Shown: positions 1-64,000 of the stretch, in pieces
Numbering within the stretch: the first letter of the stretch is position 1
Layout of the letters: each line of letters starts with the position of its first letter
Assembly: GCA_019637335.1 (NCBI GenBank)
Contig: JAHBVV010000009.1
Span: forward strand, 124,001 to 188,000
Reading direction: 5' to 3'
DNA length: 64,000 nucleotides
Source of the DNA: Candidatus Hydrogenedentota bacterium
Lineage (GTDB): Bacteria > Hydrogenedentota > Hydrogenedentia > Hydrogenedentales > JAEUWI01
Notes under the pieces: generated by a model
What the model was told of the DNA's origin: nothing
Databases searched by the model: none
The model's input: only the letters and a program-made list of their open reading frames with translations
Position numbers and translations under genes: made by a program

Positions 1-720
1 CACTACACCGAATCCATCACGGCCCGCCTGAACGGCGCGGATGCGCTTGAACTCACGCACGAGAAGGTCAATACCGACGGCCTGGGCGTCGTCCGGAACG
101 CCTTTACCGGCAAGCGGATCCCCGAGCTTCCGCCCGCGCCCGATTTGTCGCAGGCGACTTACGGCGCGCCCGTCGTGCTCTTCAACGGACTCAGCCTGGA
201 CGGGTGGTCCCTCACCGATCCGGATGCGCACAACGGCTGGCGCGCCGAAGACGGCGTCCTCATGAACGATCCCGTCCAGGAGGAGGGCCAGCCGAAGAAG
301 CACTACGGCAATCTCCGGACCGATGCGGAATTCGAGGACTTCAACCTGACGCTCGAAGTGAACGTGCCCGAGCGGGGCAACAGCGGCGTCTATTTGCGCG
401 GCGTATACGAGGTGCAAGTCGTTGACAGCCACGGGAAGGCGCCGCACGTGCAGCACATGGGCGCTGTCTACAGCCGCATCGCCCCGAGCGAGGCGGCCGA
501 GAAGCCCGCGGGCGAATGGCAACATCTGGACATTACGCTCGTCGAGCGCCACATCACCGTGAAGCTGAACGGGACCACGATCATCGATAACCAGCCCCTG
601 CTCGGCTGCACCGGCGGCGCCCTCTGGTCCGACGAGTTCCGCCCCGGACCGATCTACCTCCAGGGCGACCACACCGGCGTGAAGTACCGGGAGATCGTGC
701 TGCGCCCCGTGGTGAAATAG
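1..720 (+). CDS. DUF1080 (3-keto-disaccharide hydrolase-like) protein, 5'-truncated by window edge
   Basis: The reading frame is open from base 1 and has no start in the window, so only the last 239 residues are present. From about residue 55 the sequence matches the concanavalin-like DUF1080 fold: the LFNGLSLDGW opening, a GNSGVYLRG strand, a VYEVQVVDSHG strand, and the closing GPIYLQGDHTGVKYREIVLRP. Members of this family are mostly secreted proteins of sugar-degrading bacteria, and some hydrolyse 3-keto-glycosides. About 55 residues precede the domain in frame and may end another domain. A TTG at 145 could be called as a start, but the open frame continues upstream of it without a stop, so I treat the gene as continuing off the left edge. 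The substrate is not deducible. Confidence 0.85.
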   Translation, partial: HYTESITARLNGADALELTHEKVNTDGLGVVRNAFTGKRIPELPPAPDLSQATYGAPVVLFNGLSLDGWSLTDPDAHNGWRAEDGVLMNDPVQEEGQPKKHYGNLRTDAEFEDFNLTLEVNVPERGNSGVYLRGVYEVQVVDSHGKAPHVQHMGAVYSRIAPSEAAEKPAGEWQHLDITLVERHITVKLNGTTIIDNQPLLGCTGGALWSDEFRPGPIYLQGDHTGVKYREIVLRPVVK

Positions 721-834
721 TTCCGTTACGGACGAGACTTGAGGCGATTCGTCGGAGCGAATGGCGCGGTTTATGGCGGCCATACGCCCGTGGTTGAGGC
801 TGAGCTCGGGAATGCGAACGAGGGAGAGAATCCC

Positions 835-1959
835 ATGCGTGTGGCGCCCAATATTTCGTTGTACACCTGGAGGCTGGTCGCGCGGGAAGAGAACCTTCTG
901 CGCTTCCGGCCCACCCTCCACACCGCACTGCGCCGTTCGGCCTTCACGCTACTCTGTTTTCTTATCGCCGGGTTCCTCGAATGGAACCACCTGCGGCGCG
1001 ATCATCGCCTGTTCGAGCCGGTCGACTTCACCCGGAGCTCATTGAGCCCCGAGGAGCGCGAAGCGGCGCAACGGGATGCGGAGGCCGCGTTCGAGGGCAT
1101 CCTGGATGAGGCCGCCATGGCGCGGGTCCGCGAGGAGGCCGCCGCCCGGCAGGCGGCTCACCAGCGAAACCTGGCCGAAGAAACCGAGCGCTACAACACG
1201 GTCCGTCGCGGGCTGTTTTACGCGCACTATGGCGCGGTGGGCTTTCTGGTCCTGGCCGGCGCTGTCGCGCCGCTGAGCTGTCTCTGGAACCGGGTGACCA
1301 TTCGCCGCACGCGCGAGGATGAGCTCGAAATCCGGAGTTTCGTCTTCCGCCCGCGGACCGCGCGCTGGCCGTTACACGAATTCTACGGCATCCGCACCTT
1401 CGTCAAGGAGCGCTACAGCTTCTACCGAAACGGGCGAATTGCCTCGCACCACTGGGAATGGATCGTGCAGATTGCCCTGCGCGGACAGCCGCAGATGCCC
1501 CTGGGCAGCGGGCTCAGCCTGGGGTTCGGCGGCGCCGCGCCGCAGTTCATCGTCTTTCGCGAGAAGCATCAGCCCAGCCTGATCGGGAAAGCCCCCGGGC
1601 CCGTCCGCGATCTGGTGAAGGGCCTGCGCGAACTAACCGGCCTCATGGCCGAGCCGCCCCAGATCGTCGAGGGCCAGGTCGTGGGACGCAGAAAGGTGGC
1701 CTACCGCGCAAGCATCGCGGAGACGGAAGAGACGCCCGTCGCCACCCGGCGTCACACCTTCCGCCCCGGCGACCCCATACCCGAAGACCTCCGCGCGCGG
1801 ATTGCCGCCATGACCGGCGACCGGACCGAGGAACTGCCGGACGGCGGCCAGCGCCATTTCACCCAGGACATCGTCGTGACCGACGAGCAGGGCCGCAGCG
1901 TCCGCTACGCGAGTATCGACGACCTGCCGGAAGAGGTCCGGCGGCGGCTGGGGCTATGA
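835..1959 (+). CDS. Hypothetical membrane protein with two N-terminal helices
   Basis: This 374-residue protein matches no family I can name. The ATG at 835 is chosen because GAGGGAGAG lies just upstream; the frame is open further left from a TTG at 739 but without a ribosome site. A hydrophobic segment (roughly residues 35-50) is followed by a charged, Glu/Ala-rich stretch that may form a coiled coil, then a second hydrophobic helix (about 125-145). The rest is a soluble domain resembling a membrane-associated PH-like layout, with basic strands such as RRTREDELEIRSF just after the second helix. It lies 114 bp downstream of the DUF1080 gene on the same strand. The end is followed by a convergent AbiEi-like gene. 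Confidence 0.7.
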   Translation: MRVAPNISLYTWRLVAREENLLRFRPTLHTALRRSAFTLLCFLIAGFLEWNHLRRDHRLFEPVDFTRSSLSPEEREAAQRDAEAAFEGILDEAAMARVREEAAARQAAHQRNLAEETERYNTVRRGLFYAHYGAVGFLVLAGAVAPLSCLWNRVTIRRTREDELEIRSFVFRPRTARWPLHEFYGIRTFVKERYSFYRNGRIASHHWEWIVQIALRGQPQMPLGSGLSLGFGGAAPQFIVFREKHQPSLIGKAPGPVRDLVKGLRELTGLMAEPPQIVEGQVVGRRKVAYRASIAETEETPVATRRHTFRPGDPIPEDLRARIAAMTGDRTEELPDGGQRHFTQDIVVTDEQGRSVRYASIDDLPEEVRRRLGL

Positions 1960-2010
1960 GGGGCGAGTAGCTCAGCAGCCGTGCCTGAATCGAATGGGAT
2001 CGGGATATGC

Positions 2011-2610
2011 TCAAAGAAGCGCCTCCAGATAGGGCTCCATGACGCGTTCCACGCGACAGACCCGAGCGTACTTCGTGAGGCCGTCGATCGGCCCTTTGCG
2101 CTGGCGCAGATAATCCCGGAGCGCTTCCGCGGCGATGTCCACCCCGATTTTGTTGCGGTACTTGAAACAATCCGCGACGGTCTTGGCGGCAGTGAACACA
2201 CGGAGTTCCGTACCATCGACATCATGTGACTCGACGCCGGCCTTCAGCGACTCGCCGGAGAAACGGGCGATGCGAAGCGGCACGTGGCAGGTCCGGGGAA
2301 TCCCCTTCGACTCGCCGATGGCCAGCCAGACTTCGAATGGATTCTGGGTGGTCATCCCGTGAAACTGGAGCGCGGAAAGCAGGCAGATAACACCATGGGG
2401 AATGAGCTTGCAGACTTCCACCAAGCTGCGATGCTCCGTCTGGAGCGCGCCGGGAACAGCGTAAAGACCACGGTCCAGACGTTCGAGCAGCCCCCGATCG
2501 CACGCGATAGACAGATACTGCCTCGGGATGCCATGGGCGGCCAGGTCGCGAGCACGGATTAACCCTTTGCTTTCCGCCACGCGCAGAAGGATTTCAAGAT
2601 GTGTCGTCAT
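2011..2610 (-). CDS. AbiEi-type antitoxin-like transcriptional regulator, no toxin partner seen
   Basis: The 199-residue protein begins with a winged-helix region (about residues 5-60, including ARDLAAHGIPRQYLS and GLLERLDRGLYA), the arrangement of the AbiEi antitoxin N-terminal domain. The C-terminal half has the family hallmark FTAAKTVADCFKYRNKIG, followed by DIAAEALRDYL. In type IV toxin-antitoxin systems AbiEi represses its own promoter and is co-transcribed with the nucleotidyltransferase toxin AbiEii, whose start usually overlaps the antitoxin stop. Here the sequence after the stop runs straight into the 3' end of a convergent gene at 1959 and no nucleotidyltransferase frame is visible on either side. 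It is therefore a solitary antitoxin-like regulator or the survivor of a lost pair. Confidence 0.75.
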   Translation of the reverse strand: MTTHLEILLRVAESKGLIRARDLAAHGIPRQYLSIACDRGLLERLDRGLYAVPGALQTEHRSLVEVCKLIPHGVICLLSALQFHGMTTQNPFEVWLAIGESKGIPRTCHVPLRIARFSGESLKAGVESHDVDGTELRVFTAAKTVADCFKYRNKIGVDIAAEALRDYLRQRKGPIDGLTKYARVCRVERVMEPYLEALL

Positions 2611-2681
2611 CGTGTGTTGATTTTACAAAATCACTGGACTTATTGTCGATTGCATTGATTATGTCAAGCGAGGACGCGCCT

Positions 2682-2730
2682 TGAACCACCATACAATTCG
2701 CGTTTATTCGTGTTCATTCGCGGTTCAAGT
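2682..2730. repeat. Degenerate dispersed repeat (GAACC-CGAAT-ACACGAAT type)
   Basis: Read on the minus strand this stretch contains GAACCGCGAATGAACACGAA followed by TAAACGCGAAT. A related sequence occurs at 6624-6656 (GAACCACGAATGCACACGAA followed by TTGACACGAAT). The outer ends here also form a short inverted repeat, CTTGAACC with GGTTCAAG. It lies between the AbiEi-like gene and the decayed GIY-YIG copy and shows no coding potential. Confidence 0.55.
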
Positions 2731-2733
2731 CTA

Positions 2734-2880
2734 TTAGGTCGCGGCCAAGGGCTGCCCTGTGTACATCGTGAACGTGTAGTCAGGATCGTTGTGTTGCGCC
2801 AGACGTTTTTCCAGGTGGGAGGTCTGCCCGATGTATATCTTGCCCGTTGATTCTGAGCGAAGTACGTACACGTAGTACAC
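2734..2880 (-). pseudogene. Truncated GIY-YIG nuclease copy
   Basis: This 48-residue frame starts at a GTG and carries the YYVYVLRSESTGKIYIGQTS segment that defines the GIY-YIG fold, then stops shortly after the TMYT position with an unrelated tail (GQPLAAT). It is nearly identical to the first half of the complete copy at 3006-3305 and shares that copy's upstream hairpin. The second half, which holds the rest of the nuclease fold, is missing, so it is unlikely to be active. Confidence 0.7.
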
Positions 2881-2897
2881 GATGAGCGCCCCGTGAT

Positions 2898-2928
2898 AAA
2901 AAAGGCCATGCAGGATTACTGCATGGCC
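2898..2928 (-). terminator. Duplicated copy of the tRNA-Asn terminator hairpin
   Basis: A 10-bp perfect stem GGCCATGCAG/CTGCATGGCC with a GATTA loop is followed, on the minus strand, by six T residues. It is the twin of the hairpin at 3294-3324 and lies downstream of the decayed tRNA-Asn remnant. Confidence 0.7.
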
Positions 2929-2942
2929 TGGGATTGGATGGC

Positions 2943-3017
2943 ACCTCGGACAGGACTCGAATCCGCCTACGGCGGACCTTCGGCCTGTGATTCGCCGCAG
3001 GCGAATTAACAGCCACC
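2943..3017 (-). pseudogene. Decayed tRNA-Asn remnant with internal hairpins
   Basis: On the minus strand the sequence starts with the anticodon-arm piece GGTGGCTGTTAA and ends with TTCGAGTCCTGTCCGAGGT, both identical to the intact tRNA-Asn at 3338-3409. The acceptor 5' half and D arm are absent, and the region between anticodon loop and T arm is replaced by two small perfect hairpins (2962-2976 and 2990-3006). It cannot fold as a tRNA. Confidence 0.7.
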
Positions 3018-3305
3018 GTCCTCCTGGAGGAGGTGGGCGCGAATCCATTCGCGGCCCTGGCCCGACTTGAGTTGCTTCTCACGCAGCATAGCCTGGCGGC
3101 GGGTTGGGAACATTTCGGTGTGGATGACTACCCATGGTCCCTGATTTCGTTTGGTGTACATGGTGAACGTGCAATCCGGATCGTTGTGTTGCGCCAGACG
3201 ATTTTCCAGGTGGGAGGTCTGCCCGATGTATATCTTACCCGTTGATGCTGAGCGAAGTACGTACACGTAGTACACGATGGAGCGCCCCGTACCAAAAAAG
3301 GCCAT
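3006..3305 (-). CDS. GIY-YIG nuclease family protein
   Basis: The protein is up to 99 residues and has the compact GIY-YIG fold of the UPF0213/COG2827 type: YYVYVLRSASTGKIYIGQTS, then HLENRLAQHN, then WVVIHTEMFPTRRQAMLREK with the conserved Arg and Glu and a KSGQGREWI tail. Such small proteins are presumed endonucleases acting on DNA; their cellular role is unclear. The ATG at 3305 lies inside the tRNA-Asn terminator hairpin and has no ribosome site, so the GTG at 3275 (89 residues, just before YYVYV) may be the real start. The stop codon TAA and the last residues GGC come from the decayed tRNA remnant. It is half of a tandem duplication with the truncated copy at 2734-2880. Confidence 0.75.
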   Translation of the reverse strand: MAFFGTGRSIVYYVYVLRSASTGKIYIGQTSHLENRLAQHNDPDCTFTMYTKRNQGPWVVIHTEMFPTRRQAMLREKQLKSGQGREWIRAHLLQEDGGC

Positions 3306-3324
3306 GCAGGATTACTGCATGGCC
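3294..3324 (-). terminator. Rho-independent terminator of tRNA-Asn
   Basis: The stem GGCCATGCAG/CTGCATGGCC with a five-base loop lies 13 bases past the tRNA 3' end and is followed by six T residues on the minus strand. This is a textbook intrinsic terminator. Confidence 0.85.
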
Positions 3325-3337
3325 TGAAGATTGTGGC

Positions 3338-3409
3338 ACCTCGGACAGGACTCGAACCTGTGACAGGGTGGTTAACAGCCACCTACTCTACCAACTGAGT
3401 TACCGAGGT
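3338..3409 (-). tRNA. tRNA-Asn (anticodon GTT)
   Basis: Read on the minus strand, 72 bases fold as a complete cloverleaf: acceptor ACCTCGG/CCGAGGT, D stem ACTC/GAGT, anticodon stem GGTGG/CCACC around the loop CTGTTAA (anticodon GTT), and T arm ACAGG-TTCGAGT-CCTGT. CCA is not encoded immediately: the next bases are GCCA. A hairpin terminator follows at once. Part of this gene is repeated as a broken copy at 2943-3017. Confidence 0.95.
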
Positions 3410-3498
3410 CTATTTTGGGCAAAGCACCGGCGCAGCCGCGCTTTGATGTCATTATTATGCCAAATGTACGCCCGGGCTTTCAAGTTCATTTTCCCCGC

Positions 3499-6400
3499 CT
3501 ACTTCACCGCCCCAACATAAGCCACCGCAGGCACTTCCAGCGCGTCCGCCGCCTGCGCCGGGAAGCGATCCACGAGCACGCGGTCCCCATCAATGCGGTC
3601 TATCGGAAAACCGGTCCAGTCTCCGTCGATGCGCACCCGGGCGTAGGCCCGCGCGGGACCGGGGGAGAAGCGCCAATCGGCGGGCGGGGCAGCCTCCGCC
3701 CGGTATGCGTCCGCCGATACGTTCGCCACGCCGGTGCGCCATACAGGCGTCCTGTCCGAGATCGCCACACCATCCACCTCCAGCAGCGCCGCTTCGACGG
3801 CAAGACACTGCGCCGCGCCTTTCGCGGGGCGGAAGACCAGCGCGAAGCGCCCCTGAAAGTGGATGCCGTCCACTTCGCCCGTTTCCGCGAAATCGTTGAG
3901 GGCATAATATGTACCGGCGTCCGTGTCGATCCGGAGCGCGGTCGCCTCGGGCCCCGCATTGGTTGCGATGCGCCGCACCGCCGTAACCGGGAACGGCTGG
4001 TCGCCTTTCCGGGAGGCATGCACCGCCAGAAACCGGCTCGCAAGCCCCGCGTCGCCCCGGCGCACGGCGTCCACATAACGCACCCGGCGCCCGGTTTCGT
4101 CGTGCGTGCGCTGGCCCGGGCCGTTCGCCGCTTCCACCGCGTCGCACGGCGCGGCCATCCACAGGCGGTAGGCGGCGTCCGCCTGCGACCAGGTGGCATC
4201 CCACGCATCGCCCTCGGGCGCGCCCGACCGCACATCGCGGAGCCCGTAGATGTCCGCCTCGGCCAGACTTGCGCCGACGTCGGGCAGCGGCGCCTCCGGG
4301 GGCAGGGAGACGCCCCGGAACTCGAGCCGCCCGTCCGCCCCATCGCTCGCGGCGACTTCACTGTAGGCGCGGAAGCGGTGCTCCGAGCCGCCCTGAACCG
4401 AAAACAGGTCGATTGCGAAGGTCGCGTGCGCGCCGTGTTTGACCAGCGCGACCCGCCGCCGGTACTCGCCGCATTGGGAGTAGGCCGTCGAGCTCGCCTC
4501 CACGACCGACGCCAGGGGAGAAGTAACCATAAACTCAAATGAGGTCGTGCGTGCGCCGAACTCCTGCTCCGCGCCGTCCACAATCACCAGGTTGTGACTG
4601 GACGTAGCCTTGATCCATCGATTGACCGGCATATCGCCGAGGTAGCCATGATCGCCTACGATGGTCTGGTCCCCATCGGCGTAAAAGAGCGCCAGGTTGT
4701 CATAGTGCCGGTGCCCGCCAGGTGGGTTGAAGGCCAGCGTGAGGGTGTCGGTATCCGCGCCCGCGCCATGGCGCAGGATCGCCGTCTTCCACGCGGGAAA
4801 GTAGATTTCATTCAAAGGCAGCGGCTTCTCCTCGTTCAATTCCCCGTCGGAGAGATTGAATACGGCGTATTCGTCGCCGGTGCGCCGGTGGATATTGGGG
4901 AGCACCCCGGCGTAAATTTCGGGATAGTGCCGGGCGCCCATTTGAAGGATGTGCGCCGAGGGCTTCGAGTTCAGGCGCGTATCGCTCAGGGGCAGGTAGG
5001 CGCCGTCCGGCAGTACGGTGTCCAGCACGGCGCGGTACATCATGCGGAGCTGGGAATCCTGCGCATAAAGGTCGACCGTGCCGCCGCGGCCCGGAAAGCC
5101 GTCGGGCCAGGTGTAGCCATGGAGCGACTCCGGCACGATGAGCAGTTGGGCCAGGTACATGTTGGTATACGAGGGGCTCTCGGTGCTGAGGCCGTCATAA
5201 AGGAAGGACGCGTCCCGCACCCGCTCATAGCCCCGCAGCGCCACGTCGGCGTATTCCGGGATGCCCAGGCACTTGCCCAGCGCCGCCATGGCGTTGTAGA
5301 TGCGCGGGGCCTTGTTGTTCTTCTCGTCGGCTCTTCCCGGCCCGCCGATGTAGGGCTCCGCGCCCATGGTCCACTCCAGAAAGAGGTCCCGAACCACCCG
5401 ATCCCGCGAGGCGTCGTCCCAGATCGGGTTTCCGTCGGCGTCGCGCGCATTGGCCGTGAAATCATAGGCCTGCACCACGCCCGTCAGCCCGCTCACCGAG
5501 TCCGTGCTCGGGTGGAAGCGCCCCGCGCCCCAATAATTCTGGAGCATGCGCGCCTTTTCCACCGTATCCTTCGCATAGGCCCCTTCGGAGAGGTGGCGCT
5601 TCCATTCGATGGGCAGTTCGCGGTCGTGCCACGCCGCGTAGAGCGGATCGCAGTCCGCGTAGGTGTCCCAATAGTCCCGGTAGGGCCATTGCCGGTAGCA
5701 CACGGCCAGACGCACGAGGATATCCCGCGCCGCCACCGCGTAGCGCGGCTCCCCGGTGAACAGATACGCAATTCCCAGCGATTGCACCGCATCGCGCATG
5801 AACGACACCTTACGCTCGCGGATAATGCCCGTGAAGCTGTTGTGGATGGGATAACCCACCCAGTGCCACGCCAGCTTTCCGCTCCGGTCGTCCGGGTTCG
5901 CCTGCTCCGCGGGGTTCAGGTAGTAGCGCACCTCGTGGCCCGTCCGCGGCAGGCGCAACACCTCCGTCTCGGGGTACGCCTCGTTCGGGAAGACCGTCCC
6001 ACAGGCGCGGCAGCTGAACTGCTCCGGGTTGCGGTAATTCCAGCCCACGAGGGGATCGCCAACGCCCTCCTGGCTCTTCTCGCCCACGCACGCCGGGCAG
6101 GTGAAGCCGTAGGCGTGGGAGGGGGCCTCCAGCGGGATCATCTGCTCGATCCAGCCCGCCGGCATGCCAGCCACTTCATCCGCCCGGGCCACCTGGCCGG
6201 CGAGCCAATTCCGCGCCCACTCGTGGTTCGCCACGTTCTCCTTCGCGCGCGCGATCGCGTCCGCGCTGTAGTAGGCGGGGTGCGCGGGCCGCGCCCGGGC
6301 GATCAGTTCGTCCTTGCGCGCCTCGATCATCGCGCGGAACTCACGCTCCGCCTCCGACACCCCGGCTTCCTGCCAGGGCATCAGCCCCGCGCCGCGCACC

Positions 6401-6504
6401 ACCGCGCGGACGTATTCCGCCTTGCGGTCTTCCTGGGCGTGGACAACGAAGGGAGCGGCGGCGAGCGCCGCGAGTACACATGGGACAATCGGGCTACGAA
6501 ACAT
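3499..6504 (-). CDS. Secreted heparinase II/III-like polysaccharide lyase
   Basis: The protein is 1001 residues from the ATG at 6504, chosen because it opens a clear signal peptide (MFRSPIVPCVLAALAAAPFV, then VHAQ) with GGAA upstream; the frame is open further left without such a signal. The N-terminal half fits the alpha/alpha-toroid of alginate/heparin lyases (NNKAPRIYNAMAALG, then STESPSYTNMYLAQ). The heparinase II/III beta-sheet domain follows, with the hallmark FNPPGGHRHYDNLALFYADG, GDHGYLGD and SSHNLVIVDG. Within the N-terminal part, Cys136-x2-Cys139 and Cys165-x2-Cys168 form a zinc-ribbon-like insert. It presumably cleaves a uronic-acid polysaccharide by beta-elimination outside the cytoplasm. 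The exact substrate is unknown. It is transcribed away from the Asp-rich secreted protein at 7057. Confidence 0.85.
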   Translation of the reverse strand: MFRSPIVPCVLAALAAAPFVVHAQEDRKAEYVRAVVRGAGLMPWQEAGVSEAEREFRAMIEARKDELIARARPAHPAYYSADAIARAKENVANHEWARNWLAGQVARADEVAGMPAGWIEQMIPLEAPSHAYGFTCPACVGEKSQEGVGDPLVGWNYRNPEQFSCRACGTVFPNEAYPETEVLRLPRTGHEVRYYLNPAEQANPDDRSGKLAWHWVGYPIHNSFTGIIRERKVSFMRDAVQSLGIAYLFTGEPRYAVAARDILVRLAVCYRQWPYRDYWDTYADCDPLYAAWHDRELPIEWKRHLSEGAYAKDTVEKARMLQNYWGAGRFHPSTDSVSGLTGVVQAYDFTANARDADGNPIWDDASRDRVVRDLFLEWTMGAEPYIGGPGRADEKNNKAPRIYNAMAALGKCLGIPEYADVALRGYERVRDASFLYDGLSTESPSYTNMYLAQLLIVPESLHGYTWPDGFPGRGGTVDLYAQDSQLRMMYRAVLDTVLPDGAYLPLSDTRLNSKPSAHILQMGARHYPEIYAGVLPNIHRRTGDEYAVFNLSDGELNEEKPLPLNEIYFPAWKTAILRHGAGADTDTLTLAFNPPGGHRHYDNLALFYADGDQTIVGDHGYLGDMPVNRWIKATSSHNLVIVDGAEQEFGARTTSFEFMVTSPLASVVEASSTAYSQCGEYRRRVALVKHGAHATFAIDLFSVQGGSEHRFRAYSEVAASDGADGRLEFRGVSLPPEAPLPDVGASLAEADIYGLRDVRSGAPEGDAWDATWSQADAAYRLWMAAPCDAVEAANGPGQRTHDETGRRVRYVDAVRRGDAGLASRFLAVHASRKGDQPFPVTAVRRIATNAGPEATALRIDTDAGTYYALNDFAETGEVDGIHFQGRFALVFRPAKGAAQCLAVEAALLEVDGVAISDRTPVWRTGVANVSADAYRAEAAPPADWRFSPGPARAYARVRIDGDWTGFPIDRIDGDRVLVDRFPAQAADALEVPAVAYVGAVK

Positions 6505-6623
6505 GGCGCTATTCCATTGTGGGGTCACGGGAATGTAGACTAGCACACGTAAAACCCGATTGCGAATGGAGCCCAGAATGATCCGGGAAGATCCCGGCGC
6601 ATCCGCGGGCCGCAACCGAATTG

Positions 6624-6656
6624 TTGAACCACGAATGCACACGAATTGACACGAAT
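6624..6656. repeat. Dispersed repeat (GAACCACGAAT-ACACGAAT type)
   Basis: The sequence GAACCACGAATGCACACGAA followed by TTGACACGAAT matches, with a few changes, the minus-strand sequence at 2682-2730. The repeated CACGAAT word makes it internally periodic. It is non-coding. Confidence 0.5.
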
Positions 6657-6790
6657 AAGAGAATTCCGTGTCAACGGCGTAATCCGTGGTCAAAGAAAAC
6701 ACTGCCCCCCGAACGCTTAGCGCAGCCGACGACCGCCAAGAAAATTGGCGCCGCGAAGGCCACAAAGAGCACGAAGGAAGAGATTTTCAT

Positions 6791-6920
6791 CTCGTTCCCA
6801 AGCTCAGCTTGGGAATGCAGTCTTCCAAGCTCCGCTTGGCGGGATAGGGAGAGTAAATCGTAGTTGCCAAGACAACTCGGCCGAAACCAAGTGACGTTCG
6901 AAGCAGCGCTTGGGAACGAG
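6791..6920. mobile_element. MITE-like 130-bp element with 12-bp terminal inverted repeats
   Basis: The element begins CTCGTTCCCAAG (6791-6802) and ends with its exact reverse complement CTTGGGAACGAG (6909-6920). Just outside each end is the direct repeat GCACGAAGGAAGAG (6769-6782 and 6927-6940). The inside carries additional imperfect AGCTC..GCTT palindromes but no gene. A small non-autonomous transposable element is the simplest reading; an ordinary extragenic palindromic repeat is the alternative, because the flanking word may itself belong to a common repeat. Confidence 0.45.
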
Positions 6921-7056
6921 GAAAAAGCACGAAGGAAGAGAATAGAAGATTACACCCTATTGTAGACGCCGTCTATTCTTCGCCTCCCCCTCTTCTTCGT
7001 GTACTTCGTGCCCTTCGTGGTGAAAATCTTGCTTTAGATCCAGAGGAGAATTGACC

Positions 7057-10000
7057 GTGATAGTGCCCAGAATTTTTCGCCCGCAGGCCATCATTCCCGC
7101 GTTGTTGCTGCTCGCGGCGCCCCTCGCCGTTCACGCGCAGGGCGATGCCGTGGGCACGCCGCAGCACACCAGGACCTTCGAGCGCCTCTTCGGCATTTCG
7201 CGCCACATCGACCCCGAGCGCGTCGCCGAGGTCAAGGCCCTGCCGCCGGGCGAGAAACTGGAGATCGACACGACTGGCGACGGCAAAATCAACGAGGTCT
7301 GGTACATCGACAACGGCTACCGCCACGACAAGGAAATCATCCTCGTGCGTGCAGTGGACGAGGACGGCGACTACGCCGAGACCGGGCGCATGGACCTGGA
7401 CAGCGACCTGTATTTCTTCGACTGGGACGCGGATGGCTACATCGACGTCGTGATTGACTATGTGGACGACGACGGCGACAACGATCTCGATCAGATGGGC
7501 CTCTTCTACAACAAGAACTGGCGCGACGGCAAGGACGACATGACCGTCTGGTGGGCCATGGACATCGGCGACGACAACCTGCTCTGGTACGACGTGAACG
7601 GCACCTACTACCAGCCGCTCTGCCAGTGGCGCACGCATTTCAGCGGCGACGAACTCTTCTACCAGTTCCGCCTCACCGTGGACGACGAAAAATGGGTGAA
7701 CGTGTGGGAGGACCCCTTCGCCTTCTACGATCCGGACGGGGACCTGGCGAGCGAGGTGGTGGTGCGCATCAGCGCCGTGGGCGACCAGGTGAAAAACCTG
7801 CGCTACAGCATCGACGCGGACGACGACGCCTACGGGCGCGACACGCACAACTACGATTTCTCGATCACCGCGCTTCCGCCGGAGGAGGGCCTTTCCACGG
7901 AAGGCTGGCATTCGGAGGTCCTGACCATCCGCGGCGTGGAGACACTGCCGGTGCTCTCCTGGGACAAGACGAAGGAGTTCGGCCAGCAGGCCAACTGGGG
8001 CAAGGCCATGCTCACCTGGGACGAAATCAACAGTAACACCGACGAAAACCCCGCCCAGGACCCCCATGAGCGCTGGGAGGGCATCCTCAACGCCAAATCC
8101 AAACACGGCGACTTCGAACAGGTCGGCGGGCCGCCCTCCTCACCCTTCAACAAGCGCGTGGAGGTATCGGCGAATCCTGCTTCGCCGCTGGCACTCTATT
8201 TCGACGAAGTCGACCAGCGTTTTCACCTGCTCGGCGCGGACTACGGCTACATGGATGTGGATTATAACCTCGACGGCGTTGTGGACGGCGCGCAGACCTG
8301 GAAGGACACCGACGGCGACGGCAAGCTGGATGTGCGCGAGATTGACGTAAACAACGATGGCGTTGTGGACATTGTGCAGGCCCTGAAGCCCGGCGATCGG
8401 GCCTTTGCGCTGGAATTCGAGGCGTTTCCCGACACCTACAAGCCCGCCATCGCCCGCGCGCTCGAAGAGGGCCAGGCCTTCATCGACACCGCCGTGGGCG
8501 TCCTCGGCGAAACCCCGGCGGACGTACAGGAAATTATCGATTTCTACAGCGGTCCCCTGGCGGCTCACCACCCCGAGACGGAGATCGGATTGCGCATCCG
8601 CAACACCCCGGCGGGCGCGCGCTTCTACGTGGAGCTGGTGCGTGATCGCCTTTTTGCGCGCATGAAACGCGATCATGCGGACAAGCCCTACATGGAGGAA
8701 GTCGTGCGGCGCTATGAGGCGGGCGACTACGCCGGCGCGACTACCCACCTGCAGAACCGCGCCGGCGTGATTCCGTATCCCGCCGGAACGGCCCCGCTCG
8801 CCCGCAACGGCCAAACCTACACCCGGCGAATTCCCGTAACGGTGTCCGCAAGCGTGACGGACGAGGCGCCCCAGTTCTACCAGGATTATCCGGTCAGCAT
8901 TCCCGTCGCGGACCTCCGCGCGACGGCCCCGGATTTCAATCCCGCAAACTGCGTCGTCGTCGACGGTGAATTCTGGCTGGATTGGCGCGCGGTCCCGCAC
9001 CAGGTTGATAGCTGGCGGCACGCTGGCCACATCAGCAATTCAGCGAAGAACGACACCGCTCGACGAGGGCGGTCCGAAATACAGCTCGGTAGTGAATGGC
9101 TGGTAGGGAATAATGATAGCGCCGCAGGGTTCACAGGTCTGTCCTTCAACGGAGTCAGAACTTCAGGTGGTGCAATGGAACTCTCCTTCGTTGCCGACAT
9201 TGAGCCGGGTGAGTCCCGTTTGTTCTATGTCTATTACAATCCTGAAAGCGCGCAAGCGCTGGCATACACGAAACTCACCAACGCCGTGCCCGAAAACCCC
9301 GGCTACGTGGCCTGGGAGTCCGACGCGGGCGCCTTCCGCTTCTACACGGGCCAGTTCGATTTCTTCGGGAAGCAGGTCCAGCTGCTACCGCGCGACGAGC
9401 GGCTGATTTACCCGCTTATCGACGTGAATTACCACGCCCAGCAGGATTGGGGCATTGACGCCCTCCACGTCGGCAAGACCAGCGGGCTCGGCGGCGTCAC
9501 CGTGTATCGGGGGGATACCGCGTATCCCGTGCAGAGCCCCGCCGGCGAAGGCGATGTGACCTTCGAGTACAAGGTGCTGGGCTCCGGGCCCGTCCGCGCC
9601 GCCGTGGAAATGATCGCCACCAACGTATTCCCCGATCAGCCCGAGGCGCCCGTCTCGATTCGCGCGTTCATCTACGCGGGCCGCGCCGAGAGCGAGATCA
9701 ACGTGCTGCTGCCCGAGGGCCTGGACGGCGCAAGCATCGCGGCGGGCCTCATGCGGCTGGAGGGCGGCGATAGTTTCTCCCGCGCGGGCGCGATCGGCGA
9801 ATGGGGCTACCACGGCGACGACATCGGAGAGATCGGGCTGGCGCTGGCCTGGAAGCCCGAGCCCTCGGCCGGCGCGGTGCTGAGTCGCGAGGCCGAGCGT
9901 CACGTGGTGACCGGCCAGGGCGATCGCGCCACCTACTGGATCCGCGGCGGCTGGCGCCGCGGCATGCAATACCCCGTCAGCTACGATCACCAGAACTGGG

Positions 10001-10086
10001 AGCGCGAAATCCGCGAATGGGCTGCCGCCCTCCACGCCGACCTGGCCGTGAGCGTGGGGGAGAAGCAGGACACGGACCGCCAATGA
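7057..10086 (+). CDS. Large secreted protein with Asp-rich calcium-binding-like repeats
   Basis: The GTG at 7057 is preferred because AGAGGAGAA lies six bases upstream; a TTG two codons earlier abuts that site. The 1009-residue product has a signal peptide (LLLLAAPLAVHAQ at about residue 20-30). The first 450 residues contain several Asp-rich loops of the EF-hand or thrombospondin-3 type: DTTGDGKINEVW, DWDADGYIDVV, DYVDDDGDNDLD, DVDYNLDGVVDGA, DTDGDGKLDVRE and DVNNDGVVDIV. These probably bind calcium. The C-terminal half is beta-rich and ends with a region resembling the uncharacterised DUF4861 proteins (GEWGYHGDDIGEIGLALAW), an assignment I could not check. It is probably extracellular and may work on polysaccharide, given the divergent heparinase-like gene. 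Confidence 0.75.
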   Translation: MIVPRIFRPQAIIPALLLLAAPLAVHAQGDAVGTPQHTRTFERLFGISRHIDPERVAEVKALPPGEKLEIDTTGDGKINEVWYIDNGYRHDKEIILVRAVDEDGDYAETGRMDLDSDLYFFDWDADGYIDVVIDYVDDDGDNDLDQMGLFYNKNWRDGKDDMTVWWAMDIGDDNLLWYDVNGTYYQPLCQWRTHFSGDELFYQFRLTVDDEKWVNVWEDPFAFYDPDGDLASEVVVRISAVGDQVKNLRYSIDADDDAYGRDTHNYDFSITALPPEEGLSTEGWHSEVLTIRGVETLPVLSWDKTKEFGQQANWGKAMLTWDEINSNTDENPAQDPHERWEGILNAKSKHGDFEQVGGPPSSPFNKRVEVSANPASPLALYFDEVDQRFHLLGADYGYMDVDYNLDGVVDGAQTWKDTDGDGKLDVREIDVNNDGVVDIVQALKPGDRAFALEFEAFPDTYKPAIARALEEGQAFIDTAVGVLGETPADVQEIIDFYSGPLAAHHPETEIGLRIRNTPAGARFYVELVRDRLFARMKRDHADKPYMEEVVRRYEAGDYAGATTHLQNRAGVIPYPAGTAPLARNGQTYTRRIPVTVSASVTDEAPQFYQDYPVSIPVADLRATAPDFNPANCVVVDGEFWLDWRAVPHQVDSWRHAGHISNSAKNDTARRGRSEIQLGSEWLVGNNDSAAGFTGLSFNGVRTSGGAMELSFVADIEPGESRLFYVYYNPESAQALAYTKLTNAVPENPGYVAWESDAGAFRFYTGQFDFFGKQVQLLPRDERLIYPLIDVNYHAQQDWGIDALHVGKTSGLGGVTVYRGDTAYPVQSPAGEGDVTFEYKVLGSGPVRAAVEMIATNVFPDQPEAPVSIRAFIYAGRAESEINVLLPEGLDGASIAAGLMRLEGGDSFSRAGAIGEWGYHGDDIGEIGLALAWKPEPSAGAVLSREAERHVVTGQGDRATYWIRGGWRRGMQYPVSYDHQNWEREIREWAAALHADLAVSVGEKQDTDRQ

Positions 10087-10475
10087 CGGAACACGACCGG
10101 CGCGGCCGCGAGGGGACGGACACGCGCTGACCACACAAAATCCGCGCACGTATACTGGCGTCCCGCGCCTGAGACCGCCGCCGTTCCCGAACACCGCGGG
10201 TGCGCGTGCCTGTCCCCATCGGGGTAGCCAGCGGAGGCGTGGTCATAGCGCAACCCGAACCAGCCCCGGTCGGGACGTTGACCCCCATCGGCGCCTCCAG
10301 TGGTTCCGCGACCAGGTCGTCATCCGGCGCGGGGTGTTGGGGCAGCCGCTGGCGACGGTCCTGCGCGCGGACAATGCGCCCGTACAGGGCACGGACCGCT
10401 TCATCCTGGAGGCGTCGAACGCGTGCCTGGTGGACGACGTGAACATCGGCGACGGGGTGTCGCGTTCGATCGTGG
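10087..10475. other. Intergenic stretch with a possible decayed gene fragment
   Basis: No complete gene fits this 389-bp interval. A TATACT box occurs at 10151 and a GTG-initiated frame begins at 10200 (VRVPVPIGVASGGVVIAQPE). After about 30 residues protein-like sequence continues in another frame (WFRDQVVIRRGVLGQPLATV, then GTDRFILEASNACLVDDVNI) and fades out at about 10480, at the end of the opposing TPR gene. This looks like a frameshifted 3'-truncated remnant; I do not recognise the family. Confidence 0.35.
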
Positions 10476-11135
10476 TTATTCCTGGAACATCCGCGCGTTG
10501 CGCAGCAGCGTTTCCTCCGAGGCGCGGAAATTGGGCGAGATGGCCTGGAGTTCGGCCAGGTGTTCGCGGGCCTGCTCGCGCGATCCAAACCGCGCCTCAA
10601 CGCGCGCCAGCTGGAGCGTCGACTGCGCGACGAGCGTGCGGAGGCCCGTGTCGTCGGGCGCCTGGGCGTGCATTTCGCGCGCGACGTCCTTGACGTGCCG
10701 CCAGGCTTCGAGCGCGGGTTCCAACACCTCGGGATCCCGGAAAAGCGTCTCGTCCATCAGAATGATCGCGTATTCCCGCGCGCGGTGCAGGTTTGCAGGC
10801 TGGAGCGTCCGGCTTGCGTAAAGTTCGGTGCGGACCGCCCGCGCGAGCTCGATGCGCGGTGTCCCCAGGTCATTCAACAAACGGTGGCTTTGCAGGTAGC
10901 AGAACATGCCGTATTCATACCGGATCTTGGGGTTTTCCGGATGTGTTTCCGCCAGCTTTTGGTACTCCGCCAGCGCCTCCGCCAGTTTGCCTGTGACAGC
11001 GTAGTGTTCCGCGCGCTCGAGGGTCGGCGCCTGGCCGAACAGCTGGAGGCTGCGCGTCATGAGATAGTCCGCGGGCCGCGTCCAGACCGCAAAATTAACC
11101 AGCACGAGACTGGCGATGGAGAGGGTGCGCAACAT
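10476..11135 (-). CDS. TPR-containing protein of unknown function
   Basis: The ATG at 11135 is preceded by AAAGGAG at good spacing and opens a 219-residue protein. Residues 4-20 are hydrophobic (SIASLVLVNFAVW), giving a signal sequence or N-terminal anchor. The remainder is helical with TPR-like periodicity: AEHYAVTGKLAEALAEYQKL then PENPKIRYEYGMF, and near the C-terminus QLARVEARFGSREQAREHLA. TPR arrays mediate protein contacts, often in envelope assemblies. Nothing adjacent identifies a partner: the gene ends against a decayed region and stands alone. Confidence 0.65.
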   Translation of the reverse strand: MLRTLSIASLVLVNFAVWTRPADYLMTRSLQLFGQAPTLERAEHYAVTGKLAEALAEYQKLAETHPENPKIRYEYGMFCYLQSHRLLNDLGTPRIELARAVRTELYASRTLQPANLHRAREYAIILMDETLFRDPEVLEPALEAWRHVKDVAREMHAQAPDDTGLRTLVAQSTLQLARVEARFGSREQAREHLAELQAISPNFRASEETLLRNARMFQE

Positions 11136-11605
11136 ACTGCTACTCCTTTGGCCGGCGTTGCGTGCCGGCCCGTGCGAACGGGGGTACTGCGGGGCGCCCG
11201 GTGGATTGGGGGGCAAACGACCGGATGCGCGTGGCCAATTGCCGCACCCGGCGGGCGCCGGGTCATGCGCCGTACTATCTTTGCCGCGCGGCGCGCAATT
11301 GAACCTTTCAAAATATTAGCAACTTTGATGCCAATAGTTCAAATTTATCGAAATTGACTGCTTGGAGCCGAATATCCCGCAAAATCGGCCGGTAAACCAA
11401 TGGCAATGCTGCGCCTCAATCCTCCTGGCCTCCATGCGCACGGCGTTCGTGTGCGCAATCATGGTCATGGATGCGCACACCTCGACCCGGGAAGGTGTGC
11501 GGAACGCTCGGCGGCATACCGTGGTGTACGCGACGCGGTCCCCGGGCTACCGACCGGTAGGAATAGGGCCGAATGCGCCGACCAACGTGCGGACGGCGCG
11601 CCGCT
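11136..11605. other. Intergenic region, nothing recognised
   Basis: This 470-bp stretch separates the TPR gene from the upstream dehydrogenase, both on the minus strand. Bases 11300-11380 are distinctly AT-rich for this window and may hold the TPR gene's promoter, but no clear promoter, RNA or gene remnant is visible. Confidence 0.5.
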
Positions 11606-12643
11606 CTACAGCGTTACCTCGCGGCCCGTGCGGCTCGATTCGTAGGCCGCCTCGGCGATGGCGACCGCCTGTCGCCCGTCCCATCCCGTGCCGTTGCAGT
11701 CCTCCGATCGAACGCCGTCCACGAGTTTCTGGAGGGTGGCCGCATAGGTTTTCAGGCGCACGGGATCGAGGAAGCCCTTGCCCTGCCAATCGATCTTTTC
11801 CTGCACGGCGCGGACCTCCCAGGCGCCGCCGTGCTCGGCCACGCGGAGCTCGCCATACCAGTCGGCGTCGATCTGGCCCTTTTCCAGGATCACCTGCGTG
11901 GAACCGCCGGTGCGCGGGATGCCCGGCGCGGGCGCCTCAAAGGAGCAGAAGACGGTGCACACCGTGCCGTCGTCCAGCGTGAGCATGAGATCGGAGGTGG
12001 AATCCACGACGTACGCCGGATCGAAGGCGCGCACCTTGGCGAACACCTTAACAACCTCGCGCCCGGTCAGCCACCGGATCTGGTCGAGGTTGTGGATCCC
12101 GTGGCCCAGGAGGATGCCCACGTTTTCCTTTTGCAGCTGCCATGCGGGGGTGGTTTTCATGCCATCGGGGACCACCTGGGTGTTCTGAATGCGCAACACG
12201 CGGCCGAGGGCGCCGCTGTCGATGATCCGCTTCATCTCCACGTTGCATACGCGCTCGCGCTGCGTGTAGGTGATATCGCAGCGCAGGTTGATTTCGCGGC
12301 AGGCCGCGAGGATCGCGTCGCACTCCGCCACGGTGCAGGCCATCGGCTTGTCGATGAGCAGGTGTTTCCCCGCGCGCGCCGCGGCCAGCCCCTGCGCGCC
12401 GTGGAGGCCGTGCGGAGTTGCAATGCAGACGGCGTTCACGTCATCGCGCGCGAGCAGCGCTTCCAGCGAGGTTTCCAGGGGGACGTCGTATTCATCCGCC
12501 AGTTCGCCGGCGCGGCTGCCGACCGCAACGGCCGCCAGGCGCGCGCCGCGGACAAGCGTTTGTACGGTCCGCGCGTAGGTTTGCCCCATGAATCCAGCGC
12601 CAACAATGGCTATACCCAGCGGGCGATCGTCTTGTGCTACCAT
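11606..12643 (-). CDS. Gfo/Idh/MocA family NAD(P)-dependent oxidoreductase
   Basis: The 345-residue protein has the Rossmann signature GIAIVGAGFMGQTYA at residues 9-23, the AVCIATPHGLHG strand and the family motif in the form IDKPMACT (usually EKP), whose lysine is catalytic. The C-terminal alpha/beta domain carries GHGIHNLDQIRWLTG, with the His-x(3)-Asp region that supports catalysis in sugar dehydrogenases. Enzymes of this type oxidise or epimerise sugars and inositols using bound NAD(P). The start has AGAGGGAGAA upstream. It is divergent from the secreted esterase at 12737, sharing a 93-bp promoter region. The substrate cannot be read from the sequence. Confidence 0.88.
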   Translation of the reverse strand: MVAQDDRPLGIAIVGAGFMGQTYARTVQTLVRGARLAAVAVGSRAGELADEYDVPLETSLEALLARDDVNAVCIATPHGLHGAQGLAAARAGKHLLIDKPMACTVAECDAILAACREINLRCDITYTQRERVCNVEMKRIIDSGALGRVLRIQNTQVVPDGMKTTPAWQLQKENVGILLGHGIHNLDQIRWLTGREVVKVFAKVRAFDPAYVVDSTSDLMLTLDDGTVCTVFCSFEAPAPGIPRTGGSTQVILEKGQIDADWYGELRVAEHGGAWEVRAVQEKIDWQGKGFLDPVRLKTYAATLQKLVDGVRSEDCNGTGWDGRQAVAIAEAAYESSRTGREVTL

Positions 12644-12660
12644 GGTTCTCCCTCTACGGG

Positions 12661-12689
12661 TTCAAATGCGGGCCTCGCATGCGTATACT
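12661..12689 (+). promoter_or_regulatory. Candidate sigma70-type promoter for the esterase gene
   Basis: TTCAAA (12661-12666) and TATACT (12684-12689) are separated by 17 bases and lie 47 bases before the chosen ATG. The -10 is strong, the -35 weak. The inference rests on spacing only. Confidence 0.4.
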
Positions 12690-12736
12690 AGCCGATGGCG
12701 GGCCCGGTAGTGCAAGAACAGGAAAGGAAAGACGGG

Positions 12737-13927
12737 ATGTTTCGTCTATGCACATCGCTGGCGCTGCTGGGCGCGGCGCTCGCTTGCGCGGAGAGCGCGC
12801 CGGCCTGGCCCGGCTTTGACTGGAACGACTGGCAGGCGCTTACGGGCGTGGAGCGCCCGGATATCGAGAGCCCGCAGGCCGGCCTGCCCGATCTGCTGCC
12901 GCTGCTTAAGAACGATCCCGCGGACGCGCGCGAGTTCCCCAGCCTGGTCGTCTGGAAGCGCAAGCGCGACCTGATCCGGCACCGGGTAAGCACGCTGATC
13001 GGCACGGGAACCGGGCTGCGCTTCGATGCCGCGGATCCGGAGATCATTGGCGAAGAGATTCTGCCGGAATACAAGCGGTTTCACATGCGATTGCCCGGCC
13101 TGCTTGATGAGCCCATTCCGGCCTATCTGCTCATACCGCACACCCTGGTCAGCCGGCCGGCCCCCGCCATGATTGTGCTGCACCAGACCCAGGCCCCCGG
13201 AAAACGCGAGGCGGTCGGGCTGGAAGGGGACCCGGAGATGGCCTTCGCCGACGAACTTGCGAAGCGCGGCTACATCTGCCTGGCCCCCGACGCGAAGGGC
13301 TTCGGCGAGCGCATCCCGGAGGGCGGCCAGCCCTACGACGGCGCCATGGATTTCTACCGCGCCCACCCCGAGTGGTCCTTTTTCGGCCAGATGAATATCG
13401 AGCTGGTACGGATGGCGCAGTTCCTGGCGGCGCGCGGCGACGTCGATGAATCGCGCATCGGCGTTATCGGCCATTCGCACGGGGCCTACGGCGGGATTGT
13501 GGGGGCCGCTTTAAACACCGATATTTCCCTCGTTGTGGCAAGTTGCGGCTTCACCACCCTGCGAACCGACCCCCGGCCGGATCGCTGGAGCCACCTGACC
13601 CCGCTGCTGCCCCGGCTCGGCTTTTATGTGGACGATATCAAGCAGGCTCCCCTGGACTGGCATGAAGTCGCCGCTATGATCGCGCCGCGCGCCTTCTACA
13701 ACTACGCCACGCTCGATGACGATATCTTCCCCGAGACGGACAATCTGGCCGAGGTGTACGCGGACCTGGAGAAGCTGTACCGGCTGCACGGCGTGGAGGA
13801 CAAGTTCCACGGCGAACTGGCGCCGGGAAAGCACCAGTTCCCCAAGGCGGCCCGCGAAGCGGCCTACGCGTGGATCGACCGCCAGTTCAAGGTTGAACGC
13901 GCGGCGGGCGGGGCGGCGGCGCCATGA
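12737..13927 (+). CDS. Secreted alpha/beta hydrolase (dienelactone hydrolase / acetyl-esterase type)
   Basis: The ATG at 12737 follows GGAAAGGAAAGACGGG and starts a signal peptide (MFRLCTSLALLGAALACAES); an in-frame ATG at 12695 would place 14 polar residues before it. The 396-residue protein has the alpha/beta-hydrolase nucleophile elbow GHSHGAYGG, with the Ser flanked by His and preceded by VDESRIGVIG. Candidate acid and base partners are in LDDDIFPETDN and GKHQFPKAA near the C-terminus. The upstream PAMIVLHQTQAPGKRE strand is typical of the DLH/xylan-esterase group. It may deacetylate a carbohydrate, which is inference. Its stop overlaps the start of the next gene (ATGA), so the two are co-translated. 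Confidence 0.82.
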   Translation: MFRLCTSLALLGAALACAESAPAWPGFDWNDWQALTGVERPDIESPQAGLPDLLPLLKNDPADAREFPSLVVWKRKRDLIRHRVSTLIGTGTGLRFDAADPEIIGEEILPEYKRFHMRLPGLLDEPIPAYLLIPHTLVSRPAPAMIVLHQTQAPGKREAVGLEGDPEMAFADELAKRGYICLAPDAKGFGERIPEGGQPYDGAMDFYRAHPEWSFFGQMNIELVRMAQFLAARGDVDESRIGVIGHSHGAYGGIVGAALNTDISLVVASCGFTTLRTDPRPDRWSHLTPLLPRLGFYVDDIKQAPLDWHEVAAMIAPRAFYNYATLDDDIFPETDNLAEVYADLEKLYRLHGVEDKFHGELAPGKHQFPKAAREAAYAWIDRQFKVERAAGGAAAP

Positions 13928-15831
13928 CCAGCCGCGCTGCGCACGCGAATGCCGGCATCCTCTGCGCCCTGGCGGCCTCCATCATGGCGTACGGCTGGGG
14001 CTATCGCGGCATTGTGGGCCATGAGGGCGGCGCCATGGTCCCGGGCGCGCTGTTGGGCCTGGCGATCTGCCTGGCCTCCGGGCGAGCCGACTGGTACCGC
14101 CGCGCGGCGGTTGCCGGTCTCTTCGGGGCGGCGGGCTGGGCCTGGGGGGGCTCCATAAGCTATATGGAGCAGACCTTCTACACGGTCACCGATTCGTTTC
14201 CCGATGTCCTCTACGGATACGCCGTGCTGTTCTTTGTGGGCGGCCTCTGGGCCGGCATCGGCGGGGCCGTGCTGGGCCTGGCCTTTACGCTCCCGCGATC
14301 GGCGCTCCAGCGTCTATCGGCGCCCTTCGCGGCTATCGGCGCGGTGTATCTGGCCTTATACCTCTACCTGTTTTTCGACCACGCCGCCCGCGATGTGTGG
14401 GAGCGGCTTTCGGCCCAGCACTTTCACGACGGCGATTTCCTCGCCGCGCTGATCGCCCTCGTTACCTGCGGGCTCTATGCGCTGGTCCGGAAGCAGGAGC
14501 GGGGGGAGGCGCTGCTCTACTGCGCCGTGTGTCTCGCGTGGTTCGCCGGCTATCTCGGCCTCACCTGGATCGGCGGGATTCAGCTGGCCCCGCCCTACCG
14601 CAACGAAGGCTGGGGCGGCGTGCTGGGTATGCTCGTCGCATTGATAGTCTATTTGCACAGAACACAGAACCGCGCCGCGCTCCTGCTGGCCTGCTACGGC
14701 ATGCTCGGCGGCGGCCTGGCCTTCGCCGCCGCCGTGTTTATCCGCCATCCCGTGCGTGTGGAATGGGGGCCCTTCGCTTCCTGGGGCGGCATGATGCAGT
14801 GGAAGATCGCCGAAGAAAGCTTCGGCCTGCTCATGGGCCTCGCCATCGCCCTGGGCGCCCTGCGCTTGTTGCGGGGCGGCCTCGCGCCCGCCGAGGAGGA
14901 TGCGCCGCGCAAGCCCCTCGACATCTTTTCGGTATTCGTGGTGATCGTCGCCCTGCTCTGGATGAACGCGCGGCGCGGGCCGGAGCGCTGGATCTACCGC
15001 TACAACCTGATGACCTCGGAACCCGCCGCCGGATTGCCCCCGTGGCTCTGGCTCGCTATCGCCGGTATCGTCATGTCCGGCCTGGCGCTGTACGCCCTGC
15101 GGCTCTACCAGCGCGACGCCCTGGCCATCGCACCCCCCACGGCCTTCGGCAAGGGCCAGTGGGTGCTCCTGTTTCTTCTCTGGTCCACCGTCGCCACCGG
15201 ATTCGCGCAACAACTCCCCGAGGCGGGGTCCCGCGGCTACCCCCTCGTGGAGATGAGCTTCATCCTCTTCGCCGCCGCCGCCACGGCCCTGCTGCTCGGG
15301 ATGGGGAACCCCGCGCCCGCCGCTTCCCCCGGGAGCGTGCCGCCCTCCGACGCCCGCTGGAAGCTGGGCAAAGGCTTCTATACGGCCTGCGCCGGCGCCC
15401 CGGTGATGCTGGTTGTCATTTCGCTGCTCAGCATCGCCATGCAGGATGGTCCGGTGGCGGGTGCGCGCCTGCGTTTCGGGCCCGAGGCATACTGGCGCGA
15501 AGCCGCCGCCGTCATGGGAACCTGGAATGTTTCGGGCGTCGCCGCGCGACCGGGCGCCGCCCCCGATCAGCCCGCGCCGGACGGGCTCCATACTATTGAT
15601 TTCCTGCGCGATCGTTCCGCCATCATTACCTCCGCGGCTGGTGATCGTATCCCGGACGCGCACCGGTGGTATCACGCCGATTCACGCATTCACCTCGATT
15701 GGTACGGTCGCCTGCCCGAACACGAAGACAAGGAAACCCTGGTAATGGAGTTGACGGATGGCCGCCTGTACGTGCCCTGGCCGCCCGCGGGTGAACGCGC
15801 GGGCTACCTCGTGCTGGAACGCGCCCCCTGA
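13924..15831 (+). CDS. Polytopic membrane protein with C-terminal soluble domain
   Basis: The 635-residue protein begins with an ATG that overlaps the hydrolase stop. About a dozen hydrophobic segments span roughly residues 10-510 (for example GMLVALIVYLH, LLMGLAIALGALRLL, IFSVFVVIVALLW and VMLVVISLLSIAM). The last 120 residues are soluble and beta-rich, with MGTWNVSGVAARPG and DWYGRLPEHEDKETLVMELT, reminiscent of a small lipocalin-like domain presented at the membrane surface. I do not recognise the family. Co-translation with a secreted esterase suggests the two act on the same envelope or polysaccharide substrate. Confidence 0.7.
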   Translation: MTSRAAHANAGILCALAASIMAYGWGYRGIVGHEGGAMVPGALLGLAICLASGRADWYRRAAVAGLFGAAGWAWGGSISYMEQTFYTVTDSFPDVLYGYAVLFFVGGLWAGIGGAVLGLAFTLPRSALQRLSAPFAAIGAVYLALYLYLFFDHAARDVWERLSAQHFHDGDFLAALIALVTCGLYALVRKQERGEALLYCAVCLAWFAGYLGLTWIGGIQLAPPYRNEGWGGVLGMLVALIVYLHRTQNRAALLLACYGMLGGGLAFAAAVFIRHPVRVEWGPFASWGGMMQWKIAEESFGLLMGLAIALGALRLLRGGLAPAEEDAPRKPLDIFSVFVVIVALLWMNARRGPERWIYRYNLMTSEPAAGLPPWLWLAIAGIVMSGLALYALRLYQRDALAIAPPTAFGKGQWVLLFLLWSTVATGFAQQLPEAGSRGYPLVEMSFILFAAAATALLLGMGNPAPAASPGSVPPSDARWKLGKGFYTACAGAPVMLVVISLLSIAMQDGPVAGARLRFGPEAYWREAAAVMGTWNVSGVAARPGAAPDQPAPDGLHTIDFLRDRSAIITSAAGDRIPDAHRWYHADSRIHLDWYGRLPEHEDKETLVMELTDGRLYVPWPPAGERAGYLVLERAP

Positions 15832-16295
15832 TCGCGCCTCGTTCCGCCCGATGGAAAGTGGCGCAGGCCGCCCTCACGCGAAATTGGCCTTGGAGGCCCG
15901 TACACGCTCGGTCAGTCGCCGGGCGGTTATTGAGTTTTAGTAACACTCTAGCGGTCTGAAGCGCGTAACAGTATGTGTTTTTGCTAATGGAGCCAGAGTG
16001 TATGGAGCGCCGGCGGCCCGCCGGCATTGCACCGAAGGTGCAAGAACTCGTTGCCGGAGTCCGTCGACGACACGCGGCTTCTGATGCAACGGTAACATGT
16101 CCAGAACGCTGTATTGCGCCGGCGTCGCAATCTGCCGGCGGGCCGCCGGCGCTCCATAGTTGCACGTAGCCTTTATTCAACGACTCGCCCTGCTCTGGCC
16201 ACTGTACTTCGCTCGGCTAAAGTGTTCGCGAGTTTCAACGTTGCGTACCGCGGCCACCGCGCCGCGCATCGTCATTTGACGGAAGGAATACCATA
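15832..16295. other. Intergenic region carrying a long perfect inverted repeat
   Basis: This 464-bp gap between two same-strand genes has no gene. It contains the inverted repeat described at 16001-16158 and, at 16281-16288, the ribosome site GGAAGGAA of the next gene. Confidence 0.55.
16001..16158. repeat. 26-bp perfect inverted repeat with 106-bp spacer
   Basis: The left arm at 16001-16026 starts TATGGAGCGCCGGCGG and the right arm at 16133-16158 is its exact reverse complement. Each arm is itself palindromic at its centre (CCGGCGG-CC-CGCCGG). The core GGAGCGCCGGCGG resembles the GGGAGCGCAGGCG core of the repeats at 49119 and 57640, so these may belong to one REP-like family. Confidence 0.6.
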
Positions 16296-18641
16296 ATGCC
16301 CTTTTTTGGAAGCGTGTCCCGAAATCTTTTGCTGGCCATCGCCGCATGTGCGGGCGTCGCCGCACCGGCTCTCGATCTGTCCAGGGCCACCGTCGTTGTG
16401 CGCGGCGGGGACGTTCCCCACGTCGAACGCACCGCCGTCACCGTGCTCGTGGAGGAAGTCGAACGGCGAACCGGGATCGCATTGCCGGTCGCCGAATCCT
16501 GGCCCGCCAGCGGCCCCGCGATTGCCCTGCTCTCCGGGGCGGATGCCCAGCTTCAGGGCCGTCCGGCGCCCGCCGCCGAGCGGACGGCTGCGGCGGAAGG
16601 CTACGCCCTGGTCACGGCGGAGGACACCCTCTGGATCATCGGCGCGGACCCGAAAGGCGCGCTCTATGGCGTGGGCCGGCTCCTGCGCAATTTGGACTGG
16701 GCCCCCGGCAGACTTCGGCTGGCCGCGCCCCTCAATCTGACCACGGCGCCCGACGACTCCATCCGCGGCCATCAGTTGGGCTACCGCACGACGGCGAACA
16801 GCTACGACGCCTGGACCCCGGCGCAATACGATCAGTACATCCGGGAACTGGCCCTGTTCGGCGTGAATGCGATAGAGAATATCCCCTTTCAGGACGACGA
16901 CAGCCCGCTGATGCCCGTCACGAGGCAGGTAATGAACCGGGCGCTCGGCGAAAGCTGCCGGAAGTATGGTGTGCAGTACTGGGTTTGGACGCCCGCCACG
17001 GTCGACCTGACCGACCCGGAGAAGCGCGCCGCGCACCTGGCGGAGCACGAAGCCTTCTACCAGGAATCCTCGCACCTGGACGCGGTCTTCTTTCCCGGCG
17101 GCGACCCCGGTCACAACCACCCGAAAGATGTGATGCCCTTCCTCGAAGATCTTTCGACAATCCTCGCGAAACACCACCCCGACGCGGGGATCTGGATGTC
17201 GCTGCAAGGCTTTGACGCGGAACAGGTCGACTATTTCTTCACCTGGCTGGAAGAACACAAACCGGCCTGGTTCAGCGGCGCGGTGGGCGGCCCGTCCAGC
17301 CCGCCCCTGCCCGTGCTTCGCGCGCGCCTGCCGGAGCAATACCGCCTCCGCGACTATCCGGACATCACCCACACGGTCCGCAGCCAGTACGCGACCCAGT
17401 GGATCGATCCCGCCTTTGCGTTCACCTCGGGCCGCGAGGGGACCAATCCGGAGCCGGTCTACTACAGCACCATTTTTCGCGCCTTCGCCCAGTACACCGA
17501 TGGTTTCATCACCTATTCCGACGGCATGCACGACGATGTTAACAAGACTGTGTGGAGCCTGCTCGGCTGGGATGTTGACTACGATGTTCGCGACGGCCTC
17601 ATCGAGTATTGCCGCGTGTTCTTTGGCCACGACGCCGCCGAGCGCGCCGCCGACGGCATCTACGCCCTGGAGCGGAACTGGGCGGGCCCGCTTGCGATCA
17701 ACGGCGGGGTGGAGGCGACCCTGGCGCTCTGGCAAACCCTCGAAAAGGCCTACCCTGAACTCCGCGACAACTGGCGCTGGCAGCTGTGTCTCCTGAAGGC
17801 TCACTATGACGCCTACATCCGCGCGCGGCTCATCCACGAGGAGAAACTCGAGGCCGGTGCGAACGCCGCGCTTGCCCAGGCCGGAGAGGTTGGCGTGGAG
17901 CCCGCCATCGACCGCGCGCTGGCGATCCTGGCGAAGGCCGGGCCCGAATCCCCGCGCCAGGAGCTTCGCGCGGCGATTGAGAACCTTTGCGAGCGCTTGT
18001 TCCATTCGATCGGCTACCAGAGCAGCGTCCCGAAATACGGCGCGAACAACGCCCAGCGCAGCGCGGTCCTGGACTTTGTCGATCATCCGCTGAACAACCG
18101 CTGGTGGTATGAAGATCAGCTCGCCGAAATCCGCGCCCTGGGTAACGAGGCGGAACAGCTCGCCCGCCTCAAGACCATCTACACGTGGGAAAACCCGGGC
18201 CCGGGCAGCTTCTACGACGATATCGGCAACGTCGCCCAGTCGCAACGCCTGCTCCGGGGCGAATCGCTCTACACGGATCCCCTCATGCGCCGCCACATGA
18301 ACCCCGATTTCATGTGGTGGGACGACGGCCTGACCCGGGTGCGCCAGTCGTGGATCAGCAAGATGGACTGGCCGATGGGCCTTCGCTACGACGGGCTCGA
18401 CCCCGAGGCGGATTATGTCGTGCGCACAACGGGATACGGCCAGTGCCTGTTGCGCGTCAATGGCGAGCGGGTTACCCCCACCATCGACGGAAAGGACATC
18501 GGCGAGATCAAGGAGTTTCCCGTGCCCCGCAATCTCTACCAGGACGGTACCATCGTTCTTACCTTCGACGTGCCCCACGAACCCGGGATCAACTGGCGGC
18601 AGATGTCGCGCCTTTCGGAGGTCTGGCTAATCAAGCAATAG
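16296..18641 (+). CDS. Secreted glycoside-hydrolase-like protein (GH20 domain-2 / TIM-barrel type)
   Basis: The 781-residue protein starts at an ATG seven bases after GGAAGGAA and has a signal peptide (LLLAIAACAGVAAPAL). Residues 30-150 match the alpha/beta domain that precedes the barrel in beta-hexosaminidases and alpha-glucuronidases: ATVVVRGGDVPHVERTAVTV and GYALVTAEDTLWIIGADPKG followed by ALYGVGRLLR. A barrel follows, with RGHQLGYRTTANSYDAWTP, YGVQYWVWTP and HLDAVFFPGGDPGHNHP, in which the Asp and His residues could be catalytic. The C-terminus has a small beta domain (YDGLDPEADYVVRTTG, LLRVNGERVTP). No specific family beyond this architecture can be named. The substrate is probably an N-acetylhexosamine- or uronate-containing glycan. 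Confidence 0.75.
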   Translation: MPFFGSVSRNLLLAIAACAGVAAPALDLSRATVVVRGGDVPHVERTAVTVLVEEVERRTGIALPVAESWPASGPAIALLSGADAQLQGRPAPAAERTAAAEGYALVTAEDTLWIIGADPKGALYGVGRLLRNLDWAPGRLRLAAPLNLTTAPDDSIRGHQLGYRTTANSYDAWTPAQYDQYIRELALFGVNAIENIPFQDDDSPLMPVTRQVMNRALGESCRKYGVQYWVWTPATVDLTDPEKRAAHLAEHEAFYQESSHLDAVFFPGGDPGHNHPKDVMPFLEDLSTILAKHHPDAGIWMSLQGFDAEQVDYFFTWLEEHKPAWFSGAVGGPSSPPLPVLRARLPEQYRLRDYPDITHTVRSQYATQWIDPAFAFTSGREGTNPEPVYYSTIFRAFAQYTDGFITYSDGMHDDVNKTVWSLLGWDVDYDVRDGLIEYCRVFFGHDAAERAADGIYALERNWAGPLAINGGVEATLALWQTLEKAYPELRDNWRWQLCLLKAHYDAYIRARLIHEEKLEAGANAALAQAGEVGVEPAIDRALAILAKAGPESPRQELRAAIENLCERLFHSIGYQSSVPKYGANNAQRSAVLDFVDHPLNNRWWYEDQLAEIRALGNEAEQLARLKTIYTWENPGPGSFYDDIGNVAQSQRLLRGESLYTDPLMRRHMNPDFMWWDDGLTRVRQSWISKMDWPMGLRYDGLDPEADYVVRTTGYGQCLLRVNGERVTPTIDGKDIGEIKEFPVPRNLYQDGTIVLTFDVPHEPGINWRQMSRLSEVWLIKQ

Positions 18642-18747
18642 GCAGGTCCTGAAACGGACTCAGCATCGAGGGGATTTCCACGGTGGCGTTCCCGCGCGTC
18701 CACCGGCGCGCGCGGGCGCCCTGCCGCTCGTGGCCCCCCCGAATCCA

Positions 18748-18777
18748 TTCCCAGCATATCCGCCGCGCTGCTATAAT
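18748..18777 (+). promoter_or_regulatory. Candidate promoter for the methyltransferase gene
   Basis: A perfect TATAAT box at 18772-18777 lies 18 bases after TTCCCA and 38 bases before the ATG. The -35 is poor, so the call rests mainly on the -10. Confidence 0.4.
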
Positions 18778-18815
18778 CAAGCGCCGCGACACCTCGAAAA
18801 CGCGAAGGAGGCTCC

Positions 18816-19754
18816 ATGCCTGTCAGTATCCACATCCAGCTTACGCACTGCATCAACAAAATCATCCAGCTGCAGCCGAAGTCGGTACTCGATGTGGGGT
18901 GCGGCTTCGGGAAGTGGGGCTATCTCTGCCGCGAATACCTGGACGTCTTTCCCGGCCGCCCCTACCCGGACCAGTGGATAACCCGGATCGACGGCATAGA
19001 GTTCTTTGAACCCTACATCATGCCCCACCAGCGCTTCCTCTATTCCAACATCATGATCGGCGACGTGCGGGACCTGTGCAAGGAGATCGACCACTACGAC
19101 CTGATTATTGCCGGCGATGTTATCGAGCACATGTTCAAGGACGAGGCCGAATCGGTGCTCGAAACCCTCTATGCCCAGGCGAACAAACTCCTGATCGTGA
19201 ACATCCCCCTCGGCGAGGGCTGGATACACCCCGAGGAGTACGGTAATCCCGCGGAGTTACACCGAAGCGAGTGGTATGTGGAGGATTTCGAACCGTTCCG
19301 CGCCGAATGCGCCAAGTACGGCCTGGAGACCGGCCTGCAATACGGGTCCTTCTTCTGCGAAAAGGGCGTGCCCGACGAGGAGCGCATCGCGGGATACTTG
19401 TTTGCGGCGGATTTTCACGCCAAGCGCGGCAATTGGGAAAACGCATCGCGCTACGCCCACGGCGCGATAGCCCTGCAACCGGGAAACGTCAACGCGATCT
19501 GTTTTCTGGTGGATCTGGAACTGAACCGGGGGAATCTACCGGCGGCGATCGGCGCGCTCGAAGCGGGATTTGCCGTAAATCCTTCCTTCGTGAAGGCGCG
19601 GCTCTATCTGGCGCAGCTGCTCGACCGCGCGGGGCGCAAGGAGGAGGCGCGGGGGCACGCCGAAGGGTTGCTTGCGGATCCGAAGGGCGACGCGACCTTG
19701 CGGTCCGAAGCGGAAGCGTGGATGCGGCAGCGCGGCTACACCGCCAGCGCGTGA
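18816..19754 (+). CDS. Class I SAM-dependent methyltransferase fused to TPR-like repeats
   Basis: The start is fixed by GAAGGAGG upstream of the ATG. Residues 20-140 form a class I methyltransferase: motif I is VLDVGCGFGKWGYLC, the acidic motif II region is IDGIEFFEP, and LIIAGDVIEHMFKDEA is the motif IV/post-I segment. Residues 195-312 are helical and TPR-like (AADFHAKRGNWENASRYAHG, then VDLELNRGNLPAAIGALEAG, then LYLAQLLDRAGRKEEARGHA). The TPR part may select the acceptor. The methyl acceptor is unknown; small glycan or O-antigen methyltransferases have similar layouts. It stands alone between a GH20-like gene and a convergent lytic transglycosylase. Confidence 0.8.
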   Translation: MPVSIHIQLTHCINKIIQLQPKSVLDVGCGFGKWGYLCREYLDVFPGRPYPDQWITRIDGIEFFEPYIMPHQRFLYSNIMIGDVRDLCKEIDHYDLIIAGDVIEHMFKDEAESVLETLYAQANKLLIVNIPLGEGWIHPEEYGNPAELHRSEWYVEDFEPFRAECAKYGLETGLQYGSFFCEKGVPDEERIAGYLFAADFHAKRGNWENASRYAHGAIALQPGNVNAICFLVDLELNRGNLPAAIGALEAGFAVNPSFVKARLYLAQLLDRAGRKEEARGHAEGLLADPKGDATLRSEAEAWMRQRGYTASA

Positions 19755-19795
19755 TCGAGAGAATTCGAGGCGCGCGTACGCCGCCCGCCCGGAAA

Positions 19796-20833
19796 TCAGG
19801 ACCGCTTCACTATTTCCTTCACCAGGTCCTTGCGCACAGAATAGGACCGGCGCCCGAACTCGATGTAGTAGTAAGGGTCCTTGTCCACGATGTTGTCCGC
19901 CGGCTGGCTAAGCCCGCTGTGGAACTGAACGAGGTACACGTGCGCGCCCTCAAGCGGCTGGCCGGGGCCGGGCCGCGACGGGGATTCCGGTCGCGCCGTA
20001 CGGGACTGCACGCCGGACGCGCTTCCGGCGCCCTTGCGGGAAAACACGCTTCGCGACGCGGTCACCGTGCGCCCATCGAGCAGGGACTGCACCTTGACCA
20101 CGTAGTTCTGGGTTTCCCTGAACGGGGGGATGCCGCCGTACTTCAAAACATTGCCCGGACCCGCGTTGTAGGCCGCCAGGGCCAGGTCGAGGTTGTCGTT
20201 GAACATGCCCAGCATCTTCGAGAGATACTGTGTGCCGCCCGCGATATTCTCATACGGGTCGAAGATGTCCTTCACCCCCATGTCCGAGGCGGTCCCGGGC
20301 ATCAATTGCATCAAGCCGCTCGCCCCCGCACTGGAAACCGCCGTGGCGTTCCAGTTGCTCTCCACTTTGATTACCGCGGAGATAAGGTTAGCGTCCACAT
20401 TGTACCGGCGTCCCTGTTCGGCGATGAAATCCCGGAGCTCCTCCGGCACGATCATGCGCTGCGTGCGGGATCGTGACGGTTTGCGCCATTTCGGGTCAAT
20501 GTAGATCGGTTCGAAGTCGATCTCTACTTCCTTGTAGCCCTTCTTCTTCGAATATTTGGCGCCACGATTGGTCAGCGTGACCACGCCCTCGCCGCTTTCA
20601 AACTGGCGGAGATTTTGCTCCCGGTACCGTTCCATCGCGTTCTGGCGTCGATTCTGCGCGTGGTTATGCGCAATGGTCCGGGGGCTCATGGAAGAGGATT
20701 CCGCGGGTGTCGATTGCGCGGGGAGCAACCACGATCCCGCGGCGGTCAGCACGCTTGCCAGCACCACGCCCCGGAATCGCGCCACCGGGCGACCGTACGG
20801 GTGCACGGGCATTTCGGAGAATGCATTGTTCAT
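19796..20833 (-). CDS. Lytic murein transglycosylase (SLT domain, family 1)
   Basis: The 345-residue protein from the ATG at 20833 has an N-terminal hydrophobic segment (VVLASVLTAAGSWLLPAQ) for export. The catalytic SLT domain spans about residues 145-255: YNVDANLISAVIKVESNWNA contains the catalytic Glu in the ES motif, SAGASGLMQLMPGTASDMG is the second signature, and NLDLALAAYNAGPGNVLKYG the third. It cleaves the MurNAc-GlcNAc bond of peptidoglycan to leave 1,6-anhydroMurNAc. The C-terminal 60 residues are low complexity and then a short basic domain. The ATG has no ribosome site, and a good promoter lies directly before it, so the message is probably leaderless. Confidence 0.9.
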   Translation of the reverse strand: MNNAFSEMPVHPYGRPVARFRGVVLASVLTAAGSWLLPAQSTPAESSSMSPRTIAHNHAQNRRQNAMERYREQNLRQFESGEGVVTLTNRGAKYSKKKGYKEVEIDFEPIYIDPKWRKPSRSRTQRMIVPEELRDFIAEQGRRYNVDANLISAVIKVESNWNATAVSSAGASGLMQLMPGTASDMGVKDIFDPYENIAGGTQYLSKMLGMFNDNLDLALAAYNAGPGNVLKYGGIPPFRETQNYVVKVQSLLDGRTVTASRSVFSRKGAGSASGVQSRTARPESPSRPGPGQPLEGAHVYLVQFHSGLSQPADNIVDKDPYYYIEFGRRSYSVRKDLVKEIVKRS

Positions 20834-20840
20834 TGTCAAT

Positions 20841-20869
20841 AGTATACCCCTGGTTCCCGATCCGGGCAA
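20841..20869 (-). promoter_or_regulatory. Promoter of the lytic transglycosylase, placing +1 at the start codon
   Basis: On the minus strand TTGCCC (20869-20864) and TATACT (20846-20841) are separated by 17 bases. Only seven bases separate the -10 from the ATG at 20833, so transcription should begin at or beside the start codon. Confidence 0.5.
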
Positions 20870-20968
20870 GCCCTTTCTCGCCAGCGGAACGCCCGGATAA
20901 CCCGGCGTCATCTTGCGTCGAGCCGGAAGACGGTGCTACGGTTAGCCCATTCACCAGAGGATCCCAGG

Positions 20969-21448
20969 GTGCCCGAGTCACCATCTCCCGAGTCGCAACT
21001 TATCCGGTATCTTATCGATACCGGAAAAACCATTGCAACCGCCGAATCGTGTAGCGGCGGCTTGATTGCCCATCGTCTCACGAATGTGCCCGGGGCGTCA
21101 ACCCCTTTCCTCGGCGGGCTCGTGGCTTACAGCAACGCCGTAAAGGCCGCCATGCTCGGTGTCTCCGAAGCGGTGCTCGCGGAACATGGCGCCGTGAGCG
21201 ATCCCGTGGCCCGCGCCATGGCCATCGGCGCGCGGGAGCGATTCGCATCGGACTACGCTGTCGCGGTGACCGGAATCGCGGGCCCCGGCGGCGGGACGCC
21301 GGAAAAACCGGTGGGCCTCGTATATATGGCGGTCGCCGCCCCCGATGGCTGCCGGGCGGCGCGTTACTTGTTTCAGGGCGACCGCGCGGCCGTTAAACAA
21401 CAGACCGCGGACGCGGCGTTAACCTTGCTTTGGGAGACAGTTCAGTAA
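20969..21448 (+). CDS. pncC: Nicotinamide-nucleotide amidohydrolase (CinA C-terminal domain protein)
   Basis: The GTG at 20969 gives 159 residues, the usual length of a stand-alone CinA C-terminal protein; AGAGGA lies upstream. The family motifs are complete: [20 protein letters not shown] near the start, [39 protein letters not shown] and [12 protein letters not shown]. The enzyme deamidates nicotinamide mononucleotide to nicotinate mononucleotide, recycling by-product NMN in the cytoplasm. Its stop codon overlaps the dnaE start (TAATG), so the two genes are translationally coupled. The match is strong; only the choice between the GTG and upstream starts is uncertain. Confidence 0.92.
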
Positions 21449-24400
21449 TGAGTTCGGACTTTGTACATCTGCACGTCCATTCCGACTACAGCGTGCTCGA
21501 CGGCGCCTGCAAGACGAAGGAACTGCTCGACCGCTGCCAGAAATACGGAATGGAGGCCTGCGCCCTCACGGACCACGGCAACCTCTTCGGCGCCGTCGAG
21601 TTCTACCAGATGGCGAAGTCCCGCGGCATCAAGCCCATTATTGGCTGCGAACTGTACGTCGCCCCCGGCAGCCGGACCGACACCCAGCAGAAGTTTCTCG
21701 GCTCCTTCAACAACCACTTTCTCCTGCTCTGTGAGAACGAAACCGGCTACCACAACCTGTGCAAGCTCAGTTCCCGGGGCTACCTGGAAGGCTTCTACTA
21801 CAAGCCGCGCGTCGACGATGAATTGCTCTACAAGCACCGGGAGGGCCTCATCGCGACCACCTCCTGCCTGGCCGGGCGCGTGCCCCAGGCTATCCTGCAG
21901 GACAATATGGACCTGGCCGTCAAGGAGCTTGAGCGCTACATCGAAATCTTCGGCAAGGACAACTACCTCGTCGAACTCATGCACCATGGCATCGAGGAGC
22001 AGGACAAGGTCAACCCCGTCCTCTGCCAGTTCGCCGAAGATTACGGCCTGATGCTCATCGCGACCAACGACTGCCACTACATCGACCAGTCCGACGCGGA
22101 GGCCCACGAGGCCCTCCTGTGCGTGCAGACGGGCACGACGCTGGAGGACGAGAAGCGCTTCCGCTTCCCGACGAACGTATTCCATTTCCGATCGCCGGAC
22201 GAAATGAAGGCGATTTTCAAGGATCACCCCGAGGCCATCACCAATACCGTGAAGGTCGCCGAGCGCTGCAACCTGGAGATCCCCCTCGGCGAAAGCCTCA
22301 TCCCCGCCTACCAGCCCGAAGGCGGGTACCGGGAGGGTGAGACGCCGTTTTCGTACCTGACCGATCTGGTTATGCGCGGGCTCAAGGATCGCTACGGAGA
22401 TACCCCCGACCCGGCCTATGTCGAGCGCGCGGAATTCGAGCTGGGCGTAATCGAGCGCATGAAGTTCGTCGACTACTTCCTCGTCGTCTGGGATCTCATC
22501 AATTTCGCCAACCAGGAGGGGATTCCCGTGGGGCCGGGCCGCGGATCCGGCGCGGGCAGCATCGTGGCCTATGCGCTCAAGATCACCAACATCGATCCCA
22601 TGCGCTACCAGCTCCTGTTCGAGCGCTTCCTCAATCCCGACCGCGTCTCGATGCCGGATTTCGATATCGACTTCTGCTACAACCGCCGCGAAGAGATGAT
22701 CGCCTACGCCTATCGGAAATACGGGCGCGAAAACGTCAGCCAGATCATCACCTTCGGCCGGATGCTCGCCAAGAACGTGGTCCGCAACGTCGGCCGCGTG
22801 CTCGGCATGAGCTATGGCGAAGTCGACCGCATCGCCAAGCTGATTCCCGATGAGCTCAAGATCAAGCTCAAGGACGCCCGGGAAAAGGTCCCGGAACTCG
22901 ACCAGATCATCCAGGAAGATCCCCAGGTCGCGAAGCTGTGGCGCCTGGCCGAACGCCTCGAAGGCACCATTGGCAACTGCGGCACCCACGCCGCCGGCGT
23001 CGTCATTTGCGACCACGACCTCACCGACCACGTGGCGCTCTACAAGGCCTCCAATTCCGACACCGTGGCGACCCAGGTCGAAATGAAGTGCGTGGAGGAA
23101 GTCGGCCTCCTCAAGATGGACTTCCTCGGCCTGCGCACGCTGACCGTGGTCCACGAGGCCGTCCGCCTCATCCGCGAGAACCGCGGCATCCACATCGACA
23201 TCGACAACCTGGAGCCCGACGACGACAAGACCTACGCGCTGCTCCGCTCGGGCCAGACCACCGGCGTGTTCCAGCTGGAAAGCTCCGGCATGCGCGATCT
23301 GGCGAAGCGCATCGGCCTGCAGAGCCTGGAGGAGATGAGCGCGCTGGTGGCCCTGTTTCGCCCGGGCCCCATGCAGTTCATCGACACCTATATTCAGGGC
23401 AAATACCACCGGGAGACCATCGAGTACGACCACGAGATCACCCGGCCTATCCTCGAGGAGACCTACGGCATCGCGGTCTACCAGGAGCAGGTCATGCAGC
23501 TCGTGCAGGCCTGCGCCGGATTCAGCCTCGGCCAGGCCGATATCGTCCGCCGCGCCATGGGCAAGAAGAAGAAGGACCTGCTCGACGAGCAGAAGATCAA
23601 GTTCGTGGAGGGCTGCGCCACCCGGGGCATCGACGCCAAACTGGCCAATGTGATCTGGGACAAGATCGAGACCTTTGCCGGCTACGGCTTCAACAAGTCC
23701 CACAGCGTGGCCTACGCCTTCGTGGCCTACCAGACCGCCTTCCTCAAGGCGAACTACCCCGTCGAGTTCATGTGCGCCCTGCTCACCAGCGAATCGGGCA
23801 ACCTGGATAAGGTGGCGCTGTACGTGGACGAGTGCCGCCGCATGGGCATTGACGTGCTGCCGCCGGACATCAACCACAGCTGGAACCACTTTGCGGTGGA
23901 GGGCAACGCCATCCGCTTCGGCATGGGCGCCATCAAGAACGTGGGGGAGGGGCCCACCGCCGCCATCACCGAGGAGCGCACGAAAAACGGCTCCTACGAC
24001 GACGTCTTCGACCTGTGCAAACGCCTCGACACGCGCCTCGTCAACCGGCGCTGCCTGGAAAGCCTCAACAAGGCGGGCGCCTTCACCGGGACCGGCTGGA
24101 ACCGCAGGCAGGTCGAGGCGGTGCTCGATCAGGCCCTCGGCGAGGGCCAGAGCGCGCAGCGCGACCGCGACGCCGGCCAGTTTTCTCTTTTCGACATGGA
24201 CGGCATGGAAGACACCATGGCCACCATGCACCAAAAGCCCGATCTGCCCAATTTTCCGGACCACGAGGTCCTGCAGATGGAAAAGGAGATGCTCGGGCTG
24301 TATATCAGCAGCCATCCGCTCGACCCCTACGACCGGATCATCGAGCGCTTCGGAACCGCCAACCTGATCAACCTTTCCGAATACAAGGATGGGGAAATCA

Positions 24401-24972
24401 TCAATGTGGCGGGCGTTATTACCAGCGTGCGGATTCACGTGACCAAGAAGAACGACCGCATGGCCTTCGTCGCCCTCGAAACGCGGCAGGGCCTGCTCGA
24501 AGTCACCGTGTTCCCCAGCACCTTCGAGCAGAAGGCCGGGATTATCGCGGCGGACATGATTGTCATGATGCCCGCGCGTGTCAACTACCGGAACGACGAG
24601 CCCGGCCTGGTCGCGGAGGATGTCTACGCTATCGAGGACTCGGAGAAGCACCTCACGCGCGCCCTGCACGTGCGCCTGCCCCGCAACGTCATCCGCGACG
24701 GCGCCCTGGAGCGCCTGGCGGAACTGCTGGGCAACGCCAGGGGCAATTGCGACGTCTACCTCCACTGCCAGACCGCCGGCGGCGCCGAAGTCACGATTCA
24801 CACCACCGAGGCCTGCCTCGTCCCCGCCGGGCGCCAGTTCGCCTACGCTGTGGAAAACCTGGTCGGCCCCGACAACGTCTGGTTTTCCGGAGGCATGGGC
24901 CTGCCCACGCACCGCCCGCCGGAGATCGTCCAGCGCGAAAAGAAGCCCTGGGAACGAAAACGCGCCGGCTGA
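21448..24972 (+). CDS. dnaE: DNA polymerase III subunit alpha
   Basis: The 1174-residue protein is full length for DnaE1-type replicative polymerase. The N-terminal PHP domain begins FVHLHVHSDYSVLDGACK and includes ACALTDHGNLFG. The palm has GRGSGAGSIVAYAL and the catalytic aspartates Asp404 and Asp406 in MPDFDIDF, with the third Asp at about 558 in LLKMDFLGLRT. The finger region has VALFRPGPMQFIDTYI and GYGFNKSHSVAYAFVAYQTA. An OB fold (EIINVAGVITSVRIHVTKKN) lies near the C-terminus. It extends the leading and lagging strands within the replisome. The ATG at 21448 overlaps the pncC stop. Confidence 0.98.
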   Translation: MSSDFVHLHVHSDYSVLDGACKTKELLDRCQKYGMEACALTDHGNLFGAVEFYQMAKSRGIKPIIGCELYVAPGSRTDTQQKFLGSFNNHFLLLCENETGYHNLCKLSSRGYLEGFYYKPRVDDELLYKHREGLIATTSCLAGRVPQAILQDNMDLAVKELERYIEIFGKDNYLVELMHHGIEEQDKVNPVLCQFAEDYGLMLIATNDCHYIDQSDAEAHEALLCVQTGTTLEDEKRFRFPTNVFHFRSPDEMKAIFKDHPEAITNTVKVAERCNLEIPLGESLIPAYQPEGGYREGETPFSYLTDLVMRGLKDRYGDTPDPAYVERAEFELGVIERMKFVDYFLVVWDLINFANQEGIPVGPGRGSGAGSIVAYALKITNIDPMRYQLLFERFLNPDRVSMPDFDIDFCYNRREEMIAYAYRKYGRENVSQIITFGRMLAKNVVRNVGRVLGMSYGEVDRIAKLIPDELKIKLKDAREKVPELDQIIQEDPQVAKLWRLAERLEGTIGNCGTHAAGVVICDHDLTDHVALYKASNSDTVATQVEMKCVEEVGLLKMDFLGLRTLTVVHEAVRLIRENRGIHIDIDNLEPDDDKTYALLRSGQTTGVFQLESSGMRDLAKRIGLQSLEEMSALVALFRPGPMQFIDTYIQGKYHRETIEYDHEITRPILEETYGIAVYQEQVMQLVQACAGFSLGQADIVRRAMGKKKKDLLDEQKIKFVEGCATRGIDAKLANVIWDKIETFAGYGFNKSHSVAYAFVAYQTAFLKANYPVEFMCALLTSESGNLDKVALYVDECRRMGIDVLPPDINHSWNHFAVEGNAIRFGMGAIKNVGEGPTAAITEERTKNGSYDDVFDLCKRLDTRLVNRRCLESLNKAGAFTGTGWNRRQVEAVLDQALGEGQSAQRDRDAGQFSLFDMDGMEDTMATMHQKPDLPNFPDHEVLQMEKEMLGLYISSHPLDPYDRIIERFGTANLINLSEYKDGEIINVAGVITSVRIHVTKKNDRMAFVALETRQGLLEVTVFPSTFEQKAGIIAADMIVMMPARVNYRNDEPGLVAEDVYAIEDSEKHLTRALHVRLPRNVIRDGALERLAELLGNARGNCDVYLHCQTAGGAEVTIHTTEACLVPAGRQFAYAVENLVGPDNVWFSGGMGLPTHRPPEIVQREKKPWERKRAG

Positions 24973-25137
24973 TCGGCGTTGCGCCGCGAACAGGTCCAGG
25001 GAATCAGGTATTCGGTCGGGCGCGCCTTGCAGATCACCACGCATTTCTGCTCCAATGCTGCTCGGAATTATTACACGCGCCCGCGTCCCGCTCGCCCGCC
25101 ATTCGGCGCGCAGCCGCGCGGCCCTGGAGACCCACCC

Positions 25138-26823
25138 GTGAAGTACCTCATCGCGCCCCTTTGCCTCGCCCTTGCACCCCTGGCCCTGGCGGAAGACGCC
25201 ATCCGCCAACTCCCCGCGTCCGAATACCTCAGCCGGATGACCGCCGGTTGGATCGGCCAGATGGCCGGCGTCGGCTGGGGCGCCCCCACGGAATTCCAGT
25301 ACAACGGGCGGATCATCCCCGCGGAGGAGTTTCCCGAATGGAAGCCCGAGTTTATTAACCAGTTCTATCAGGATGACCTCTACGTCGAGATGACGTTCCT
25401 GAAGTCACTCGAAGACTACGGCTGGGACGTGTCCCTCAAGCAGGCGGGCATCGACTTCGCCCGGAGCGGCTACGCCCTCTGGCACGCCAACGCCGCCGGC
25501 CGCGCCAACCTCCGCGAGGGCATCGCCCCGCCCGATTCGGGACACCCCGAATTCAACAAGCACGCCGACGACATCGACTACCAGATCGAAGCGGATTTCT
25601 CCGGCCTCATCGCGCCCGGCCTGCCCAACGTGCCGATCCGCCTGGGCGAGACCTTTGGCCGCATCATGAACTACGGCGACGGCCTCTACGGCGGCCAGTT
25701 TGTCGGCGGCATGTACGCCGCGGCCTTCTTCGAAACCGACCCCGAAGCCATAGTCCGCGCCGGGCTCGAGTGCATTCCCGCCGAAAGCCAGTACGCCGAG
25801 TGCATCCGCGACGTCATCGCCTGGTGGAAGGCGCACCCGGACGACTGGGAAGCCGCCTGGCGCGAGATCGAGACGAAGTACAACGAGAACCTCGACTACC
25901 GCCGCGCTTCCTGCGGCGGGAAGCGCAAGGAATTCAATATCGACGCCAAGATCAACGGCGCCTACATCGTCATGGGCCTGCTCTACGGCCAGCGCGACCC
26001 CGACAAGACCATTGAAATCGCCACCCGCTGCGGCCAGGATTCCGACTGCAACCCCTCCAGCGCCGCCGGCATCCTCTTCACCACCATGGGCCTCGAAAAC
26101 GTTCCCGAAAAGTTCACGTCCGCCCTCGACCGCGACGCCGTCTTCTCCCACACCAACTATTCCTTCACCAAACTCATCGAAGTCTCGGAAACGCTGGCGC
26201 GCGACGCCGTCGTGCGCGCGGGCGGCGAAATCATCCGCGATGGGGAGCGCGAAGTATTTCGCATTCCCCGCCAGAAGCCAGAACCCACGGCGCTGGAGCA
26301 GAGCTGGAACCCCGGCCCCATCGCCAACAGCCGCTACACCGAAGCCGAACTCGCCGAACAAATCCGGCCCCAGGAGCTCTCCGACGGCCGCACCGACATG
26401 AACCAGGTGATCGCCAGCTTCGCCCCCGGCTGGCAGATAAGAGATTGCGGCCTCGAAATGGACCCCGGCATCCGGCCCGCCTACCGCGGGCGCCAGAACG
26501 TGCTCGTAACCCACCCCGACGACGGCGCCACGCCCGCCGTCATCTGGCGCGAGGGCACGATCCCCCAGAATACCCGCGGGACGCTCCGCCTCACCGTCAG
26601 CCACCACGACAACGCCGACTGGCAGCTTATCGTCAAGATCAACGGCCAGGAAGTGCACAATCAGCCCGTAAGCGCCGAAACCGTCACCGACGGCTGGCTC
26701 ACCGTCGACATCGACCTCGCGCCCTACGCCGGCCAGACCGTCAAGGCCGAACTGCTGAACCAGCCCACCGGCTGGTTCTGCGAAGCCGCGTATTGGGGCG
26801 AGATCGCCTTGCTCGGCCTGTGA
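25138..26823 (+). CDS. Secreted ADP-ribosylglycohydrolase-fold protein
   Basis: The GTG at 25138 has TGGAGA upstream and starts a signal peptide (VKYLIAPLCLALAPLALAED), giving 561 residues. The ADP-ribosylglycohydrolase fold covers about residues 30-390: MTAGWIGQMAGVGWGAPTEF, the first metal motif as DDLYVEMTFLKSLEDYG, NYGDGLYGGQFVGGMYAAAF, and the second metal motif as CGQDSDCNPSSAAGILFTTM. The Asp pairs that bind magnesium are thus partly kept. A C-terminal beta domain (about 440-561) has GTLRLTVSHHDNADWQLIVK and a carbohydrate-binding look. Family enzymes hydrolyse ADP-ribosyl bonds in the cytoplasm; a signal peptide and extra domain suggest another glycosidic substrate here. It follows dnaE by 165 bp, probably as a separate unit. 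Confidence 0.8.
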   Translation: MKYLIAPLCLALAPLALAEDAIRQLPASEYLSRMTAGWIGQMAGVGWGAPTEFQYNGRIIPAEEFPEWKPEFINQFYQDDLYVEMTFLKSLEDYGWDVSLKQAGIDFARSGYALWHANAAGRANLREGIAPPDSGHPEFNKHADDIDYQIEADFSGLIAPGLPNVPIRLGETFGRIMNYGDGLYGGQFVGGMYAAAFFETDPEAIVRAGLECIPAESQYAECIRDVIAWWKAHPDDWEAAWREIETKYNENLDYRRASCGGKRKEFNIDAKINGAYIVMGLLYGQRDPDKTIEIATRCGQDSDCNPSSAAGILFTTMGLENVPEKFTSALDRDAVFSHTNYSFTKLIEVSETLARDAVVRAGGEIIRDGEREVFRIPRQKPEPTALEQSWNPGPIANSRYTEAELAEQIRPQELSDGRTDMNQVIASFAPGWQIRDCGLEMDPGIRPAYRGRQNVLVTHPDDGATPAVIWREGTIPQNTRGTLRLTVSHHDNADWQLIVKINGQEVHNQPVSAETVTDGWLTVDIDLAPYAGQTVKAELLNQPTGWFCEAAYWGEIALLGL

Positions 26824-26888
26824 TAGCCGGCCCGTTCTTCAGCGAAGGAATCCGGCAGCGGGCGCCGGGACGTTACGGAATGCGCCCC

Positions 26889-27077
26889 TCAGCGAGACAC
26901 CGCGAACGCCACCGCCAGCAGCGCAAGAAACACCACCGCCCCGGCAATGGCGAAAGGCCGTATGGGTGACGGCAGCGCAAACGTCGCCCCGCACGTAAAG
27001 CAGCGCCCCGTCTTCCGCTTGTCCCCCGGACCTACTTCAAAGACCGTTCCACACCGTTTGCACTTGATACGCCTCAT
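26889..27077 (-). CDS. Small zinc-ribbon membrane protein
   Basis: The 62-residue protein begins at the ATG at 27077. Residues 5-33 form a zinc ribbon with two knuckles, IKCKRCGTVFEVG and GRCFTCGATFALP, the pattern of MJ0042-type or zinc-ribbon_5 domains. A single hydrophobic helix (FAIAGAVVFLALLAVAFAV) closes the protein. It is probably a membrane-tethered zinc-binding protein facing the cytoplasm with its N-terminus. No function can be assigned. A longer frame exists upstream to 27233 but is Pro- and Arg-rich and lacks a start signal. Confidence 0.7.
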   Translation of the reverse strand: MRRIKCKRCGTVFEVGPGDKRKTGRCFTCGATFALPSPIRPFAIAGAVVFLALLAVAFAVSR

Positions 27078-27132
27078 GACCGCGCTCCACGCAGTCCCCT
27101 CCCCGAACTGCAACCACACGACACCGGCGCTC

Positions 27133-27192
27133 CCACCCCCGGGAATACCGCTCCCCGAAAGCCGATCCCTATGATGCGCCTCCCGGGGGTGG
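27133..27192. repeat. 12-bp inverted repeat with 36-bp spacer
   Basis: CCACCCCCGGGA (27133-27144) and TCCCGGGGGTGG (27181-27192) are exact reverse complements. They lie upstream of the zinc-ribbon gene. No T-run follows, so it is not a standard terminator. Confidence 0.4.
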
Positions 27193-27375
27193 AATGCAAC
27201 ACGAAAAAAGGGGGCCGGGGGCATCGAGTGCAAGTATAGTCAGGCCAGGATGCGTCCGAAATTTCGGTGGCGCCCTTATGGTAGACTTGATGCCAAAGGA
27301 ATAAGCCAATATATGTGTGCGATTCATGCTAATGCCTGGGCTGCGTTAACAAGAGGCAATGTGGGGTGATTTGTC

Positions 27376-28359
27376 GTGGGAAACAGGAAGCTTACGTATA
27401 CCGAATTCTCGGTCGCGGCAGCGCTCATCGGCCTGGTGGCCCTGCTGATCTTGCACATGTTCGCAAATACGTACGCCAACCACATGCGCTATTCGTGCCA
27501 GCAAAACTTGAAGGCTTTCGGAACCGTTTTCCGTATGTATATGGAGGAATCGGAGGGGGAATTCCTTCCACCGCCGGCACCGTACGCGGATATCGGCGAA
27601 GGTGGCTGGTCCAACCTAATATGGAGTGCTCCAAAGGGAATCACCATTTACCCGGATTATTTGAATGACCTCGAAATCGCGCGTTGTCCCTCAGACGGAC
27701 TGCAATACCCGTACGCGAAAGACCTGTCACCACGGCTCCCGCGAGATGGCGGCACGTATGACACATGGCAAACGAAGGCGCTGTCCGAGGGCGACACTGT
27801 TTCATACGACTACTTCTTGAGCGCCGAACTCGCCCAGTCCTATCTGTACACGGGCTATCTCATGTTCGATAGCCCGGCTTATTATGGCTACTGCGGAGCA
27901 AGCACTGCGATCGACGATGGGGTTGACGTCGATATTATGGGTGTCGGTGCTCTGGGGGCCAAAAAGTTGAACGATGACCTGCCTATTGACGGAAGCCGCT
28001 GGCCTCCCTGGGTCCCTTCGCCTCCCGAAGCAGTTGGATTTGACAACCGACAGTCAATTCTACGTTTACGTAGTGGAATGCAGCGCTTCTTTATTACGGA
28101 TGGCAGCCGCTGGTACTGGAACCAGGGGAAAAAACCCATGGTCCCATCCTCAAGCAGTGCACCTGTCATGTGGGATGCCTTCGGTCGAAACGACCCGGCA
28201 GAAAGTGACCCGGGGCCAGTCCTTTTCAATCACAAGCCCAATGGTGGAAATATCCTGTTCCTGGACGGCCACGTGGAGTATATGCGCTACGGCGAAACGT
28301 TCCCGATAATCGACAACCCAACGACTGTCGATTTGTACACGCGCTATGGCGTTCGTTAG
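27376..28359 (+). CDS. Type IV pilin-like / DUF1559-type protein with terminal H-x-DG signature
   Basis: The GTG at 27376 starts a 327-residue protein. Residues 6-35 are LTYTEFSVAAALIGLVALLI and onwards, a pilin-type N-terminal helix with Glu at position 5 counted from the Leu, though the residue before the presumed cleavage site is Lys instead of Gly. Then come QQNLKAFGTVFRMYMEESEG, IYPDYLNDLEIARCPSDG and the C-terminal signature HKPNGGNILFLDGHVEYM, the pattern used to define the H-x9-DG proteins (here ten residues between His and DG). Such proteins are numerous in Planctomycetes-like genomes and are thought to be exported by a type II/IV-pilus-like machine. It resembles the gene at 54080. 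It is isolated, with an AT-richer promoter gap in front. Confidence 0.8.
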   Translation: MGNRKLTYTEFSVAAALIGLVALLILHMFANTYANHMRYSCQQNLKAFGTVFRMYMEESEGEFLPPPAPYADIGEGGWSNLIWSAPKGITIYPDYLNDLEIARCPSDGLQYPYAKDLSPRLPRDGGTYDTWQTKALSEGDTVSYDYFLSAELAQSYLYTGYLMFDSPAYYGYCGASTAIDDGVDVDIMGVGALGAKKLNDDLPIDGSRWPPWVPSPPEAVGFDNRQSILRLRSGMQRFFITDGSRWYWNQGKKPMVPSSSSAPVMWDAFGRNDPAESDPGPVLFNHKPNGGNILFLDGHVEYMRYGETFPIIDNPTTVDLYTRYGVR

Positions 28360-28474
28360 ACACAACGCTCCTACCGTGACGGTCGTACCCATACGCTCTG
28401 GCATCCGCCACCGGCCTGGCGTACCTCGTCGGAAGAACTACGCCCGGGTAATTCACACTTTCGATCCCGCCCGA

Positions 28475-28627
28475 CTACGTCCGCACGTCCAGCGCCTGCA
28501 AACCCAACTTATCAAGGAACGCCTTGTCGCGGTCTATGTCGGGATTCTTCGTGCTCAGGAGTTTTTCATCCGCGAAGATAGATTTCGAGCCGACGAGGCG
28601 GCGCGGCGGCCGGCTCTCGCAGGTCAT
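28475..28627 (-). pseudogene. Remnant of a biotin-synthase-like gene (C-terminal tail)
   Basis: A 50-codon minus-strand frame reads GSKSIFADEKLLSTKNPDID then RDKAFLDKLGL and ends at a TAG. This follows the BioB C-terminal pattern (GANSIF-x-GDKLLTT-x-NPE..D..LF..LGL). Nothing of the radical-SAM core precedes it: upstream lies the terminator and tRNA-Pro. It is best read as the end of a truncated gene. A tiny independent protein is possible but less likely. Confidence 0.5.
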
Positions 28628-28685
28628 GGCCGATCAGCCGGGCTCAGGCGAAACATGATTTCGTACACAGCGCCTGGTCCCAACG

Positions 28686-28719
28686 AAAAAAGCCCTTTCC
28701 GGACTACCCGGAAAGGGCT
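28686..28719 (-). terminator. Rho-independent terminator of tRNA-Pro
   Basis: The 12-bp stem AGCCCTTTCCGG/CCGGAAAGGGCT (28691-28719) is followed by T residues on the minus strand. It lies 25 bases past the tRNA 3' end. Confidence 0.85.
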
Positions 28720-28739
28720 ACAAACGTCGAAGTGCAAAA

Positions 28740-28819
<80 letters not shown>

Positions 28820-28831
28820 ACCGAAACTTGG

Positions 28832-29182
28832 TCAGTCTTTTTTTTTGGGACCGATCAGCGCGAGCATCGCCCGGACTTCGCCTTCGATGCGATCGACGAG
28901 GTCTATCGCTTCCTGCTTTGTCCGGGGACGCCCCTCGCCGTGCATTTCCTGCGCGATGCGCAGGCGCACGCCGTCGAGCGCCATCTTTTCGTGCCGCACG
29001 AGATGCTTTACGCGCCGCACTATCTCAATGTCTTTTTCGAGGTAGTAGCGGCGGTTTGCGCGGTCCCGCTTGGGTTTCAACTGTGGGATTTTCTCCTCCC
29101 ATTGCCGGAGCAGGTGGATGGCGACGCCGGTCATTTCGCTGACTTCGCTGATGCGCAGACGCCGCTCGGGAGAAGTTGGCAT
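28832..29182 (-). CDS. MerR-family transcriptional regulator (short form)
   Basis: The 116-residue protein has a MerR winged helix at residues 8-75: LRISEVSEMTGVAIHLLRQW, EEKIPQLKPKRDRANRRYYL and EKDIEIVRRVKHLV. MerR proteins bind a palindrome in the long spacer of their target promoter and activate it by twisting DNA. The C-terminal part is only about 40 residues, ends in a basic tail (GPKKKD) and has no cysteines, so metal sensing is unlikely. Its spacing from the symporter gene upstream (29338) is 155 bp on the same strand, and tRNA-Pro follows closely. The target is unknown. Confidence 0.82.
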   Translation of the reverse strand: MPTSPERRLRISEVSEMTGVAIHLLRQWEEKIPQLKPKRDRANRRYYLEKDIEIVRRVKHLVRHEKMALDGVRLRIAQEMHGEGRPRTKQEAIDLVDRIEGEVRAMLALIGPKKKD

Positions 29183-29337
29183 GGTACTGGATCTTCGGGG
29201 GTAATTTCAAGTTGTTTGCGCGCCGGATTGCTCCGGGCCGGCTGGAAAACACGCCACTTTGGGCGTGTTCGCCGCCAGTGTATGAAAAAACCGCGCCGGC
29301 CCGCAAGGGGGGGCGGCGCGGCCTGTATTCCGAGGCG

Positions 29338-30915
29338 CTACTGGATGGGCTCGTCGTCCTGGGTCCAAACGGTGAGGTTGTGGAGGTCGTCGCGCTTGCC
29401 CGGCCACAGGCACCCGACGGCATACCCGAGTACGAACATGATCAGGTGCCCGAAGAGGCCCGTATAGTAGTTGTGGTTGAACGAGAGGCTCTGGGGAACG
29501 ATGCCGAGGCCAACGAAGGCCATGTAAATGGTGTAGCCGGCCGTGAAAAGAATCGCCACGATTATGCTGCGATCATCGCCCACGCGCGTGAAGAACCCCA
29601 GCAGGTACAGGCCGAGCAGGCCGCCCGAAGTCAGCGCGGTGAGCACCGTCGCGACGTCCAGCAGCGTCTTGCTCTGCGCGGCGTAGAGCACCGTGGCGCC
29701 GACGATCATGATCACCGCCATGAGGCCGCCCACGGACTTCGCCACGATCACGTAGTGCGCGTCGGACTTGTCCTTGGCGATGTGGCGCTTGTACACGTCG
29801 ACCAGGGAGACGGCCGAGACCGCGCTGATGCTGGAGGAGAGGCTGGACATCGCGGCGGAGAGCACGGCCGCGATGACGAGGCCGGTCAGGCCCATGGGCA
29901 GTTGCTTCGTCACGAAGTAGGGCAGCACTTCCTCCGACTTGCGCGTGCCGTCGAGCATCTCCACGGCGGCGGGGTCGGGGAAGACCTGGTAGTACACGTA
30001 GAACGCGGTGCCGAGGAACATGAACATCGCCCAGGTCGGGACGCTGAAGCACGTGCACACCCACATGGCGATGCGGGCCTGCTTGATGCTGGCCGAGGCG
30101 GCGTAACGCTGCACCACGTTCTGGTTCGCGCTGTATTCCATCATCCAGTTGCCGAGGCCGACGAGGAGGAAGAGCCATATCGTCTTCTCGTGCACGCTCC
30201 CCCAGAAGGGCACGGGCGACATCACGGCGTCGGAGGAACTGAGGAAGTCGTAGATGCCAAATTTGTTATTTTCGGCGCCGACTTCAATGATCTGGCCGAT
30301 GCCGCCGGGGAGCTGGTAAATGATGACGCCGAGGCAGATCACGGCGCCGCCCCAGAGCACCAGCGACTGAATGAAGTCGGTCCACATGACCGCTCGAATG
30401 CCGCCGAGAACGGTGTAGAACGAAGTGATCACGCCGCCGATGAGGATGGCCCAATACGGATTGAAGCCCGTAATCGTGTACAGCAGCACCGTCACGAGGT
30501 AGAGAATCAGGCTGACCCGAACGACCTGCATGATGATGAACGCGATTGCCGCATACATGCGCGTGATCGGCCCGAAGCGCGTTTCCAGGTATTCGTAGGC
30601 CGAGGTTACCCGCGCGCGCCGGAAGAACGGCAGAAAGAAGAACGTCGCCACCAGCACCGCGAGCGGCATCGTGTAGTTCGGCACCATCCGGTACCAGGCG
30701 GTCTTGAAGGAGTCGCCCGGATATCCCACGAAGGCCACGGAACTGATCGAGGTTGCGAACATCGAAAAGCCGACCAGCCATCCGGGGAAGGATCGGTCCC
30801 CGAGCAGGTAGCCCTCGGTGGTGCGCCCCTTGCTTGCGAAAAACGGTCCCAGCGCCGCCATCGCGCCGAAATACAGCACGAGCACGACATAGTCAACCCA
30901 GGTAAAGTGGTCCAC
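29338..30915 (-). CDS. Sodium:solute symporter (SSS family)
   Basis: The GTG at 30915 is preferred, nine bases after AGAGAGGA, giving 525 residues. About 13 hydrophobic helices have the SSS/LeuT-like layout. Diagnostic segments are GRTTEGYLLGDRSFPGWLVG with GFSMFATSISSVAFVGYPGD in TM1-2, TSAYEYLETRFG, a central GGIRAVMWTDFIQSLVLWGG, and LVIAAVLSAAMSSLSSSISA, the Ser-rich stretch holding the second sodium site. The protein imports a small solute with Na+. Neighbouring dehydrogenase and sialidase-fold genes suggest a sugar acid or sialic-acid-like substrate, but this is inference. It is divergent from the dehydrogenase at 31212. Confidence 0.9.
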   Translation of the reverse strand: MDHFTWVDYVVLVLYFGAMAALGPFFASKGRTTEGYLLGDRSFPGWLVGFSMFATSISSVAFVGYPGDSFKTAWYRMVPNYTMPLAVLVATFFFLPFFRRARVTSAYEYLETRFGPITRMYAAIAFIIMQVVRVSLILYLVTVLLYTITGFNPYWAILIGGVITSFYTVLGGIRAVMWTDFIQSLVLWGGAVICLGVIIYQLPGGIGQIIEVGAENNKFGIYDFLSSSDAVMSPVPFWGSVHEKTIWLFLLVGLGNWMMEYSANQNVVQRYAASASIKQARIAMWVCTCFSVPTWAMFMFLGTAFYVYYQVFPDPAAVEMLDGTRKSEEVLPYFVTKQLPMGLTGLVIAAVLSAAMSSLSSSISAVSAVSLVDVYKRHIAKDKSDAHYVIVAKSVGGLMAVIMIVGATVLYAAQSKTLLDVATVLTALTSGGLLGLYLLGFFTRVGDDRSIIVAILFTAGYTIYMAFVGLGIVPQSLSFNHNYYTGLFGHLIMFVLGYAVGCLWPGKRDDLHNLTVWTQDDEPIQ

Positions 30916-31211
30916 GGTGACGATTCCTCTCTCCAAAATTCAATAAAAAGCCGGTCGCATGGTATCAGGCGCCCCCGGCGGGATCAAGTTCAGATTTCAC
31001 AAGTTTCGGCCACCTCTTTCCGTATCATGCGCTTGAGGCTCGCGATATCCTCCTCTATAATGGCGTTGCGCGGGCCGGGCGCACCGTGTAGCGCGCGGTT
31101 CGCCTGTGGGGATGGGGGAGAAGGGGCCGCCGCCGCCCGCGGAAGCCCGCGTCCAGGGGTTGTAACCACCCGGGAGTTCCTTCCCGGATCGAGAAAGAAG
31201 GATATATACCC

Positions 31212-32459
31212 ATGAGCAATTTCAAACTTGGCCTGATCGGCGCCGGTTTCATCTCCAAATTCCACGCGCGGGCGCTCCAGTTCGTTCGCGGCGTGGATCT
31301 CGCAGGCGTCTACTCGCTCCAGGGCGGCCCCGAGCTCGCCGCCTACGCCAAGGCCCTCGGCGTCGGGGACTGCACGGTTTACAACAGCATCGCCGAACTC
31401 TGCAACAATGTCGATGCCGTCTGCGTGTTCAGCCCGAACTTCACGCGGGTCGACGTGCTTACCGCGATTCGCGACGCGGTCAAGGCCGGCGCCGGCATCC
31501 AGGGCATCATCATCGAGAAGCCCCTCGGTCGCACGGTCGCCGAAGCCCAGGCCCTGGTCGATCTCGCGAAGGAAACGAAGCTGCCCACGGCCTATTTCGA
31601 GAACCAGATCCACATGAAGGGCATTCGCGCCGCGTTGCAGCAACTCAAGCCGCAGATGGACAGCATGGGCCCGATGACGCTCGCCCGCAGCGCCGAAGAG
31701 CACGCTGGCCCGCACGAGCCCTGGTTCTGGGATCCCACGCGCCAGGGCGGCGGCGTCCTCAGCGACATGGGTTGCCACAGTATCGCCGTGGGCTGGTATG
31801 TGCTTACGCCGCTCGGGAAGCCGGTGAATTTCCTCCAGCCCGTCTCCGTCACGGCGGAAACCAGCCTGCTTAAATGGGGCACGAAGCACGGCCAGCAGCG
31901 CCTGCTCGAAAAGATGGGCGTCGACTACGGCAAAACGCCCGCCGAGGATTTCGCCACCGGCACCGTGACCTTCAAGAACCCCGAAACCGGGCAGTTGGTG
32001 AAAGCCCAGTTCACCAATTCCTGGATGTACGACAAACAGGGCCTGCGCCTGCTCATGGACGGCATGGGACCCGGCTACGCCTTCGAGCTGAACACGCTCC
32101 AGTCGAGCCTTCAGGTGTTCATCGGTGATGAGGCCGCCGAGGCCGTGGCCGACGCCGAAACTGCGCTGGAGAAAGCCACCGCCTCCCGCGGCCTGCTCGC
32201 CGTTGAGCCCAACGAAGCCGACCTCTACGGCTACGTGGACGAAATTCAGGACGCGGTCCGCAGTTTCCAGCAGGGCAAGGACGCCCTGCTCAATTTCGAG
32301 TATGGCCTCGAGATCACCAGGCTCTGCCAGGCCGCCTACATGGCCGCCGAGCGCGGTGTGACGCTGGATCTCACCGACGCGAAGGTCCAGGAGGATCTGA
32401 AGACCTACACCTCGCTGATCGCACAGGGGCGTGGGCGGGAGATCCTGCACGTGATGTAA
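31212..32459 (+). CDS. Gfo/Idh/MocA family oxidoreductase
   Basis: The 415-residue protein has the nucleotide-binding motif LGLIGAGFISKFHARALQF at residues 6-24, the VDAVCVFSPNFTRVDVLTAI strand and the catalytic IIIEKPLGRTVAEAQ motif. The second domain holds GGGVLSDMGCHSIAVGWYVL, with the His of the D-x(2-3)-H element used in catalysis. It probably oxidises or isomerises a sugar or sugar acid with bound NAD(P). It is divergent from the SSS symporter, with a 296-bp shared promoter region, and is followed by its own terminator. It is unrelated in detail to the dehydrogenase at 11606. Confidence 0.9.
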   Translation: MSNFKLGLIGAGFISKFHARALQFVRGVDLAGVYSLQGGPELAAYAKALGVGDCTVYNSIAELCNNVDAVCVFSPNFTRVDVLTAIRDAVKAGAGIQGIIIEKPLGRTVAEAQALVDLAKETKLPTAYFENQIHMKGIRAALQQLKPQMDSMGPMTLARSAEEHAGPHEPWFWDPTRQGGGVLSDMGCHSIAVGWYVLTPLGKPVNFLQPVSVTAETSLLKWGTKHGQQRLLEKMGVDYGKTPAEDFATGTVTFKNPETGQLVKAQFTNSWMYDKQGLRLLMDGMGPGYAFELNTLQSSLQVFIGDEAAEAVADAETALEKATASRGLLAVEPNEADLYGYVDEIQDAVRSFQQGKDALLNFEYGLEITRLCQAAYMAAERGVTLDLTDAKVQEDLKTYTSLIAQGRGREILHVM

Positions 32460-32468
32460 TCCATCCGG

Positions 32469-32507
32469 GCGGGCCGCCGTGCGTATCGGTGGCCCGCCTT
32501 CCTGTTT
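32469..32507 (+). terminator. Probable terminator after the dehydrogenase gene
   Basis: GCGGGCCGCC and GGTGGCCCGC pair with one wobble over a nine-base loop, followed by CTTCCTGTTT. It lies ten bases after the stop codon. The T-rich tail is imperfect. Confidence 0.55.
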
Positions 32508-32534
32508 GGTGGCCCGCCCGATTCATGCTATGCT
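32506..32534 (+). promoter_or_regulatory. Candidate promoter for the crotonase-sialidase operon
   Basis: TTGGTG (32506-32511) and TATGCT (32529-32534) are 17 bases apart and end 30 bases before the ATG at 32565. This fits a sigma70 promoter starting a new unit right after the preceding terminator. Confidence 0.45.
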
Positions 32535-32564
32535 CAGTCCCTGCACGGAGGAGACCGAGGATTC

Positions 32565-33389
32565 ATGGAATATCGCGAAATCTTGTTTTCCGTGGCGGAT
32601 TATATCGCCACCATCACCCTCAACCGCCCAGACAAGCTCAACGCGTGGACCCTCCGCATGGAGGCCGAATATCGCCACGCCATGGCGGATGCGGAGACCC
32701 GGAGCGATGTGCGGGTCATCGTCGTCACCGGCGCGGGCCGGGGATTTTGCGCGGGCGCGGACATGAGCCTCCTCACCGCGGTCCAGAGTGGCGAACTCGA
32801 TTTGGAAGCCGCCCCGGCGCCGGCCGCCGATGCTCCGGGCGCCGGCGGCCGCGACGATTTCCAGAAGCCCTACACCTTCCCTCTGGGGATACAGAAACCC
32901 ATCATTGCCGCCATCAATGGCCACGCGATGGGCCTGGGCCTCGTGCACGCCATCTATTGCGACATCCGCTTTGCCAGCGACCAGGCGAAGTTCGGCACGG
33001 CCTTCTCGCAGCGCGGCCTGATTGCCGAGCACGGCCTCGGCTGGATGCTCCCGCGCCTGATCGGCGTGGAAAATACGCTCGATCTGCTCTATTCCGCGCG
33101 CATTGTCGGCGCGGACGAGGCAAAGGCCCTCGGGCTGGTCAGCCGCGTTGTCCCCCACGAGGAATTGCTCCCGCGGGTATACGAATACGCCGCCCACCTG
33201 GCCACACAGTGCTCGCCGCGCGCGCTGGGAATCATCAAGCGCCAGGTGTACGATTCCCTGATGTCCGACCTGGGCCCCGCCACGGACATCGCCATTCGGG
33301 AGATGATCGACAGCTTCGGCACGGAGGACTTCGCCGAAGGCGTGGCCTCGTTCCTCGAAAAACGCCCGCCCCGATTCACGGGCAACTGA
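32565..33389 (+). CDS. Enoyl-CoA hydratase/isomerase family protein (crotonase)
   Basis: The 274-residue protein has the crotonase fold: ATITLNRPDKLNAWTLRMEA near the N-terminus, the first oxyanion loop AGRGFCAGADMSLL, the second oxyanion segment NGHAMGLGLVHAIYCDIRFA, and KFGTAFSQRGLIAEHGLGWM then LPRLIG, in which the Glu after IA is the catalytic acid of enoyl-CoA hydratases. A Pro/Ala/Gly-rich insertion (about residues 80-105) lies after the first loop. The reaction is probably hydration of an enoyl-CoA in fatty or organic acid breakdown. It lies 15 bp before a sialidase-fold gene, a partnership with no obvious biochemical logic. Confidence 0.9.
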   Translation: MEYREILFSVADYIATITLNRPDKLNAWTLRMEAEYRHAMADAETRSDVRVIVVTGAGRGFCAGADMSLLTAVQSGELDLEAAPAPAADAPGAGGRDDFQKPYTFPLGIQKPIIAAINGHAMGLGLVHAIYCDIRFASDQAKFGTAFSQRGLIAEHGLGWMLPRLIGVENTLDLLYSARIVGADEAKALGLVSRVVPHEELLPRVYEYAAHLATQCSPRALGIIKRQVYDSLMSDLGPATDIAIREMIDSFGTEDFAEGVASFLEKRPPRFTGN

Positions 33390-33404
33390 CCGGAGATCGT
33401 AACC

Positions 33405-34643
33405 ATGAGTCTGCTCTTCACCGCCGCCGTAATGGCCTGCGCCGTGTCCGGGACGCCCGGACTCGAAAGCGCGCTGATCTTCCCGCCGGAAAAAATGCAC
33501 AACCACAGCGCCTCGATCGTCGAAATGCCGGGCGGCGATCTTCTCGCCGTCTGGTTTCACGGGCGCGGCGAGAAGAGCGACGACACGCTCGTCTTGCAGG
33601 GCGCCCGCAAGCCGAAAGGCGCCGCCGCGTGGAGCGCGCCCTTTGTCGTCGCCGACAATCCCGGCCTTCCCGACCAAAACCCGGTGGTCTTTATCGACCC
33701 CGACGGGGTGCTCTACCTCTGGTGGATATCCGCCCTGGCCAATACCCGCGAGACCTATTTCCTGCAATACCGCACCGCGACGAACTACGAAGGCGAGGGC
33801 GCGCCGAAGTGGGATCGAAGCGGATTCATTACCATTCCGCCCCCCAATCTCGCCGCGGCGATGGACGCCATGGCCGATACCGTGGACGCGAAGTTCGGTG
33901 CCGCCTTTGATTCCGAGAAGAAGTACCGCGAGCGCCTTATTCACGGCCAGCGCATGGCCCGGTTCGACGAGACCTACATCGACGACTGGGACGAACCCGT
34001 GATCGGGCGCCTTGCGCACATGCTCTCCTGGATGCCGCGCTGCCAGCCCATTATGCTTCAGGACGGCCGCCTGACGATCGGCCTCTATTCCGACGTCTAC
34101 ATGACCTCGCTCGCCTGCTTCACGACCGACGGCGGCGCCACCTGGACGTACGGCGAGCCTATGCCAGACTACGGGCTCATTCAGCCCGCCTTTTTGCAGC
34201 GGAAAGACGGGACCCTGGTCGCCTATGGCCGCGACAAGGGCCCGCTCAAGAAAATCCGCGCGGCCGAATCTTCCGACGCGGGTCAGACCTGGACCAAATT
34301 CTACGACTTGCCGATCGACAACCCCGACTCCAGCCTCTCGGCCATCGTCCTGGCGAGTGGTCGCTGGCTCATGATCGCAAATGACCTCACCGGACAAGAT
34401 GGGCGCCATGGCCGCTCGCGCCTCGTGGCGTTGCTCTCCGAAGACGAAGGCGCGACCTGGCCCTGGAAGCGCGCCATCGAGGACAGCACCGCGCCGCCCG
34501 AGTTCAAGCCGCACGCCTCGTATCCCACGGCGATTCAGGCGCGGAATGGCGCCATTCACATCGTCTACACGTATACCCCGGTGGAGGGAGAATGCATAAA
34601 GCACGTAACCCTTTCCGAAGACTGGATTCGCGCCGCGGAATAA
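33405..34643 (+). CDS. Exported sialidase-fold (BNR repeat) protein
   Basis: The 412-residue protein has a short signal peptide (MSLLFTAAVMACAVSG). A six-bladed sialidase propeller is indicated by Asp-box motifs FTTDGGATW, SSDAGQTW and LSEDEGATW. The opening IVEMPGGDLLAVWFHGRGEK is typical of exo-alpha-sialidase-like proteins. An insertion around residues 145-205 (from IPPPNLAAAMDAMADT) is unusual. Whether it is a true sialidase or one of the many propellers with other substrates cannot be told: the arginine triad is not confidently placed. It follows the crotonase by 15 bp and precedes a second propeller gene by 79 bp. Confidence 0.82.
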   Translation: MSLLFTAAVMACAVSGTPGLESALIFPPEKMHNHSASIVEMPGGDLLAVWFHGRGEKSDDTLVLQGARKPKGAAAWSAPFVVADNPGLPDQNPVVFIDPDGVLYLWWISALANTRETYFLQYRTATNYEGEGAPKWDRSGFITIPPPNLAAAMDAMADTVDAKFGAAFDSEKKYRERLIHGQRMARFDETYIDDWDEPVIGRLAHMLSWMPRCQPIMLQDGRLTIGLYSDVYMTSLACFTTDGGATWTYGEPMPDYGLIQPAFLQRKDGTLVAYGRDKGPLKKIRAAESSDAGQTWTKFYDLPIDNPDSSLSAIVLASGRWLMIANDLTGQDGRHGRSRLVALLSEDEGATWPWKRAIEDSTAPPEFKPHASYPTAIQARNGAIHIVYTYTPVEGECIKHVTLSEDWIRAAE

Positions 34644-34722
34644 TACGCGGGGAAGACAGTGCACGCCGGGACCTCCTCGGGTTCGCGGCACAGCGTAACG
34701 TTGGTCTACCAAGGAGAACCCC

Positions 34723-35868
34723 ATGTTTGGAATCGGATTGGCCCTCGTGGCCCTCGGCATAACCTCCGGAGCGCCGGATCAGGTTATACTCCAGGATGTG
34801 CAGCACGTGACCGTGTATGGCGAGCCGGGACGCTTCGGCGGGTGGCCGGCGAATCACGGCATGTGGATCTGGGACAACGAAATCCTCGTGGGCTACAGTC
34901 GGGGCCACTACCTCGATCGCGGCGACCGGCACCATTTCGATCCCGAGAAGCCCGAAGAGCACCGGCTTGCCCGCAGCCTGGACGGCGGCCTCACCTGGAC
35001 GCACGAGCACCCGGCGGACAACGGCGACCTCATCCCCGAGGACGGCGCGCTTCACGGGACGCCGCTGCCCGGCGTCACCGTGCCCGCCCCGACCGATTGC
35101 CCTGGCGGCATCAACTTCACCCACCCCGACTTCGCCCTGACCATGCGCATGAACAGCGTGCACGACGGCCAGTCGCGTTTCTACTACTCCTATGATCGGG
35201 GCAAGACGTGGGAGGGGCCCTTCAAGCTGCCCAGCTTCCATACGCCCGGGACCGCCGCCCGCACGGATTACATCGTCGAGGATGCCGATTCCTGCCTGTT
35301 CTTCAGCACCGCAGGCAAGGCGGATGGCCGCGAAGGGCGTCTCTTCTGCTTCCGCACCGACGACGGCGGTAAGTCGTTCCAGTTCGTTTCCTACATCGGT
35401 GAGGATCCCGGCCAGCCGGGCCATTTCGGCATCATGCCGTCGTCCGTTCGCCTCAATGAAAACGAGTTGATCGTCGCCGAACGCCACCGCGAAGGACCTA
35501 TGCGGAACATCGCGCTGTACCGTTCCACGGATAACGGCAAGACCTGGACGCGCGAGGCGGACCCCGTGGATACGGTCGGCGCCGGCAATCCGCCGGCCAT
35601 GATCAAGCTCGCGGACGGTCGCATCTGCCTGACCTACGGCTACCGCGCCGAGCCCTTCAGCATGTGCGCCAAAATAAGCGCCGATGGCGGCAAGACCTGG
35701 GGTCCCGAGCTCGTGCTGCGCAACGACGGCATCACCAAGGACATGGGCTACCCCCGCACCGTGCAGCGGCCGGACGGCAAAGTCGTCACAACCTACTACT
35801 TCGCGGACGGCAAGATCGGGCCGGAGCGAACCATCGAAGCCACCATCTGGATGCCCCCGGCGCCGTAA
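34723..35868 (+). CDS. Exported sialidase-fold (BNR repeat) protein
   Basis: The 381-residue protein has a signal-like N-terminus (MFGIGLALVALGITSGAPD) and five Asp-boxes: RSLDGGLTW, YSYDRGKTW, FRTDDGGKSF, RSTDNGKTW and ISADGGKTW. These fix a complete sialidase-type beta-propeller. AAGGAGAACCCC precedes the ATG. Segments such as NHGMWIWDNEILVGYSRG and DMGYPRTVQRPDGKVVTTYY resemble the exo-alpha-sialidase group of sugar-degrading bacteria. The substrate is unknown. Two different propellers side by side suggest staged attack on one extracellular substrate whose product may be imported by the SSS symporter nearby. Confidence 0.85.
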   Translation: MFGIGLALVALGITSGAPDQVILQDVQHVTVYGEPGRFGGWPANHGMWIWDNEILVGYSRGHYLDRGDRHHFDPEKPEEHRLARSLDGGLTWTHEHPADNGDLIPEDGALHGTPLPGVTVPAPTDCPGGINFTHPDFALTMRMNSVHDGQSRFYYSYDRGKTWEGPFKLPSFHTPGTAARTDYIVEDADSCLFFSTAGKADGREGRLFCFRTDDGGKSFQFVSYIGEDPGQPGHFGIMPSSVRLNENELIVAERHREGPMRNIALYRSTDNGKTWTREADPVDTVGAGNPPAMIKLADGRICLTYGYRAEPFSMCAKISADGGKTWGPELVLRNDGITKDMGYPRTVQRPDGKVVTTYYFADGKIGPERTIEATIWMPPAP

Positions 35869-35881
35869 GGTGCGCGGCGCG

Positions 35882-36772
35882 TCACTGCAAATCCATCGCC
35901 TCCATCCGGCGCTGCTCCGCTTCGGCGTAGCGGCGCCGGATCATTATATACCCAATCCCGAAAATCGCGCCGATCAGTCCGCCGCCATAGGCCGTCGGAT
36001 ACCACGCGTCCCACGTCGCGCCCGCCGACCACAGGATCAGTCCCGCGAGCATCATCAGCGCGCCCAGAACCGCGAAAGCCGCCGTCCCCGCCAGCACCCC
36101 GCGGCGTCCCCGCCCGCGCGAAGCGAGCATGCCCGCCACGCCGCCCCAGATCCCGCCCGCGGCGCCGAGTATCCCAAAGACGACCCCGGCCCAGGCGCCG
36201 ATGGGCCACGTTGAATCTGCTTCCCAGAGCGCCAGATTGCGAATCGTCACCGTGCCCGGGCCTTCGAAGCGGACCCCCAGCCGCGCGGCTTCCGCCTGGT
36301 CGCTGTCCTTGAAGAAGAACGGCGCAGATGTCGGTCGAAATGCCTGGGTCCCGCTAAACCGATCATTCAGCGCCCGCGAGAAATAGGCCTGCCCGCCCGA
36401 AACGACGTGCATCTCCAGGCAGGCGCCGCCCGCCGTAGACTCGCACGCCATCTCGGCTTCATAGACCAGCCGCCCGGGCAACGGCGCCGTAAGCGGCACT
36501 TCGGCAATCGTAACGGAGATCGACTCGCCGCCGGTATACGTCAGCCGCAGTGCTGGAATGCCGCCGGAATCGATCAGGTCGCTTTCGATGGCGTCCGGGG
36601 CCTCGAACGACGTCAAGTCCGCCTCGCCGATGCGCGCCAGAAGGTTTCCGTGCGAAAACGCGCCGGACACGGTCTCCGCGATCTGCGGGCGCCACGTATC
36701 GCCACCGCCGTTTGCGAGCGCCGCCGCGCACAGCATCAAGCTCCCGGTAATAAACGCGATCCTGGTTTTCAT
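35882..36772 (-). CDS. Membrane protein paired with DUF2089 regulator
   Basis: The 296-residue protein starts at the ATG at 36772, which overlaps the preceding regulator's stop (TGATG). A signal peptide (IAFITGSLMLCAAALA) is followed by an extracytoplasmic beta-rich domain to about residue 190 (LRLTYTGGESISVTIAEVPL, GTVTIRNLALWEADS). Three hydrophobic helices follow (WAGVVFGILGAAGGIWGGVA, AAFAVLGALMMLAGLILW, YGGGLIGAIFGIGYIMI), and the protein ends in a short charged cytoplasmic tail. I do not recognise the family. Translational coupling to a DNA-binding protein suggests a membrane sensor or anti-regulator, which is inference. Confidence 0.75.
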   Translation of the reverse strand: MKTRIAFITGSLMLCAAALANGGGDTWRPQIAETVSGAFSHGNLLARIGEADLTSFEAPDAIESDLIDSGGIPALRLTYTGGESISVTIAEVPLTAPLPGRLVYEAEMACESTAGGACLEMHVVSGGQAYFSRALNDRFSGTQAFRPTSAPFFFKDSDQAEAARLGVRFEGPGTVTIRNLALWEADSTWPIGAWAGVVFGILGAAGGIWGGVAGMLASRGRGRRGVLAGTAAFAVLGALMMLAGLILWSAGATWDAWYPTAYGGGLIGAIFGIGYIMIRRRYAEAEQRRMEAMDLQ

Positions 36773-37083
36773 CACGTGTGCTCCTCTGTTTCCAGGCTTT
36801 CCCGGTGCGCGCGCAGCAGGCGCCGCGCCAGGTCCCGGTTCAATTCGCCCCCCGCGACCAACTGTCGAACCAGCTGCTGCATGGGGTCCCCATCGGATGC
36901 CTCTTCGAGCGCTTCGACCTTTGCGATGAGCCTATCGAGCCGGCTGCGCACGGTAGGGTACGACACCCCGTAGGTTTGCGCCAGGGCCTTGAGCGATCCG
37001 GACGCCAGGATGAAACGGCGTACGAAGTAGAGGTCTTCCTCCTCCAGGGCGAGAACCCAGGGGGGCGGGGTGGGGTGTTTCAT
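36772..37083 (-). CDS. DUF2089 family HTH regulator-like protein
   Basis: The ATG at 37083 has TGGAG six bases upstream and gives 103 residues; an ATG four codons earlier lacks a ribosome site. The core matches DUF2089: LEEEDLYFVRRFILASGSLK then ALAQTYGVSYPTVRSRLDRL. The second segment is a clear helix-turn-helix. The C-terminal half (PMQQLVRQLVAGGELNRDLA) is helical. Proteins of this group are probable transcription regulators without a characterised member that I can cite. It is translationally coupled to the membrane protein downstream. Its promoter region contains an AT-rich palindrome (37150-37171) that may be its operator. Confidence 0.8.
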   Translation of the reverse strand: MKHPTPPPWVLALEEEDLYFVRRFILASGSLKALAQTYGVSYPTVRSRLDRLIAKVEALEEASDGDPMQQLVRQLVAGGELNRDLARRLLRAHRESLETEEHT

Positions 37084-37149
37084 ACGATGCTCCATTAACT
37101 TTATTAACCTTCAATTCAATTATATTCAATATCACCAAATATGTCAACA

Positions 37150-37171
37150 TTATTAAACCACGATTTAATAA
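37150..37171. promoter_or_regulatory. AT-rich palindrome between DUF2089 operon and bpt, candidate operator
   Basis: TTATTAAA (37150-37157) and TTTAATAA (37164-37171) form an exact 8-bp inverted repeat around CCACGA. A half-site-like TTTATTAACC lies at about 37098-37107. The surrounding 100 bp are by far the most AT-rich of the window, and both flanking genes start here divergently. Confidence 0.45.
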
Positions 37172-37270
37172 TATTTAAGCCCGCCGCCGGATCGGATTCC
37201 GGGGAGTGGGAATGGTATAGTACGAAAAGGGACGTGAATTCGCCTCCGAATACAGGGTTAAGGCCGCCAA

Positions 37271-38020
37271 ATGAAGCTCGAAATCAACCGGGACGAACTC
37301 GAATCCATCATCCACCTCGGCGACATTACCGATCCCTGTCCCTATCTGTCCGATCGCGTCGCCACCTTCCGTTTCGGAAATGGCAAGCTCGCCGGCAGCC
37401 ATTACGAACAGCTGCTGGACTGGGGCTATCGCCGCAACGGCAACTATGTGTATCGTCCCGTGTGCCGCCATTGCCGGGAGTGCTGGGTTTTGCGCGTGCC
37501 GGTGGAACAGTTTCGCATGAGCAAGTCGCAGCGCCGCGTATGGAACCGTGGACAGAAGCATTTTGAGGTTCGCTGGGGTTCCGCGCGGTACACGCCCGAC
37601 AAAGCCGCCATGTACGAGCGTTACCTCGCCTGGCAGCATGGCACGAGCGAGGGCCCCATGGACCCCGATCGGTACCGTGCGTTTCTCGTGGACACCTGCC
37701 TCCGGCACGAGACCCTTGAAATGCAGTACCGGGTCGAGGGGCGCCTTGCCGGCGTCGGCATTGTGGACCGGCTCGAACACGCGCTGTCCACCGTGTATTT
37801 CTTCTTCGATCCCGATTTCTCGCACCTCAGTCCCGGCACCTGGTCGGCCCTCTACGAAATCCAGCAGGCCCGAGACTGGGGGCTGCGCCACTATTATCTT
37901 GGCTACTACATCGCCGGCTGCGGCTCCATGAGCTACAAGGCGCGTTTTCAGCCCTGCGAAATCAAACAGCCCGACACGCCCGGCTGGTCCCCCTACACGC
38001 CGACAGCAGTCCCGGAATGA
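37271..38020 (+). CDS. bpt: Aspartate/glutamate leucyltransferase (Bpt; ATE family)
   Basis: The 249-residue protein matches bacterial arginyl/leucyl-tRNA-protein transferases. The N-terminal ATE domain has Cys23 in TDPCPYLSDRVAT and Cys65, Cys68 and Cys71 in YRPVCRHCRECWVLRVPV, a cysteine set that binds metal or an iron-sulfur cluster in related enzymes. The GNAT-like C-terminal domain has VGIVDRLEHALSTVYFFFDP, GTWSALYEIQQARDWGLRHY and YLGYYIAGCGSMSYKARFQP. Bpt transfers leucine from Leu-tRNA to N-terminal Asp or Glu, marking proteins for ClpS/ClpAP. The start lies after AAGGCCGCCAA and faces away from the DUF2089 operon. Confidence 0.93.
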   Translation: MKLEINRDELESIIHLGDITDPCPYLSDRVATFRFGNGKLAGSHYEQLLDWGYRRNGNYVYRPVCRHCRECWVLRVPVEQFRMSKSQRRVWNRGQKHFEVRWGSARYTPDKAAMYERYLAWQHGTSEGPMDPDRYRAFLVDTCLRHETLEMQYRVEGRLAGVGIVDRLEHALSTVYFFFDPDFSHLSPGTWSALYEIQQARDWGLRHYYLGYYIAGCGSMSYKARFQPCEIKQPDTPGWSPYTPTAVPE

Positions 38021-38441
38021 TACAAATCGGCGTCCCATTATAGGAATCGGGATTGGAATTCCCCGCCATATTCGCTCACGAACTTCCTTTGCGCATCGTG
38101 CGAACACCAGTCATGCCAGCCAGTTAGCCGGGCTGTCGCACCCAATATGGCGCTTCGGCGCGAAACTTGCTCCCTTGCTTCCGGGCAGTAGTCTCCGGTG
38201 AGGCGCGTCCAATCGCCTGGACGCCACGCAGGGTCCAGTTGCAGGGGAGGGGGCTCCTGCAACTGGACCGGGGGTGCGGACCATGCCGGCATTCATGACC
38301 GACCGGCGTTTTCGCCCGCCACGTGTCCCCGCGTAGCATCCCGGCTTGCATCACCCCGCAACGGTCCGTAGAATCCCTTGCAGGCGCAGCGCCAGCGGGG
38401 GCATTGATACTACCGACCGTGCGACAGGAGCCGGGCAGGCC
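38021..38441. other. Intergenic region with a possible small minus-strand gene
   Basis: No gene is certain here. A minus-strand frame 38038-38292 encodes 84 residues of which the last 60 look protein-like (RPGDWTRLTGDYCPEAREQ, LTGWHDWCSHDAQRKFVSEY), but no start signal or family is evident. It shares space with the hairpin at 38232-38269. Confidence 0.35.
38232..38269. repeat. 14-bp perfect hairpin
   Basis: GGTCCAGTTGCAGG and CCTGCAACTGGACC pair perfectly across a ten-base loop. No T-run follows on either strand, so it is either a weak terminator or a regulatory hairpin upstream of the channel gene. Confidence 0.5.
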
Positions 38442-40673
38442 TTGCATAATCACCTACCACGCAACATATTCCTTTTTTCGCTTTTCCTGCTCGCGGCGTT
38501 TGCGCGCGCGCAGGCCCCCGAGCGCGCGGATGCCGCCCCCGATTCCGTGGCGGAGGCTGCGCAACCGGCCCAGGGATCGCCCCGCGCGACGGTCCGCACC
38601 TTCTTCGAATCCATGCAGGCCTTCAGATCGGGGAATGAACTGCGCCTGCTTGATGCGGTGAATTGTCTCTATCTCGGCGACGGGCTCACGGATGACGTGC
38701 GCGTGAACCAGGGGGCGAGCCCCGCGCAGACGATTTACGCCGTGATGGAGCAGGTCCAGTTTGACCTTGGGGCCATCCCGGAGGCGCCCCAGGGCGACGA
38801 CTATACCCTGCGGCTGGGCGCGGGCGATGGGGCGCCCGTGCTCTACCTGCACCGCTACGAAGACGATGGGCTCTGGCGTTTCAGTTCCCGCACCCTGGAC
38901 CCGGCCCACCTCGATCGGCTCGCCGCGCACGCCGCGGAGCGCGCCAGCGCCAGCGAGCCGGAGTTGGCGCGTTTTGTTCCGCGGTTCCGCTCCCCGCGCG
39001 CGGCGCTGGAGGTTTTTATCAAGGGGATGCGCGGCGAAGACGGCTACACCCGCGCGGACGCGATCGGCGCCCTCGATCTTTCCGCGGTAAACCCGGTCGA
39101 TCGGCCGGCGGTGGGGGAGAGCAAAGCCTCGGATCTCCTGGCGGTCATCGAGCGCACCCGGCCGGTCATTCTTGCCGAGATCCCGCCGGATTCGAGCGGC
39201 GAAACCTACGTCTATTTTCAGGATCCGTTGGGCGCGGGCAGTATCGTGCTGGCGCCATTGCCCGATCTGGACGAACCGGAATTGCGGGCCTGGCGCTTCA
39301 CGAAGGGCACCCTCGAGCGCCTGGAGGCGCTGTACCTGAACTACCGGGACCAACCGCCGCTGGCCGGAGCGGGCGCGGCCTCCGCGCAGCGCCCCTGGTC
39401 CAACCGGATCCGGGACTGGATACATCAGTACAACCCGGCGCTCATGGAGTCGCCCCTGTACCTGCGGAACTACCAGTGGCTGGGCCTGCTGCTCCTCGTG
39501 GGGCTCGGGGTGCTCGTCAGCCGAATGCTCACACTCCTCGTCGGGGTGTTTCTGCGCTACTGGTTCCGGCGCAAGGGCTACGCCTACGACCGTCGCCTCG
39601 AGCGGGAATTCATTCTGCCGATCCGGATCTCGCTTATGGTCTGGGTCTGGCTCCTGGGCCTCACCCTGCTCGGCTTGAACCCCGCCGTGCTTCAGTATCT
39701 TCGCGTCGCCGCGTTCTTCGTGACCGCCGCCGGGGCCGTGTGGGCCAGCTACCGCCTGGTCGATATCGTCGGGCGCTACCTTTCCCAGCGCGCGCAGGCC
39801 ACCCCCAGCAAGTACGACGACCTCCTCGTCCCCATTGTTGTGCGGACGCTCAAGATCTTCATCATCGTTGCCGGCATTGTCGCCTTCGCCTACCAGTTCA
39901 CCACCGATCCGGCCGGGCTTATTACGGGCCTCGGCCTCGGCGGCCTGGCCTTTGCGCTTGCGGCCAAGGATGTCGTCGCCAACGTCTTCGGCTCCATCAC
40001 CATTTTGATGGACCGCCCATTCCGCATTGGCGACTGGGTCACGATCGGCACTATAGACGGGACCGTGGAGGAGGTGGGTATCCGGAGCACCCGCATCCGG
40101 ACCTTTTACAACTCGCTGATAACCGTCCCGAATTCCGCCATAACCAATACCCATATCGACAATATGGGCCGCCGCCGCTACCGCCGCATCAAGACAACGC
40201 TCGCGATCGCCTACGATACGCCGCCCGATGCCATTGAGGCGTTCTGCGAGGGCATCCGGGAGCTGATCCGGCAACATCCCTACACCCGCAAGGACTACTA
40301 TCACGTCTATCTGAACGATTTCGGCGCATCGTCGCTCGACATCCTGCTATACTGCTTCGTCGAGACGCCTGATTGGGGGACCGAGCTGCGGGAACGCCAT
40401 CGCCTGCTGCTGGATATTGTCCGGCTCGCGGCGGACTTGCGCGTGGAGTTCGCGTTCCCGACGCGCACGCTGTACATGCGCGAGGATGCCGCCCCCCAAC
40501 GGGATATAACCTCGGATGAACGCGCCGCTTCCGGCGCGGAAACCGGTCTGCGCGCCGCGCGCGGCATTCTGCGCCGCCACGGCGGCCCGCCCGGCGTGAT
40601 TCCGCCGCCGGTCTCCTACGAGCATCCCGAGTTCAATGCGCGCCCACAACATGGAGAAGACGACGATGAGTGA
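38442..40673 (+). CDS. MscS-family mechanosensitive ion channel with large N-terminal periplasmic domain
   Basis: The TTG at 38442 opens a signal peptide (NIFLFSLFLLAAFARAQA) and gives 743 residues; CAGGAG lies upstream. About residues 40-325 are soluble, with a duplicated pattern (SPRATVRTFFESMQAF and SPRAALEVFIKGMRG). Three or four transmembrane helices follow, and the pore-lining helix is GLITGLGLGGLAFALAAKDV, then VANVFGSITILMDRPFRIGD, the MscS signature. The beta and C-terminal domains have VEEVGIRSTRIRTFYNSLIT and VPNSAITN. The channel opens on membrane tension to release osmolytes. The long periplasmic region recalls MscK/MscM-type relatives. It overlaps the next small gene by 8 bp. 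Confidence 0.9.
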   Translation: MHNHLPRNIFLFSLFLLAAFARAQAPERADAAPDSVAEAAQPAQGSPRATVRTFFESMQAFRSGNELRLLDAVNCLYLGDGLTDDVRVNQGASPAQTIYAVMEQVQFDLGAIPEAPQGDDYTLRLGAGDGAPVLYLHRYEDDGLWRFSSRTLDPAHLDRLAAHAAERASASEPELARFVPRFRSPRAALEVFIKGMRGEDGYTRADAIGALDLSAVNPVDRPAVGESKASDLLAVIERTRPVILAEIPPDSSGETYVYFQDPLGAGSIVLAPLPDLDEPELRAWRFTKGTLERLEALYLNYRDQPPLAGAGAASAQRPWSNRIRDWIHQYNPALMESPLYLRNYQWLGLLLLVGLGVLVSRMLTLLVGVFLRYWFRRKGYAYDRRLEREFILPIRISLMVWVWLLGLTLLGLNPAVLQYLRVAAFFVTAAGAVWASYRLVDIVGRYLSQRAQATPSKYDDLLVPIVVRTLKIFIIVAGIVAFAYQFTTDPAGLITGLGLGGLAFALAAKDVVANVFGSITILMDRPFRIGDWVTIGTIDGTVEEVGIRSTRIRTFYNSLITVPNSAITNTHIDNMGRRRYRRIKTTLAIAYDTPPDAIEAFCEGIRELIRQHPYTRKDYYHVYLNDFGASSLDILLYCFVETPDWGTELRERHRLLLDIVRLAADLRVEFAFPTRTLYMREDAAPQRDITSDERAASGAETGLRAARGILRRHGGPPGVIPPPVSYEHPEFNARPQHGEDDDE

Positions 40674-40917
40674 CCCCGCCGACAAACAGCATGAAACGGC
40701 TCCGGAATGGCCCCCGCCGCCTTCCGTTCCGAAGGACGATCCCTACCCGCGCATGATTCTGGTTTGCTTCGCGCTGTTCCTATTGATCGGCATGGTGATC
40801 TTTGGGGTGCTGGTCGTGGACATGACCCAGCGCACGCAACGGCGTGTTGGGCCGCCGCCTCCCGCGTCCCAGCCCGCCGTGGAGGCGCCCGCCGCCGAAG
40901 GCTCAGGCCCCGGCTGA
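40666..40917 (+). CDS. Small single-helix membrane protein
   Basis: The ATG at 40666 lies inside the end of the channel gene and follows GGAGAAG at eight bases, giving 83 residues. The N-terminal 35 residues are polar and Pro-rich (ETAPEWPPPPSVPKDDP), one helix follows (MILVCFALFLLIGMVIFGVL), and the C-terminus is Pro/Ala-rich. No family is recognised. Coupling to the channel gene suggests an accessory or simply an operon passenger. Its 3' end overlaps the convergent REC-GGDEF gene by 15 bp. Confidence 0.65.
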   Translation: MSDPADKQHETAPEWPPPPSVPKDDPYPRMILVCFALFLLIGMVIFGVLVVDMTQRTQRRVGPPPPASQPAVEAPAAEGSGPG

Positions 40918-41835
40918 CTCTTCCGCCGGAGCCAGGCCGATGCCCCACTGGTACACCGAACCCGGGCCGGATTCCGCTTTCGCCTGGTTTAACGCCTGTT
41001 CCAGCCGCGGGAGGAGGGTGTCCAAATCGCCGCCGTCCTCCGGAAGGCCCACAATGCTCGCGCTGAACGTCAGCTCAATGCCCGCGACCGCGGTGGCGAT
41101 CGTCGCCAGTTGCTGCTGAATGCGGCGCGTGAGAATCGCGGCCCCCGCGCGGTTCGTCTCCGGGAGGAACAGGATGAATTTTCCGCCTTGATGCCGTCCC
41201 GCCGTATCCATCGCCCGGATGCTCGTCAAGATGACGCCCGCCAGGCAGGTCAGCAGCAAGTCGCCCATCGCCACGCCGCCATCCTCGTTCACAATCGAAA
41301 ATGAATCGACATCCAGCATGACCAGGCTTGCTTCGCGCTTGTAGCGGGCGGCCCGAAGCAGCTCCTCCTCCAGTTCCTTTTCCAGCGCCGGCCGGTTCAG
41401 CAGCCGGGTCAGCGGGTCCACCCGCACCATCTCCTCGTAGGACCGGCGCCGTTCCAGCACGGCCTGAACCCGGGCCACGAGAATCACGGGGTCGAATGGC
41501 TTCGTGATACAGTCGTCCACCCCGCTCCGCAGCGCGCGGACGTGGCTCTCCGTCTGGCCTCCTTCGACCAGGTACAGGAACGGAATCTCGCGGGTCACGG
41601 GATTCATCATGCACTTCTCGCGCAATCGGGCTCCGTCCATATCCACGATTGCGTGTTCGGTTACGATGAGATCAACGGGCCCGTCCTTCAGCCGTTTCAG
41701 CGCCTCCCAGCCATCCGAGGCGGAACGCACCCGGAAATTGGCCCGCGTGAGATAATCGCGCATGAGGTGCAGCGCATTCGCATCGCCTTCCACTACCAGA
41801 ACACTGCGCTGGCGGGCGTCGGGTATACTTGTCAT
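40903..41835 (-). CDS. Degenerate response regulator: REC domain plus inactive GGDEF domain
   Basis: The ATG at 41835 follows AGGAAG and gives 310 residues. Residues 10-128 are a REC domain (SVLVVEGDANALHLMRDYL, CITKPFDPVILVARVQAVLE). The phospho-acceptor Asp is replaced by Glu60 in VDLIVTEHAIVDMDG, and the first acidic pair reads EG in place of DD, while Lys112 is kept. Residues 137-300 are a GGDEF domain (VDPLTRLLNRPALEKELEEE, VMLDVDSFSIVNEDGG) whose active-site motif is GGKF (217-220) in place of GGDEF. Diguanylate cyclase activity is therefore unlikely. The protein may act as a constitutive phospho-mimic or as a c-di-GMP/GTP-binding scaffold. It is transcribed downstream of nhaA with a 40-bp gap. 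Confidence 0.85.
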   Translation of the reverse strand: MTSIPDARQRSVLVVEGDANALHLMRDYLTRANFRVRSASDGWEALKRLKDGPVDLIVTEHAIVDMDGARLREKCMMNPVTREIPFLYLVEGGQTESHVRALRSGVDDCITKPFDPVILVARVQAVLERRRSYEEMVRVDPLTRLLNRPALEKELEEELLRAARYKREASLVMLDVDSFSIVNEDGGVAMGDLLLTCLAGVILTSIRAMDTAGRHQGGKFILFLPETNRAGAAILTRRIQQQLATIATAVAGIELTFSASIVGLPEDGGDLDTLLPRLEQALNQAKAESGPGSVYQWGIGLAPAEESAGA

Positions 41836-41875
41836 TGGGTACTTCCTGTTACGCGGGGCGCGCCGCGCGCAATTC

Positions 41876-43309
41876 CTAATGGTGATCGTGACCGTGCGTC
41901 TCCGATGAGGCGCGATCCGCCGGGCGTCCCGCCAGCAGAAGCACCGCCGAGCCGCAGACGCCCGCAACCAGACTGGCCGCAAGCGTCCCTACTTTCGCTC
42001 CGGTAAGCATCTCCACCACGTGGCTCGCGGTCTCCACGGAGCCGTGGCCCGCGTCGTGGCCCGCCGGGAAGGCCAGCCCCCCGATAAACAGCGACATCGT
42101 AAATCCGATGCCCGCAAGCCACGACACGCCCCAGAGCTGTAACCAGCGGACACCCTGGGGCAATTCGGCCAGGCCGGACCGCACCGCAAGCCACGACGCC
42201 CCCATGATACCCGCCTGCTTGCCAAGCAGCAACCCCGCCGCGACACCGAGGGTTACGGGCTCCAGCAGCAGCGACCCAAGCTGTGAAAACTCGAGATGCA
42301 CCCCGGAATTTGCGAAGGCGAAGATCGGCATGATGATGAAAGCCGTAATCGGGTGCAGCTTGTGTTCGATGCGTTGCAAGGGAGCCTCCACGTGCACGCA
42401 CTCCTCCTCGATCGCGCGCACGACGCGCTGCTGCTTTGAATTGACCTGCAATGCGCTTTCACTTCGCTCGGCTTCACGGAACCGGTCGAGCAATTGGCCC
42501 ACCCGGCTGATAAACAGGGGCGACTCGTAGCGGGCATCGGCCGGAATCGTGAAGGCGAAAAGCACACCCGCGACCGTCGCGTGTACGCCCGAGAGGAAGA
42601 ACTCCACCCAGATGACAACAAACATAAGCGTGAACACGAGCGCGTTGCGCACCCCGATCCGCGCAAAGAAGAACGAAAGCACGATCATGCCCAACCCCAC
42701 GAGGAGCGGGCGCGTGGCGATTGTATCCGTGTAGAACAGCGCGATTACCGCCACGGAACCGAGGTCGTCCACGATGGCCAGCGCGATAAGAAACACCGCC
42801 AGGGAGGGCGGGACGCGCCGCGTCAGAAGCCCCAGGATCCCCGCGCAGAAGGCGATGTCCGTGGCCATGGGAATGCCCCAGCCCGGCGCGCCATCGCCTC
42901 CGATGTTGATCGCGCTATAGATGATCGCCGGGCACGCCATGCCCCCGATCGCCGCGAGAATCGGGAGTAGCGCCTTCCGGAACGACGCCAGTTCCCCCAC
43001 CAGCAGCTCCCGCTTGATTTCCAGCCCCACCATGAAGAAGAAAATCGCCATGAGCCCGTCGTTCACCAGGTGGTGGAGCGATTTCGCGATTACTTCCCCG
43101 TGAATATAGAAGCCGAGGTTGACATGCCAGAGTTCCGCGTACCACTCGTATACCGGAACACCGAGGACCTTAATGCCGCAATTCGCCAGGAAAAACGCGC
43201 TGGCCGAGGCCGCCAGCAGGAACACCGCCGCCATCGCGCCGTGGTGCAGCAACTTCTGCAGCGTGGAGACCTGGTCAAGCGGCGGCGGATTCGGGGACTT
43301 GGCTCTCAT
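41876..43309 (-). CDS. nhaA: Na+/H+ antiporter NhaA
   Basis: The 477-residue protein has the NhaA fold of about 12 helices. Diagnostic segments are LVNDGLMAIFFFMVGLEIKR then ELLVGELASFRKALLPILAA, GWGIPMATDIAFCAGILGLL, and LIALAIVDDLGSVAVIALFY, whose Asp-Asp pair is the sodium/proton site. The helix XI region is LWGVSWLAGIGFTMSLFIGG. It exchanges cytoplasmic sodium for external protons to set pH and salt balance. The protein is longer than the roughly 390 residues of the E. coli enzyme: it has a cytoplasmic insertion around residues 265-315 (ESALQVNSKQQRVVRAIEEE) and ends with HGHDHH. It is divergent from citrate synthase. Confidence 0.95.
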   Translation of the reverse strand: MRAKSPNPPPLDQVSTLQKLLHHGAMAAVFLLAASASAFFLANCGIKVLGVPVYEWYAELWHVNLGFYIHGEVIAKSLHHLVNDGLMAIFFFMVGLEIKRELLVGELASFRKALLPILAAIGGMACPAIIYSAINIGGDGAPGWGIPMATDIAFCAGILGLLTRRVPPSLAVFLIALAIVDDLGSVAVIALFYTDTIATRPLLVGLGMIVLSFFFARIGVRNALVFTLMFVVIWVEFFLSGVHATVAGVLFAFTIPADARYESPLFISRVGQLLDRFREAERSESALQVNSKQQRVVRAIEEECVHVEAPLQRIEHKLHPITAFIIMPIFAFANSGVHLEFSQLGSLLLEPVTLGVAAGLLLGKQAGIMGASWLAVRSGLAELPQGVRWLQLWGVSWLAGIGFTMSLFIGGLAFPAGHDAGHGSVETASHVVEMLTGAKVGTLAASLVAGVCGSAVLLLAGRPADRASSETHGHDHH

Positions 43310-43692
43310 TCCAATAAGGTTCCTGACTGGTCGGGTATCGCCGGCTGAACCGCCTGGCCGCCACGGATTGCGGGCCGGGCCGTAAGCCTGTGGCTCGACA
43401 TCGGCTGAGGCGCGTATTCTTGTGCATTCAATGGAGTAGTGTCAAGCTACTTTTGCGTTCCATGCGTGTGCGGCGGGGTCTGTCCGCGCCGCACCGTTGC
43501 GCCGGCCCGGCCATTGGCGGAGGCCGCCGCGCACCCGTTGCACTCCCTCAAATGCTTGGTATATACTGGGGCTCCCATGGCGGGTACAGCAGTTCGATCG
43601 CCGCCTGGCGGCGTACGGTACGGCTCCAGGGCGCGGCGATTCAGGTTCGGGGATGCTGCTCTGGGGGGCCCGCATCACGCACGGAGAATGTC
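43310..43692. other. Divergent promoter region between nhaA and citrate synthase
   Basis: No gene is seen in this 383-bp gap. It contains a good promoter toward citrate synthase (43538-43567). The ATG-proximal bases ACGGAGAATGTC hold the ribosome site for the start at 43693. Confidence 0.6.
43538..43567 (+). promoter_or_regulatory. Sigma70-type promoter for citrate synthase
   Basis: TTGCAC (43538-43543) and TATACT (43562-43567) are 18 bases apart. The predicted leader before the ATG at 43693 would be about 118 bases. Confidence 0.5.
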
Positions 43693-44958
43693 ATGAGTAG
43701 TGCCACAATAACGGTGGGCGATAAGGAAAACACCTTTCCTTCTTTCGTCGGGTCGGAGAACGAGGTCGCCATTGATTGCACGCACCTGCGCAAGTCAACC
43801 GGCGCCATCACCTACGACCCCGGTTACGGCAACACAGGATCCTGCAAGAGCGCTATCACATATATTGACGGCGAAAAGGGAATCCTGCGGTACCGCGGCT
43901 ACCCAATCGAGGATCTCGTCGGGCGGCTTCGATTCTCCCAGGTCGCGTACCTCCTCATTCATGGCGAATTGCCCGATGAGGCCCAGTTCCGAAGCTGGCG
44001 CGACGAACTCACCCGCAACAGCCTCGTGCACGAGAGCCTGCTGAAGTTCTTCGACCACTTCCCGGTCACCGCGCACCCCATGAACATTCTGGCCTCGATG
44101 ATTTCGTCGATGTCGTCCTTTTACCCCTATGACGCCGAGGACGAACAGCACATTAACCTCAACGTCATGCGCCTGCTGGGCCAGGTAAAGACCCTCGCCG
44201 CGTTTTCCTACAAGAAATCCGTCGGCCAGCCCGTGGTCTACCCGCTCAACGAACTGAGCTACGCCGGCAATTTCCTGCGCATGATGTTTGCCCAGCCCAC
44301 CGAGGAGTACGTTGTCTCGCCCGTGCTTGAAAAGGCCCTCGACGCCCTTCTCATCCTGCACGCGGACCACGAGCAGAATTGCAGCACATCCACCGTCCGC
44401 ATGGTCGGCAGCAGCCGGGCCAACCTCTACGCCTCGATCTCGTCCGGCGTTAACGCGCTCTGGGGGCCGCTGCACGGCGGCGCCAATCAGGCCGTGCTCG
44501 AAATGCTCGAACAGATCCAGGCCGACGGCGGCGACTACAAGAAGTACGTTGAAAAGGCCAAGGACAAGGACGACAGCTTCCGGTTGATGGGATTTGGCCA
44601 CCGCGTATACCGCAACTTCGATCCGCGCGCCAAGCTGCTTCGCGCCTCCTGCGACGCCGTGCTCAATGAACTCGGCATCAACGATCCGCTCCTCGATATC
44701 GCCAAGAACCTCGAGGAAATCGCCCTGCACGACGATTTCTTCATCGAGCGAAAGCTCTACCCGAATGTCGATTTCTACAGCGGCATCATCTACCGCGCGC
44801 TCGGCATCCCCACCGAAATGTTCACCGTGCTCTTCTCGATCGGGCGCATGCCCGGCTGGATCGCGCACTGGCACGAAATGCGCGCCGATCCCGACTTCCG
44901 CATCCACCGCCCGCGCCAGATTTACGTCGGGCCAACCCTGCGCCGCCTGGATTCCTGA
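43693..44958 (+). CDS. gltA: Citrate synthase
   Basis: The ATG at 43693 has GGAGAATG just upstream and yields 421 residues, the normal type II length; the frame is open to the left without a start signal. The family path is complete: ITYIDGEKGILRYRGYPIED, FFDHFPVTAHPMNILASMIS, LHADHEQNCSTSTVRMVGSS with the first active-site His, NALWGPLHGGANQAVLEMLE with the second, and MGFGHRVYRNFDPRAKLL with the third. The catalytic Asp is in YPNVDFYSGIIYRALGIP. It condenses acetyl-CoA with oxaloacetate at the entry to the TCA cycle. A hairpin terminator follows at 44994. Confidence 0.97.
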   Translation: MSSATITVGDKENTFPSFVGSENEVAIDCTHLRKSTGAITYDPGYGNTGSCKSAITYIDGEKGILRYRGYPIEDLVGRLRFSQVAYLLIHGELPDEAQFRSWRDELTRNSLVHESLLKFFDHFPVTAHPMNILASMISSMSSFYPYDAEDEQHINLNVMRLLGQVKTLAAFSYKKSVGQPVVYPLNELSYAGNFLRMMFAQPTEEYVVSPVLEKALDALLILHADHEQNCSTSTVRMVGSSRANLYASISSGVNALWGPLHGGANQAVLEMLEQIQADGGDYKKYVEKAKDKDDSFRLMGFGHRVYRNFDPRAKLLRASCDAVLNELGINDPLLDIAKNLEEIALHDDFFIERKLYPNVDFYSGIIYRALGIPTEMFTVLFSIGRMPGWIAHWHEMRADPDFRIHRPRQIYVGPTLRRLDS

Positions 44959-44993
44959 CCCCGCCCCGCGCAATAGCCATCGAAGTACTTGCC

Positions 44994-45030
44994 GCCCGGT
45001 AGCGACGAACACGCTGCCGGGCGTTCTTGT
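44994..45030 (+). terminator. Terminator of citrate synthase gene
   Basis: GCCCGGTAGCG (44994-45004) pairs with CGCTGCCGGGC (45012-45022) with one wobble over a seven-base loop, followed by GTTCTTGT. It lies 36 bases after the stop. Confidence 0.6.
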
Positions 45031-45137
45031 ATGGCGCGCCCCGCGCATAGCCCGCTTGAACCGGCGCGGCCGCGCGCGGCACACTCTAAGCACAGGCCAT
45101 AGCGCCGCGCCCGCGGCAAACGGAAAGGCAGCGCAAC

Positions 45138-46043
45138 GTGTCCCTGAAAAACCGCCTGGCCGCCTGGTTCGGCAAAGAGAATCCCGCCGGCGCGGAAAGC
45201 TCCGTTGCGGCCGGAACCGAGGAAACCGAAGCAGCCCCGCCGCCGCCCGCCTCCGAAGCAACCGATGGCCCGGCCATGCCCGCGCAGGATTTTCCCGAGC
45301 CCGCCTCCCTGCACGAGCTGGCGGCGATTACGGGATCCGCCGGGCGCATCGAGGCCGCGTTGGAGAAGGGCGCGGATCCGGCGCTCCGCGACAGCGAAGG
45401 GAGGACCCCGCTGCACATCGCGGCCATGAATGGGAACGCCGAGTTAATCGATTTGCTCAGCGGCCACCTGATTTCGGTGGACCCCTACGACAACTACCGG
45501 ATATCGCCGCTCCTCTACGCCCTCCGCTCGCCGCATCCCGGGGCGCCGGAAGCCGCGACGCGCCTCATCGCGAAGGGCGCCGTGCTCACGCTCAATGTGG
45601 CCTTCCGCATGGGCGACCTGCACCTGATCAACCGCCTTTTCTCCGAAAACAAAGACGCCCTGAAGTCCTGCAAGGCTCCCGAGGAACTCCTCACGGACCT
45701 GGTGGCGGCGATTCGCGGCGCGTGCGACGAGAAAATCGCCGCCAGGAATGCCCGGGGCGACGACGCGGCCGTGGAAGCCATCGAATCGGAGGTAATCGAA
45801 CGCTACCTGCCCGTCATCCACCGCGTCGCCGATCAGGGTGTTCACCCGGATACCTTCGATATGGCCGGCCGTCCCGCGCTGTTCGAGGCGATCCGGTTTT
45901 CGAGCACCGTCCTCGCGGAATTCCTCCTGAAACTCGGCGCCGATCCCGATTTCGAAGCGGCGGACGGCCAAACACCGGCGCAGGCCGCCGGCGGCGCGCA
46001 CCCGCGCATGCAGGCCCTGTTTCAGGAGTGTGGCGCGGAGTAG
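45138..46043 (+). CDS. Ankyrin repeat protein
   Basis: The GTG at 45138 follows GGAAAGGCAGC and gives 301 residues. The first 50 residues are low complexity and acidic with a Pro-rich run. Ankyrin repeats are visible: SLHELAAITGSAGRIEAALE then KGADPALRDSEG, RTPLHIAAMNGNAELIDLLS, and near the C-terminus ALFEAIRFSSTVLAEFLLKL then GADPDFEAADGQTPAQAAGG. Between them the repeats are diverged (MGDLHLINRLFSENKDAL). Ankyrin arrays bind protein partners. No signal peptide is present, so it is cytoplasmic. It ends 25 bp before the P-type ATPase on the same strand and may share its transcript. Confidence 0.8.
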   Translation: MSLKNRLAAWFGKENPAGAESSVAAGTEETEAAPPPPASEATDGPAMPAQDFPEPASLHELAAITGSAGRIEAALEKGADPALRDSEGRTPLHIAAMNGNAELIDLLSGHLISVDPYDNYRISPLLYALRSPHPGAPEAATRLIAKGAVLTLNVAFRMGDLHLINRLFSENKDALKSCKAPEELLTDLVAAIRGACDEKIAARNARGDDAAVEAIESEVIERYLPVIHRVADQGVHPDTFDMAGRPALFEAIRFSSTVLAEFLLKLGADPDFEAADGQTPAQAAGGAHPRMQALFQECGAE

Positions 46044-46068
46044 ACTTAAGGATTCGCGGAAAGTCGCC

Positions 46069-48240
46069 ATGAGCAAGATAGCCCTCAAAATCCGCGGCAT
46101 GGACTGCGCCGAGGAAATCGCCATCATCAAACGCGCGCTCGCGGGCCAACTCCCCGAGTCTTCTCTCTCCTTCGATCTGATGAATGGCCGCCTCTTCGTC
46201 GAGGCCGGCGGGGAGGAGGTCCCGGCGATCATTGCCGCCATCAACGGGACCGGCATGCGGGCCATCCCCTGGGCCGATCATGTGGCGCGGCAGCAGGCCG
46301 GCGATTCTTTTTGGGAGGCCCACGGGCGAAGCCTCAGCGCCGCCGCCAGCGGCTTGTTGATCACCGCCGGATACCTCGCGCACGCCGCGCAGGCGGGTCC
46401 CCTTGCCGCCTTGGCTGGTGGGGGCGACGAAGGCGGCTACCCGGTATTCTCCATCGCCGCATTCGTGTTTGCCATCGCGACCGGGGGCTGGTTCATCTTC
46501 CCCAAGGCCGTATATGCGGCGCGCGCGATGCGCCCCGATATGAACCTGCTCATGGTAACCGCCGTGATCGGGGCCGGCATCCTCGGCGAGTGGTTTGAGG
46601 CCGCGACCGTCACCTTTCTCTTCGCGCTGGCCCTGCTCCTCGAATCCTGGAGCGTCGGCCGCGCGCGAAGGGCGATCGGGGCACTTATGGACATGGCGCC
46701 CGCCACCGCGCGCTACATCTGCCCGCATGACGGCGATATTGAGACGAAGCCCGTCGCCGATGTGCCGCCCGGCGTCACCGTGCTGGTGCGGCCCGGCGAG
46801 CGCATCCCGCTGGACGGGACCGTGACCCGGGGCGAGACCACCGTGAACCAGGCCCCAATCACCGGTGAGTCCGTTCCCGTTTCCAAGGGCCCCGGCGATA
46901 CCGTCTACGCCGGCACAATTAATGAGGACGGGGCCATTGAGTTTCGATCCACGGGAGCGGCGGAGGACACCACCCTCGCGCGCATCGTGCGCATGGTGGA
47001 GGAGGCGCAGCAGCGCCGGGCCCGGTCGGAACAGTGGGTGGAGACCTTTGCCCGCTACTACACGCCCATCATGATGGCGCTCGCCATCGCCGTCGCCGTG
47101 CTGCCGCCCCTGACCTTCGGTGGAGACTGGAGCGCGTGGTTCTACCAGGCCCTCGTGCTCCTCGTAATCGCTTGCCCCTGCGCCCTCGTCATTTCGACGC
47201 CGGTCAGCATCGTCGCCGGCCTCAACACCGCCGCCCGGGCGGGCGTCCTCGTCAAGGGCGGCGTTTTCCTCGAGGCTCCATCGCGTATCCGCGCCATTGC
47301 GCTCGACAAGACCGGAACCCTCACCCGGGGCCGCCCCGAAGTCCAGCGGATCGTTCCCCTCAACGGCCACACCGAGAAGGAAGTCCTGGAACGCGCCGCC
47401 GCGCTGGAGCAGGGCAGCGAACATCCGCTTGCCCGCGCCGTGCTCGCGCGCGCGCATGCCGCCGGCGTCGCGCCACCCGCCGCCACGGGCTTCCAGGCGC
47501 TCCGGGGCAGGGGCGCCGAGGCCCAGATCAACGGGCGTGATTTCTGGATTGGAAGCCACCAGCTGCTGCACGAGAAGGGCGCGGAGACGCCCGGCATCCA
47601 CGACGCCGCGCTCGCCATGGAGGATGCCGGGCACTCCGTGATCGCCCTCGGCAACGACGACCACGTATGCGGCCTCATCAGCGTGGGCGACGCCGTGCGT
47701 CCGGATGCCGCCGAGGCCGTGCGCGCCATGAAGGACGCCGGGATCGATCACGTCGTCATGCTGACGGGCGATAATCGCGGAACCGCCCAGGCCATCGCCG
47801 AGCTCGCTGGCGTGGACGATTTTCGCGCGGAGTTGCTTCCCGAGGAGAAAGTCGCGGCCGTTCGCGACCTGGTGGCGCGGTATGGCCAGGTCGCCATGGT
47901 GGGCGACGGCGTGAACGATGCCCCGGCCATGGCCGAAGCAAACCTCGGCATCGCCATGGGAGCCATGGGGACCGACGTCGCCATCGAGACCGCTGATATT
48001 GCCCTCATGGCCGACGACCTGGAAAAGATCGCGTGGCTCGTGCGCCATTCCCGCCGCACCCTGGCGGTCATCAAGCAGAACATCGCCTTTGCGCTCGGGC
48101 TCAAGCTGCTGTTCGTCCTGCTGGCCATGGGGGGATGGGCGACGCTGTGGATGGCGATCGCGGCCGACATGGGCGCTTCCCTGCTCGTGATCTTCAATGG
48201 TCTGCGCCTGCTTCGGGATCCGGCCGCGACCTCCTCCTGA
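46069..48240 (+). CDS. Heavy-metal P-type ATPase, Zn/Cd/Pb type
   Basis: The ATG at 46069 follows GGAAAG and yields 723 residues. The N-terminal HMA-like domain has GMDCAEEIAIIKRAL, with Cys13 followed by Glu residues, so CxxC is replaced by a Cys-acidic site as in several zinc exporters. Core motifs are TGES in QAPITGESVPVSKG, CPC in VIACPCALVIST (about residue 369), the phosphorylation site DKTGTLT (Asp413), the SEHPLA nucleotide motif and VGDGVNDAPAMAEA. The last helices contain LGLKLLFVLLAMGG and ADMGASLLVIFNGLRLL, whose Lys and Asp are the P1B-2 determinants of divalent zinc, cadmium or lead. It exports these ions at the cost of ATP. Confidence 0.93.
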   Translation: MSKIALKIRGMDCAEEIAIIKRALAGQLPESSLSFDLMNGRLFVEAGGEEVPAIIAAINGTGMRAIPWADHVARQQAGDSFWEAHGRSLSAAASGLLITAGYLAHAAQAGPLAALAGGGDEGGYPVFSIAAFVFAIATGGWFIFPKAVYAARAMRPDMNLLMVTAVIGAGILGEWFEAATVTFLFALALLLESWSVGRARRAIGALMDMAPATARYICPHDGDIETKPVADVPPGVTVLVRPGERIPLDGTVTRGETTVNQAPITGESVPVSKGPGDTVYAGTINEDGAIEFRSTGAAEDTTLARIVRMVEEAQQRRARSEQWVETFARYYTPIMMALAIAVAVLPPLTFGGDWSAWFYQALVLLVIACPCALVISTPVSIVAGLNTAARAGVLVKGGVFLEAPSRIRAIALDKTGTLTRGRPEVQRIVPLNGHTEKEVLERAAALEQGSEHPLARAVLARAHAAGVAPPAATGFQALRGRGAEAQINGRDFWIGSHQLLHEKGAETPGIHDAALAMEDAGHSVIALGNDDHVCGLISVGDAVRPDAAEAVRAMKDAGIDHVVMLTGDNRGTAQAIAELAGVDDFRAELLPEEKVAAVRDLVARYGQVAMVGDGVNDAPAMAEANLGIAMGAMGTDVAIETADIALMADDLEKIAWLVRHSRRTLAVIKQNIAFALGLKLLFVLLAMGGWATLWMAIAADMGASLLVIFNGLRLLRDPAATSS

Positions 48241-48343
48241 CCCGCGATGTTTGGCGAACTTGACTCCGGAGAGGACGCCCGGCGAATATACCGTCGGAGA
48301 GCAGCGGGCAGAGTCGAGGCAGTGTCCGCCGAGGAGATCGCCC

Positions 48344-48979
48344 ATGTTTGGCAGGACCGGTCTGTACAGCATCTTATTTGTGGCGCTTGTTGCCGCGGCG
48401 CTCGCCATCGCCGCCAGTTCCGACAACCGGCCTGACCCCGCCGCAAGCGCGGAAGAGGCCAAACCAATCCAGCCCGGATCCGCCCTGCCCGATGTGGACG
48501 TGCGCACGGAAAGCGGGGAAACCGTCAAGATTACGGCGGCCCTCGCAGGCAAACGCGCCGCCATCGTCTTCTACCGCGGACACTGGTGTCCGTTCTGCGT
48601 CAAGCACCTTGCCGAGCTGCGGAAAATCGCCGCCGAACTCGCCGGCATGGACGTCCAGTTGGCTGGCATATCCCCCGACAAGCCGGAATACCTTGTGGAG
48701 GCGAAAAAGAAGGCCGATCTCGACTTCCCGATCTATTCGGACAGCCGATTGGACCTGGCGCGGGCCATGGGCGTCGCCTTCAAGCTCGATCCAGAAACCG
48801 CAAGCCGCTACCGGGATCACCTCGTGGAAAGCACCGGCCACGATACCGGCCAGCTGCCGGTTCCCGCCGTGTTTCTCATTGATGAATCGGGCAAGGTCGC
48901 GTGGGTCTTCTCCAACCCGGACTACAAAGTGCGGCTGTCCAACGAGGATCTCATCGCCGCCGTGAAGAAAGCGTTCTGA
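48344..48979 (+). CDS. Exported thiol peroxidase/redoxin (AhpC/TSA family)
   Basis: The ATG at 48344 follows GAGGAGA and opens a membrane anchor or signal (YSILFVALVAAALAIAAS) in a 211-residue protein. The thioredoxin fold has AIVFYRGHWCPFCVKHLAEL with Cys82 and Cys85, the peroxiredoxin-like WCPFC active site, then GMDVQLAGISPDKPEYLVEA, DLDFPIYSDSRLDLARAMG and PVPAVFLIDESGKVAWVF. It probably reduces peroxides or protein disulfides on the outer side of the membrane. It lies 104 bp after the metal ATPase on the same strand, consistent with a shared metal/oxidative stress role, though no joint regulator is visible. Confidence 0.87.
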   Translation: MFGRTGLYSILFVALVAAALAIAASSDNRPDPAASAEEAKPIQPGSALPDVDVRTESGETVKITAALAGKRAAIVFYRGHWCPFCVKHLAELRKIAAELAGMDVQLAGISPDKPEYLVEAKKKADLDFPIYSDSRLDLARAMGVAFKLDPETASRYRDHLVESTGHDTGQLPVPAVFLIDESGKVAWVFSNPDYKVRLSNEDLIAAVKKAF

Positions 48980-49037
48980 CCCAGTTCGAGGCTCCGATTC
49001 TCCGCCGCCAGCGCAGACTCGGATCCGAAACGGCCTC

Positions 49038-49213
49038 CGCTCCGAAAATACACCTTTCAGCATCACCACAACCGCCTCAAGCAAACCAGATTACAACTTT
49101 TCTCCCAAGGAAGCGTCAAAGGCTGGGAGCGCAGGCGTCCCCGCCTGCCAGGCGGCGCAGCCGCCGTCCATTTTCATCCTTAAGGGGTGAAGCAAAGCGT
49201 CATGAACGCCTGC
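49038..49213. repeat. Dispersed palindromic repeat, copy 1, abutting the NIPSNAP stop codon
   Basis: The element contains AAGCGTCAAAGGCTGGGAGC, then GCAGGCG-TCCC-CGCCTGC and GGCGGC-GCA-GCCGCC hairpins, then TTTTCATCCTTAAGGGGTGA and a GCGTCATGA tail. A second copy lies at 57561-57737. It fills the gap between two convergent genes and ends directly at the stop codon of the minus-strand gene. Confidence 0.7.
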
Positions 49214-49990
49214 TTAGATCTGCGAATAGGGGAGGGGCCGGAGGATACGGCTGTGGATGTTCGAGACCGTATCCTTGTACTGCGGGTCCGCGCTCAGCGC
49301 CTTCCACTTGTCGTTCGCGCCAAACGCCGCCCAGCTCGCCTCGCGGTCCGCGAGATCGTCGAACACGAGCATGTACGTCAAGTTCGGGAGGCGCGACCCG
49401 ATCAGCGCTTCGCCAAAGAACACGGGGGTGAGGCCCGTCTCCCGGAATATCGCGATTTCGCCGCCCTCGTTGAACATCTCGATCTTCTTGATGGCGGCCT
49501 TCTCGCTGTGGCTCTCGTAGATCCTCAACTCGAAAATGCGTTCCTTCCTCTCCGGAACTTCCAGCGCCGGCATCCCGCTGAACGAAACCAGCAGGCTGCT
49601 CTCCTGCCGGTAGTACCCCGGCCCCGGCAGCGCCGCGTCCACAAAGCCCGCGCCCGCGCGCAGGTGCTCGGCGTCGGCGGCCAGGGCGCGGTTGGCCGTG
49701 GCCGCGGATTCCAGGCTGGCGTGCGGCAAGAGCACCTCCACCGCCGTCCATTCCCCGCCGAAGACCCCCGTAAACACGCCCACCGGCCCGATACCCAGCC
49801 GGTTCCACGCGGGAATCGCGGCCTGCTCCAGGTAGTCATGAATCGCGCCGGAACGCCCGCCCGGGAGCAGGTGGTAGAGCCGGTGTTCGTAGTACTGTCG
49901 GGCCATCGGTTTCTCCTGGGCCGCGCTTTCGGCCGTGGCAAGGGCCGCGCCGGCCAACGCCGCGCCGGCGAGGAATTCACGTCGTTCCAT
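49214..49990 (-). CDS. NIPSNAP family protein with Tat-like signal
   Basis: The 258-residue protein starts at the ATG at 49990 with a twin-arginine-like leader (MERREFLAGAALAGAALATA). The first half has YYEHRLYHLLPGGRSGAIHD then YLEQAAIPAW and the second repeats the ferredoxin-like NIPSNAP unit: FELRIYESHSEKAAIKKIEM, ETGLTPVFFGEALIGSRLPN and LTYMLVFDDLADREASWAAF. Bacterial NIPSNAP proteins have no settled function; many secreted ones occur in sugar-degrading Planctomycetes-like genomes. It appears to be monocistronic and ends against a palindromic repeat. Confidence 0.85.
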   Translation of the reverse strand: MERREFLAGAALAGAALATAESAAQEKPMARQYYEHRLYHLLPGGRSGAIHDYLEQAAIPAWNRLGIGPVGVFTGVFGGEWTAVEVLLPHASLESAATANRALAADAEHLRAGAGFVDAALPGPGYYRQESSLLVSFSGMPALEVPERKERIFELRIYESHSEKAAIKKIEMFNEGGEIAIFRETGLTPVFFGEALIGSRLPNLTYMLVFDDLADREASWAAFGANDKWKALSADPQYKDTVSNIHSRILRPLPYSQI

Positions 49991-50026
49991 GGGGTAGCCT
50001 TTCCACAAGCGGGCGGGGCGCCCGGT

Positions 50027-50467
50027 TTATTGCCGCTGTTGGTCCGCAATCTCCACGCGGCGCACCTGGACCATCAGCCGTTTCACCACGTAGTAGCCGC
50101 AGCACAGCGCGATGATAAGCGCGGCAATACTGAAATTCATCATCGGATCGATTTCACTGTAGTCGATGATGATCACCTTCCGCGCCACGGCGATAATCGC
50201 CACAAGCAGCACAACTTCCACGTAGATCGTGTTGTTCTCGACATAAATCCGGATCGTCTCAAAAAGCTCCAGCCCGATGACCACCATCAGGTAGAAGCCA
50301 AAGATCTCGAGCATGTTGTCGATATCCAGCAGCAGAAACGGCGGCGCCACGATCTGTTGATACATGATGACCCCCAGCTCGACCGTCGAAATGATGATCG
50401 TGATCATCATCATGGCGAGCAGCGAAAGCACCACACTGCGCTCAAGCAGCCGAATAAACTCAATCAT
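50027..50467 (-). CDS. PsiE-like (phosphate-starvation-inducible E family) membrane protein
   Basis: The ATG at 50467 gives 146 residues with four hydrophobic helices: VVLSLLAMMMITIIISTVEL, MLEIFGFYLMVVIGLELFET, EVVLLVAIIAVARKVIII and MMNFSIAALIIALCCGYYVV. The segment FETIRIYVENNTIYVEVVLL then VAIIAVARKVIIID is typical of the PsiE family. The function is unknown; E. coli PsiE is induced by phosphate starvation. The upstream region has no obvious Pho box. It lies 36 bp upstream of the NIPSNAP gene on the same strand and may be co-transcribed with it, while it is divergent from the pseudokinase gene. Confidence 0.72.
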   Translation of the reverse strand: MIEFIRLLERSVVLSLLAMMMITIIISTVELGVIMYQQIVAPPFLLLDIDNMLEIFGFYLMVVIGLELFETIRIYVENNTIYVEVVLLVAIIAVARKVIIIDYSEIDPMMNFSIAALIIALCCGYYVVKRLMVQVRRVEIADQQRQ

Positions 50468-50600
50468 GGCCTCAGTTACCCCTTCTGTGTCGTTCGGTCC
50501 CCCGCAACCCCGCGCGCTACGCGGGTCCCGCGTAGTGTAGCATACATTCATCCCGCGAATCGGGCCGTGTTATACTGCCGCCATTGGCAGGAGCAACCCC

Positions 50601-51692
50601 ATGCGCGAGGATCAGGACAAGACGCCACCCGAATCCGGCGCCCCCGCGCCCGGCTGGTCGGACATCCCCACCCGCGGGCTTGAGCCGGACAGCGCCCCGC
50701 CCGCGCCCCGCCGCACCTTTGACCCCGCCCTCGCCGAAACCGAACCGCCCACGATCTTCGACGACGCCGCGCCCCGCGCTCCGCGGGCGTTGCGGCTCGG
50801 CCTCGGTGGCCCCCCGCGCGAACTGCCTCCCGGATACATCATCGACGAGCGCTTCGAGGTGGTCCGCCGCCTCGGCGCCGGCAGCACCGGCACGGTCTAC
50901 CTCGTGAACGACTTGCGCCTCAAGGATCGCAAGGCCCTCAAGCTCATGCACCCGCCCCTCGGCGACCGCGAGGCCGCCGCCCGGCGCTTCATATCCGAAA
51001 TCAAGACCCTCCAGCAGCTCAGCCATGAGAACATCATCCGCGTCTACGACTACGGGCAGACCGAAGAGGGCGGGCGCTCGTTTTTCACCATGGAATATAT
51101 CGACGGCGTCAGCCTCGCCGACCTCCTCAAGAAAAAGGGCGGGCGCCTGCCACTCGATCGCGCTGCCGCGCTCATGCAGCAGATCCTCGAGGCCCTCGCC
51201 TGCGCCCACGCCCAGATGGCCCACCGCAACCTCAAGCCTGTGAATATCATGGTCCGGCCCACCGGGCGCGCGGTCCTGCTCAACTTCGGCGTCTTCACCT
51301 CCGCCAGCAGCGCCGGCCTCGCCCAGCCGACCGCCCCCGCGCTCCCCTCGCACTACCTCGCCCCCGAACAGCGCGAAAACCCCGATTGCGCCGACGCCCG
51401 CAGCGACATCTACGCCGCCGGCGCCATCTTCTACCAGATGATCACCGGCCAGGTCCCCCTCGCCGATGCGCTACCGCCCTCGCGCGTCATGCACGGCATC
51501 CCCCGCCGCGCCGACAAGGCCGTCATGAAAGCCCTCGCCGAGCGCCCCGAAGATCGCCACCCCACCTGCCAGGCCATGATCGCCGCCATCAACCGCGCCC
51601 TGACACCCGGCCCCCCCATCGCGCGCATCGCGGCCATCGTGTTCGTACTCATCGCTCTCGCCGTGGGCGCAAGTGTGCTCTGGTGGTGGTAG
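50601..51692 (+). CDS. Membrane-anchored Ser/Thr pseudokinase
   Basis: The 363-residue protein follows GGCAGGAG at proper spacing. After an 80-residue Pro-rich leader, a Hanks-type kinase domain runs from about 85 to 335. Present are the Gly loop LGAGSTGTVYLV (91-102), the ATP-binding Lys114 in KALKLM, Glu133 in SEIKTLQQL, LAPEQ at 253-257 and Asp269 in DARSDIYAAG. Missing are the catalytic Asp, since HRD reads HRN (208-210), and the magnesium Asp, since DFG reads NFG (228-230). One C-terminal helix (IARIAAIVFVLIALAVGASV) anchors it with the kinase fold in the cytoplasm. It is therefore predicted to bind partners or nucleotide without transferring phosphate. It is divergent from the PsiE-like gene and convergent with the Septu-like pair. 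Confidence 0.9.
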   Translation: MREDQDKTPPESGAPAPGWSDIPTRGLEPDSAPPAPRRTFDPALAETEPPTIFDDAAPRAPRALRLGLGGPPRELPPGYIIDERFEVVRRLGAGSTGTVYLVNDLRLKDRKALKLMHPPLGDREAAARRFISEIKTLQQLSHENIIRVYDYGQTEEGGRSFFTMEYIDGVSLADLLKKKGGRLPLDRAAALMQQILEALACAHAQMAHRNLKPVNIMVRPTGRAVLLNFGVFTSASSAGLAQPTAPALPSHYLAPEQRENPDCADARSDIYAAGAIFYQMITGQVPLADALPPSRVMHGIPRRADKAVMKALAERPEDRHPTCQAMIAAINRALTPGPPIARIAAIVFVLIALAVGASVLWWW

Positions 51693-51717
51693 GGGCGCCT
51701 GGTTTTCAAGTATCTGG

Positions 51718-52341
51718 CTATCCGTCGAACAGGGATTGAATTGTGGTATGAAAAGGAGAGTAATCGCCGTTTGGGTCTGGCAGAAGGTATCTTTCTACAA
51801 AATTGAGCAGGTCTGCCTCTGTTAATGCCGCGTCCAGGAACGGCTCAATGGCGCCCATGCGCATGCTGTTCAGTTTCGGTATTCCGAGTCCGAGGCGCCG
51901 GATGGTCGTTTTCGCGCCCTCGTCCCCGTCGTCTGCGGGCCTGATCTCTCCGTTGCCCAGGAAAGCGAACCGCGCTTCGCATCCGGAATCGAGGGGCGAC
52001 ACCAGAAGATCCGGGTCATGCCAATCTCCCTTGAGATTTCCGCAGTGGCGGGGCTCGCCCGGGCACAACCGGTCCTGGCACGAGCAAAGCATATTCGTAA
52101 AGTCGAGACCATCGACGCTGCCGTCGCACTGTGGGACGAGATGCTCGATATGCCGGTCGCCCTCGGTCAAGCGGCGCTCACAGTAGCAGCATATGGATCC
52201 CTGCTCCCGCAATAGTGCTTCCAGGAGCGCAGCCTTTTCCTCCCCCCGAAGCGCGTCGCAGGTCGGTTTCCAATTGTCATTGGACAGCGCTTTCCATGCC
52301 GCCAATTCCGGCGGCTCTTGCCCCTTTTGGATGAACTTCAC
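51718..52341 (-). CDS. HNH nuclease, PtuB-like (TIGR02646 type)
   Basis: The 207-residue protein has a zinc-supported HNH motif: ICCYCERRLTEGDRHIEHLV, with Cys51 and Cys54, His64 and His67, then GLDFTNMLCSCQDRLCPGEP, with Asn83 and further cysteines, and CGNLKGDWHDPDLLV. The C-terminal half has TTIRRLGLGIPKLNSMR, shared with PtuB nucleases of the Septu antiphage system and of retron effectors. Its ATG overlaps the stop of the upstream ATPase gene by 4 bp, so the two are co-translated. It should cut nucleic acid once released or activated by its ATPase partner. The assignment to Septu is by motif and gene order only. Confidence 0.82.
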   Translation of the reverse strand: MKFIQKGQEPPELAAWKALSNDNWKPTCDALRGEEKAALLEALLREQGSICCYCERRLTEGDRHIEHLVPQCDGSVDGLDFTNMLCSCQDRLCPGEPRHCGNLKGDWHDPDLLVSPLDSGCEARFAFLGNGEIRPADDGDEGAKTTIRRLGLGIPKLNSMRMGAIEPFLDAALTEADLLNFVERYLLPDPNGDYSPFHTTIQSLFDG

Positions 52342-53627
52342 TTGCCAATGAGCTCCATCCGCTTAATTAGCACGCCGGCTTTCACCAGGTCAGAATCTTC
52401 ACCGATTTCACTTTTGAGTTTTTTGATTTCACTTTTGGCACCCTCAAGCTTGTTCTGATCTATGAGCGCGTAGATTTCAGTTAGTCGAGCGGCGATCTCG
52501 GTTGGACGGGTGGTTCCCAACCCCATGAGGTCTTCCAGTACTCGATCCGCCGTCTTGCCGTAGTGATCGTGCGCTCTGCGTAACTCCAGGCCCCGCTTCC
52601 CGCGCGTTAGCAGAAACAAGTAGTCATCAGGCCTTACGTGCGTGATTACTTGCGGAGAGTGGGTGGTAAGGAGAAACTGGCAATTTGGAAAAGTCTCGCG
52701 CAACTTCGGAATGACCTCGCGCTGCCATTCCGGGTGTAGGTGAAGGTCGATTTCATCTATAAGCACGATACCGGCTCCCTCTAAAGGGTTCTTCAGCGCT
52801 GGACTGGCGATGGATAGGCGGCGGGCCAGATCGCCAATCATGGCAAAGAGGCATTTCTCGCCATTCGACATCTGCTCGACGCGAAGCTTCTGGCCCTGTA
52901 GATCGACCTCCATCCGCAACGGATCGCGCTTCACCGAAATGCCGGTTATAGAGGGCAGGAACTTCGAAATTGCCCGGCGTACCGCATCGAGTTGTGGGTC
53001 CGATTGAAACCCCGCCGCATCGGCCCGGCTTTCGTTCTCCAGGTCCTCGCGATTGCGGTACCACTCAAAGAATGAGCGGAAACTCGTCCCGCCCAACAGC
53101 GCTTCGTCGTAGGCTTCGAGTAGATCAAAATTGTGCGCCGTTCGTATTCTGAGCGGGATATCCATCACGACACGGTTTACGGGATAATAAACCAGCACCG
53201 GAATATTGCAGAAGCCGCCGGTTTCCCCGATGTTGTGCCGGACTTCGTCCGCCCAGGTGTCCAGCTGACAGAAGTCGCTTTTCAACGTCGGATGATGGGG
53301 TTCCTCCTTCGCATTGCGGCCCCGCCGCGCCTGGACGAGACGCCACTCCAAGGTATTCTCCCCATCACGTCCTGGCGCCTGGCATACCAACTCGAGGTGG
53401 GCATAGGCTTTGTCGTTTAGAATATCGTTTTCGGGGAGTTCGTTTCCCGTCGCATCGGCGGACTGAATACGCGCGATCACCCACGAGAGCATCAGCGCGG
53501 CGGCATCGAGAACGGTGGTCTTGCCCGCGCCATTTATGCCGACAAAGACATTCAGATTCGGATCGAGGTCTATTTTTGCATGTCGGGCGCTTCGATAGTG
53601 GTTGAACTCAAGGGTTGAGATTTTCAT
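52338..53627 (-). CDS. AAA/SMC-like ATPase, PtuA-like
   Basis: The ATG at 53627 gives 429 residues with an ABC/SMC-type ATPase split by a helical insert. Walker A is GINGAGKTT (30-38), the signature loop is QMSNGEK (252-258), Walker B is GIVLIDEIDLHLHPEWQ (286-302), and the switch His323 is in FLLTTHSPQVITH. The N-terminal MKISTLEFNHYRSARHAKID is the usual start of such overcoming-lysogenization-type ATPases. A 50-residue C-terminal helical tail (IKKLKSEIGEDSDLVKAGVL) may contact the nuclease. PtuA proteins regulate PtuB in Septu defence. Codon and base use look less GC-rich than in neighbouring genes. It is the first gene of a two-gene operon behind a palindromic promoter region. Confidence 0.85.
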   Translation of the reverse strand: MKISTLEFNHYRSARHAKIDLDPNLNVFVGINGAGKTTVLDAAALMLSWVIARIQSADATGNELPENDILNDKAYAHLELVCQAPGRDGENTLEWRLVQARRGRNAKEEPHHPTLKSDFCQLDTWADEVRHNIGETGGFCNIPVLVYYPVNRVVMDIPLRIRTAHNFDLLEAYDEALLGGTSFRSFFEWYRNREDLENESRADAAGFQSDPQLDAVRRAISKFLPSITGISVKRDPLRMEVDLQGQKLRVEQMSNGEKCLFAMIGDLARRLSIASPALKNPLEGAGIVLIDEIDLHLHPEWQREVIPKLRETFPNCQFLLTTHSPQVITHVRPDDYLFLLTRGKRGLELRRAHDHYGKTADRVLEDLMGLGTTRPTEIAARLTEIYALIDQNKLEGAKSEIKKLKSEIGEDSDLVKAGVLIKRMELIGK

Positions 53628-53676
53628 GCCGAAATCCTGCCTCTTTTGCAAGCACACGACCCTGCGTCACGGCCAC

Positions 53677-53715
53677 CTTCTATAGACTGAATATAACATG
53701 CTCACCGTATAGAAG
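53677..53715. promoter_or_regulatory. Palindromic promoter region upstream of the Septu-like operon
   Basis: CTTCTATA (53677-53684) and TATAGAAG (53708-53715) are exact reverse complements around 23 AT-rich bases that include TTATATTC on the minus strand. It lies 50-90 bases before the ATPase start. It may be an operator or paired -10-like boxes. Confidence 0.4.
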
Positions 53716-53729
53716 TCCCTTTTGTCTCC

Positions 53730-53938
53730 CTACGTGGCCTTCGGCTCGTCACTGTTGTTGCAGTCCACGGCCATTTTCGCCACAACCCTGTGTTGCGGCC
53801 CGTCGGTATCGAACACCTCGGCATTTCATGGGTCCGTAGGCATGGAAAGGATAGCATCAAACCCCTTCACGCCCTCCAGTAATACGTCGCGCGGTATTGG
53901 CCGATCCCGAGGTGGCAGGTGAGAAAGTTTCTGGGCAT
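53730..53938 (-). pseudogene. Broken 5' fragment of a D-2-hydroxyacid dehydrogenase (glyoxylate reductase-like)
   Basis: On the minus strand the sequence starts MPRNFLTCHL, shifts frame, and continues PPRDRPIPRDVLLEGVKGFD then AILSMPTDP, an in-frame TGA, and NAEVFDTDGPQHRVVAKMAV then DCNNSDEPKAT and a stop. This follows the start of GyaR-type enzymes (RPLPREELLERVRGADAILC, LTDKIDAEVLDAAGPQLKVV, ANMAVGYDNIDVEAAT). The Rossmann and catalytic parts are absent. With a shift, a stop and truncation it cannot be functional. Confidence 0.6.
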
Positions 53939-54079
53939 GGGTTTATCCAGCACCGGCGCGTTAGTCGAGGGAAGGAGGGGGCCAATCGGCTCGCCATCAT
54001 AACGAAGGCTACCGGAAACGGACGGACTTGTGGGACAATCAGACGTTGGCCCAACGCGTCTTATTTTGGGAGACATCGG

Positions 54080-55135
54080 ATGATACGGCTACGGAAGCAA
54101 AAGGCTGAGGGCCGAAGACTTTCGCGCTGGGAGTTTGCCGTCGTGATGGCGCTTCTGGCCGTCTTGGTCCTTCTTTCAATCGGCCTGTTGCCACGACTGG
54201 CGCAGGAGCGACGGTACTGGTCGTGCCAGGCAAATCTTAAACAGATCGGCCAGGCATTGTCGATGTATACCAACGAATCCAGGGGCGAAATGTTTCCCCT
54301 GCCGAAAGTGAAGGACTGCAACGGCGTCATCCAACCTTTGAACGGCGCCATGGATTTCGCTTTACTCTACCCTGACTATTTGACCGACATGGACCTGTTC
54401 GTCTGCCCATCGTACGACTTTGGAAAAACTGCGGTGGAAGTGTGGGACGAAGGCGGAACCAGCAATCCGCGCTGGGAACGCGTGGAAGGCTTCAGCGGCA
54501 ACGGTGTGGTCGATCCTTGTGAAGTACTTGGTTCACCGTACTACTACTACGGGTTCGCGTTTTCCGATTTGATGTTCGGTCCTTGGGACCGACGCGAGGA
54601 CGCCGATCCAGAGGACTACGTGCCCAATGAACATATGATTAAGGGTTGGGGGCGGTCCGTGCAGGTGACAGAGCAGTATCATCCAAAAATTCACAACATG
54701 CGATTCCGATTGGCTACCGTTTCGTTGGCGGAGAAGCTGGCGTCGGGCAGGATCGATGCTTCGGCGCGTGGATGGGATATGGAATATCCAAGCGGGAAGG
54801 CGCTTCGCCTCCCGATCGGGTCTTCCATTCCCATTCTTCGAGAAGGTGCAGAAAGATTCTATCAACGCGATATTGGAAACCCGGGCGAATCTCAGGTCGT
54901 TCGGGCAAAGATCGTGGTGCTCCACGAGGACGTCGCACACTCCAGGGCGCTCTTGCCGAATACGGTGCGCCAGGGCAATGTCCTTTACATGGATGGACAT
55001 GTAGAGAGCCTGAGCTTGTGGAAGGGTGCAGTGTTTCCCTACAACGAACCGGGGCGAATTCTCCGTGAGGCCGCTGCCGGGACGCTGGGGCTTCCTGAAG
55101 GTTACACCACCCCGACTTCTTCCGGTAGGGGGTGA
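54080..55135 (+). CDS. Type IV pilin-like / DUF1559-type protein with terminal DG signature
   Basis: The ATG at 54080 follows GGGAG and gives 351 residues. Residues 10-38 are a pilin-like helix (LSRWEFAVVMALLAVLVLLS) with Glu five residues after the presumed cleavage site, preceded by Arg in place of Gly. The body has CQANLKQIGQALSMYTNESR, LLYPDYLTDMDLFVCPSYD and the terminal QGNVLYMDGHVESL, matching the gene at 27376 region by region (YPDYL..CPS and DGHVE). It is probably exported and assembled by, or associated with, a type II/IV-pilus-like system. It stands between the Septu-like region and thiC with no partner gene. Confidence 0.78.
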   Translation: MIRLRKQKAEGRRLSRWEFAVVMALLAVLVLLSIGLLPRLAQERRYWSCQANLKQIGQALSMYTNESRGEMFPLPKVKDCNGVIQPLNGAMDFALLYPDYLTDMDLFVCPSYDFGKTAVEVWDEGGTSNPRWERVEGFSGNGVVDPCEVLGSPYYYYGFAFSDLMFGPWDRREDADPEDYVPNEHMIKGWGRSVQVTEQYHPKIHNMRFRLATVSLAEKLASGRIDASARGWDMEYPSGKALRLPIGSSIPILREGAERFYQRDIGNPGESQVVRAKIVVLHEDVAHSRALLPNTVRQGNVLYMDGHVESLSLWKGAVFPYNEPGRILREAAAGTLGLPEGYTTPTSSGRG

Positions 55136-55271
55136 TGTTGGAAGATGCCGAGAGGTTTAGCGCGTGCTAAAGGTCGATCGGGGGTTGTGGCGTCTCTTGG
55201 CCGATTCTGCTCTCTCGCCCTCACGCCCCAAGCCCGCAAACATTGACTATTCCCGCGCCCGGATGCCATGA

Positions 55272-57296
<2,025 letters not shown>

Positions 57297-57522
57297 GCGG
57301 GGCATAGTACAAGATCGCGGGGACCGGGTCCGGAGTTGCGACTTGATTTGCGCGCATCCGGCGCCACCGGTAGGCTTTTGGGCCAGTAAACACCGATATC
57401 GACCTTACCCCTGCTCCGAAATTTCAAAAGAAGCCACGGGCGCCACGTTCAAGCTCCGCGGCTCCGCCGCGAAGGCTTGAGCGTGCGAGACTCCAGTTGA
57501 AGGACAACAGTCAGGGGCAGCA

Positions 57523-57566
57523 TTTCATCCTTAGCGGGTGATGCAACACGTCATCAGCGGCTGCTC
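57523..57566. repeat. Partial tail of the dispersed palindromic repeat
   Basis: TTTCATCCTTAGCGGGTGAT followed by GCAACACGTCATCA matches the tails of the copies at 49172 and 57697. The hairpin-bearing part is absent here. It lies directly before copy 2. Confidence 0.55.
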
Positions 57567-57737
57567 CGAAAATATCCGTCTCACCATACCCATCTCTGCC
57601 TCATGCAAACCACGTTACAGCGCGTGTAAACATGGAAGCGTCAAAGGCTGGGAGCGCAGGCGTCCCCGCCTGCCAGGCGGCAAAGCCGCCGTAATTTTCA
57701 TTCTCAGCGGGTGACGCAACGCGTCATGAGTAGTTGC
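57561..57737. repeat. Dispersed palindromic repeat, copy 2, abutting a stop codon
   Basis: The stretch matches 49038-49213: GCTCCGAAAATA-like start, a GCAAACCA..TTACA block, GAAGCGTCAAAGGCTGGGAG, the hairpin GCAGGCG-TCCC-CGCCTGC, GGCGG-CAAA-GCCGCC and the GCGGGTGACGCAACGCGTCA tail. As in copy 1 it lies between convergent genes and ends at the stop of the minus-strand gene. Confidence 0.7.
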
Positions 57738-57986
57738 TCAACGCTCACCAGTTTTTCGCCAGCCCGCCACCGCAATCGCGGTAACCGCCATGCCGGCAAG
57801 CGCCGATACGGTCGCCACGGACCACGGGAACCCCTTTTCCTGCGGAACGGCCTTGGAAGTCGCCGCGGCAATCTCGAATGCGAGCTTACCTTCCGGCCCA
57901 CCGTGCGGCTCGGATACGAGCTCTTCCTGATAGTTCTCCGCATACCCCAGTGAATCATACCACGGCGGCAGGGAGTGTAATTGCAA
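57738..57986 (-). CDS. Small membrane protein or C-terminal gene fragment
   Basis: The 82-residue frame from a TTG at 57986 has one hydrophobic helix near its end (WSVATVSALAGMAVTAIAVA) after a polar, Pro-containing region (LPPWYDSLGYAENYQEELVS). No family is recognised. It sits directly after, and in the same frame as, the stop codon of the GNAT gene (57996), separated by only WIK, and lacks its own ribosome site. It may be a real C-terminally anchored protein, the tail of an ancestral longer gene, or noise. Confidence 0.4.
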   Translation of the reverse strand: MQLHSLPPWYDSLGYAENYQEELVSEPHGGPEGKLAFEIAAATSKAVPQEKGFPWSVATVSALAGMAVTAIAVAGWRKTGER

Positions 57987-57995
57987 CTTGATCCA

Positions 57996-58481
57996 TCAGT
58001 GATCGAGTTCCAACTTCATCACCAGCGGTGAAAATCCGGCGTCTTCGTAAAACGCCAGCGCGTCCGTGTTTTTCGAGTAGACACTCAACTGAATACGACC
58101 CAGCGCATGCTCGGAAGCCCAACCGCGCACAGCTTCAAGCAGTGCGCGGGCAATGCCCCGCCTGCGATAGGCCTCCGCGACTACCAGATTGTCGATCCTG
58201 GCTATCCGGGCGGGCTTAAACATGGGATAGGGCGGCGCTTCTTCTTCAGTCACATCCGCGAGCCCGCAGAGTTCTCCCCTGTGCGCCGCCACGAACACGG
58301 CCTTTAAGGGGTCACTGAGCTTGGCCTCAAACCGCTCTCGTGGCCGAGCGGGGCCATCGACCTCCTGGAATATGGACGGGTATAGCTCCAGATGGTAGTT
58401 GTCCACGGTACGGTAAAGTGCACACGCCGCATCGTAGTCGTCGAACGTCGCGCGTCGTATCGTAATCTCCCGCAACGTCAT
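57996..58481 (-). CDS. GNAT family N-acetyltransferase
   Basis: The ATG at 58481 follows AGGAAAGAGACGG and gives 161 residues. The GNAT fold is clear: ITIRRATFDDYDAACALYRT at the start, VFVAAHRGELCGLADVTEEE, then motif A IDNLVVAEAYRRRGIARALL with the R-R-x-G-x-G/A acetyl-CoA loop, and motif B YSKNTDALAFYEDAGFSPLV. It transfers an acetyl group from acetyl-CoA to an amine of unknown identity. The gene is followed in frame by the small protein frame at 57738-57986. Confidence 0.92.
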   Translation of the reverse strand: MTLREITIRRATFDDYDAACALYRTVDNYHLELYPSIFQEVDGPARPRERFEAKLSDPLKAVFVAAHRGELCGLADVTEEEAPPYPMFKPARIARIDNLVVAEAYRRRGIARALLEAVRGWASEHALGRIQLSVYSKNTDALAFYEDAGFSPLVMKLELDH

Positions 58482-58632
58482 CCGTCTCTTTCCTCGAAGC
58501 CCCGATTGTCGAATGCCGCCAACTGCTCGCCAATGCGCCAATACTTTTTAAACGAACTATACAGCGTTGGAAAGCGTGCTGTCCGACATGCAGGCCAGAG
58601 GGGGGCCACGTAGCGCGCCAATTACTATCTCG

Positions 58633-59043
58633 CTACCGCGCACGCCGGTGTCGTACGTTGTGCTTGATCGCGGAGTACGTCCACGCTTGCCTCACCCGCC
58701 GGTTGAAGTATCCGCACAACGCCAGAACCACACAGAACCCTGTGGTAACCAGGATGTAAACACCGCTTCCCTTGAAGTGAAGCGACAAATACATACAAAC
58801 CACCGCGAAGATTGCAGAGGCATGAAACCGATAGGGCAACCACCACGAACGGTTGGGGAAATACCCAGCGCCTTTCAACAGCTTGACGTTCTGTTCCGAC
58901 GTGTTTACCACGTCCATTAGGAGTACGATGAATAGATAGGCGACAAGAACGTCATATCGACTCGAGAATTCCTGCGCAGCAACCTCCGGGAGCAAGTAGG
59001 CCACACTGGCCCCAACGGCGATATGCACTGGAATCCATTTCAT
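58633..59043 (-). CDS. Four-helix membrane protein of unknown function
   Basis: The ATG at 59043 gives 136 residues with four hydrophobic segments: HIAVGASVAYLLPEVA, YDVLVAYLFIVLLMDVV, FHASAIFAVVCMYLSL and GVYILVTTGFCVVLALCGYF. The C-terminus is strongly basic (RRVRQAWTYSAIKHNVRHRR). No family is recognised and the ribosome site is weak. Base composition is less GC-rich than that of the neighbouring genes, hinting at later acquisition. It is isolated between the GNAT gene and the acetylation cassette. Confidence 0.6.
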   Translation of the reverse strand: MKWIPVHIAVGASVAYLLPEVAAQEFSSRYDVLVAYLFIVLLMDVVNTSEQNVKLLKGAGYFPNRSWWLPYRFHASAIFAVVCMYLSLHFKGSGVYILVTTGFCVVLALCGYFNRRVRQAWTYSAIKHNVRHRRAR

Positions 59044-59479
59044 CTCAGATACGCGCCCCACAGGTTGGTCCGCTGAAGGTTGGTGGGCTCCAAAGATTTG
59101 TGCAGTTACGATAGCACACGTCCGTCGGGTCAGCCAATCTAAAGATCACGTTAGCATCCAATCGGAAGCCCAGCGGGGGGCGTGCGCCGGACGTAGAAGC
59201 TTGTCGGTGAAGTGACTTCGCCGCCGGTTCCGGTTGCTCTGGTCCCGCACGCGCACATCCCTTCCGGTTAGTCTTCTCAGAATACGGGGTGGCGGCGAAG
59301 CCGGGTTCACCGCGCCGCCGGAATATACCCCCGGCCCCGCCGGACTATTCGCCAGGGCTGCGGCATCCCACTTGGACTCCGCCTGCTTGCACCGTTTCCG
59401 GTGGCGGTGTAAGCTTACGCCATGCCGACGCCGCGCCCGGATTCACCGGCGCACGGACCTTCGGGAGAGGTGGATCGAA
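59044..59479. other. Intergenic region before the acetylation cassette
   Basis: This 436-bp divergent gap has no gene. A weak hairpin CTTGCACCG..CGGTGTAAG lies at about 59387-59414, shortly before the first cassette gene. No promoter stands out. Confidence 0.5.
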
Positions 59480-60523
59480 ATGCGTTCCCGCTATTTCCAA
59501 GCGTGTACCAAGCTCGTGGTTCTGGTCCTGGCCTGCGCCGTTCCCGCGCTCGCCCACGCGGGCTCCCCGACCGCCGAGCTGGCGCGGGAAGTGGCGGACA
59601 AGGGCTGGATCATCTACAGCGCCCGGGCCGACAATGGCACGTGGGACCTCTTTCGCACGCGGCCGGACGGATCCATCATCCGGCGCGTCACCCAGACCTT
59701 CGATTACGAGGAGGCGGCGCCGCGCTATTCGCCCGATGGCGCGCGCATTCTCTACCGGCGCTTCCCGAAAGGCTCCGTCATCGACCACGACAAATGGGGC
59801 TTCGGGGGCACGGTCGTCATCGCGAATGCGGACGGATCCGATCCCCGCGAATTCGGGGGGGAGGAGGAGTATCCCTGGGCGAACTGGATGCCCGACGGCG
59901 AACACATCTCCTGCCTCTATCGCGAAGGCATCCGGATTATCCACCTGGAATCCGGCGAGGTGGTGAAAGAGATGCCCCGCCAGGGGATCTTCCAGCAGCT
60001 TTTCCCGTCGCCGGATGGCCAGTGGTTCTGCGGCACGGGCAATGTCGGCCAGCAGGCGTGGAACATCGTGTGTATCAACGCGAATACGGGCGAAGCCACG
60101 CCGGTTCACGTCTTCCAGAGCTGTACGCCGGACTGGTTCCCGGATTCGCAGCACGTCATCTATTCCTCCCGTCCACCGGATCAGAAAGCGCACGCCGGCT
60201 ACGGCGCGACCCAGCTCTGGATGGCGCGCGCGGACGGATCGGAGCGCAAGCTCGTCTACGGCGACGACGCCTACCACGTCTACGGCGGGCTGGTATCGCC
60301 GGACGGGGCCTATGTGCTCTTCACCAAATCGATCAAGGATGGCGGCGGCTCGGAAAAGGAGGGCGCGCCGATGTTCCTCATGCGCCTGGCCGACGCGCCC
60401 GCCGTGGGGGGGACGAGCGCGGAGTTGCGCCAGAAGCATCCCGACGTGAAGGATGCGCCGGTGGTTTCGCTTTTCCCGGCCTGGGAGCCGGACTGGACCT
60501 ATGCGGAAGTGGCAGGTGAATGA
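59480..60523 (+). CDS. Exported TolB-like beta-propeller protein
   Basis: The ATG at 59480 follows GAGAGGTGGATC and opens a signal peptide (CTKLVVLVLACAVPALAHAG) in a 347-residue protein. WD40/TolB-like blades repeat the pattern of a propeller: DLFRTRPDGSIIRRVTQTFD then YEEAAPRYSPDGARILYRRF, VIANADGSDPREFGGEEEYP, QQLFPSPDGQWFCGTGNVG and LWMARADGSERKLVYGDDAY. It is periplasmic or secreted and probably binds protein or glycan. Its stop overlaps the next start (ATGA), making it the first gene of a four-gene cassette with a lipoprotein, an MBOAT acyltransferase and an AlgX-like protein. Confidence 0.82.
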   Translation: MRSRYFQACTKLVVLVLACAVPALAHAGSPTAELAREVADKGWIIYSARADNGTWDLFRTRPDGSIIRRVTQTFDYEEAAPRYSPDGARILYRRFPKGSVIDHDKWGFGGTVVIANADGSDPREFGGEEEYPWANWMPDGEHISCLYREGIRIIHLESGEVVKEMPRQGIFQQLFPSPDGQWFCGTGNVGQQAWNIVCINANTGEATPVHVFQSCTPDWFPDSQHVIYSSRPPDQKAHAGYGATQLWMARADGSERKLVYGDDAYHVYGGLVSPDGAYVLFTKSIKDGGGSEKEGAPMFLMRLADAPAVGGTSAELRQKHPDVKDAPVVSLFPAWEPDWTYAEVAGE

Positions 60524-61008
60524 TGCTTGAGCGATTGGGCCCGCGCGCGGGCGTCCTGGTGCTGGCGGCGGTGATTGGCCTGCTGGCGGGGTGTGGCGCC
60601 GCCGCGCCCGACGATGGGGCGAGCCCGGAGACGGCCAGCCAGGGCGCCTTGGAGGTCACCGCGAAACTCGTCGATATCGCGGGCGAGTTCCCCTCGAACG
60701 ACCTCTACGATTACGCCTACGTGATGCGCTACGAGATCGTCGAAACCCACCGCGGCGAGGCGTCCGGCGTCATTCTCGTGGGGCACTACAACCCGCTCAA
60801 GAAACGTGCGGAGGCCGCGGACCAGCGATCCGGCCCTATCGGGGGCAATGTCACGCGGTTCCGCGCGGGAGATCTGCACCGGATGGCGCTGGACCTCCCC
60901 ATCGACGCCTACTGCATGGCCGGGATCATCAACCCCTACGCCGAGGAAGGCGAATTCGCCGCCGCGCCGGTGTACTGGGCGCACTCGACCAACCGGGTCG
61001 TCCCGTAG
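60520..61008 (+). CDS. Lipoprotein of unknown function
   Basis: The 162-residue protein has a lipobox leader (VLVLAAVIGLLAGCGAAAPD), with Cys25 as the acylation site. The mature part is an alpha/beta or beta-rich domain: ALEVTAKLVDIAGEFPSNDL then YDYAYVMRYEIVETHRGEAS and LHRMALDLPIDAYCMAGIIN. I know no family. The start overlaps the preceding stop and the next gene begins six bases after its stop, so it is firmly within the cassette. A periplasmic adapter for the acetylation proteins is a plausible role. Confidence 0.75.
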   Translation: MMLERLGPRAGVLVLAAVIGLLAGCGAAAPDDGASPETASQGALEVTAKLVDIAGEFPSNDLYDYAYVMRYEIVETHRGEASGVILVGHYNPLKKRAEAADQRSGPIGGNVTRFRAGDLHRMALDLPIDAYCMAGIINPYAEEGEFAAAPVYWAHSTNRVVP

Positions 61009-61014
61009 CGGGCC

Positions 61015-62412
61015 ATGGTCTTCACCTCCCACAGCTTTGTCTACTACTTCCTGCCGCTGGTGCTGCTGGGCTACTATCTGTTGCCCGGGGGGCGCAATCT
61101 CTTCCTCCTTGCGGCCAGCTACGTGTTCTACGGCTGGTGGAACCCCTGGTTTGTCGGGCTAATGCTCATCGCCACGGCGATCAATCACGCCTGCGGCCTC
61201 GTCATTGCCCGCGAACCAGTCGCCTCGCCCCGGCGCAGGCGGGCGCTGATCGCCAGTGTCGTCGCCAGCCTGGGCCTCCTCGGTTTCTTCAAGTACTTCA
61301 TGTTTGCGCAGGGCAATTTCAACGCCCTGCTCTCCGCCACCGGCGCGGACCCGCTGCCCGTGCTCCAGATCACGCTCCCCGTGGGCATCTCGTTCTACAT
61401 TTTCCAGAGCCTCAGCTACACCATCGACGTGTACCGGGGCGACTCGCCGCCCGTGCGCTCCTTCACCGACTTCGCCTGCTTCGTGGCGCTCTTCCCGCAG
61501 CTGATCGCCGGCCCCATCGTCCGCTACAACACCATCGCCGGGCAACTTATACACCGCGAACACACGCTGGACCGTTTCGCATCGGGTTCCGCGCTGTTCA
61601 TGCTCGGATTCGCCAAGAAAATCCTGCTGGCCAACCCGATGGGGTCCATGGCCGATGCCGTTTTTGCCGCCGAGGCCCCCGGCACGGCCCACGCCTGGCT
61701 CGGGGTCACAGCCTACGCCTTCCAGATCTACTTCGACTTCTCCGCCTACTCCGACATGGCCATTGGCCTCGGACGCCTCTTCGGCTTCGTGTTTCCGCGC
61801 AATTTCAACGCGCCCTACCGCTCGGAGAGCATCACGGAGTTCTGGCGGCGCTGGCACATCTCGCTGTCCACCTTTCTGCGCGACTACCTTTACATCCCCC
61901 TGGGCGGCAACCGGCGCGGCGAACGGCGGACCTACATCAACCTGGCCATTGTGATGCTTCTGGGCGGCCTGTGGCACGGCGCGAGCTGGAATTTCGTGCT
62001 CTGGGGCGCCTTCCACGGCGGGCTGCTGGCCCTGGAGCGATGCATTGGCGGCGGCCTGTTCCAATGGGCCCCGCGCCCGGTCCGAATCGCGGGAACCTTC
62101 GTCCTCGTACTCTTCTCCTGGGTGCTGTTTCGCGCCGTGACCCTGCCGGAAGCCGGTGCGTTCCTGTCGGCCATGCTGTTCCCGCGCGCACCCGGGGGCG
62201 GCGCGGTCTTGCTTGACGCCGTGCTCTACACGCGCGAGAATGTTCTGATCCTGGCCCTGTGCGCGGTGCTCGCGCTGCAAGGGCGGCAGGCCCACGACTG
62301 GGTGGAGGGACTGACGCTGCCCCGCGCGCTCGTTGTACTGGGTTTGTTCGCGTTTGCGCTGGCGACGATGCACGTGCAGGCCTTTAACCCGTTTCTGTAT
62401 TTTCAGTTCTGA
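61015..62412 (+). CDS. MBOAT O-acyltransferase (AlgI-like)
   Basis: The 465-residue protein has about ten or more hydrophobic helices and AlgI/DltB motifs: NLFLLAASYVFYGWWNPWFV, QITLPVGISFYIFQSLSYTI then DVYRGD, FPQLIAGPIVRYNTI, and FDFSAYSDMAIGLGRLFGFV then FPRNFNAPYRSESITEFWRR then WHISLSTFLRDYLYIPLGGN. The catalytic His lies in GGLWHGASWNFVLWGAFHGG. Such proteins move acyl groups, usually acetyl, across the membrane to an extracytoplasmic acceptor. Neighbouring AlgX-like protein supports polysaccharide O-acetylation. It sits six bases after the lipoprotein gene. Confidence 0.93.
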   Translation: MVFTSHSFVYYFLPLVLLGYYLLPGGRNLFLLAASYVFYGWWNPWFVGLMLIATAINHACGLVIAREPVASPRRRRALIASVVASLGLLGFFKYFMFAQGNFNALLSATGADPLPVLQITLPVGISFYIFQSLSYTIDVYRGDSPPVRSFTDFACFVALFPQLIAGPIVRYNTIAGQLIHREHTLDRFASGSALFMLGFAKKILLANPMGSMADAVFAAEAPGTAHAWLGVTAYAFQIYFDFSAYSDMAIGLGRLFGFVFPRNFNAPYRSESITEFWRRWHISLSTFLRDYLYIPLGGNRRGERRTYINLAIVMLLGGLWHGASWNFVLWGAFHGGLLALERCIGGGLFQWAPRPVRIAGTFVLVLFSWVLFRAVTLPEAGAFLSAMLFPRAPGGGAVLLDAVLYTRENVLILALCAVLALQGRQAHDWVEGLTLPRALVVLGLFAFALATMHVQAFNPFLYFQF

Positions 62413-62453
62413 GCGCGAGCCGGGCGATAACCGCGCGAGGAGGCGAATCGAAC

Positions 62454-63578
62454 ATGCAAACCACACGCACGGCACAAGGCGTTATCGTGGCGCTGTTTCT
62501 ACTCGCCATCGCGATAGAGGGCCCGGTACAGGCCCTGCTCGACACGCGCGAGGAGGGCAGGCCGCAGGTACTCGACCTCTTTACACAAGCGCCGAGCCAG
62601 GATGCCCTGCGGGCCTTTGAGCGGACCCTCGAAGATCGCTCGTGGTCGGCGAACGCGGTTCGCGCGCCTTTCCAGCGCCTGCGCCACGCGCTGCTTGGCG
62701 ACCTGGGGGCGAAGGTAGTGCCCGGTCGCGAGGGCTGGCTCTTCTACCGGCAGGGCGTCGACTACCTCGTGCAGTCGTGGCCCGGTGTGGGGGAGGGGAT
62801 CCCCGACGATCCGCTCCCCGCCATCGTGGATTTCCGGGACCAACTGGCCGCGCGCGGGGTCGAACTCCTGATCGCCATCGCGCCCGGCAAGGCCAGCATG
62901 TATCCGGAACAGCTCGGCGCGCGCCCGTCCGGTGCGCCGGTCTACGTCCATACGCGCGCGTTCCAGGAGCGGCTGGAGGCCGCCGGCATAGCGTTTGTGG
63001 ACCTGCACGCCGCGCTTGATCCCGGCGAAGCGGCGCAAGCCCAGCTCTACCTCATGCGCGACACCCACTGGACCCCGGAAGGCGCGCGGCGCGCGGCGGA
63101 AGCCGTTGCGGATCGCATCCTCGCGGAAGGTTGGGCACCCCCGGGGGACGTTGCCTATGTCTATCGCGACCTGACCGTTGAGCGCGCGGGCGACCTCCTG
63201 CGTATGGCGGGTTCGCCGGGGATCGCCGCCGCCTACACCCCGGAGAGGGTTACGGCGCAACAAATCGTCGACCCGGCAACCGGCGCGTTGCTCGTCAGCG
63301 ACACGGCTTCTCCCGTTCTCGTGCTGGGAGACAGTTTTCTCCGCATCTACGAGCACGACGAACCCGGATCGGCGGGATTTCTTGCGCATTTCGCCCGCGC
63401 GCTGGGGCAATCGGTCGCGAGCATCGTCAGCGACGGCGGCGCGTCCACGCTGGTCCGTCAGGAACTCGCGCGGCGCCCCGAAGTGCTGCGGGGCAAGCGA
63501 CTGGTCGTCTGGGAGTTCGTCGAACGCGATCTGCGCTTCGGAACCGACGGCTGGCGGCGGGTCTCCCTGCCGAATTAA
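62454..63578 (+). CDS. AlgX/AlgJ-like SGNH-type O-acetyltransferase
   Basis: The ATG at 62454 follows CGAGGAGGCG and gives 374 residues with an N-terminal hydrophobic anchor (GVIVALFLLAIAIEGPVQAL). The AlgX/AlgJ SGNH-like domain has VVPGREGWLFYRQGVDYLVQ, LIAIAPGKASMYPEQLGARP, the Asp-His pair in LMRDTHWTPEGARRAAEAVA and the nucleophile Ser in VLVLGDSFLRIYEHD. It should accept acetyl groups from the MBOAT partner and place them on a polysaccharide in the periplasm. It is the last gene of the cassette, 41 bp after the MBOAT gene. Confidence 0.9.
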   Translation: MQTTRTAQGVIVALFLLAIAIEGPVQALLDTREEGRPQVLDLFTQAPSQDALRAFERTLEDRSWSANAVRAPFQRLRHALLGDLGAKVVPGREGWLFYRQGVDYLVQSWPGVGEGIPDDPLPAIVDFRDQLAARGVELLIAIAPGKASMYPEQLGARPSGAPVYVHTRAFQERLEAAGIAFVDLHAALDPGEAAQAQLYLMRDTHWTPEGARRAAEAVADRILAEGWAPPGDVAYVYRDLTVERAGDLLRMAGSPGIAAAYTPERVTAQQIVDPATGALLVSDTASPVLVLGDSFLRIYEHDEPGSAGFLAHFARALGQSVASIVSDGGASTLVRQELARRPEVLRGKRLVVWEFVERDLRFGTDGWRRVSLPN

Positions 63579-63618
63579 GGGCGCGTGGCGGACAGGACGA
63601 TGCGGTTTTCTCGCGTTC

Positions 63619-63948
63619 CTACTTCTTCTGAGACTTCTGCTGCTTCAGCTCGGTGTCCACCGCGCCCGGCATCGGCTCGGGCGCCTTGCCCGCTTTTTTC
63701 CGCGCTTTCTTCTCCTCTTTCGCCAGCGCTTTCAGCGATTCCGCCGCCAACAGATCAAAGTAAAGGCCCTTGGCCCCCTCCAGAACGACCCCAAGTTGGG
63801 CCGCGGAAGCGCCATTGCAGAGCGCGCCGGACCTCTCCACCTTGGCGAGGAGCGCTTCCCAATCCTCGTGCGCCCATACACCCTCGTGCTTAATCACGAA
63901 TTCGCCCGCCAACTCCATCAGTTTGCGCATTGACTTCTTTGTTGCCAT
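63619..63948 (-). CDS. Hypothetical small helical protein
   Basis: The 109-residue protein starts at an ATG at 63948 after a short upstream region containing GGAGATAGACC. It is predicted almost entirely helical: SMRKLMELAGEFVIKHEGVW, HEDWEALLAKVERSGALCNG and LLAAESLKALAKEEKKARKK, ending in a Lys/Gln-rich tail (TELKQQKSQKK). The basic tail suggests nucleic-acid or membrane contact. I do not recognise it. It converges on the AlgX-like gene 40 bp away. Confidence 0.65.
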   Translation of the reverse strand: MATKKSMRKLMELAGEFVIKHEGVWAHEDWEALLAKVERSGALCNGASAAQLGVVLEGAKGLYFDLLAAESLKALAKEEKKARKKAGKAPEPMPGAVDTELKQQKSQKK

Positions 63949-64000
63949 GGTCTATCTCCGTGGGTCACCCGTACCGGTCACATAGCGGACCGAACATTTC

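Follow-up and report, generated by a model that had tools for sequence, protein, structure and literature searches.

The locus

The window, by which we mean the whole stretch of 64,000 nucleotides analysed here, comes from a Candidatus Hydrogenedentota bacterium and carries a gene for a two-domain response regulator in which both the receiver and the cyclase signatures are degenerate. The initial annotation had described a REC-GGDEF protein with Glu at the phospho-site and a GGKF motif at 40903-41835; the coordinates are right, the gene lies on the minus strand, and the letters on which the description relied (VTEHAIVDMDG, V90 and GGKF) are confirmed. The gene, its domains and its surroundings are as follows.

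40903..41835, minus strand: degenerate REC-GGDEF gene, 310 aa, ATG at 41835 and stop at 40903
41467..41802, minus strand: REC domain, residues 12-123, an aspartate-less receiver (Pfam PF00072, 57.8 bits)
40972..41421, minus strand: GGDEF domain, residues 139-288 (Pfam PF00990, 100.8 bits)
41847-41842, minus strand: AGGAAG just 5' of the ATG of the degenerate gene
41876..43309, minus strand: nhaA, Na+/H+ antiporter (Pfam PF06965), directly upstream of the degenerate gene with a 40 bp gap
40636-40917, plus strand: small protein that has a single hydrophobic segment and carries the conserved motif DP[YF]PRM, no Pfam match, overlapping the 3' end of the degenerate gene by 15 bp
37271-38020, plus strand: arginyl-tRNA-protein transferase, an enzyme of the N-degron pathway (ATE_N and ATE_C)
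36772-37095: DUF2089 HTH gene, adjoining the arginyl-tRNA-protein transferase gene
50601-51692, plus strand: Pkinase-family protein (117.8 bits) with HRN and NFG for HRD and DFG and a hydrophobic C-terminal segment

Pfam finds REC and GGDEF alone in the REC-GGDEF protein, with no EAL or other output domain attached, and its GGDEF domain is recognised both by sequence (Pfam) and by fold (Foldseek). The closest solved structure by sequence is PleD, whose numbering is used below as given by the HMMER alignment (query number plus 152, valid up to R390). The Pkinase-family protein had been paired with the REC-GGDEF protein as a second dead signalling protein; it is indeed a pseudokinase by motif, but it lies 8.8 kb away and there is no sign of a tie between the two genes.

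Residues lost and residues kept

The positions that matter for phosphorylation, catalysis and ligand binding are, all on the minus strand:

41656..41658: phospho-acceptor position, E60 (GAA) in VTEHAIVDMDG
41566..41568: switch Thr position, V90
41176..41190: degenerate A-site QGGKF, residues 216-220 (Q216-G-G-K-F220)
41206..41217: I-site RxxD, R207-A-M-D210 (PleD R359 and D362), in 20/20 orthologs
41353..41355: R161 (PleD R313, the I-site arginine supplied in trans), in 20/20 orthologs
41122..41124: R238 (PleD R390, I-site arginine), in 20/20 orthologs

Residues were counted in a single MAFFT alignment of 20 degenerate and 10 canonical proteins. In the window receiver, the loss of the acceptor Asp and of the switch Thr is accompanied by that of the second acid of the acid pair (E16-G17-D18). 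Across the 20 degenerate orthologs, 14 have E at the acceptor position, two have D, and K, R, Q and S occur once each, so that 18 are non-Asp; the switch Thr is present in five and gone from 15, the second acid is D in ten and the REC Lys is retained in 18. In the catalytic site, QGGKF aligned with the GGEEF of the sisters has Gln for the first Gly, Gly for the catalytic acid and Lys for the second acid, and the phosphate Lys is gone as well (S180 at PleD K332). None of the 20 orthologs has an intact GG[DE]EF. The first Gly of the motif is retained in one, the E370-equivalent is E in six and D in two, the E371-equivalent is E in one, and the K332-equivalent is never K (R in two); a single ortholog, L014 with RSEEF, has both motif acids. 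Judged by these residues, the window A-site is probably incompatible with catalysis and its receiver probably cannot be phosphorylated. The initial annotation had proposed to look for conservation of E60 and of the altered motif: the loss of GG[DE]EF is indeed common to the whole family (20/20), whereas Glu at the acceptor is not.

The I-site presents a different picture. All four of its residues, R161, R207, D210 and R238, are invariant in the 20 degenerate orthologs. The c-di-GMP site of PleD is described as consisting of these four residues, with one domain contributing R313 and its partner domain the remaining three (PMC7288161), and an equivalent role is ascribed to R242 and R198 of WspR (PMC2270323). 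Of 56 GGDEF columns that are invariant in the ten canonical sisters, 15 are retained in all 20 degenerate proteins, and all four I-site columns are among these 15 (hypergeometric p = 0.004, for a column set picked after looking). Two observations speak against reading too much into this. The I-site is likewise invariant in 10/10 canonical sisters, and part of its conservation may thus stem from inheritance or fold. In addition, the guanine pocket is almost as conserved as the I-site (N183 in 19/20 and D192 in 20/20, with D175 and K286 each in 19/20), and a pure I-site receptor has no need of this pocket. The D and the T of DxLT are also both retained in 20/20.

Origin and maintenance of the degenerate family

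A degenerate ortholog is found in 20 of 68 genomes of the Hydrogenedentota order (395-490 bits to model A1), spread over six families (six in family 1, one in family 2, two in family 3, seven in family 5, one in family 9 and three in family 10). Ten genes with canonical residues score 303-338 bits to the same model in these genomes, G036 being the only genome with both kinds, and 39 of the 68 have neither at E 1e-50, absence counts that are soft given this cut-off and incomplete assemblies. With co-occurrence in one of 29 genomes and a chance expectation of only about three, we make no claim that degenerate and canonical copies exclude one another. Of 259 confirmed relatives among named records, 80 were retained; the top 16, at 39-70% identity, comprise 14 Hydrogenedentota/Hydrogenedentes MAGs and two 'uncultured bacterium' records; the next is a Bdellovibrionaceae MAG at 29%. 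At the search sensitivity used, the degenerate family thus looks limited to the Hydrogenedentota order.

A tree was built from the 20 degenerate proteins, the 10 canonical ones and 7 outgroup sequences, 37 in all; one branch splits off the 20 degenerate proteins with support of 100/100 and in 100% of 200 bootstrap trees. The degenerate clade has a single, old origin. Since the outgroups have the acceptor Asp (7/7) and mostly an intact GG[DE]EF (6/7), the canonical state is ancestral and the losses in the degenerate clade are derived. The canonical sisters do not form one clade, G009 standing apart, and the degenerate clade may therefore have arisen inside or beside the canonical group.

All 30 degenerate and canonical proteins read through without internal stops. 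For four close genomes, NG86 estimates for the whole gene are dN 0.17-0.33 and dS 1.3-2.3, with a dN/dS of 0.09-0.24 that is rough, as dS is near saturation and, for gene parts, undefined in some pairs; nhaA gives similar values. With this low dN/dS, the degenerate gene looks functional. The 20 orthologs, their single 100/100 clade and the low dN/dS together rule out a lone decayed copy among otherwise canonical orthologs, the outcome that the initial annotation had named as fatal to its own proposal.

We also considered whether the receiver is the better conserved module and might thus serve as the output. Pairwise identity among degenerate proteins is 0.498 for REC and 0.484 for GGDEF, REC exceeding GGDEF in 108 of 190 comparisons; among canonical proteins it is 0.600 and 0.616, with REC higher in 18 of 45. 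There is no clear difference between the two domains, and conservation therefore gives no support to a reversed signal flow.

Neighbourhood and the missing kinase

A kinase gene lies directly upstream of the canonical sister, which has a D acceptor and GGEEF, in 10/10 loci. Its PAS-HisKA-HATPase make-up was established by Pfam on two of these kinases, and where genes were called kinase and cyclase mostly touch or overlap, with a spacing of at most 362 bp. By tblastn, a homolog of this kinase is adjacent in 0/20 degenerate loci (for L046, only 1050 upstream bases were available), and a distant homolog lies about 6 kb off in two of them, L041 and L043. This absence covers homologs of the sister kinase at the locus; an unrelated kinase may exist elsewhere. 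Loss of the kinase partner thus coincides with that of the acceptor and of the A-site.

No neighbour or output partner is common to all 20 degenerate loci or to all families. In family 1, the degenerate gene sits behind nhaA, in the same orientation and 19-81 bp from it, in 6/6 genomes having the gene, and the seventh genome of the family, G003, has neither gene. Outside family 1, nhaA is on another contig in G014 and has no match at 1e-30 in the other 13 gene-bearing genomes. NhaA is thus rejected as a general partner, the adjacency being confined to family 1. The DP[YF]PRM membrane protein was likewise considered as a fixed partner and is ruled out by its patchy linkage and its occurrence without the gene: it has strong E-values in nine genomes of the order and stands beside the degenerate gene at 4/20 loci; it is on another contig or far off in G002, G003, G004, G005 and G013, although two of these genomes, G003 and G013, are without the degenerate gene, and others, G008 among them, give no match. 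At six family-5 loci, an M28 peptidase gene (Pfam on one) converges on the degenerate gene.

In family 3 (L040/L119; G017 and G008), genes for an ECF sigma factor and for an anti-sigma-like zf-HC2 protein lie upstream of the degenerate gene and diverge from it; next comes a gene for a pilus/secretion ATPase that contains an MshEN domain (Pfam on L040 only). In other proteins, MshEN is a c-di-GMP binding domain.

c-di-GMP supply and a second degenerate family

The organism's own genome has 17 GGDEF matches, nine of them with GG[DE]EF in the stretches read, as well as 11 PilZ matches and one EAL; two others of the 17 are near misses (GGEEM and GGDEG). This set suggests that c-di-GMP signalling most likely operates in the organism, and the ligand should, as far as gene content tells, most likely be available to the window protein.

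The same genome encodes a second protein of this kind:

G000:C22:70545-71087 (locus L117/L154), orthologs L155-L183: second degenerate REC-GGDEF

Its REC acceptor Asp is intact, its A-site reads DGAMF and RNYD stands at RxxD. It is placed among the outgroups of the tree, so the loss of its A-site is independent of that in the window family. Strong matches to its GGDEF part (E up to 1.2e-33) occur in 62 of the 68 genomes, and G014 has a partial one, giving about 63 genomes as counted by eye. In 30 aligned matches from these, RxxD is present in 30/30, GG[DE]EF in 0/30 and the acceptor Asp wherever REC is covered (29/29), and the A-site resembles RYDG[AT]xF. A near order-wide second family that has kept RxxD strengthens a receptor reading through repetition.

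Structure models

The AlphaFold2 model of the window protein (20-row alignment) has a mean pLDDT of 86.3 and a pTM of 0.56. It matches DgcR with bound c-di-GMP (6zxm) with a TM-score of 0.72 on the query and 0.76 on the target (rmsd 3.9), as against 0.45/0.48 for native DgcR (6zxb) and query values of 0.41-0.46 for other full-length REC-GGDEF chains in the PDB. A canonical sister modelled as a control (9-row alignment; pLDDT 85.7, pTM 0.59) has native DgcR 6zxb as its best full-length match (0.65/0.67), with 0.48/0.50 for 6zxm. The difference runs in the direction that a receptor reading predicts; we give it little weight, and with one model per protein and pTM values of 0.56 and 0.59, domain placement is uncertain.

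A predicted c-di-GMP receptor and its alternatives

We consider it fairly probable that the window protein acts as a c-di-GMP receptor, of the kind known from PopA and SgmT, and that it derives from a former phosphorylation-controlled diguanylate cyclase; most likely, it senses c-di-GMP rather than making it. The ancestor would have been a REC-GGDEF cyclase whose operon also encoded a histidine kinase. One lineage would then have dropped this kinase gene together with the phospho-acceptor and the catalytic A-site, while retaining the I-site. In active cyclases the I-site serves product inhibition. In the window protein, we infer, it would bind c-di-GMP made by the cell's other cyclases, with R207, D210 and R238 from one protomer and R161 from the other; the bound ligand would cross-link two GGDEF domains and fix the dimer in a compact state, like that of product-inhibited DgcR, and this state would recruit or release a partner protein. 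In family 1, going by gene order, this partner is possibly linked to NhaA. The loss of receiver input and cyclase output with retention of the two-domain architecture, as first proposed from the letters, is supported by this comparison. Of the proposed 'locked scaffold or effector', the effector half holds, and the conserved I-site makes a c-di-GMP receptor more specific than a locked scaffold.

Known proteins offer close parallels. PopA, the Caulobacter paralog of PleD, is like the window protein a GGDEF response regulator with a degenerate A-site and an intact RxxD. PopA has two REC domains, whereas the window protein has one, without the acceptor Asp, and what we claim is a likeness, not orthology. 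PopA is described as an effector that binds c-di-GMP and has a degenerate A-site with an intact RxxD (PMC12564702). The GGDEF domain of SgmT from Myxococcus also combines a dead A-site (GGGVF) with an intact I-site (RHPD), and c-di-GMP binding through the I-site is reported to place SgmT in the cell (PMC3509222); SgmT, however, is a histidine kinase with GAF and receiver domains, whereas the window protein is REC-GGDEF only. ActA, also from Myxococcus, has the identical two-domain architecture, an N-terminal receiver and a GGDEF domain, with the same pattern of degenerate A-site and intact I-site (PMC3509222), and is reported to be dispensable for development (PMC4877007). DgcR (Leptospira), WspR and PleD share the REC-GGDEF fold and are found by sequence and fold matches, the I-site residues of PleD aligning, but they are active phosphorylation-controlled cyclases, whereas the window protein lacks the acceptor Asp and the A-site. 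As a caution, an inactive GGDEF domain does not always bind the ligand: TmoK of M. xanthus is described as neither making nor binding c-di-GMP (PMC4877007). The same source describes DmxB D60N as functional, and REC-GGDEF proteins may thus act without phosphorylation.

Several other functions would be compatible with parts of these data. The protein could be a dead partner subunit that forms heterodimers with active REC-GGDEF cyclases through REC and the coiled coil, damping or targeting them, its I-site having been retained for cross-linking in trans to an active GGDEF domain. There are 16 other GGDEF domains in the genome for it to meet, the trans-supplied R161 is invariant (20/20), and the α4-β5-α5 part of REC (94-131) is the best conserved stretch of the domain (mean majority frequency 0.70, against 0.62 for 11-93). 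The same stretch leads among the canonical sisters too (0.81 vs 0.70), however, and is thus no special feature, and the nearest active relative, the canonical sister, is present in only 1/20 genomes (G036); we regard this function as unlikely, if worth keeping in mind. Alternatively, the A-site could bind GTP or another guanine nucleotide without catalysis and switch the protein, as described for CC3396, in which a degenerate, GTP-binding GGDEF turns on the linked EAL domain (PMC7288161). The retained guanine and metal residues (N183, D192, D175 and K286, each in at least 19/20) fit such a sensor, but the K332-equivalent Lys is lost in 20/20 (R in two), both motif acids survive only in L014 (1/20), and the window protein has no EAL or other output domain of the kind linked in CC3396. 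We find a nucleotide sensor rather improbable.

It had also been suggested that the Asp-to-Glu change mimics constitutive phosphorylation, so that E60 would lock REC in the active dimer as an always-on scaffold. Receivers without Asp are put at about 4% of all, with Glu making up 26% of those substitutions (PMC12548384), and CmrT of C. difficile, an OmpR-family response regulator and not a GGDEF protein, has like the window protein an aspartate-less receiver with a natural Glu acceptor and a DGD motif comparable to E16-G17-D18 for the acid pair, and is inferred to be active (PMC12548384). Glu is indeed the acceptor residue in 14/20 orthologs, yet four others carry K, R, Q or S there and two have D, the loss of the switch Thr in 15/20 breaks the usual switch chain, and the exchange of Asp for Glu is described as not always sufficient (PMC12548384). 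As a family property the phospho-mimic does not stand; a permanent 'on' state across the family is unproven, and we hold it to be highly doubtful. The least credible explanation, to which we attach almost no weight, is that the gene is decaying or that the protein has retained some cyclase activity. The A-site letters do vary among orthologs, and active cyclases with an altered motif are reported, such as VCA0965 with AGDEF (PMC3974145), but decay is at odds with 20 open orthologs in a single old clade under a dN/dS like that of nhaA, and residual activity with Gly and Lys at both acid positions of the window protein.

Implications

The principle behind the receptor reading is not new, dead GGDEF domains with a live I-site being known receptors. 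The variant here joins a predicted unphosphorylatable REC and an apparently dead A-site to a conserved I-site. No work on c-di-GMP signalling in Hydrogenedentota turned up in the literature searched, which did not extend to preprints, alternative wordings or the majority of subscription journals. In the window family, phosphorylation input, kinase partner and catalysis all appear to have gone along one branch, with the ligand site untouched, and the canonical sisters in the same order provide a built-in control, so that the role of an I-site with no enzyme left to inhibit becomes testable. More speculatively, Hydrogenedentota may at least twice have turned REC-GGDEF cyclases into c-di-GMP readers, the window family taking its input at the I-site and using the dimer face of an unphosphorylatable REC as output, with a family-1 partner in Na+/H+ homeostasis; we rate this combined proposal as a long shot. 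If it were true, the nhaA-operon partner in family 1 would tie c-di-GMP to ion balance.

Follow-up and report, generated by a model that had tools for sequence, protein, structure and literature searches.

A genus-restricted family of predicted membrane-anchored pseudokinases in Candidatus Hydrogenedentota, sister to an intact Hanks-type kinase

A protein with a kinase fold is considered, by bioinformatic definition, to be a pseudokinase if at least one of three residues is missing: the beta-3 lysine, the aspartate of the HRD motif, or the aspartate of the DFG motif (PMC12599244). A 2025 review of bacterial pseudokinases covers ActPs1-3, GLW, CP1, DYD, and DLHK (PMC12599244). Those bacterial pseudokinases whose role is understood, EssB/YukC and MviN, are membrane proteins, and EssB/YukC serves as a scaffold (PMC12599244). 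In ActPs2, a mainly actinobacterial family, the HRD aspartate is replaced by asparagine, and a C-terminal transmembrane region is common, but the beta-3 lysine has become arginine, DFG is mostly deleted, and the activation loop carries a long insert. ActPs3 (MviN) has all three catalytic motifs degraded along with a deletion in the activation loop, while DYD and DLHK retain HRD and/or DFG and are altered instead in the ATP motif (PMC12599244). Two eukaryotic pseudokinases are known to activate other kinases: HER3, in which HRD has become HRN, has a tight hold on ATP and switches on its partners, while STRAD-alpha, whose ATP binding is independent of cations, does the same for LKB1 (PMC4718504). 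Pseudokinases with activity have also been documented (PMC4718504, PMC12599244). Among active bacterial kinases, back-to-back dimers of PknB have been proposed to act allosterically, and YabT of Bacillus subtilis is a DNA-activated Hanks kinase that has no receptor domain and is anchored solely by a C-terminal transmembrane helix (PMC6333020).

The window considered here, the whole 64,000-nucleotide stretch of Candidatus Hydrogenedentota DNA that was analysed, contains at 50601-51692 (+ strand; ATG at 50601, stop at 51690-51692) a gene whose 363-aa product combines a PknB-type Hanks kinase fold with a predicted C-terminal transmembrane helix. The match to Pfam Pkinase (PF00069, E = 7e-34) spans the whole domain (aa 84-335; 50850-51605, +), and the AlphaFold2 model (mean pLDDT 75.8) has the bilobal shape of a kinase, with low confidence in the N-terminal tail (within aa 10-71) and in the activation loop (230-248). 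By both structure and sequence, the best match is M. tuberculosis PknB (PDB 1mru and 2fum; E = 1e-37, about 32% identity, TM-score about 0.8-0.87 when normalised to the target). The terminal helix (aa 340-362; 51618-51686, +) is modelled with high confidence within a hydrophobic sequence, and all orthologs likewise end in a hydrophobic C-terminus. The Pfam match and the predicted helix bear out an earlier, sequence-only reading of the gene as encoding a membrane-anchored kinase-fold protein. Since only about one residue lies beyond the helix, the protein has no extracytoplasmic domain for sensing, such as the membrane sensor that the same reading tentatively proposed might be expected to use.

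Both catalytic aspartates have been replaced by asparagine, as that reading maintained. The HRD motif (51222-51230, +) reads HRN, with N210 encoded by AAC at 51228-51230 in the context AHRNLKPVN, and the DFG motif (51282-51290, +) reads NFG, with N228 encoded by AAC at 51282-51284 in the context LLNFG. Still present are the Gly loop GAGSTG (92-97), the VAIK-type beta-3 ATP lysine K114 (50940-50942, +), the alpha-C glutamate E133, the catalytic-loop asparagine N215, the APE motif (254-256), D269 of the F-helix, and R319. The claim that the rest of the domain is conserved holds for K114, E133, N215, and APE but not for the activation segment, which is degenerate and lacks residues that are invariant in the active sisters described below. 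With both the HRD and the DFG aspartates missing, the protein falls within the bioinformatic definition of a pseudokinase, an assignment well supported by its motifs, and we infer that it carries out no canonical phosphotransfer. The kinases of the source genome were surveyed through its 20 best kinase loci. In an alignment of 68 kinase domains, taken from the source genome, its relatives, and named outgroups, asparagine at the DFG position occurs in four, namely the pseudokinase and its three orthologs within the genus. The only other domain among the 68 without the HRD aspartate comes from another family of the order (G038; L057, 287-2389, -). It reads HGN, has an intact DFG, has glycine in place of the alpha-C glutamate, and is fused to what looks by eye to be a domain like formylglycine-generating enzyme; apparently it is an independent pseudokinase.

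The described pseudokinase families do not accommodate this protein. It shares with ActPs2 the asparagine in HRD and the C-terminal anchor, but it retains K114, has a substituted rather than a deleted DFG, and carries no insert. In contrast to MviN, neither the ATP lysine nor the greater part of the Gly loop has been lost. It is the opposite of DYD and DLHK, since it has kept the ATP lysine while the HRD and DFG aspartates are missing. ActPs1, GLW, and CP1 diverge in all three canonical motifs, whereas here the beta-3 lysine and the alpha-C glutamate are intact (for these three, the distinction was drawn from family descriptions rather than from profiles). A pattern in which the lysine is kept, both aspartates give way to polar residues, and nothing is deleted belongs to no family as described in the review, which makes no mention of Hydrogenedentota (PMC12599244). 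Nor does the protein fit amongst the active kinases it resembles: it differs from the PknB/StkP family in its missing aspartates, its degenerate activation segment, and its lack of PASTA or other extracytoplasmic sensor domains, and from YabT, whose architecture it shares, in that YabT is active. By its sequence it is a new pseudokinase family, restricted to one genus.

That restriction is evident from the distribution of the gene. When 60 related genomes were searched, a single ortholog turned up in every one of the other three species of the genus (E = 4e-111, 5e-95, and 1e-88; 48-54% identity to the protein in the window), all three full-length with a similar tail. Their motifs read HRH/NFG (G001), SQN/NFG (G002), and YRN/NVG (G003), so the protein is conserved as a pseudokinase in all four species: the HRD aspartate is missing from each (N, H, N, and N), and asparagine occupies the DFG position in each. 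As a pair, HRN/NFG is not strictly preserved: the asparagine at DFG is invariant but the HRD triplet varies. Across 68 phylum genomes, a profile search detected no comparable protein (E <= 1e-90) beyond the genus; it is absent from the other 64. Among the matches in a contig collection, two are orthologs from the same genus (L064 and L065), the remaining matches being kinases of the HRD/DFG type with 26-35% identity, and no match was found in viral contigs.

The closest relative of the pseudokinase is an intact HRD/DFG kinase (the G000:C7 type, 44% identity). In the phylogenetic tree, the four pseudokinases form one clade (support 100/100), and kinases of this type, 38-44% identical to the pseudokinase, form the sister clade (support 99/98). 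Besides HRD and DFG, the sister has kept the GT of the activation segment, and it has neither the C-terminal transmembrane helix nor the conserved tail motif discussed below. It is found intact in G000 (the source genome), G001, and G002 (L002, L053, and L054) and as a fragment at a contig edge, with DFG, in G003, and at this level of identity (67-71%) it was not found in the three other genomes of the family that were searched. Its gene is not linked to that of the pseudokinase. Because all four species share a single clade of pseudokinases together with traces of the sister, the history is most simply read from the sequences as one duplication and one inactivation, both before the genus diversified.

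Judged by its codons, the inactivated copy is clearly under purifying selection, though weaker than that on the sister. Pairwise NG86 comparisons of the kinase domain (245 codons) give dN of 0.32-0.41, dS of 1.07-2.22, and dN/dS from about 0.15-0.17 up to 0.30, ratios that are approximate since dS exceeds 1 and nears saturation. (A GY codon model in IQ-TREE inflated branch lengths, and so the estimate of selection is taken from the pairwise ratios.) For the intact sister in the same species, dN is 0.14-0.17, about half as high. The residues held constant across the four pseudokinases are K114, E133, N215, N228, G230, and the blocks DLRLK..K.LKLMHP and SFFTME. Drift is seen instead in the HRD triplet, in the activation segment, and at the catalytic-loop lysine, where changes to Thr or Asn occur. 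Sequencing error as the source of the double asparagine change is excluded by the orthologs and by dN/dS.

The N-terminal tail (aa 1-77; 50601-50831, +) is predicted from its low pLDDT to be disordered and is mostly unconserved: the four orthologs agree throughout at nine of its 77 positions, versus 96 of the 258 in the kinase domain. Six of those nine lie in the single conserved block of the tail, EPxTIFD (aa 48-54; 50742-50762, +), which is invariant in the four pseudokinases except at its third position and is absent from the tails of the active sisters. The block matches T-x-x-D, the pattern bound by Rad53 FHA1 according to the title of reference B20 in PMC3146460, and the four genomes of the genus each carry 8-15 FHA domains. 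Perhaps T51 is phosphorylated by the active kinase and read by one of the cell's FHA proteins, although T-x-x-D is a short motif.

Upstream of the pseudokinase gene is a divergent gene encoding a PsiE family membrane protein (50027-50551, -), an arrangement found also in G001, and beyond it one encoding a NIPSNAP family protein (49214-50008, -), which is close to the pseudokinase in G001 and G002 too and so marks a conserved locus. In G003, the contig ends at the upstream side of the ortholog. In G002, two genes separate NIPSNAP from the pseudokinase (L051, 1633-6066, -), which appear by eye to encode a HAMP protein with a SpoIIE-like phosphatase domain (4342-6066) and a Kef/NhaP-like antiporter (1633-2949). 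In G001 and G003, the gene directly downstream of the ortholog seems by eye to fuse a methyltransferase-like domain to an RNase D-like 3'-5' exonuclease (L050, 10435-11502; L052, 1704-2825). It was considered as a conserved partner and rejected, as its counterpart in the source genome sits on another contig (C4).

Downstream, 25 bases separate the stop codon of the pseudokinase from the end of the gene encoding the HNH nuclease PtuB (51718-52341, -; PADLOC E = 1.6e-77), which is followed by the gene encoding the ATPase PtuA (52338-53657, -; PADLOC E = 2.7e-148), a Septu-type anti-phage pair. This closeness had been taken to tie the pseudokinase to a defence-like operon, and it might suggest a component or regulator of Septu. 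However, the strands converge, and no PtuA or PtuB homolog lies beside the orthologs in G001, G002, and G003; the pair adjoins the pseudokinase in the source genome only, without the conserved linkage to be expected of a Septu component. Septu is not known to require a kinase. The link to defence is thus one of position only, and a role in Septu is extremely improbable.

What purpose might the inactive protein serve? The reading that we favour, and to which we would give about even credence, is that this pseudokinase, tethered to the membrane, binds active Hanks kinases, among them probably the sister, and modulates them with no phosphotransfer of its own. The sequences show that a gene encoding a PknB-type kinase was duplicated before the four species of the genus separated. 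One copy has remained a soluble HRD/DFG kinase. The other, which has a predicted membrane anchor at its C-terminus, is without the catalytic base and the magnesium-binding aspartate and has been maintained by purifying selection. The pseudokinase would dock active Hanks kinases at the membrane, most likely the sister, through the N-lobe interface of PknB-type kinases and modulate its partner allosterically, much as HER3 and STRAD do. It might bind nucleotide without Mg2+, stabilising its fold. In favour of this reading are the loss of both aspartates while K114, E133, N215, and the fold were kept, the double loss common to all four species, their single clade beside the intact kinase, the low dN/dS, the intact sister in three of the species and its fragment in the fourth, the near-invariance of EPxTIFD within a drifting tail in genomes that carry 8-15 FHA domains each, and the precedents of HER3 and STRAD-alpha. 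The likeness to these two concerns only how they work: descent from an active kinase, a nucleotide pocket that was kept, and a partner activated allosterically (PMC4718504). They are eukaryotic, their interaction with a partner has been shown whereas here it is inferred, and HER3, unlike the Hydrogenedentota protein, keeps the DFG aspartate.

The evidence on the interface is permissive only. L107 and D150 of the pseudokinase align with L33 and D76 of PknB, the residues mutated in the entries titled PknB L33D and D76A (the L33 column was located by comparing 3f61, an L33D/V222D double mutant, with wild type). Leucine and aspartate are found at these positions in all four pseudokinases and all three full-length sisters, but also in 27 of the 68 kinases overall; their retention is compatible with an N-lobe interface and not specific to the pair. 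Other considerations weigh against this reading. The sister gene is unlinked, and co-occurrence over four species is weak evidence, guaranteed in part by shared descent. The twofold higher dN also fits relaxed constraint, and with dS above 1 the dN/dS ratios are approximate. More specifically, the dead, membrane-anchored copy might recruit the soluble, live copy and switch it allosterically, with the threonine of the tail acting as a phospho-switch for FHA proteins, but this we put forward tentatively, as rather doubtful in its entirety.

Perhaps the protein does not act on kinases at all. It could be a membrane scaffold whose kinase fold, like that of EssB/YukC or MviN, offers other proteins a place to dock; its clients may be the neighbouring membrane proteins or others of the envelope. 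The C-terminal anchor and the degenerate activation segment would suit such a role, as would the presence of the PsiE and NIPSNAP genes nearby in G001 too. No neighbour, however, has been shown to be common to all four species, and the protein, unlike EssB and MviN, has kept the ATP lysine, the alpha-C glutamate, N215, and nearly all of the Gly loop, a sign that its nucleotide pocket may still be of use. A scaffold of this kind is possible, on balance unlikely. The retained pocket raises a different prospect, that of an atypical enzyme with ATP bound, capable of weak Mg2+-free phosphorylation (by analogy with CASK or with the autophosphorylation of HER3) or of some other transfer, such as AMPylation or glutamylation. 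K114, E133, N215, G230, and the asparagine at the DFG position are indeed invariant in the four orthologs. Yet the catalytic loop drifts from species to species (HRN, HRH, SQN, YRN, with Thr or Asn also appearing in place of the lysine), and the activation segment no longer has the residues on which the active sisters all agree, unlike a site kept for its chemistry. We regard an atypical enzyme as improbable.

A decaying gene, or an isolated loss-of-function allele, would account for the raised dN and the degenerate activation segment. But the reading frame is open and full-length in four species, N228 and the tail motif are invariant, and dN/dS is well below 1. The refuting case named by the sequence-only reading was just such an isolated decayed allele amongst HRD/DFG homologs; the nearest paralog does have HRD/DFG, yet every ortholog is degenerate. 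Decay is largely refuted and very improbable, and the selective retention which that reading had supposed is upheld by the double loss in four of four species, the clade of single origin, and the low ratios.

Bacterial pseudokinases are numerous, but a function is known for few, and finding one further family is a moderate surprise. In this instance, one genus contains both the dead kinase and the living one closest to it, and the order in which motifs were lost can be read. The tail and the anchor offer clear handles, making the reason for keeping a dead kinase directly testable. If the pseudokinase does work through a kinase partner, then it would be a bacterial counterpart of HER3/STRAD signalling, one that arose from a single duplication inside a genus.
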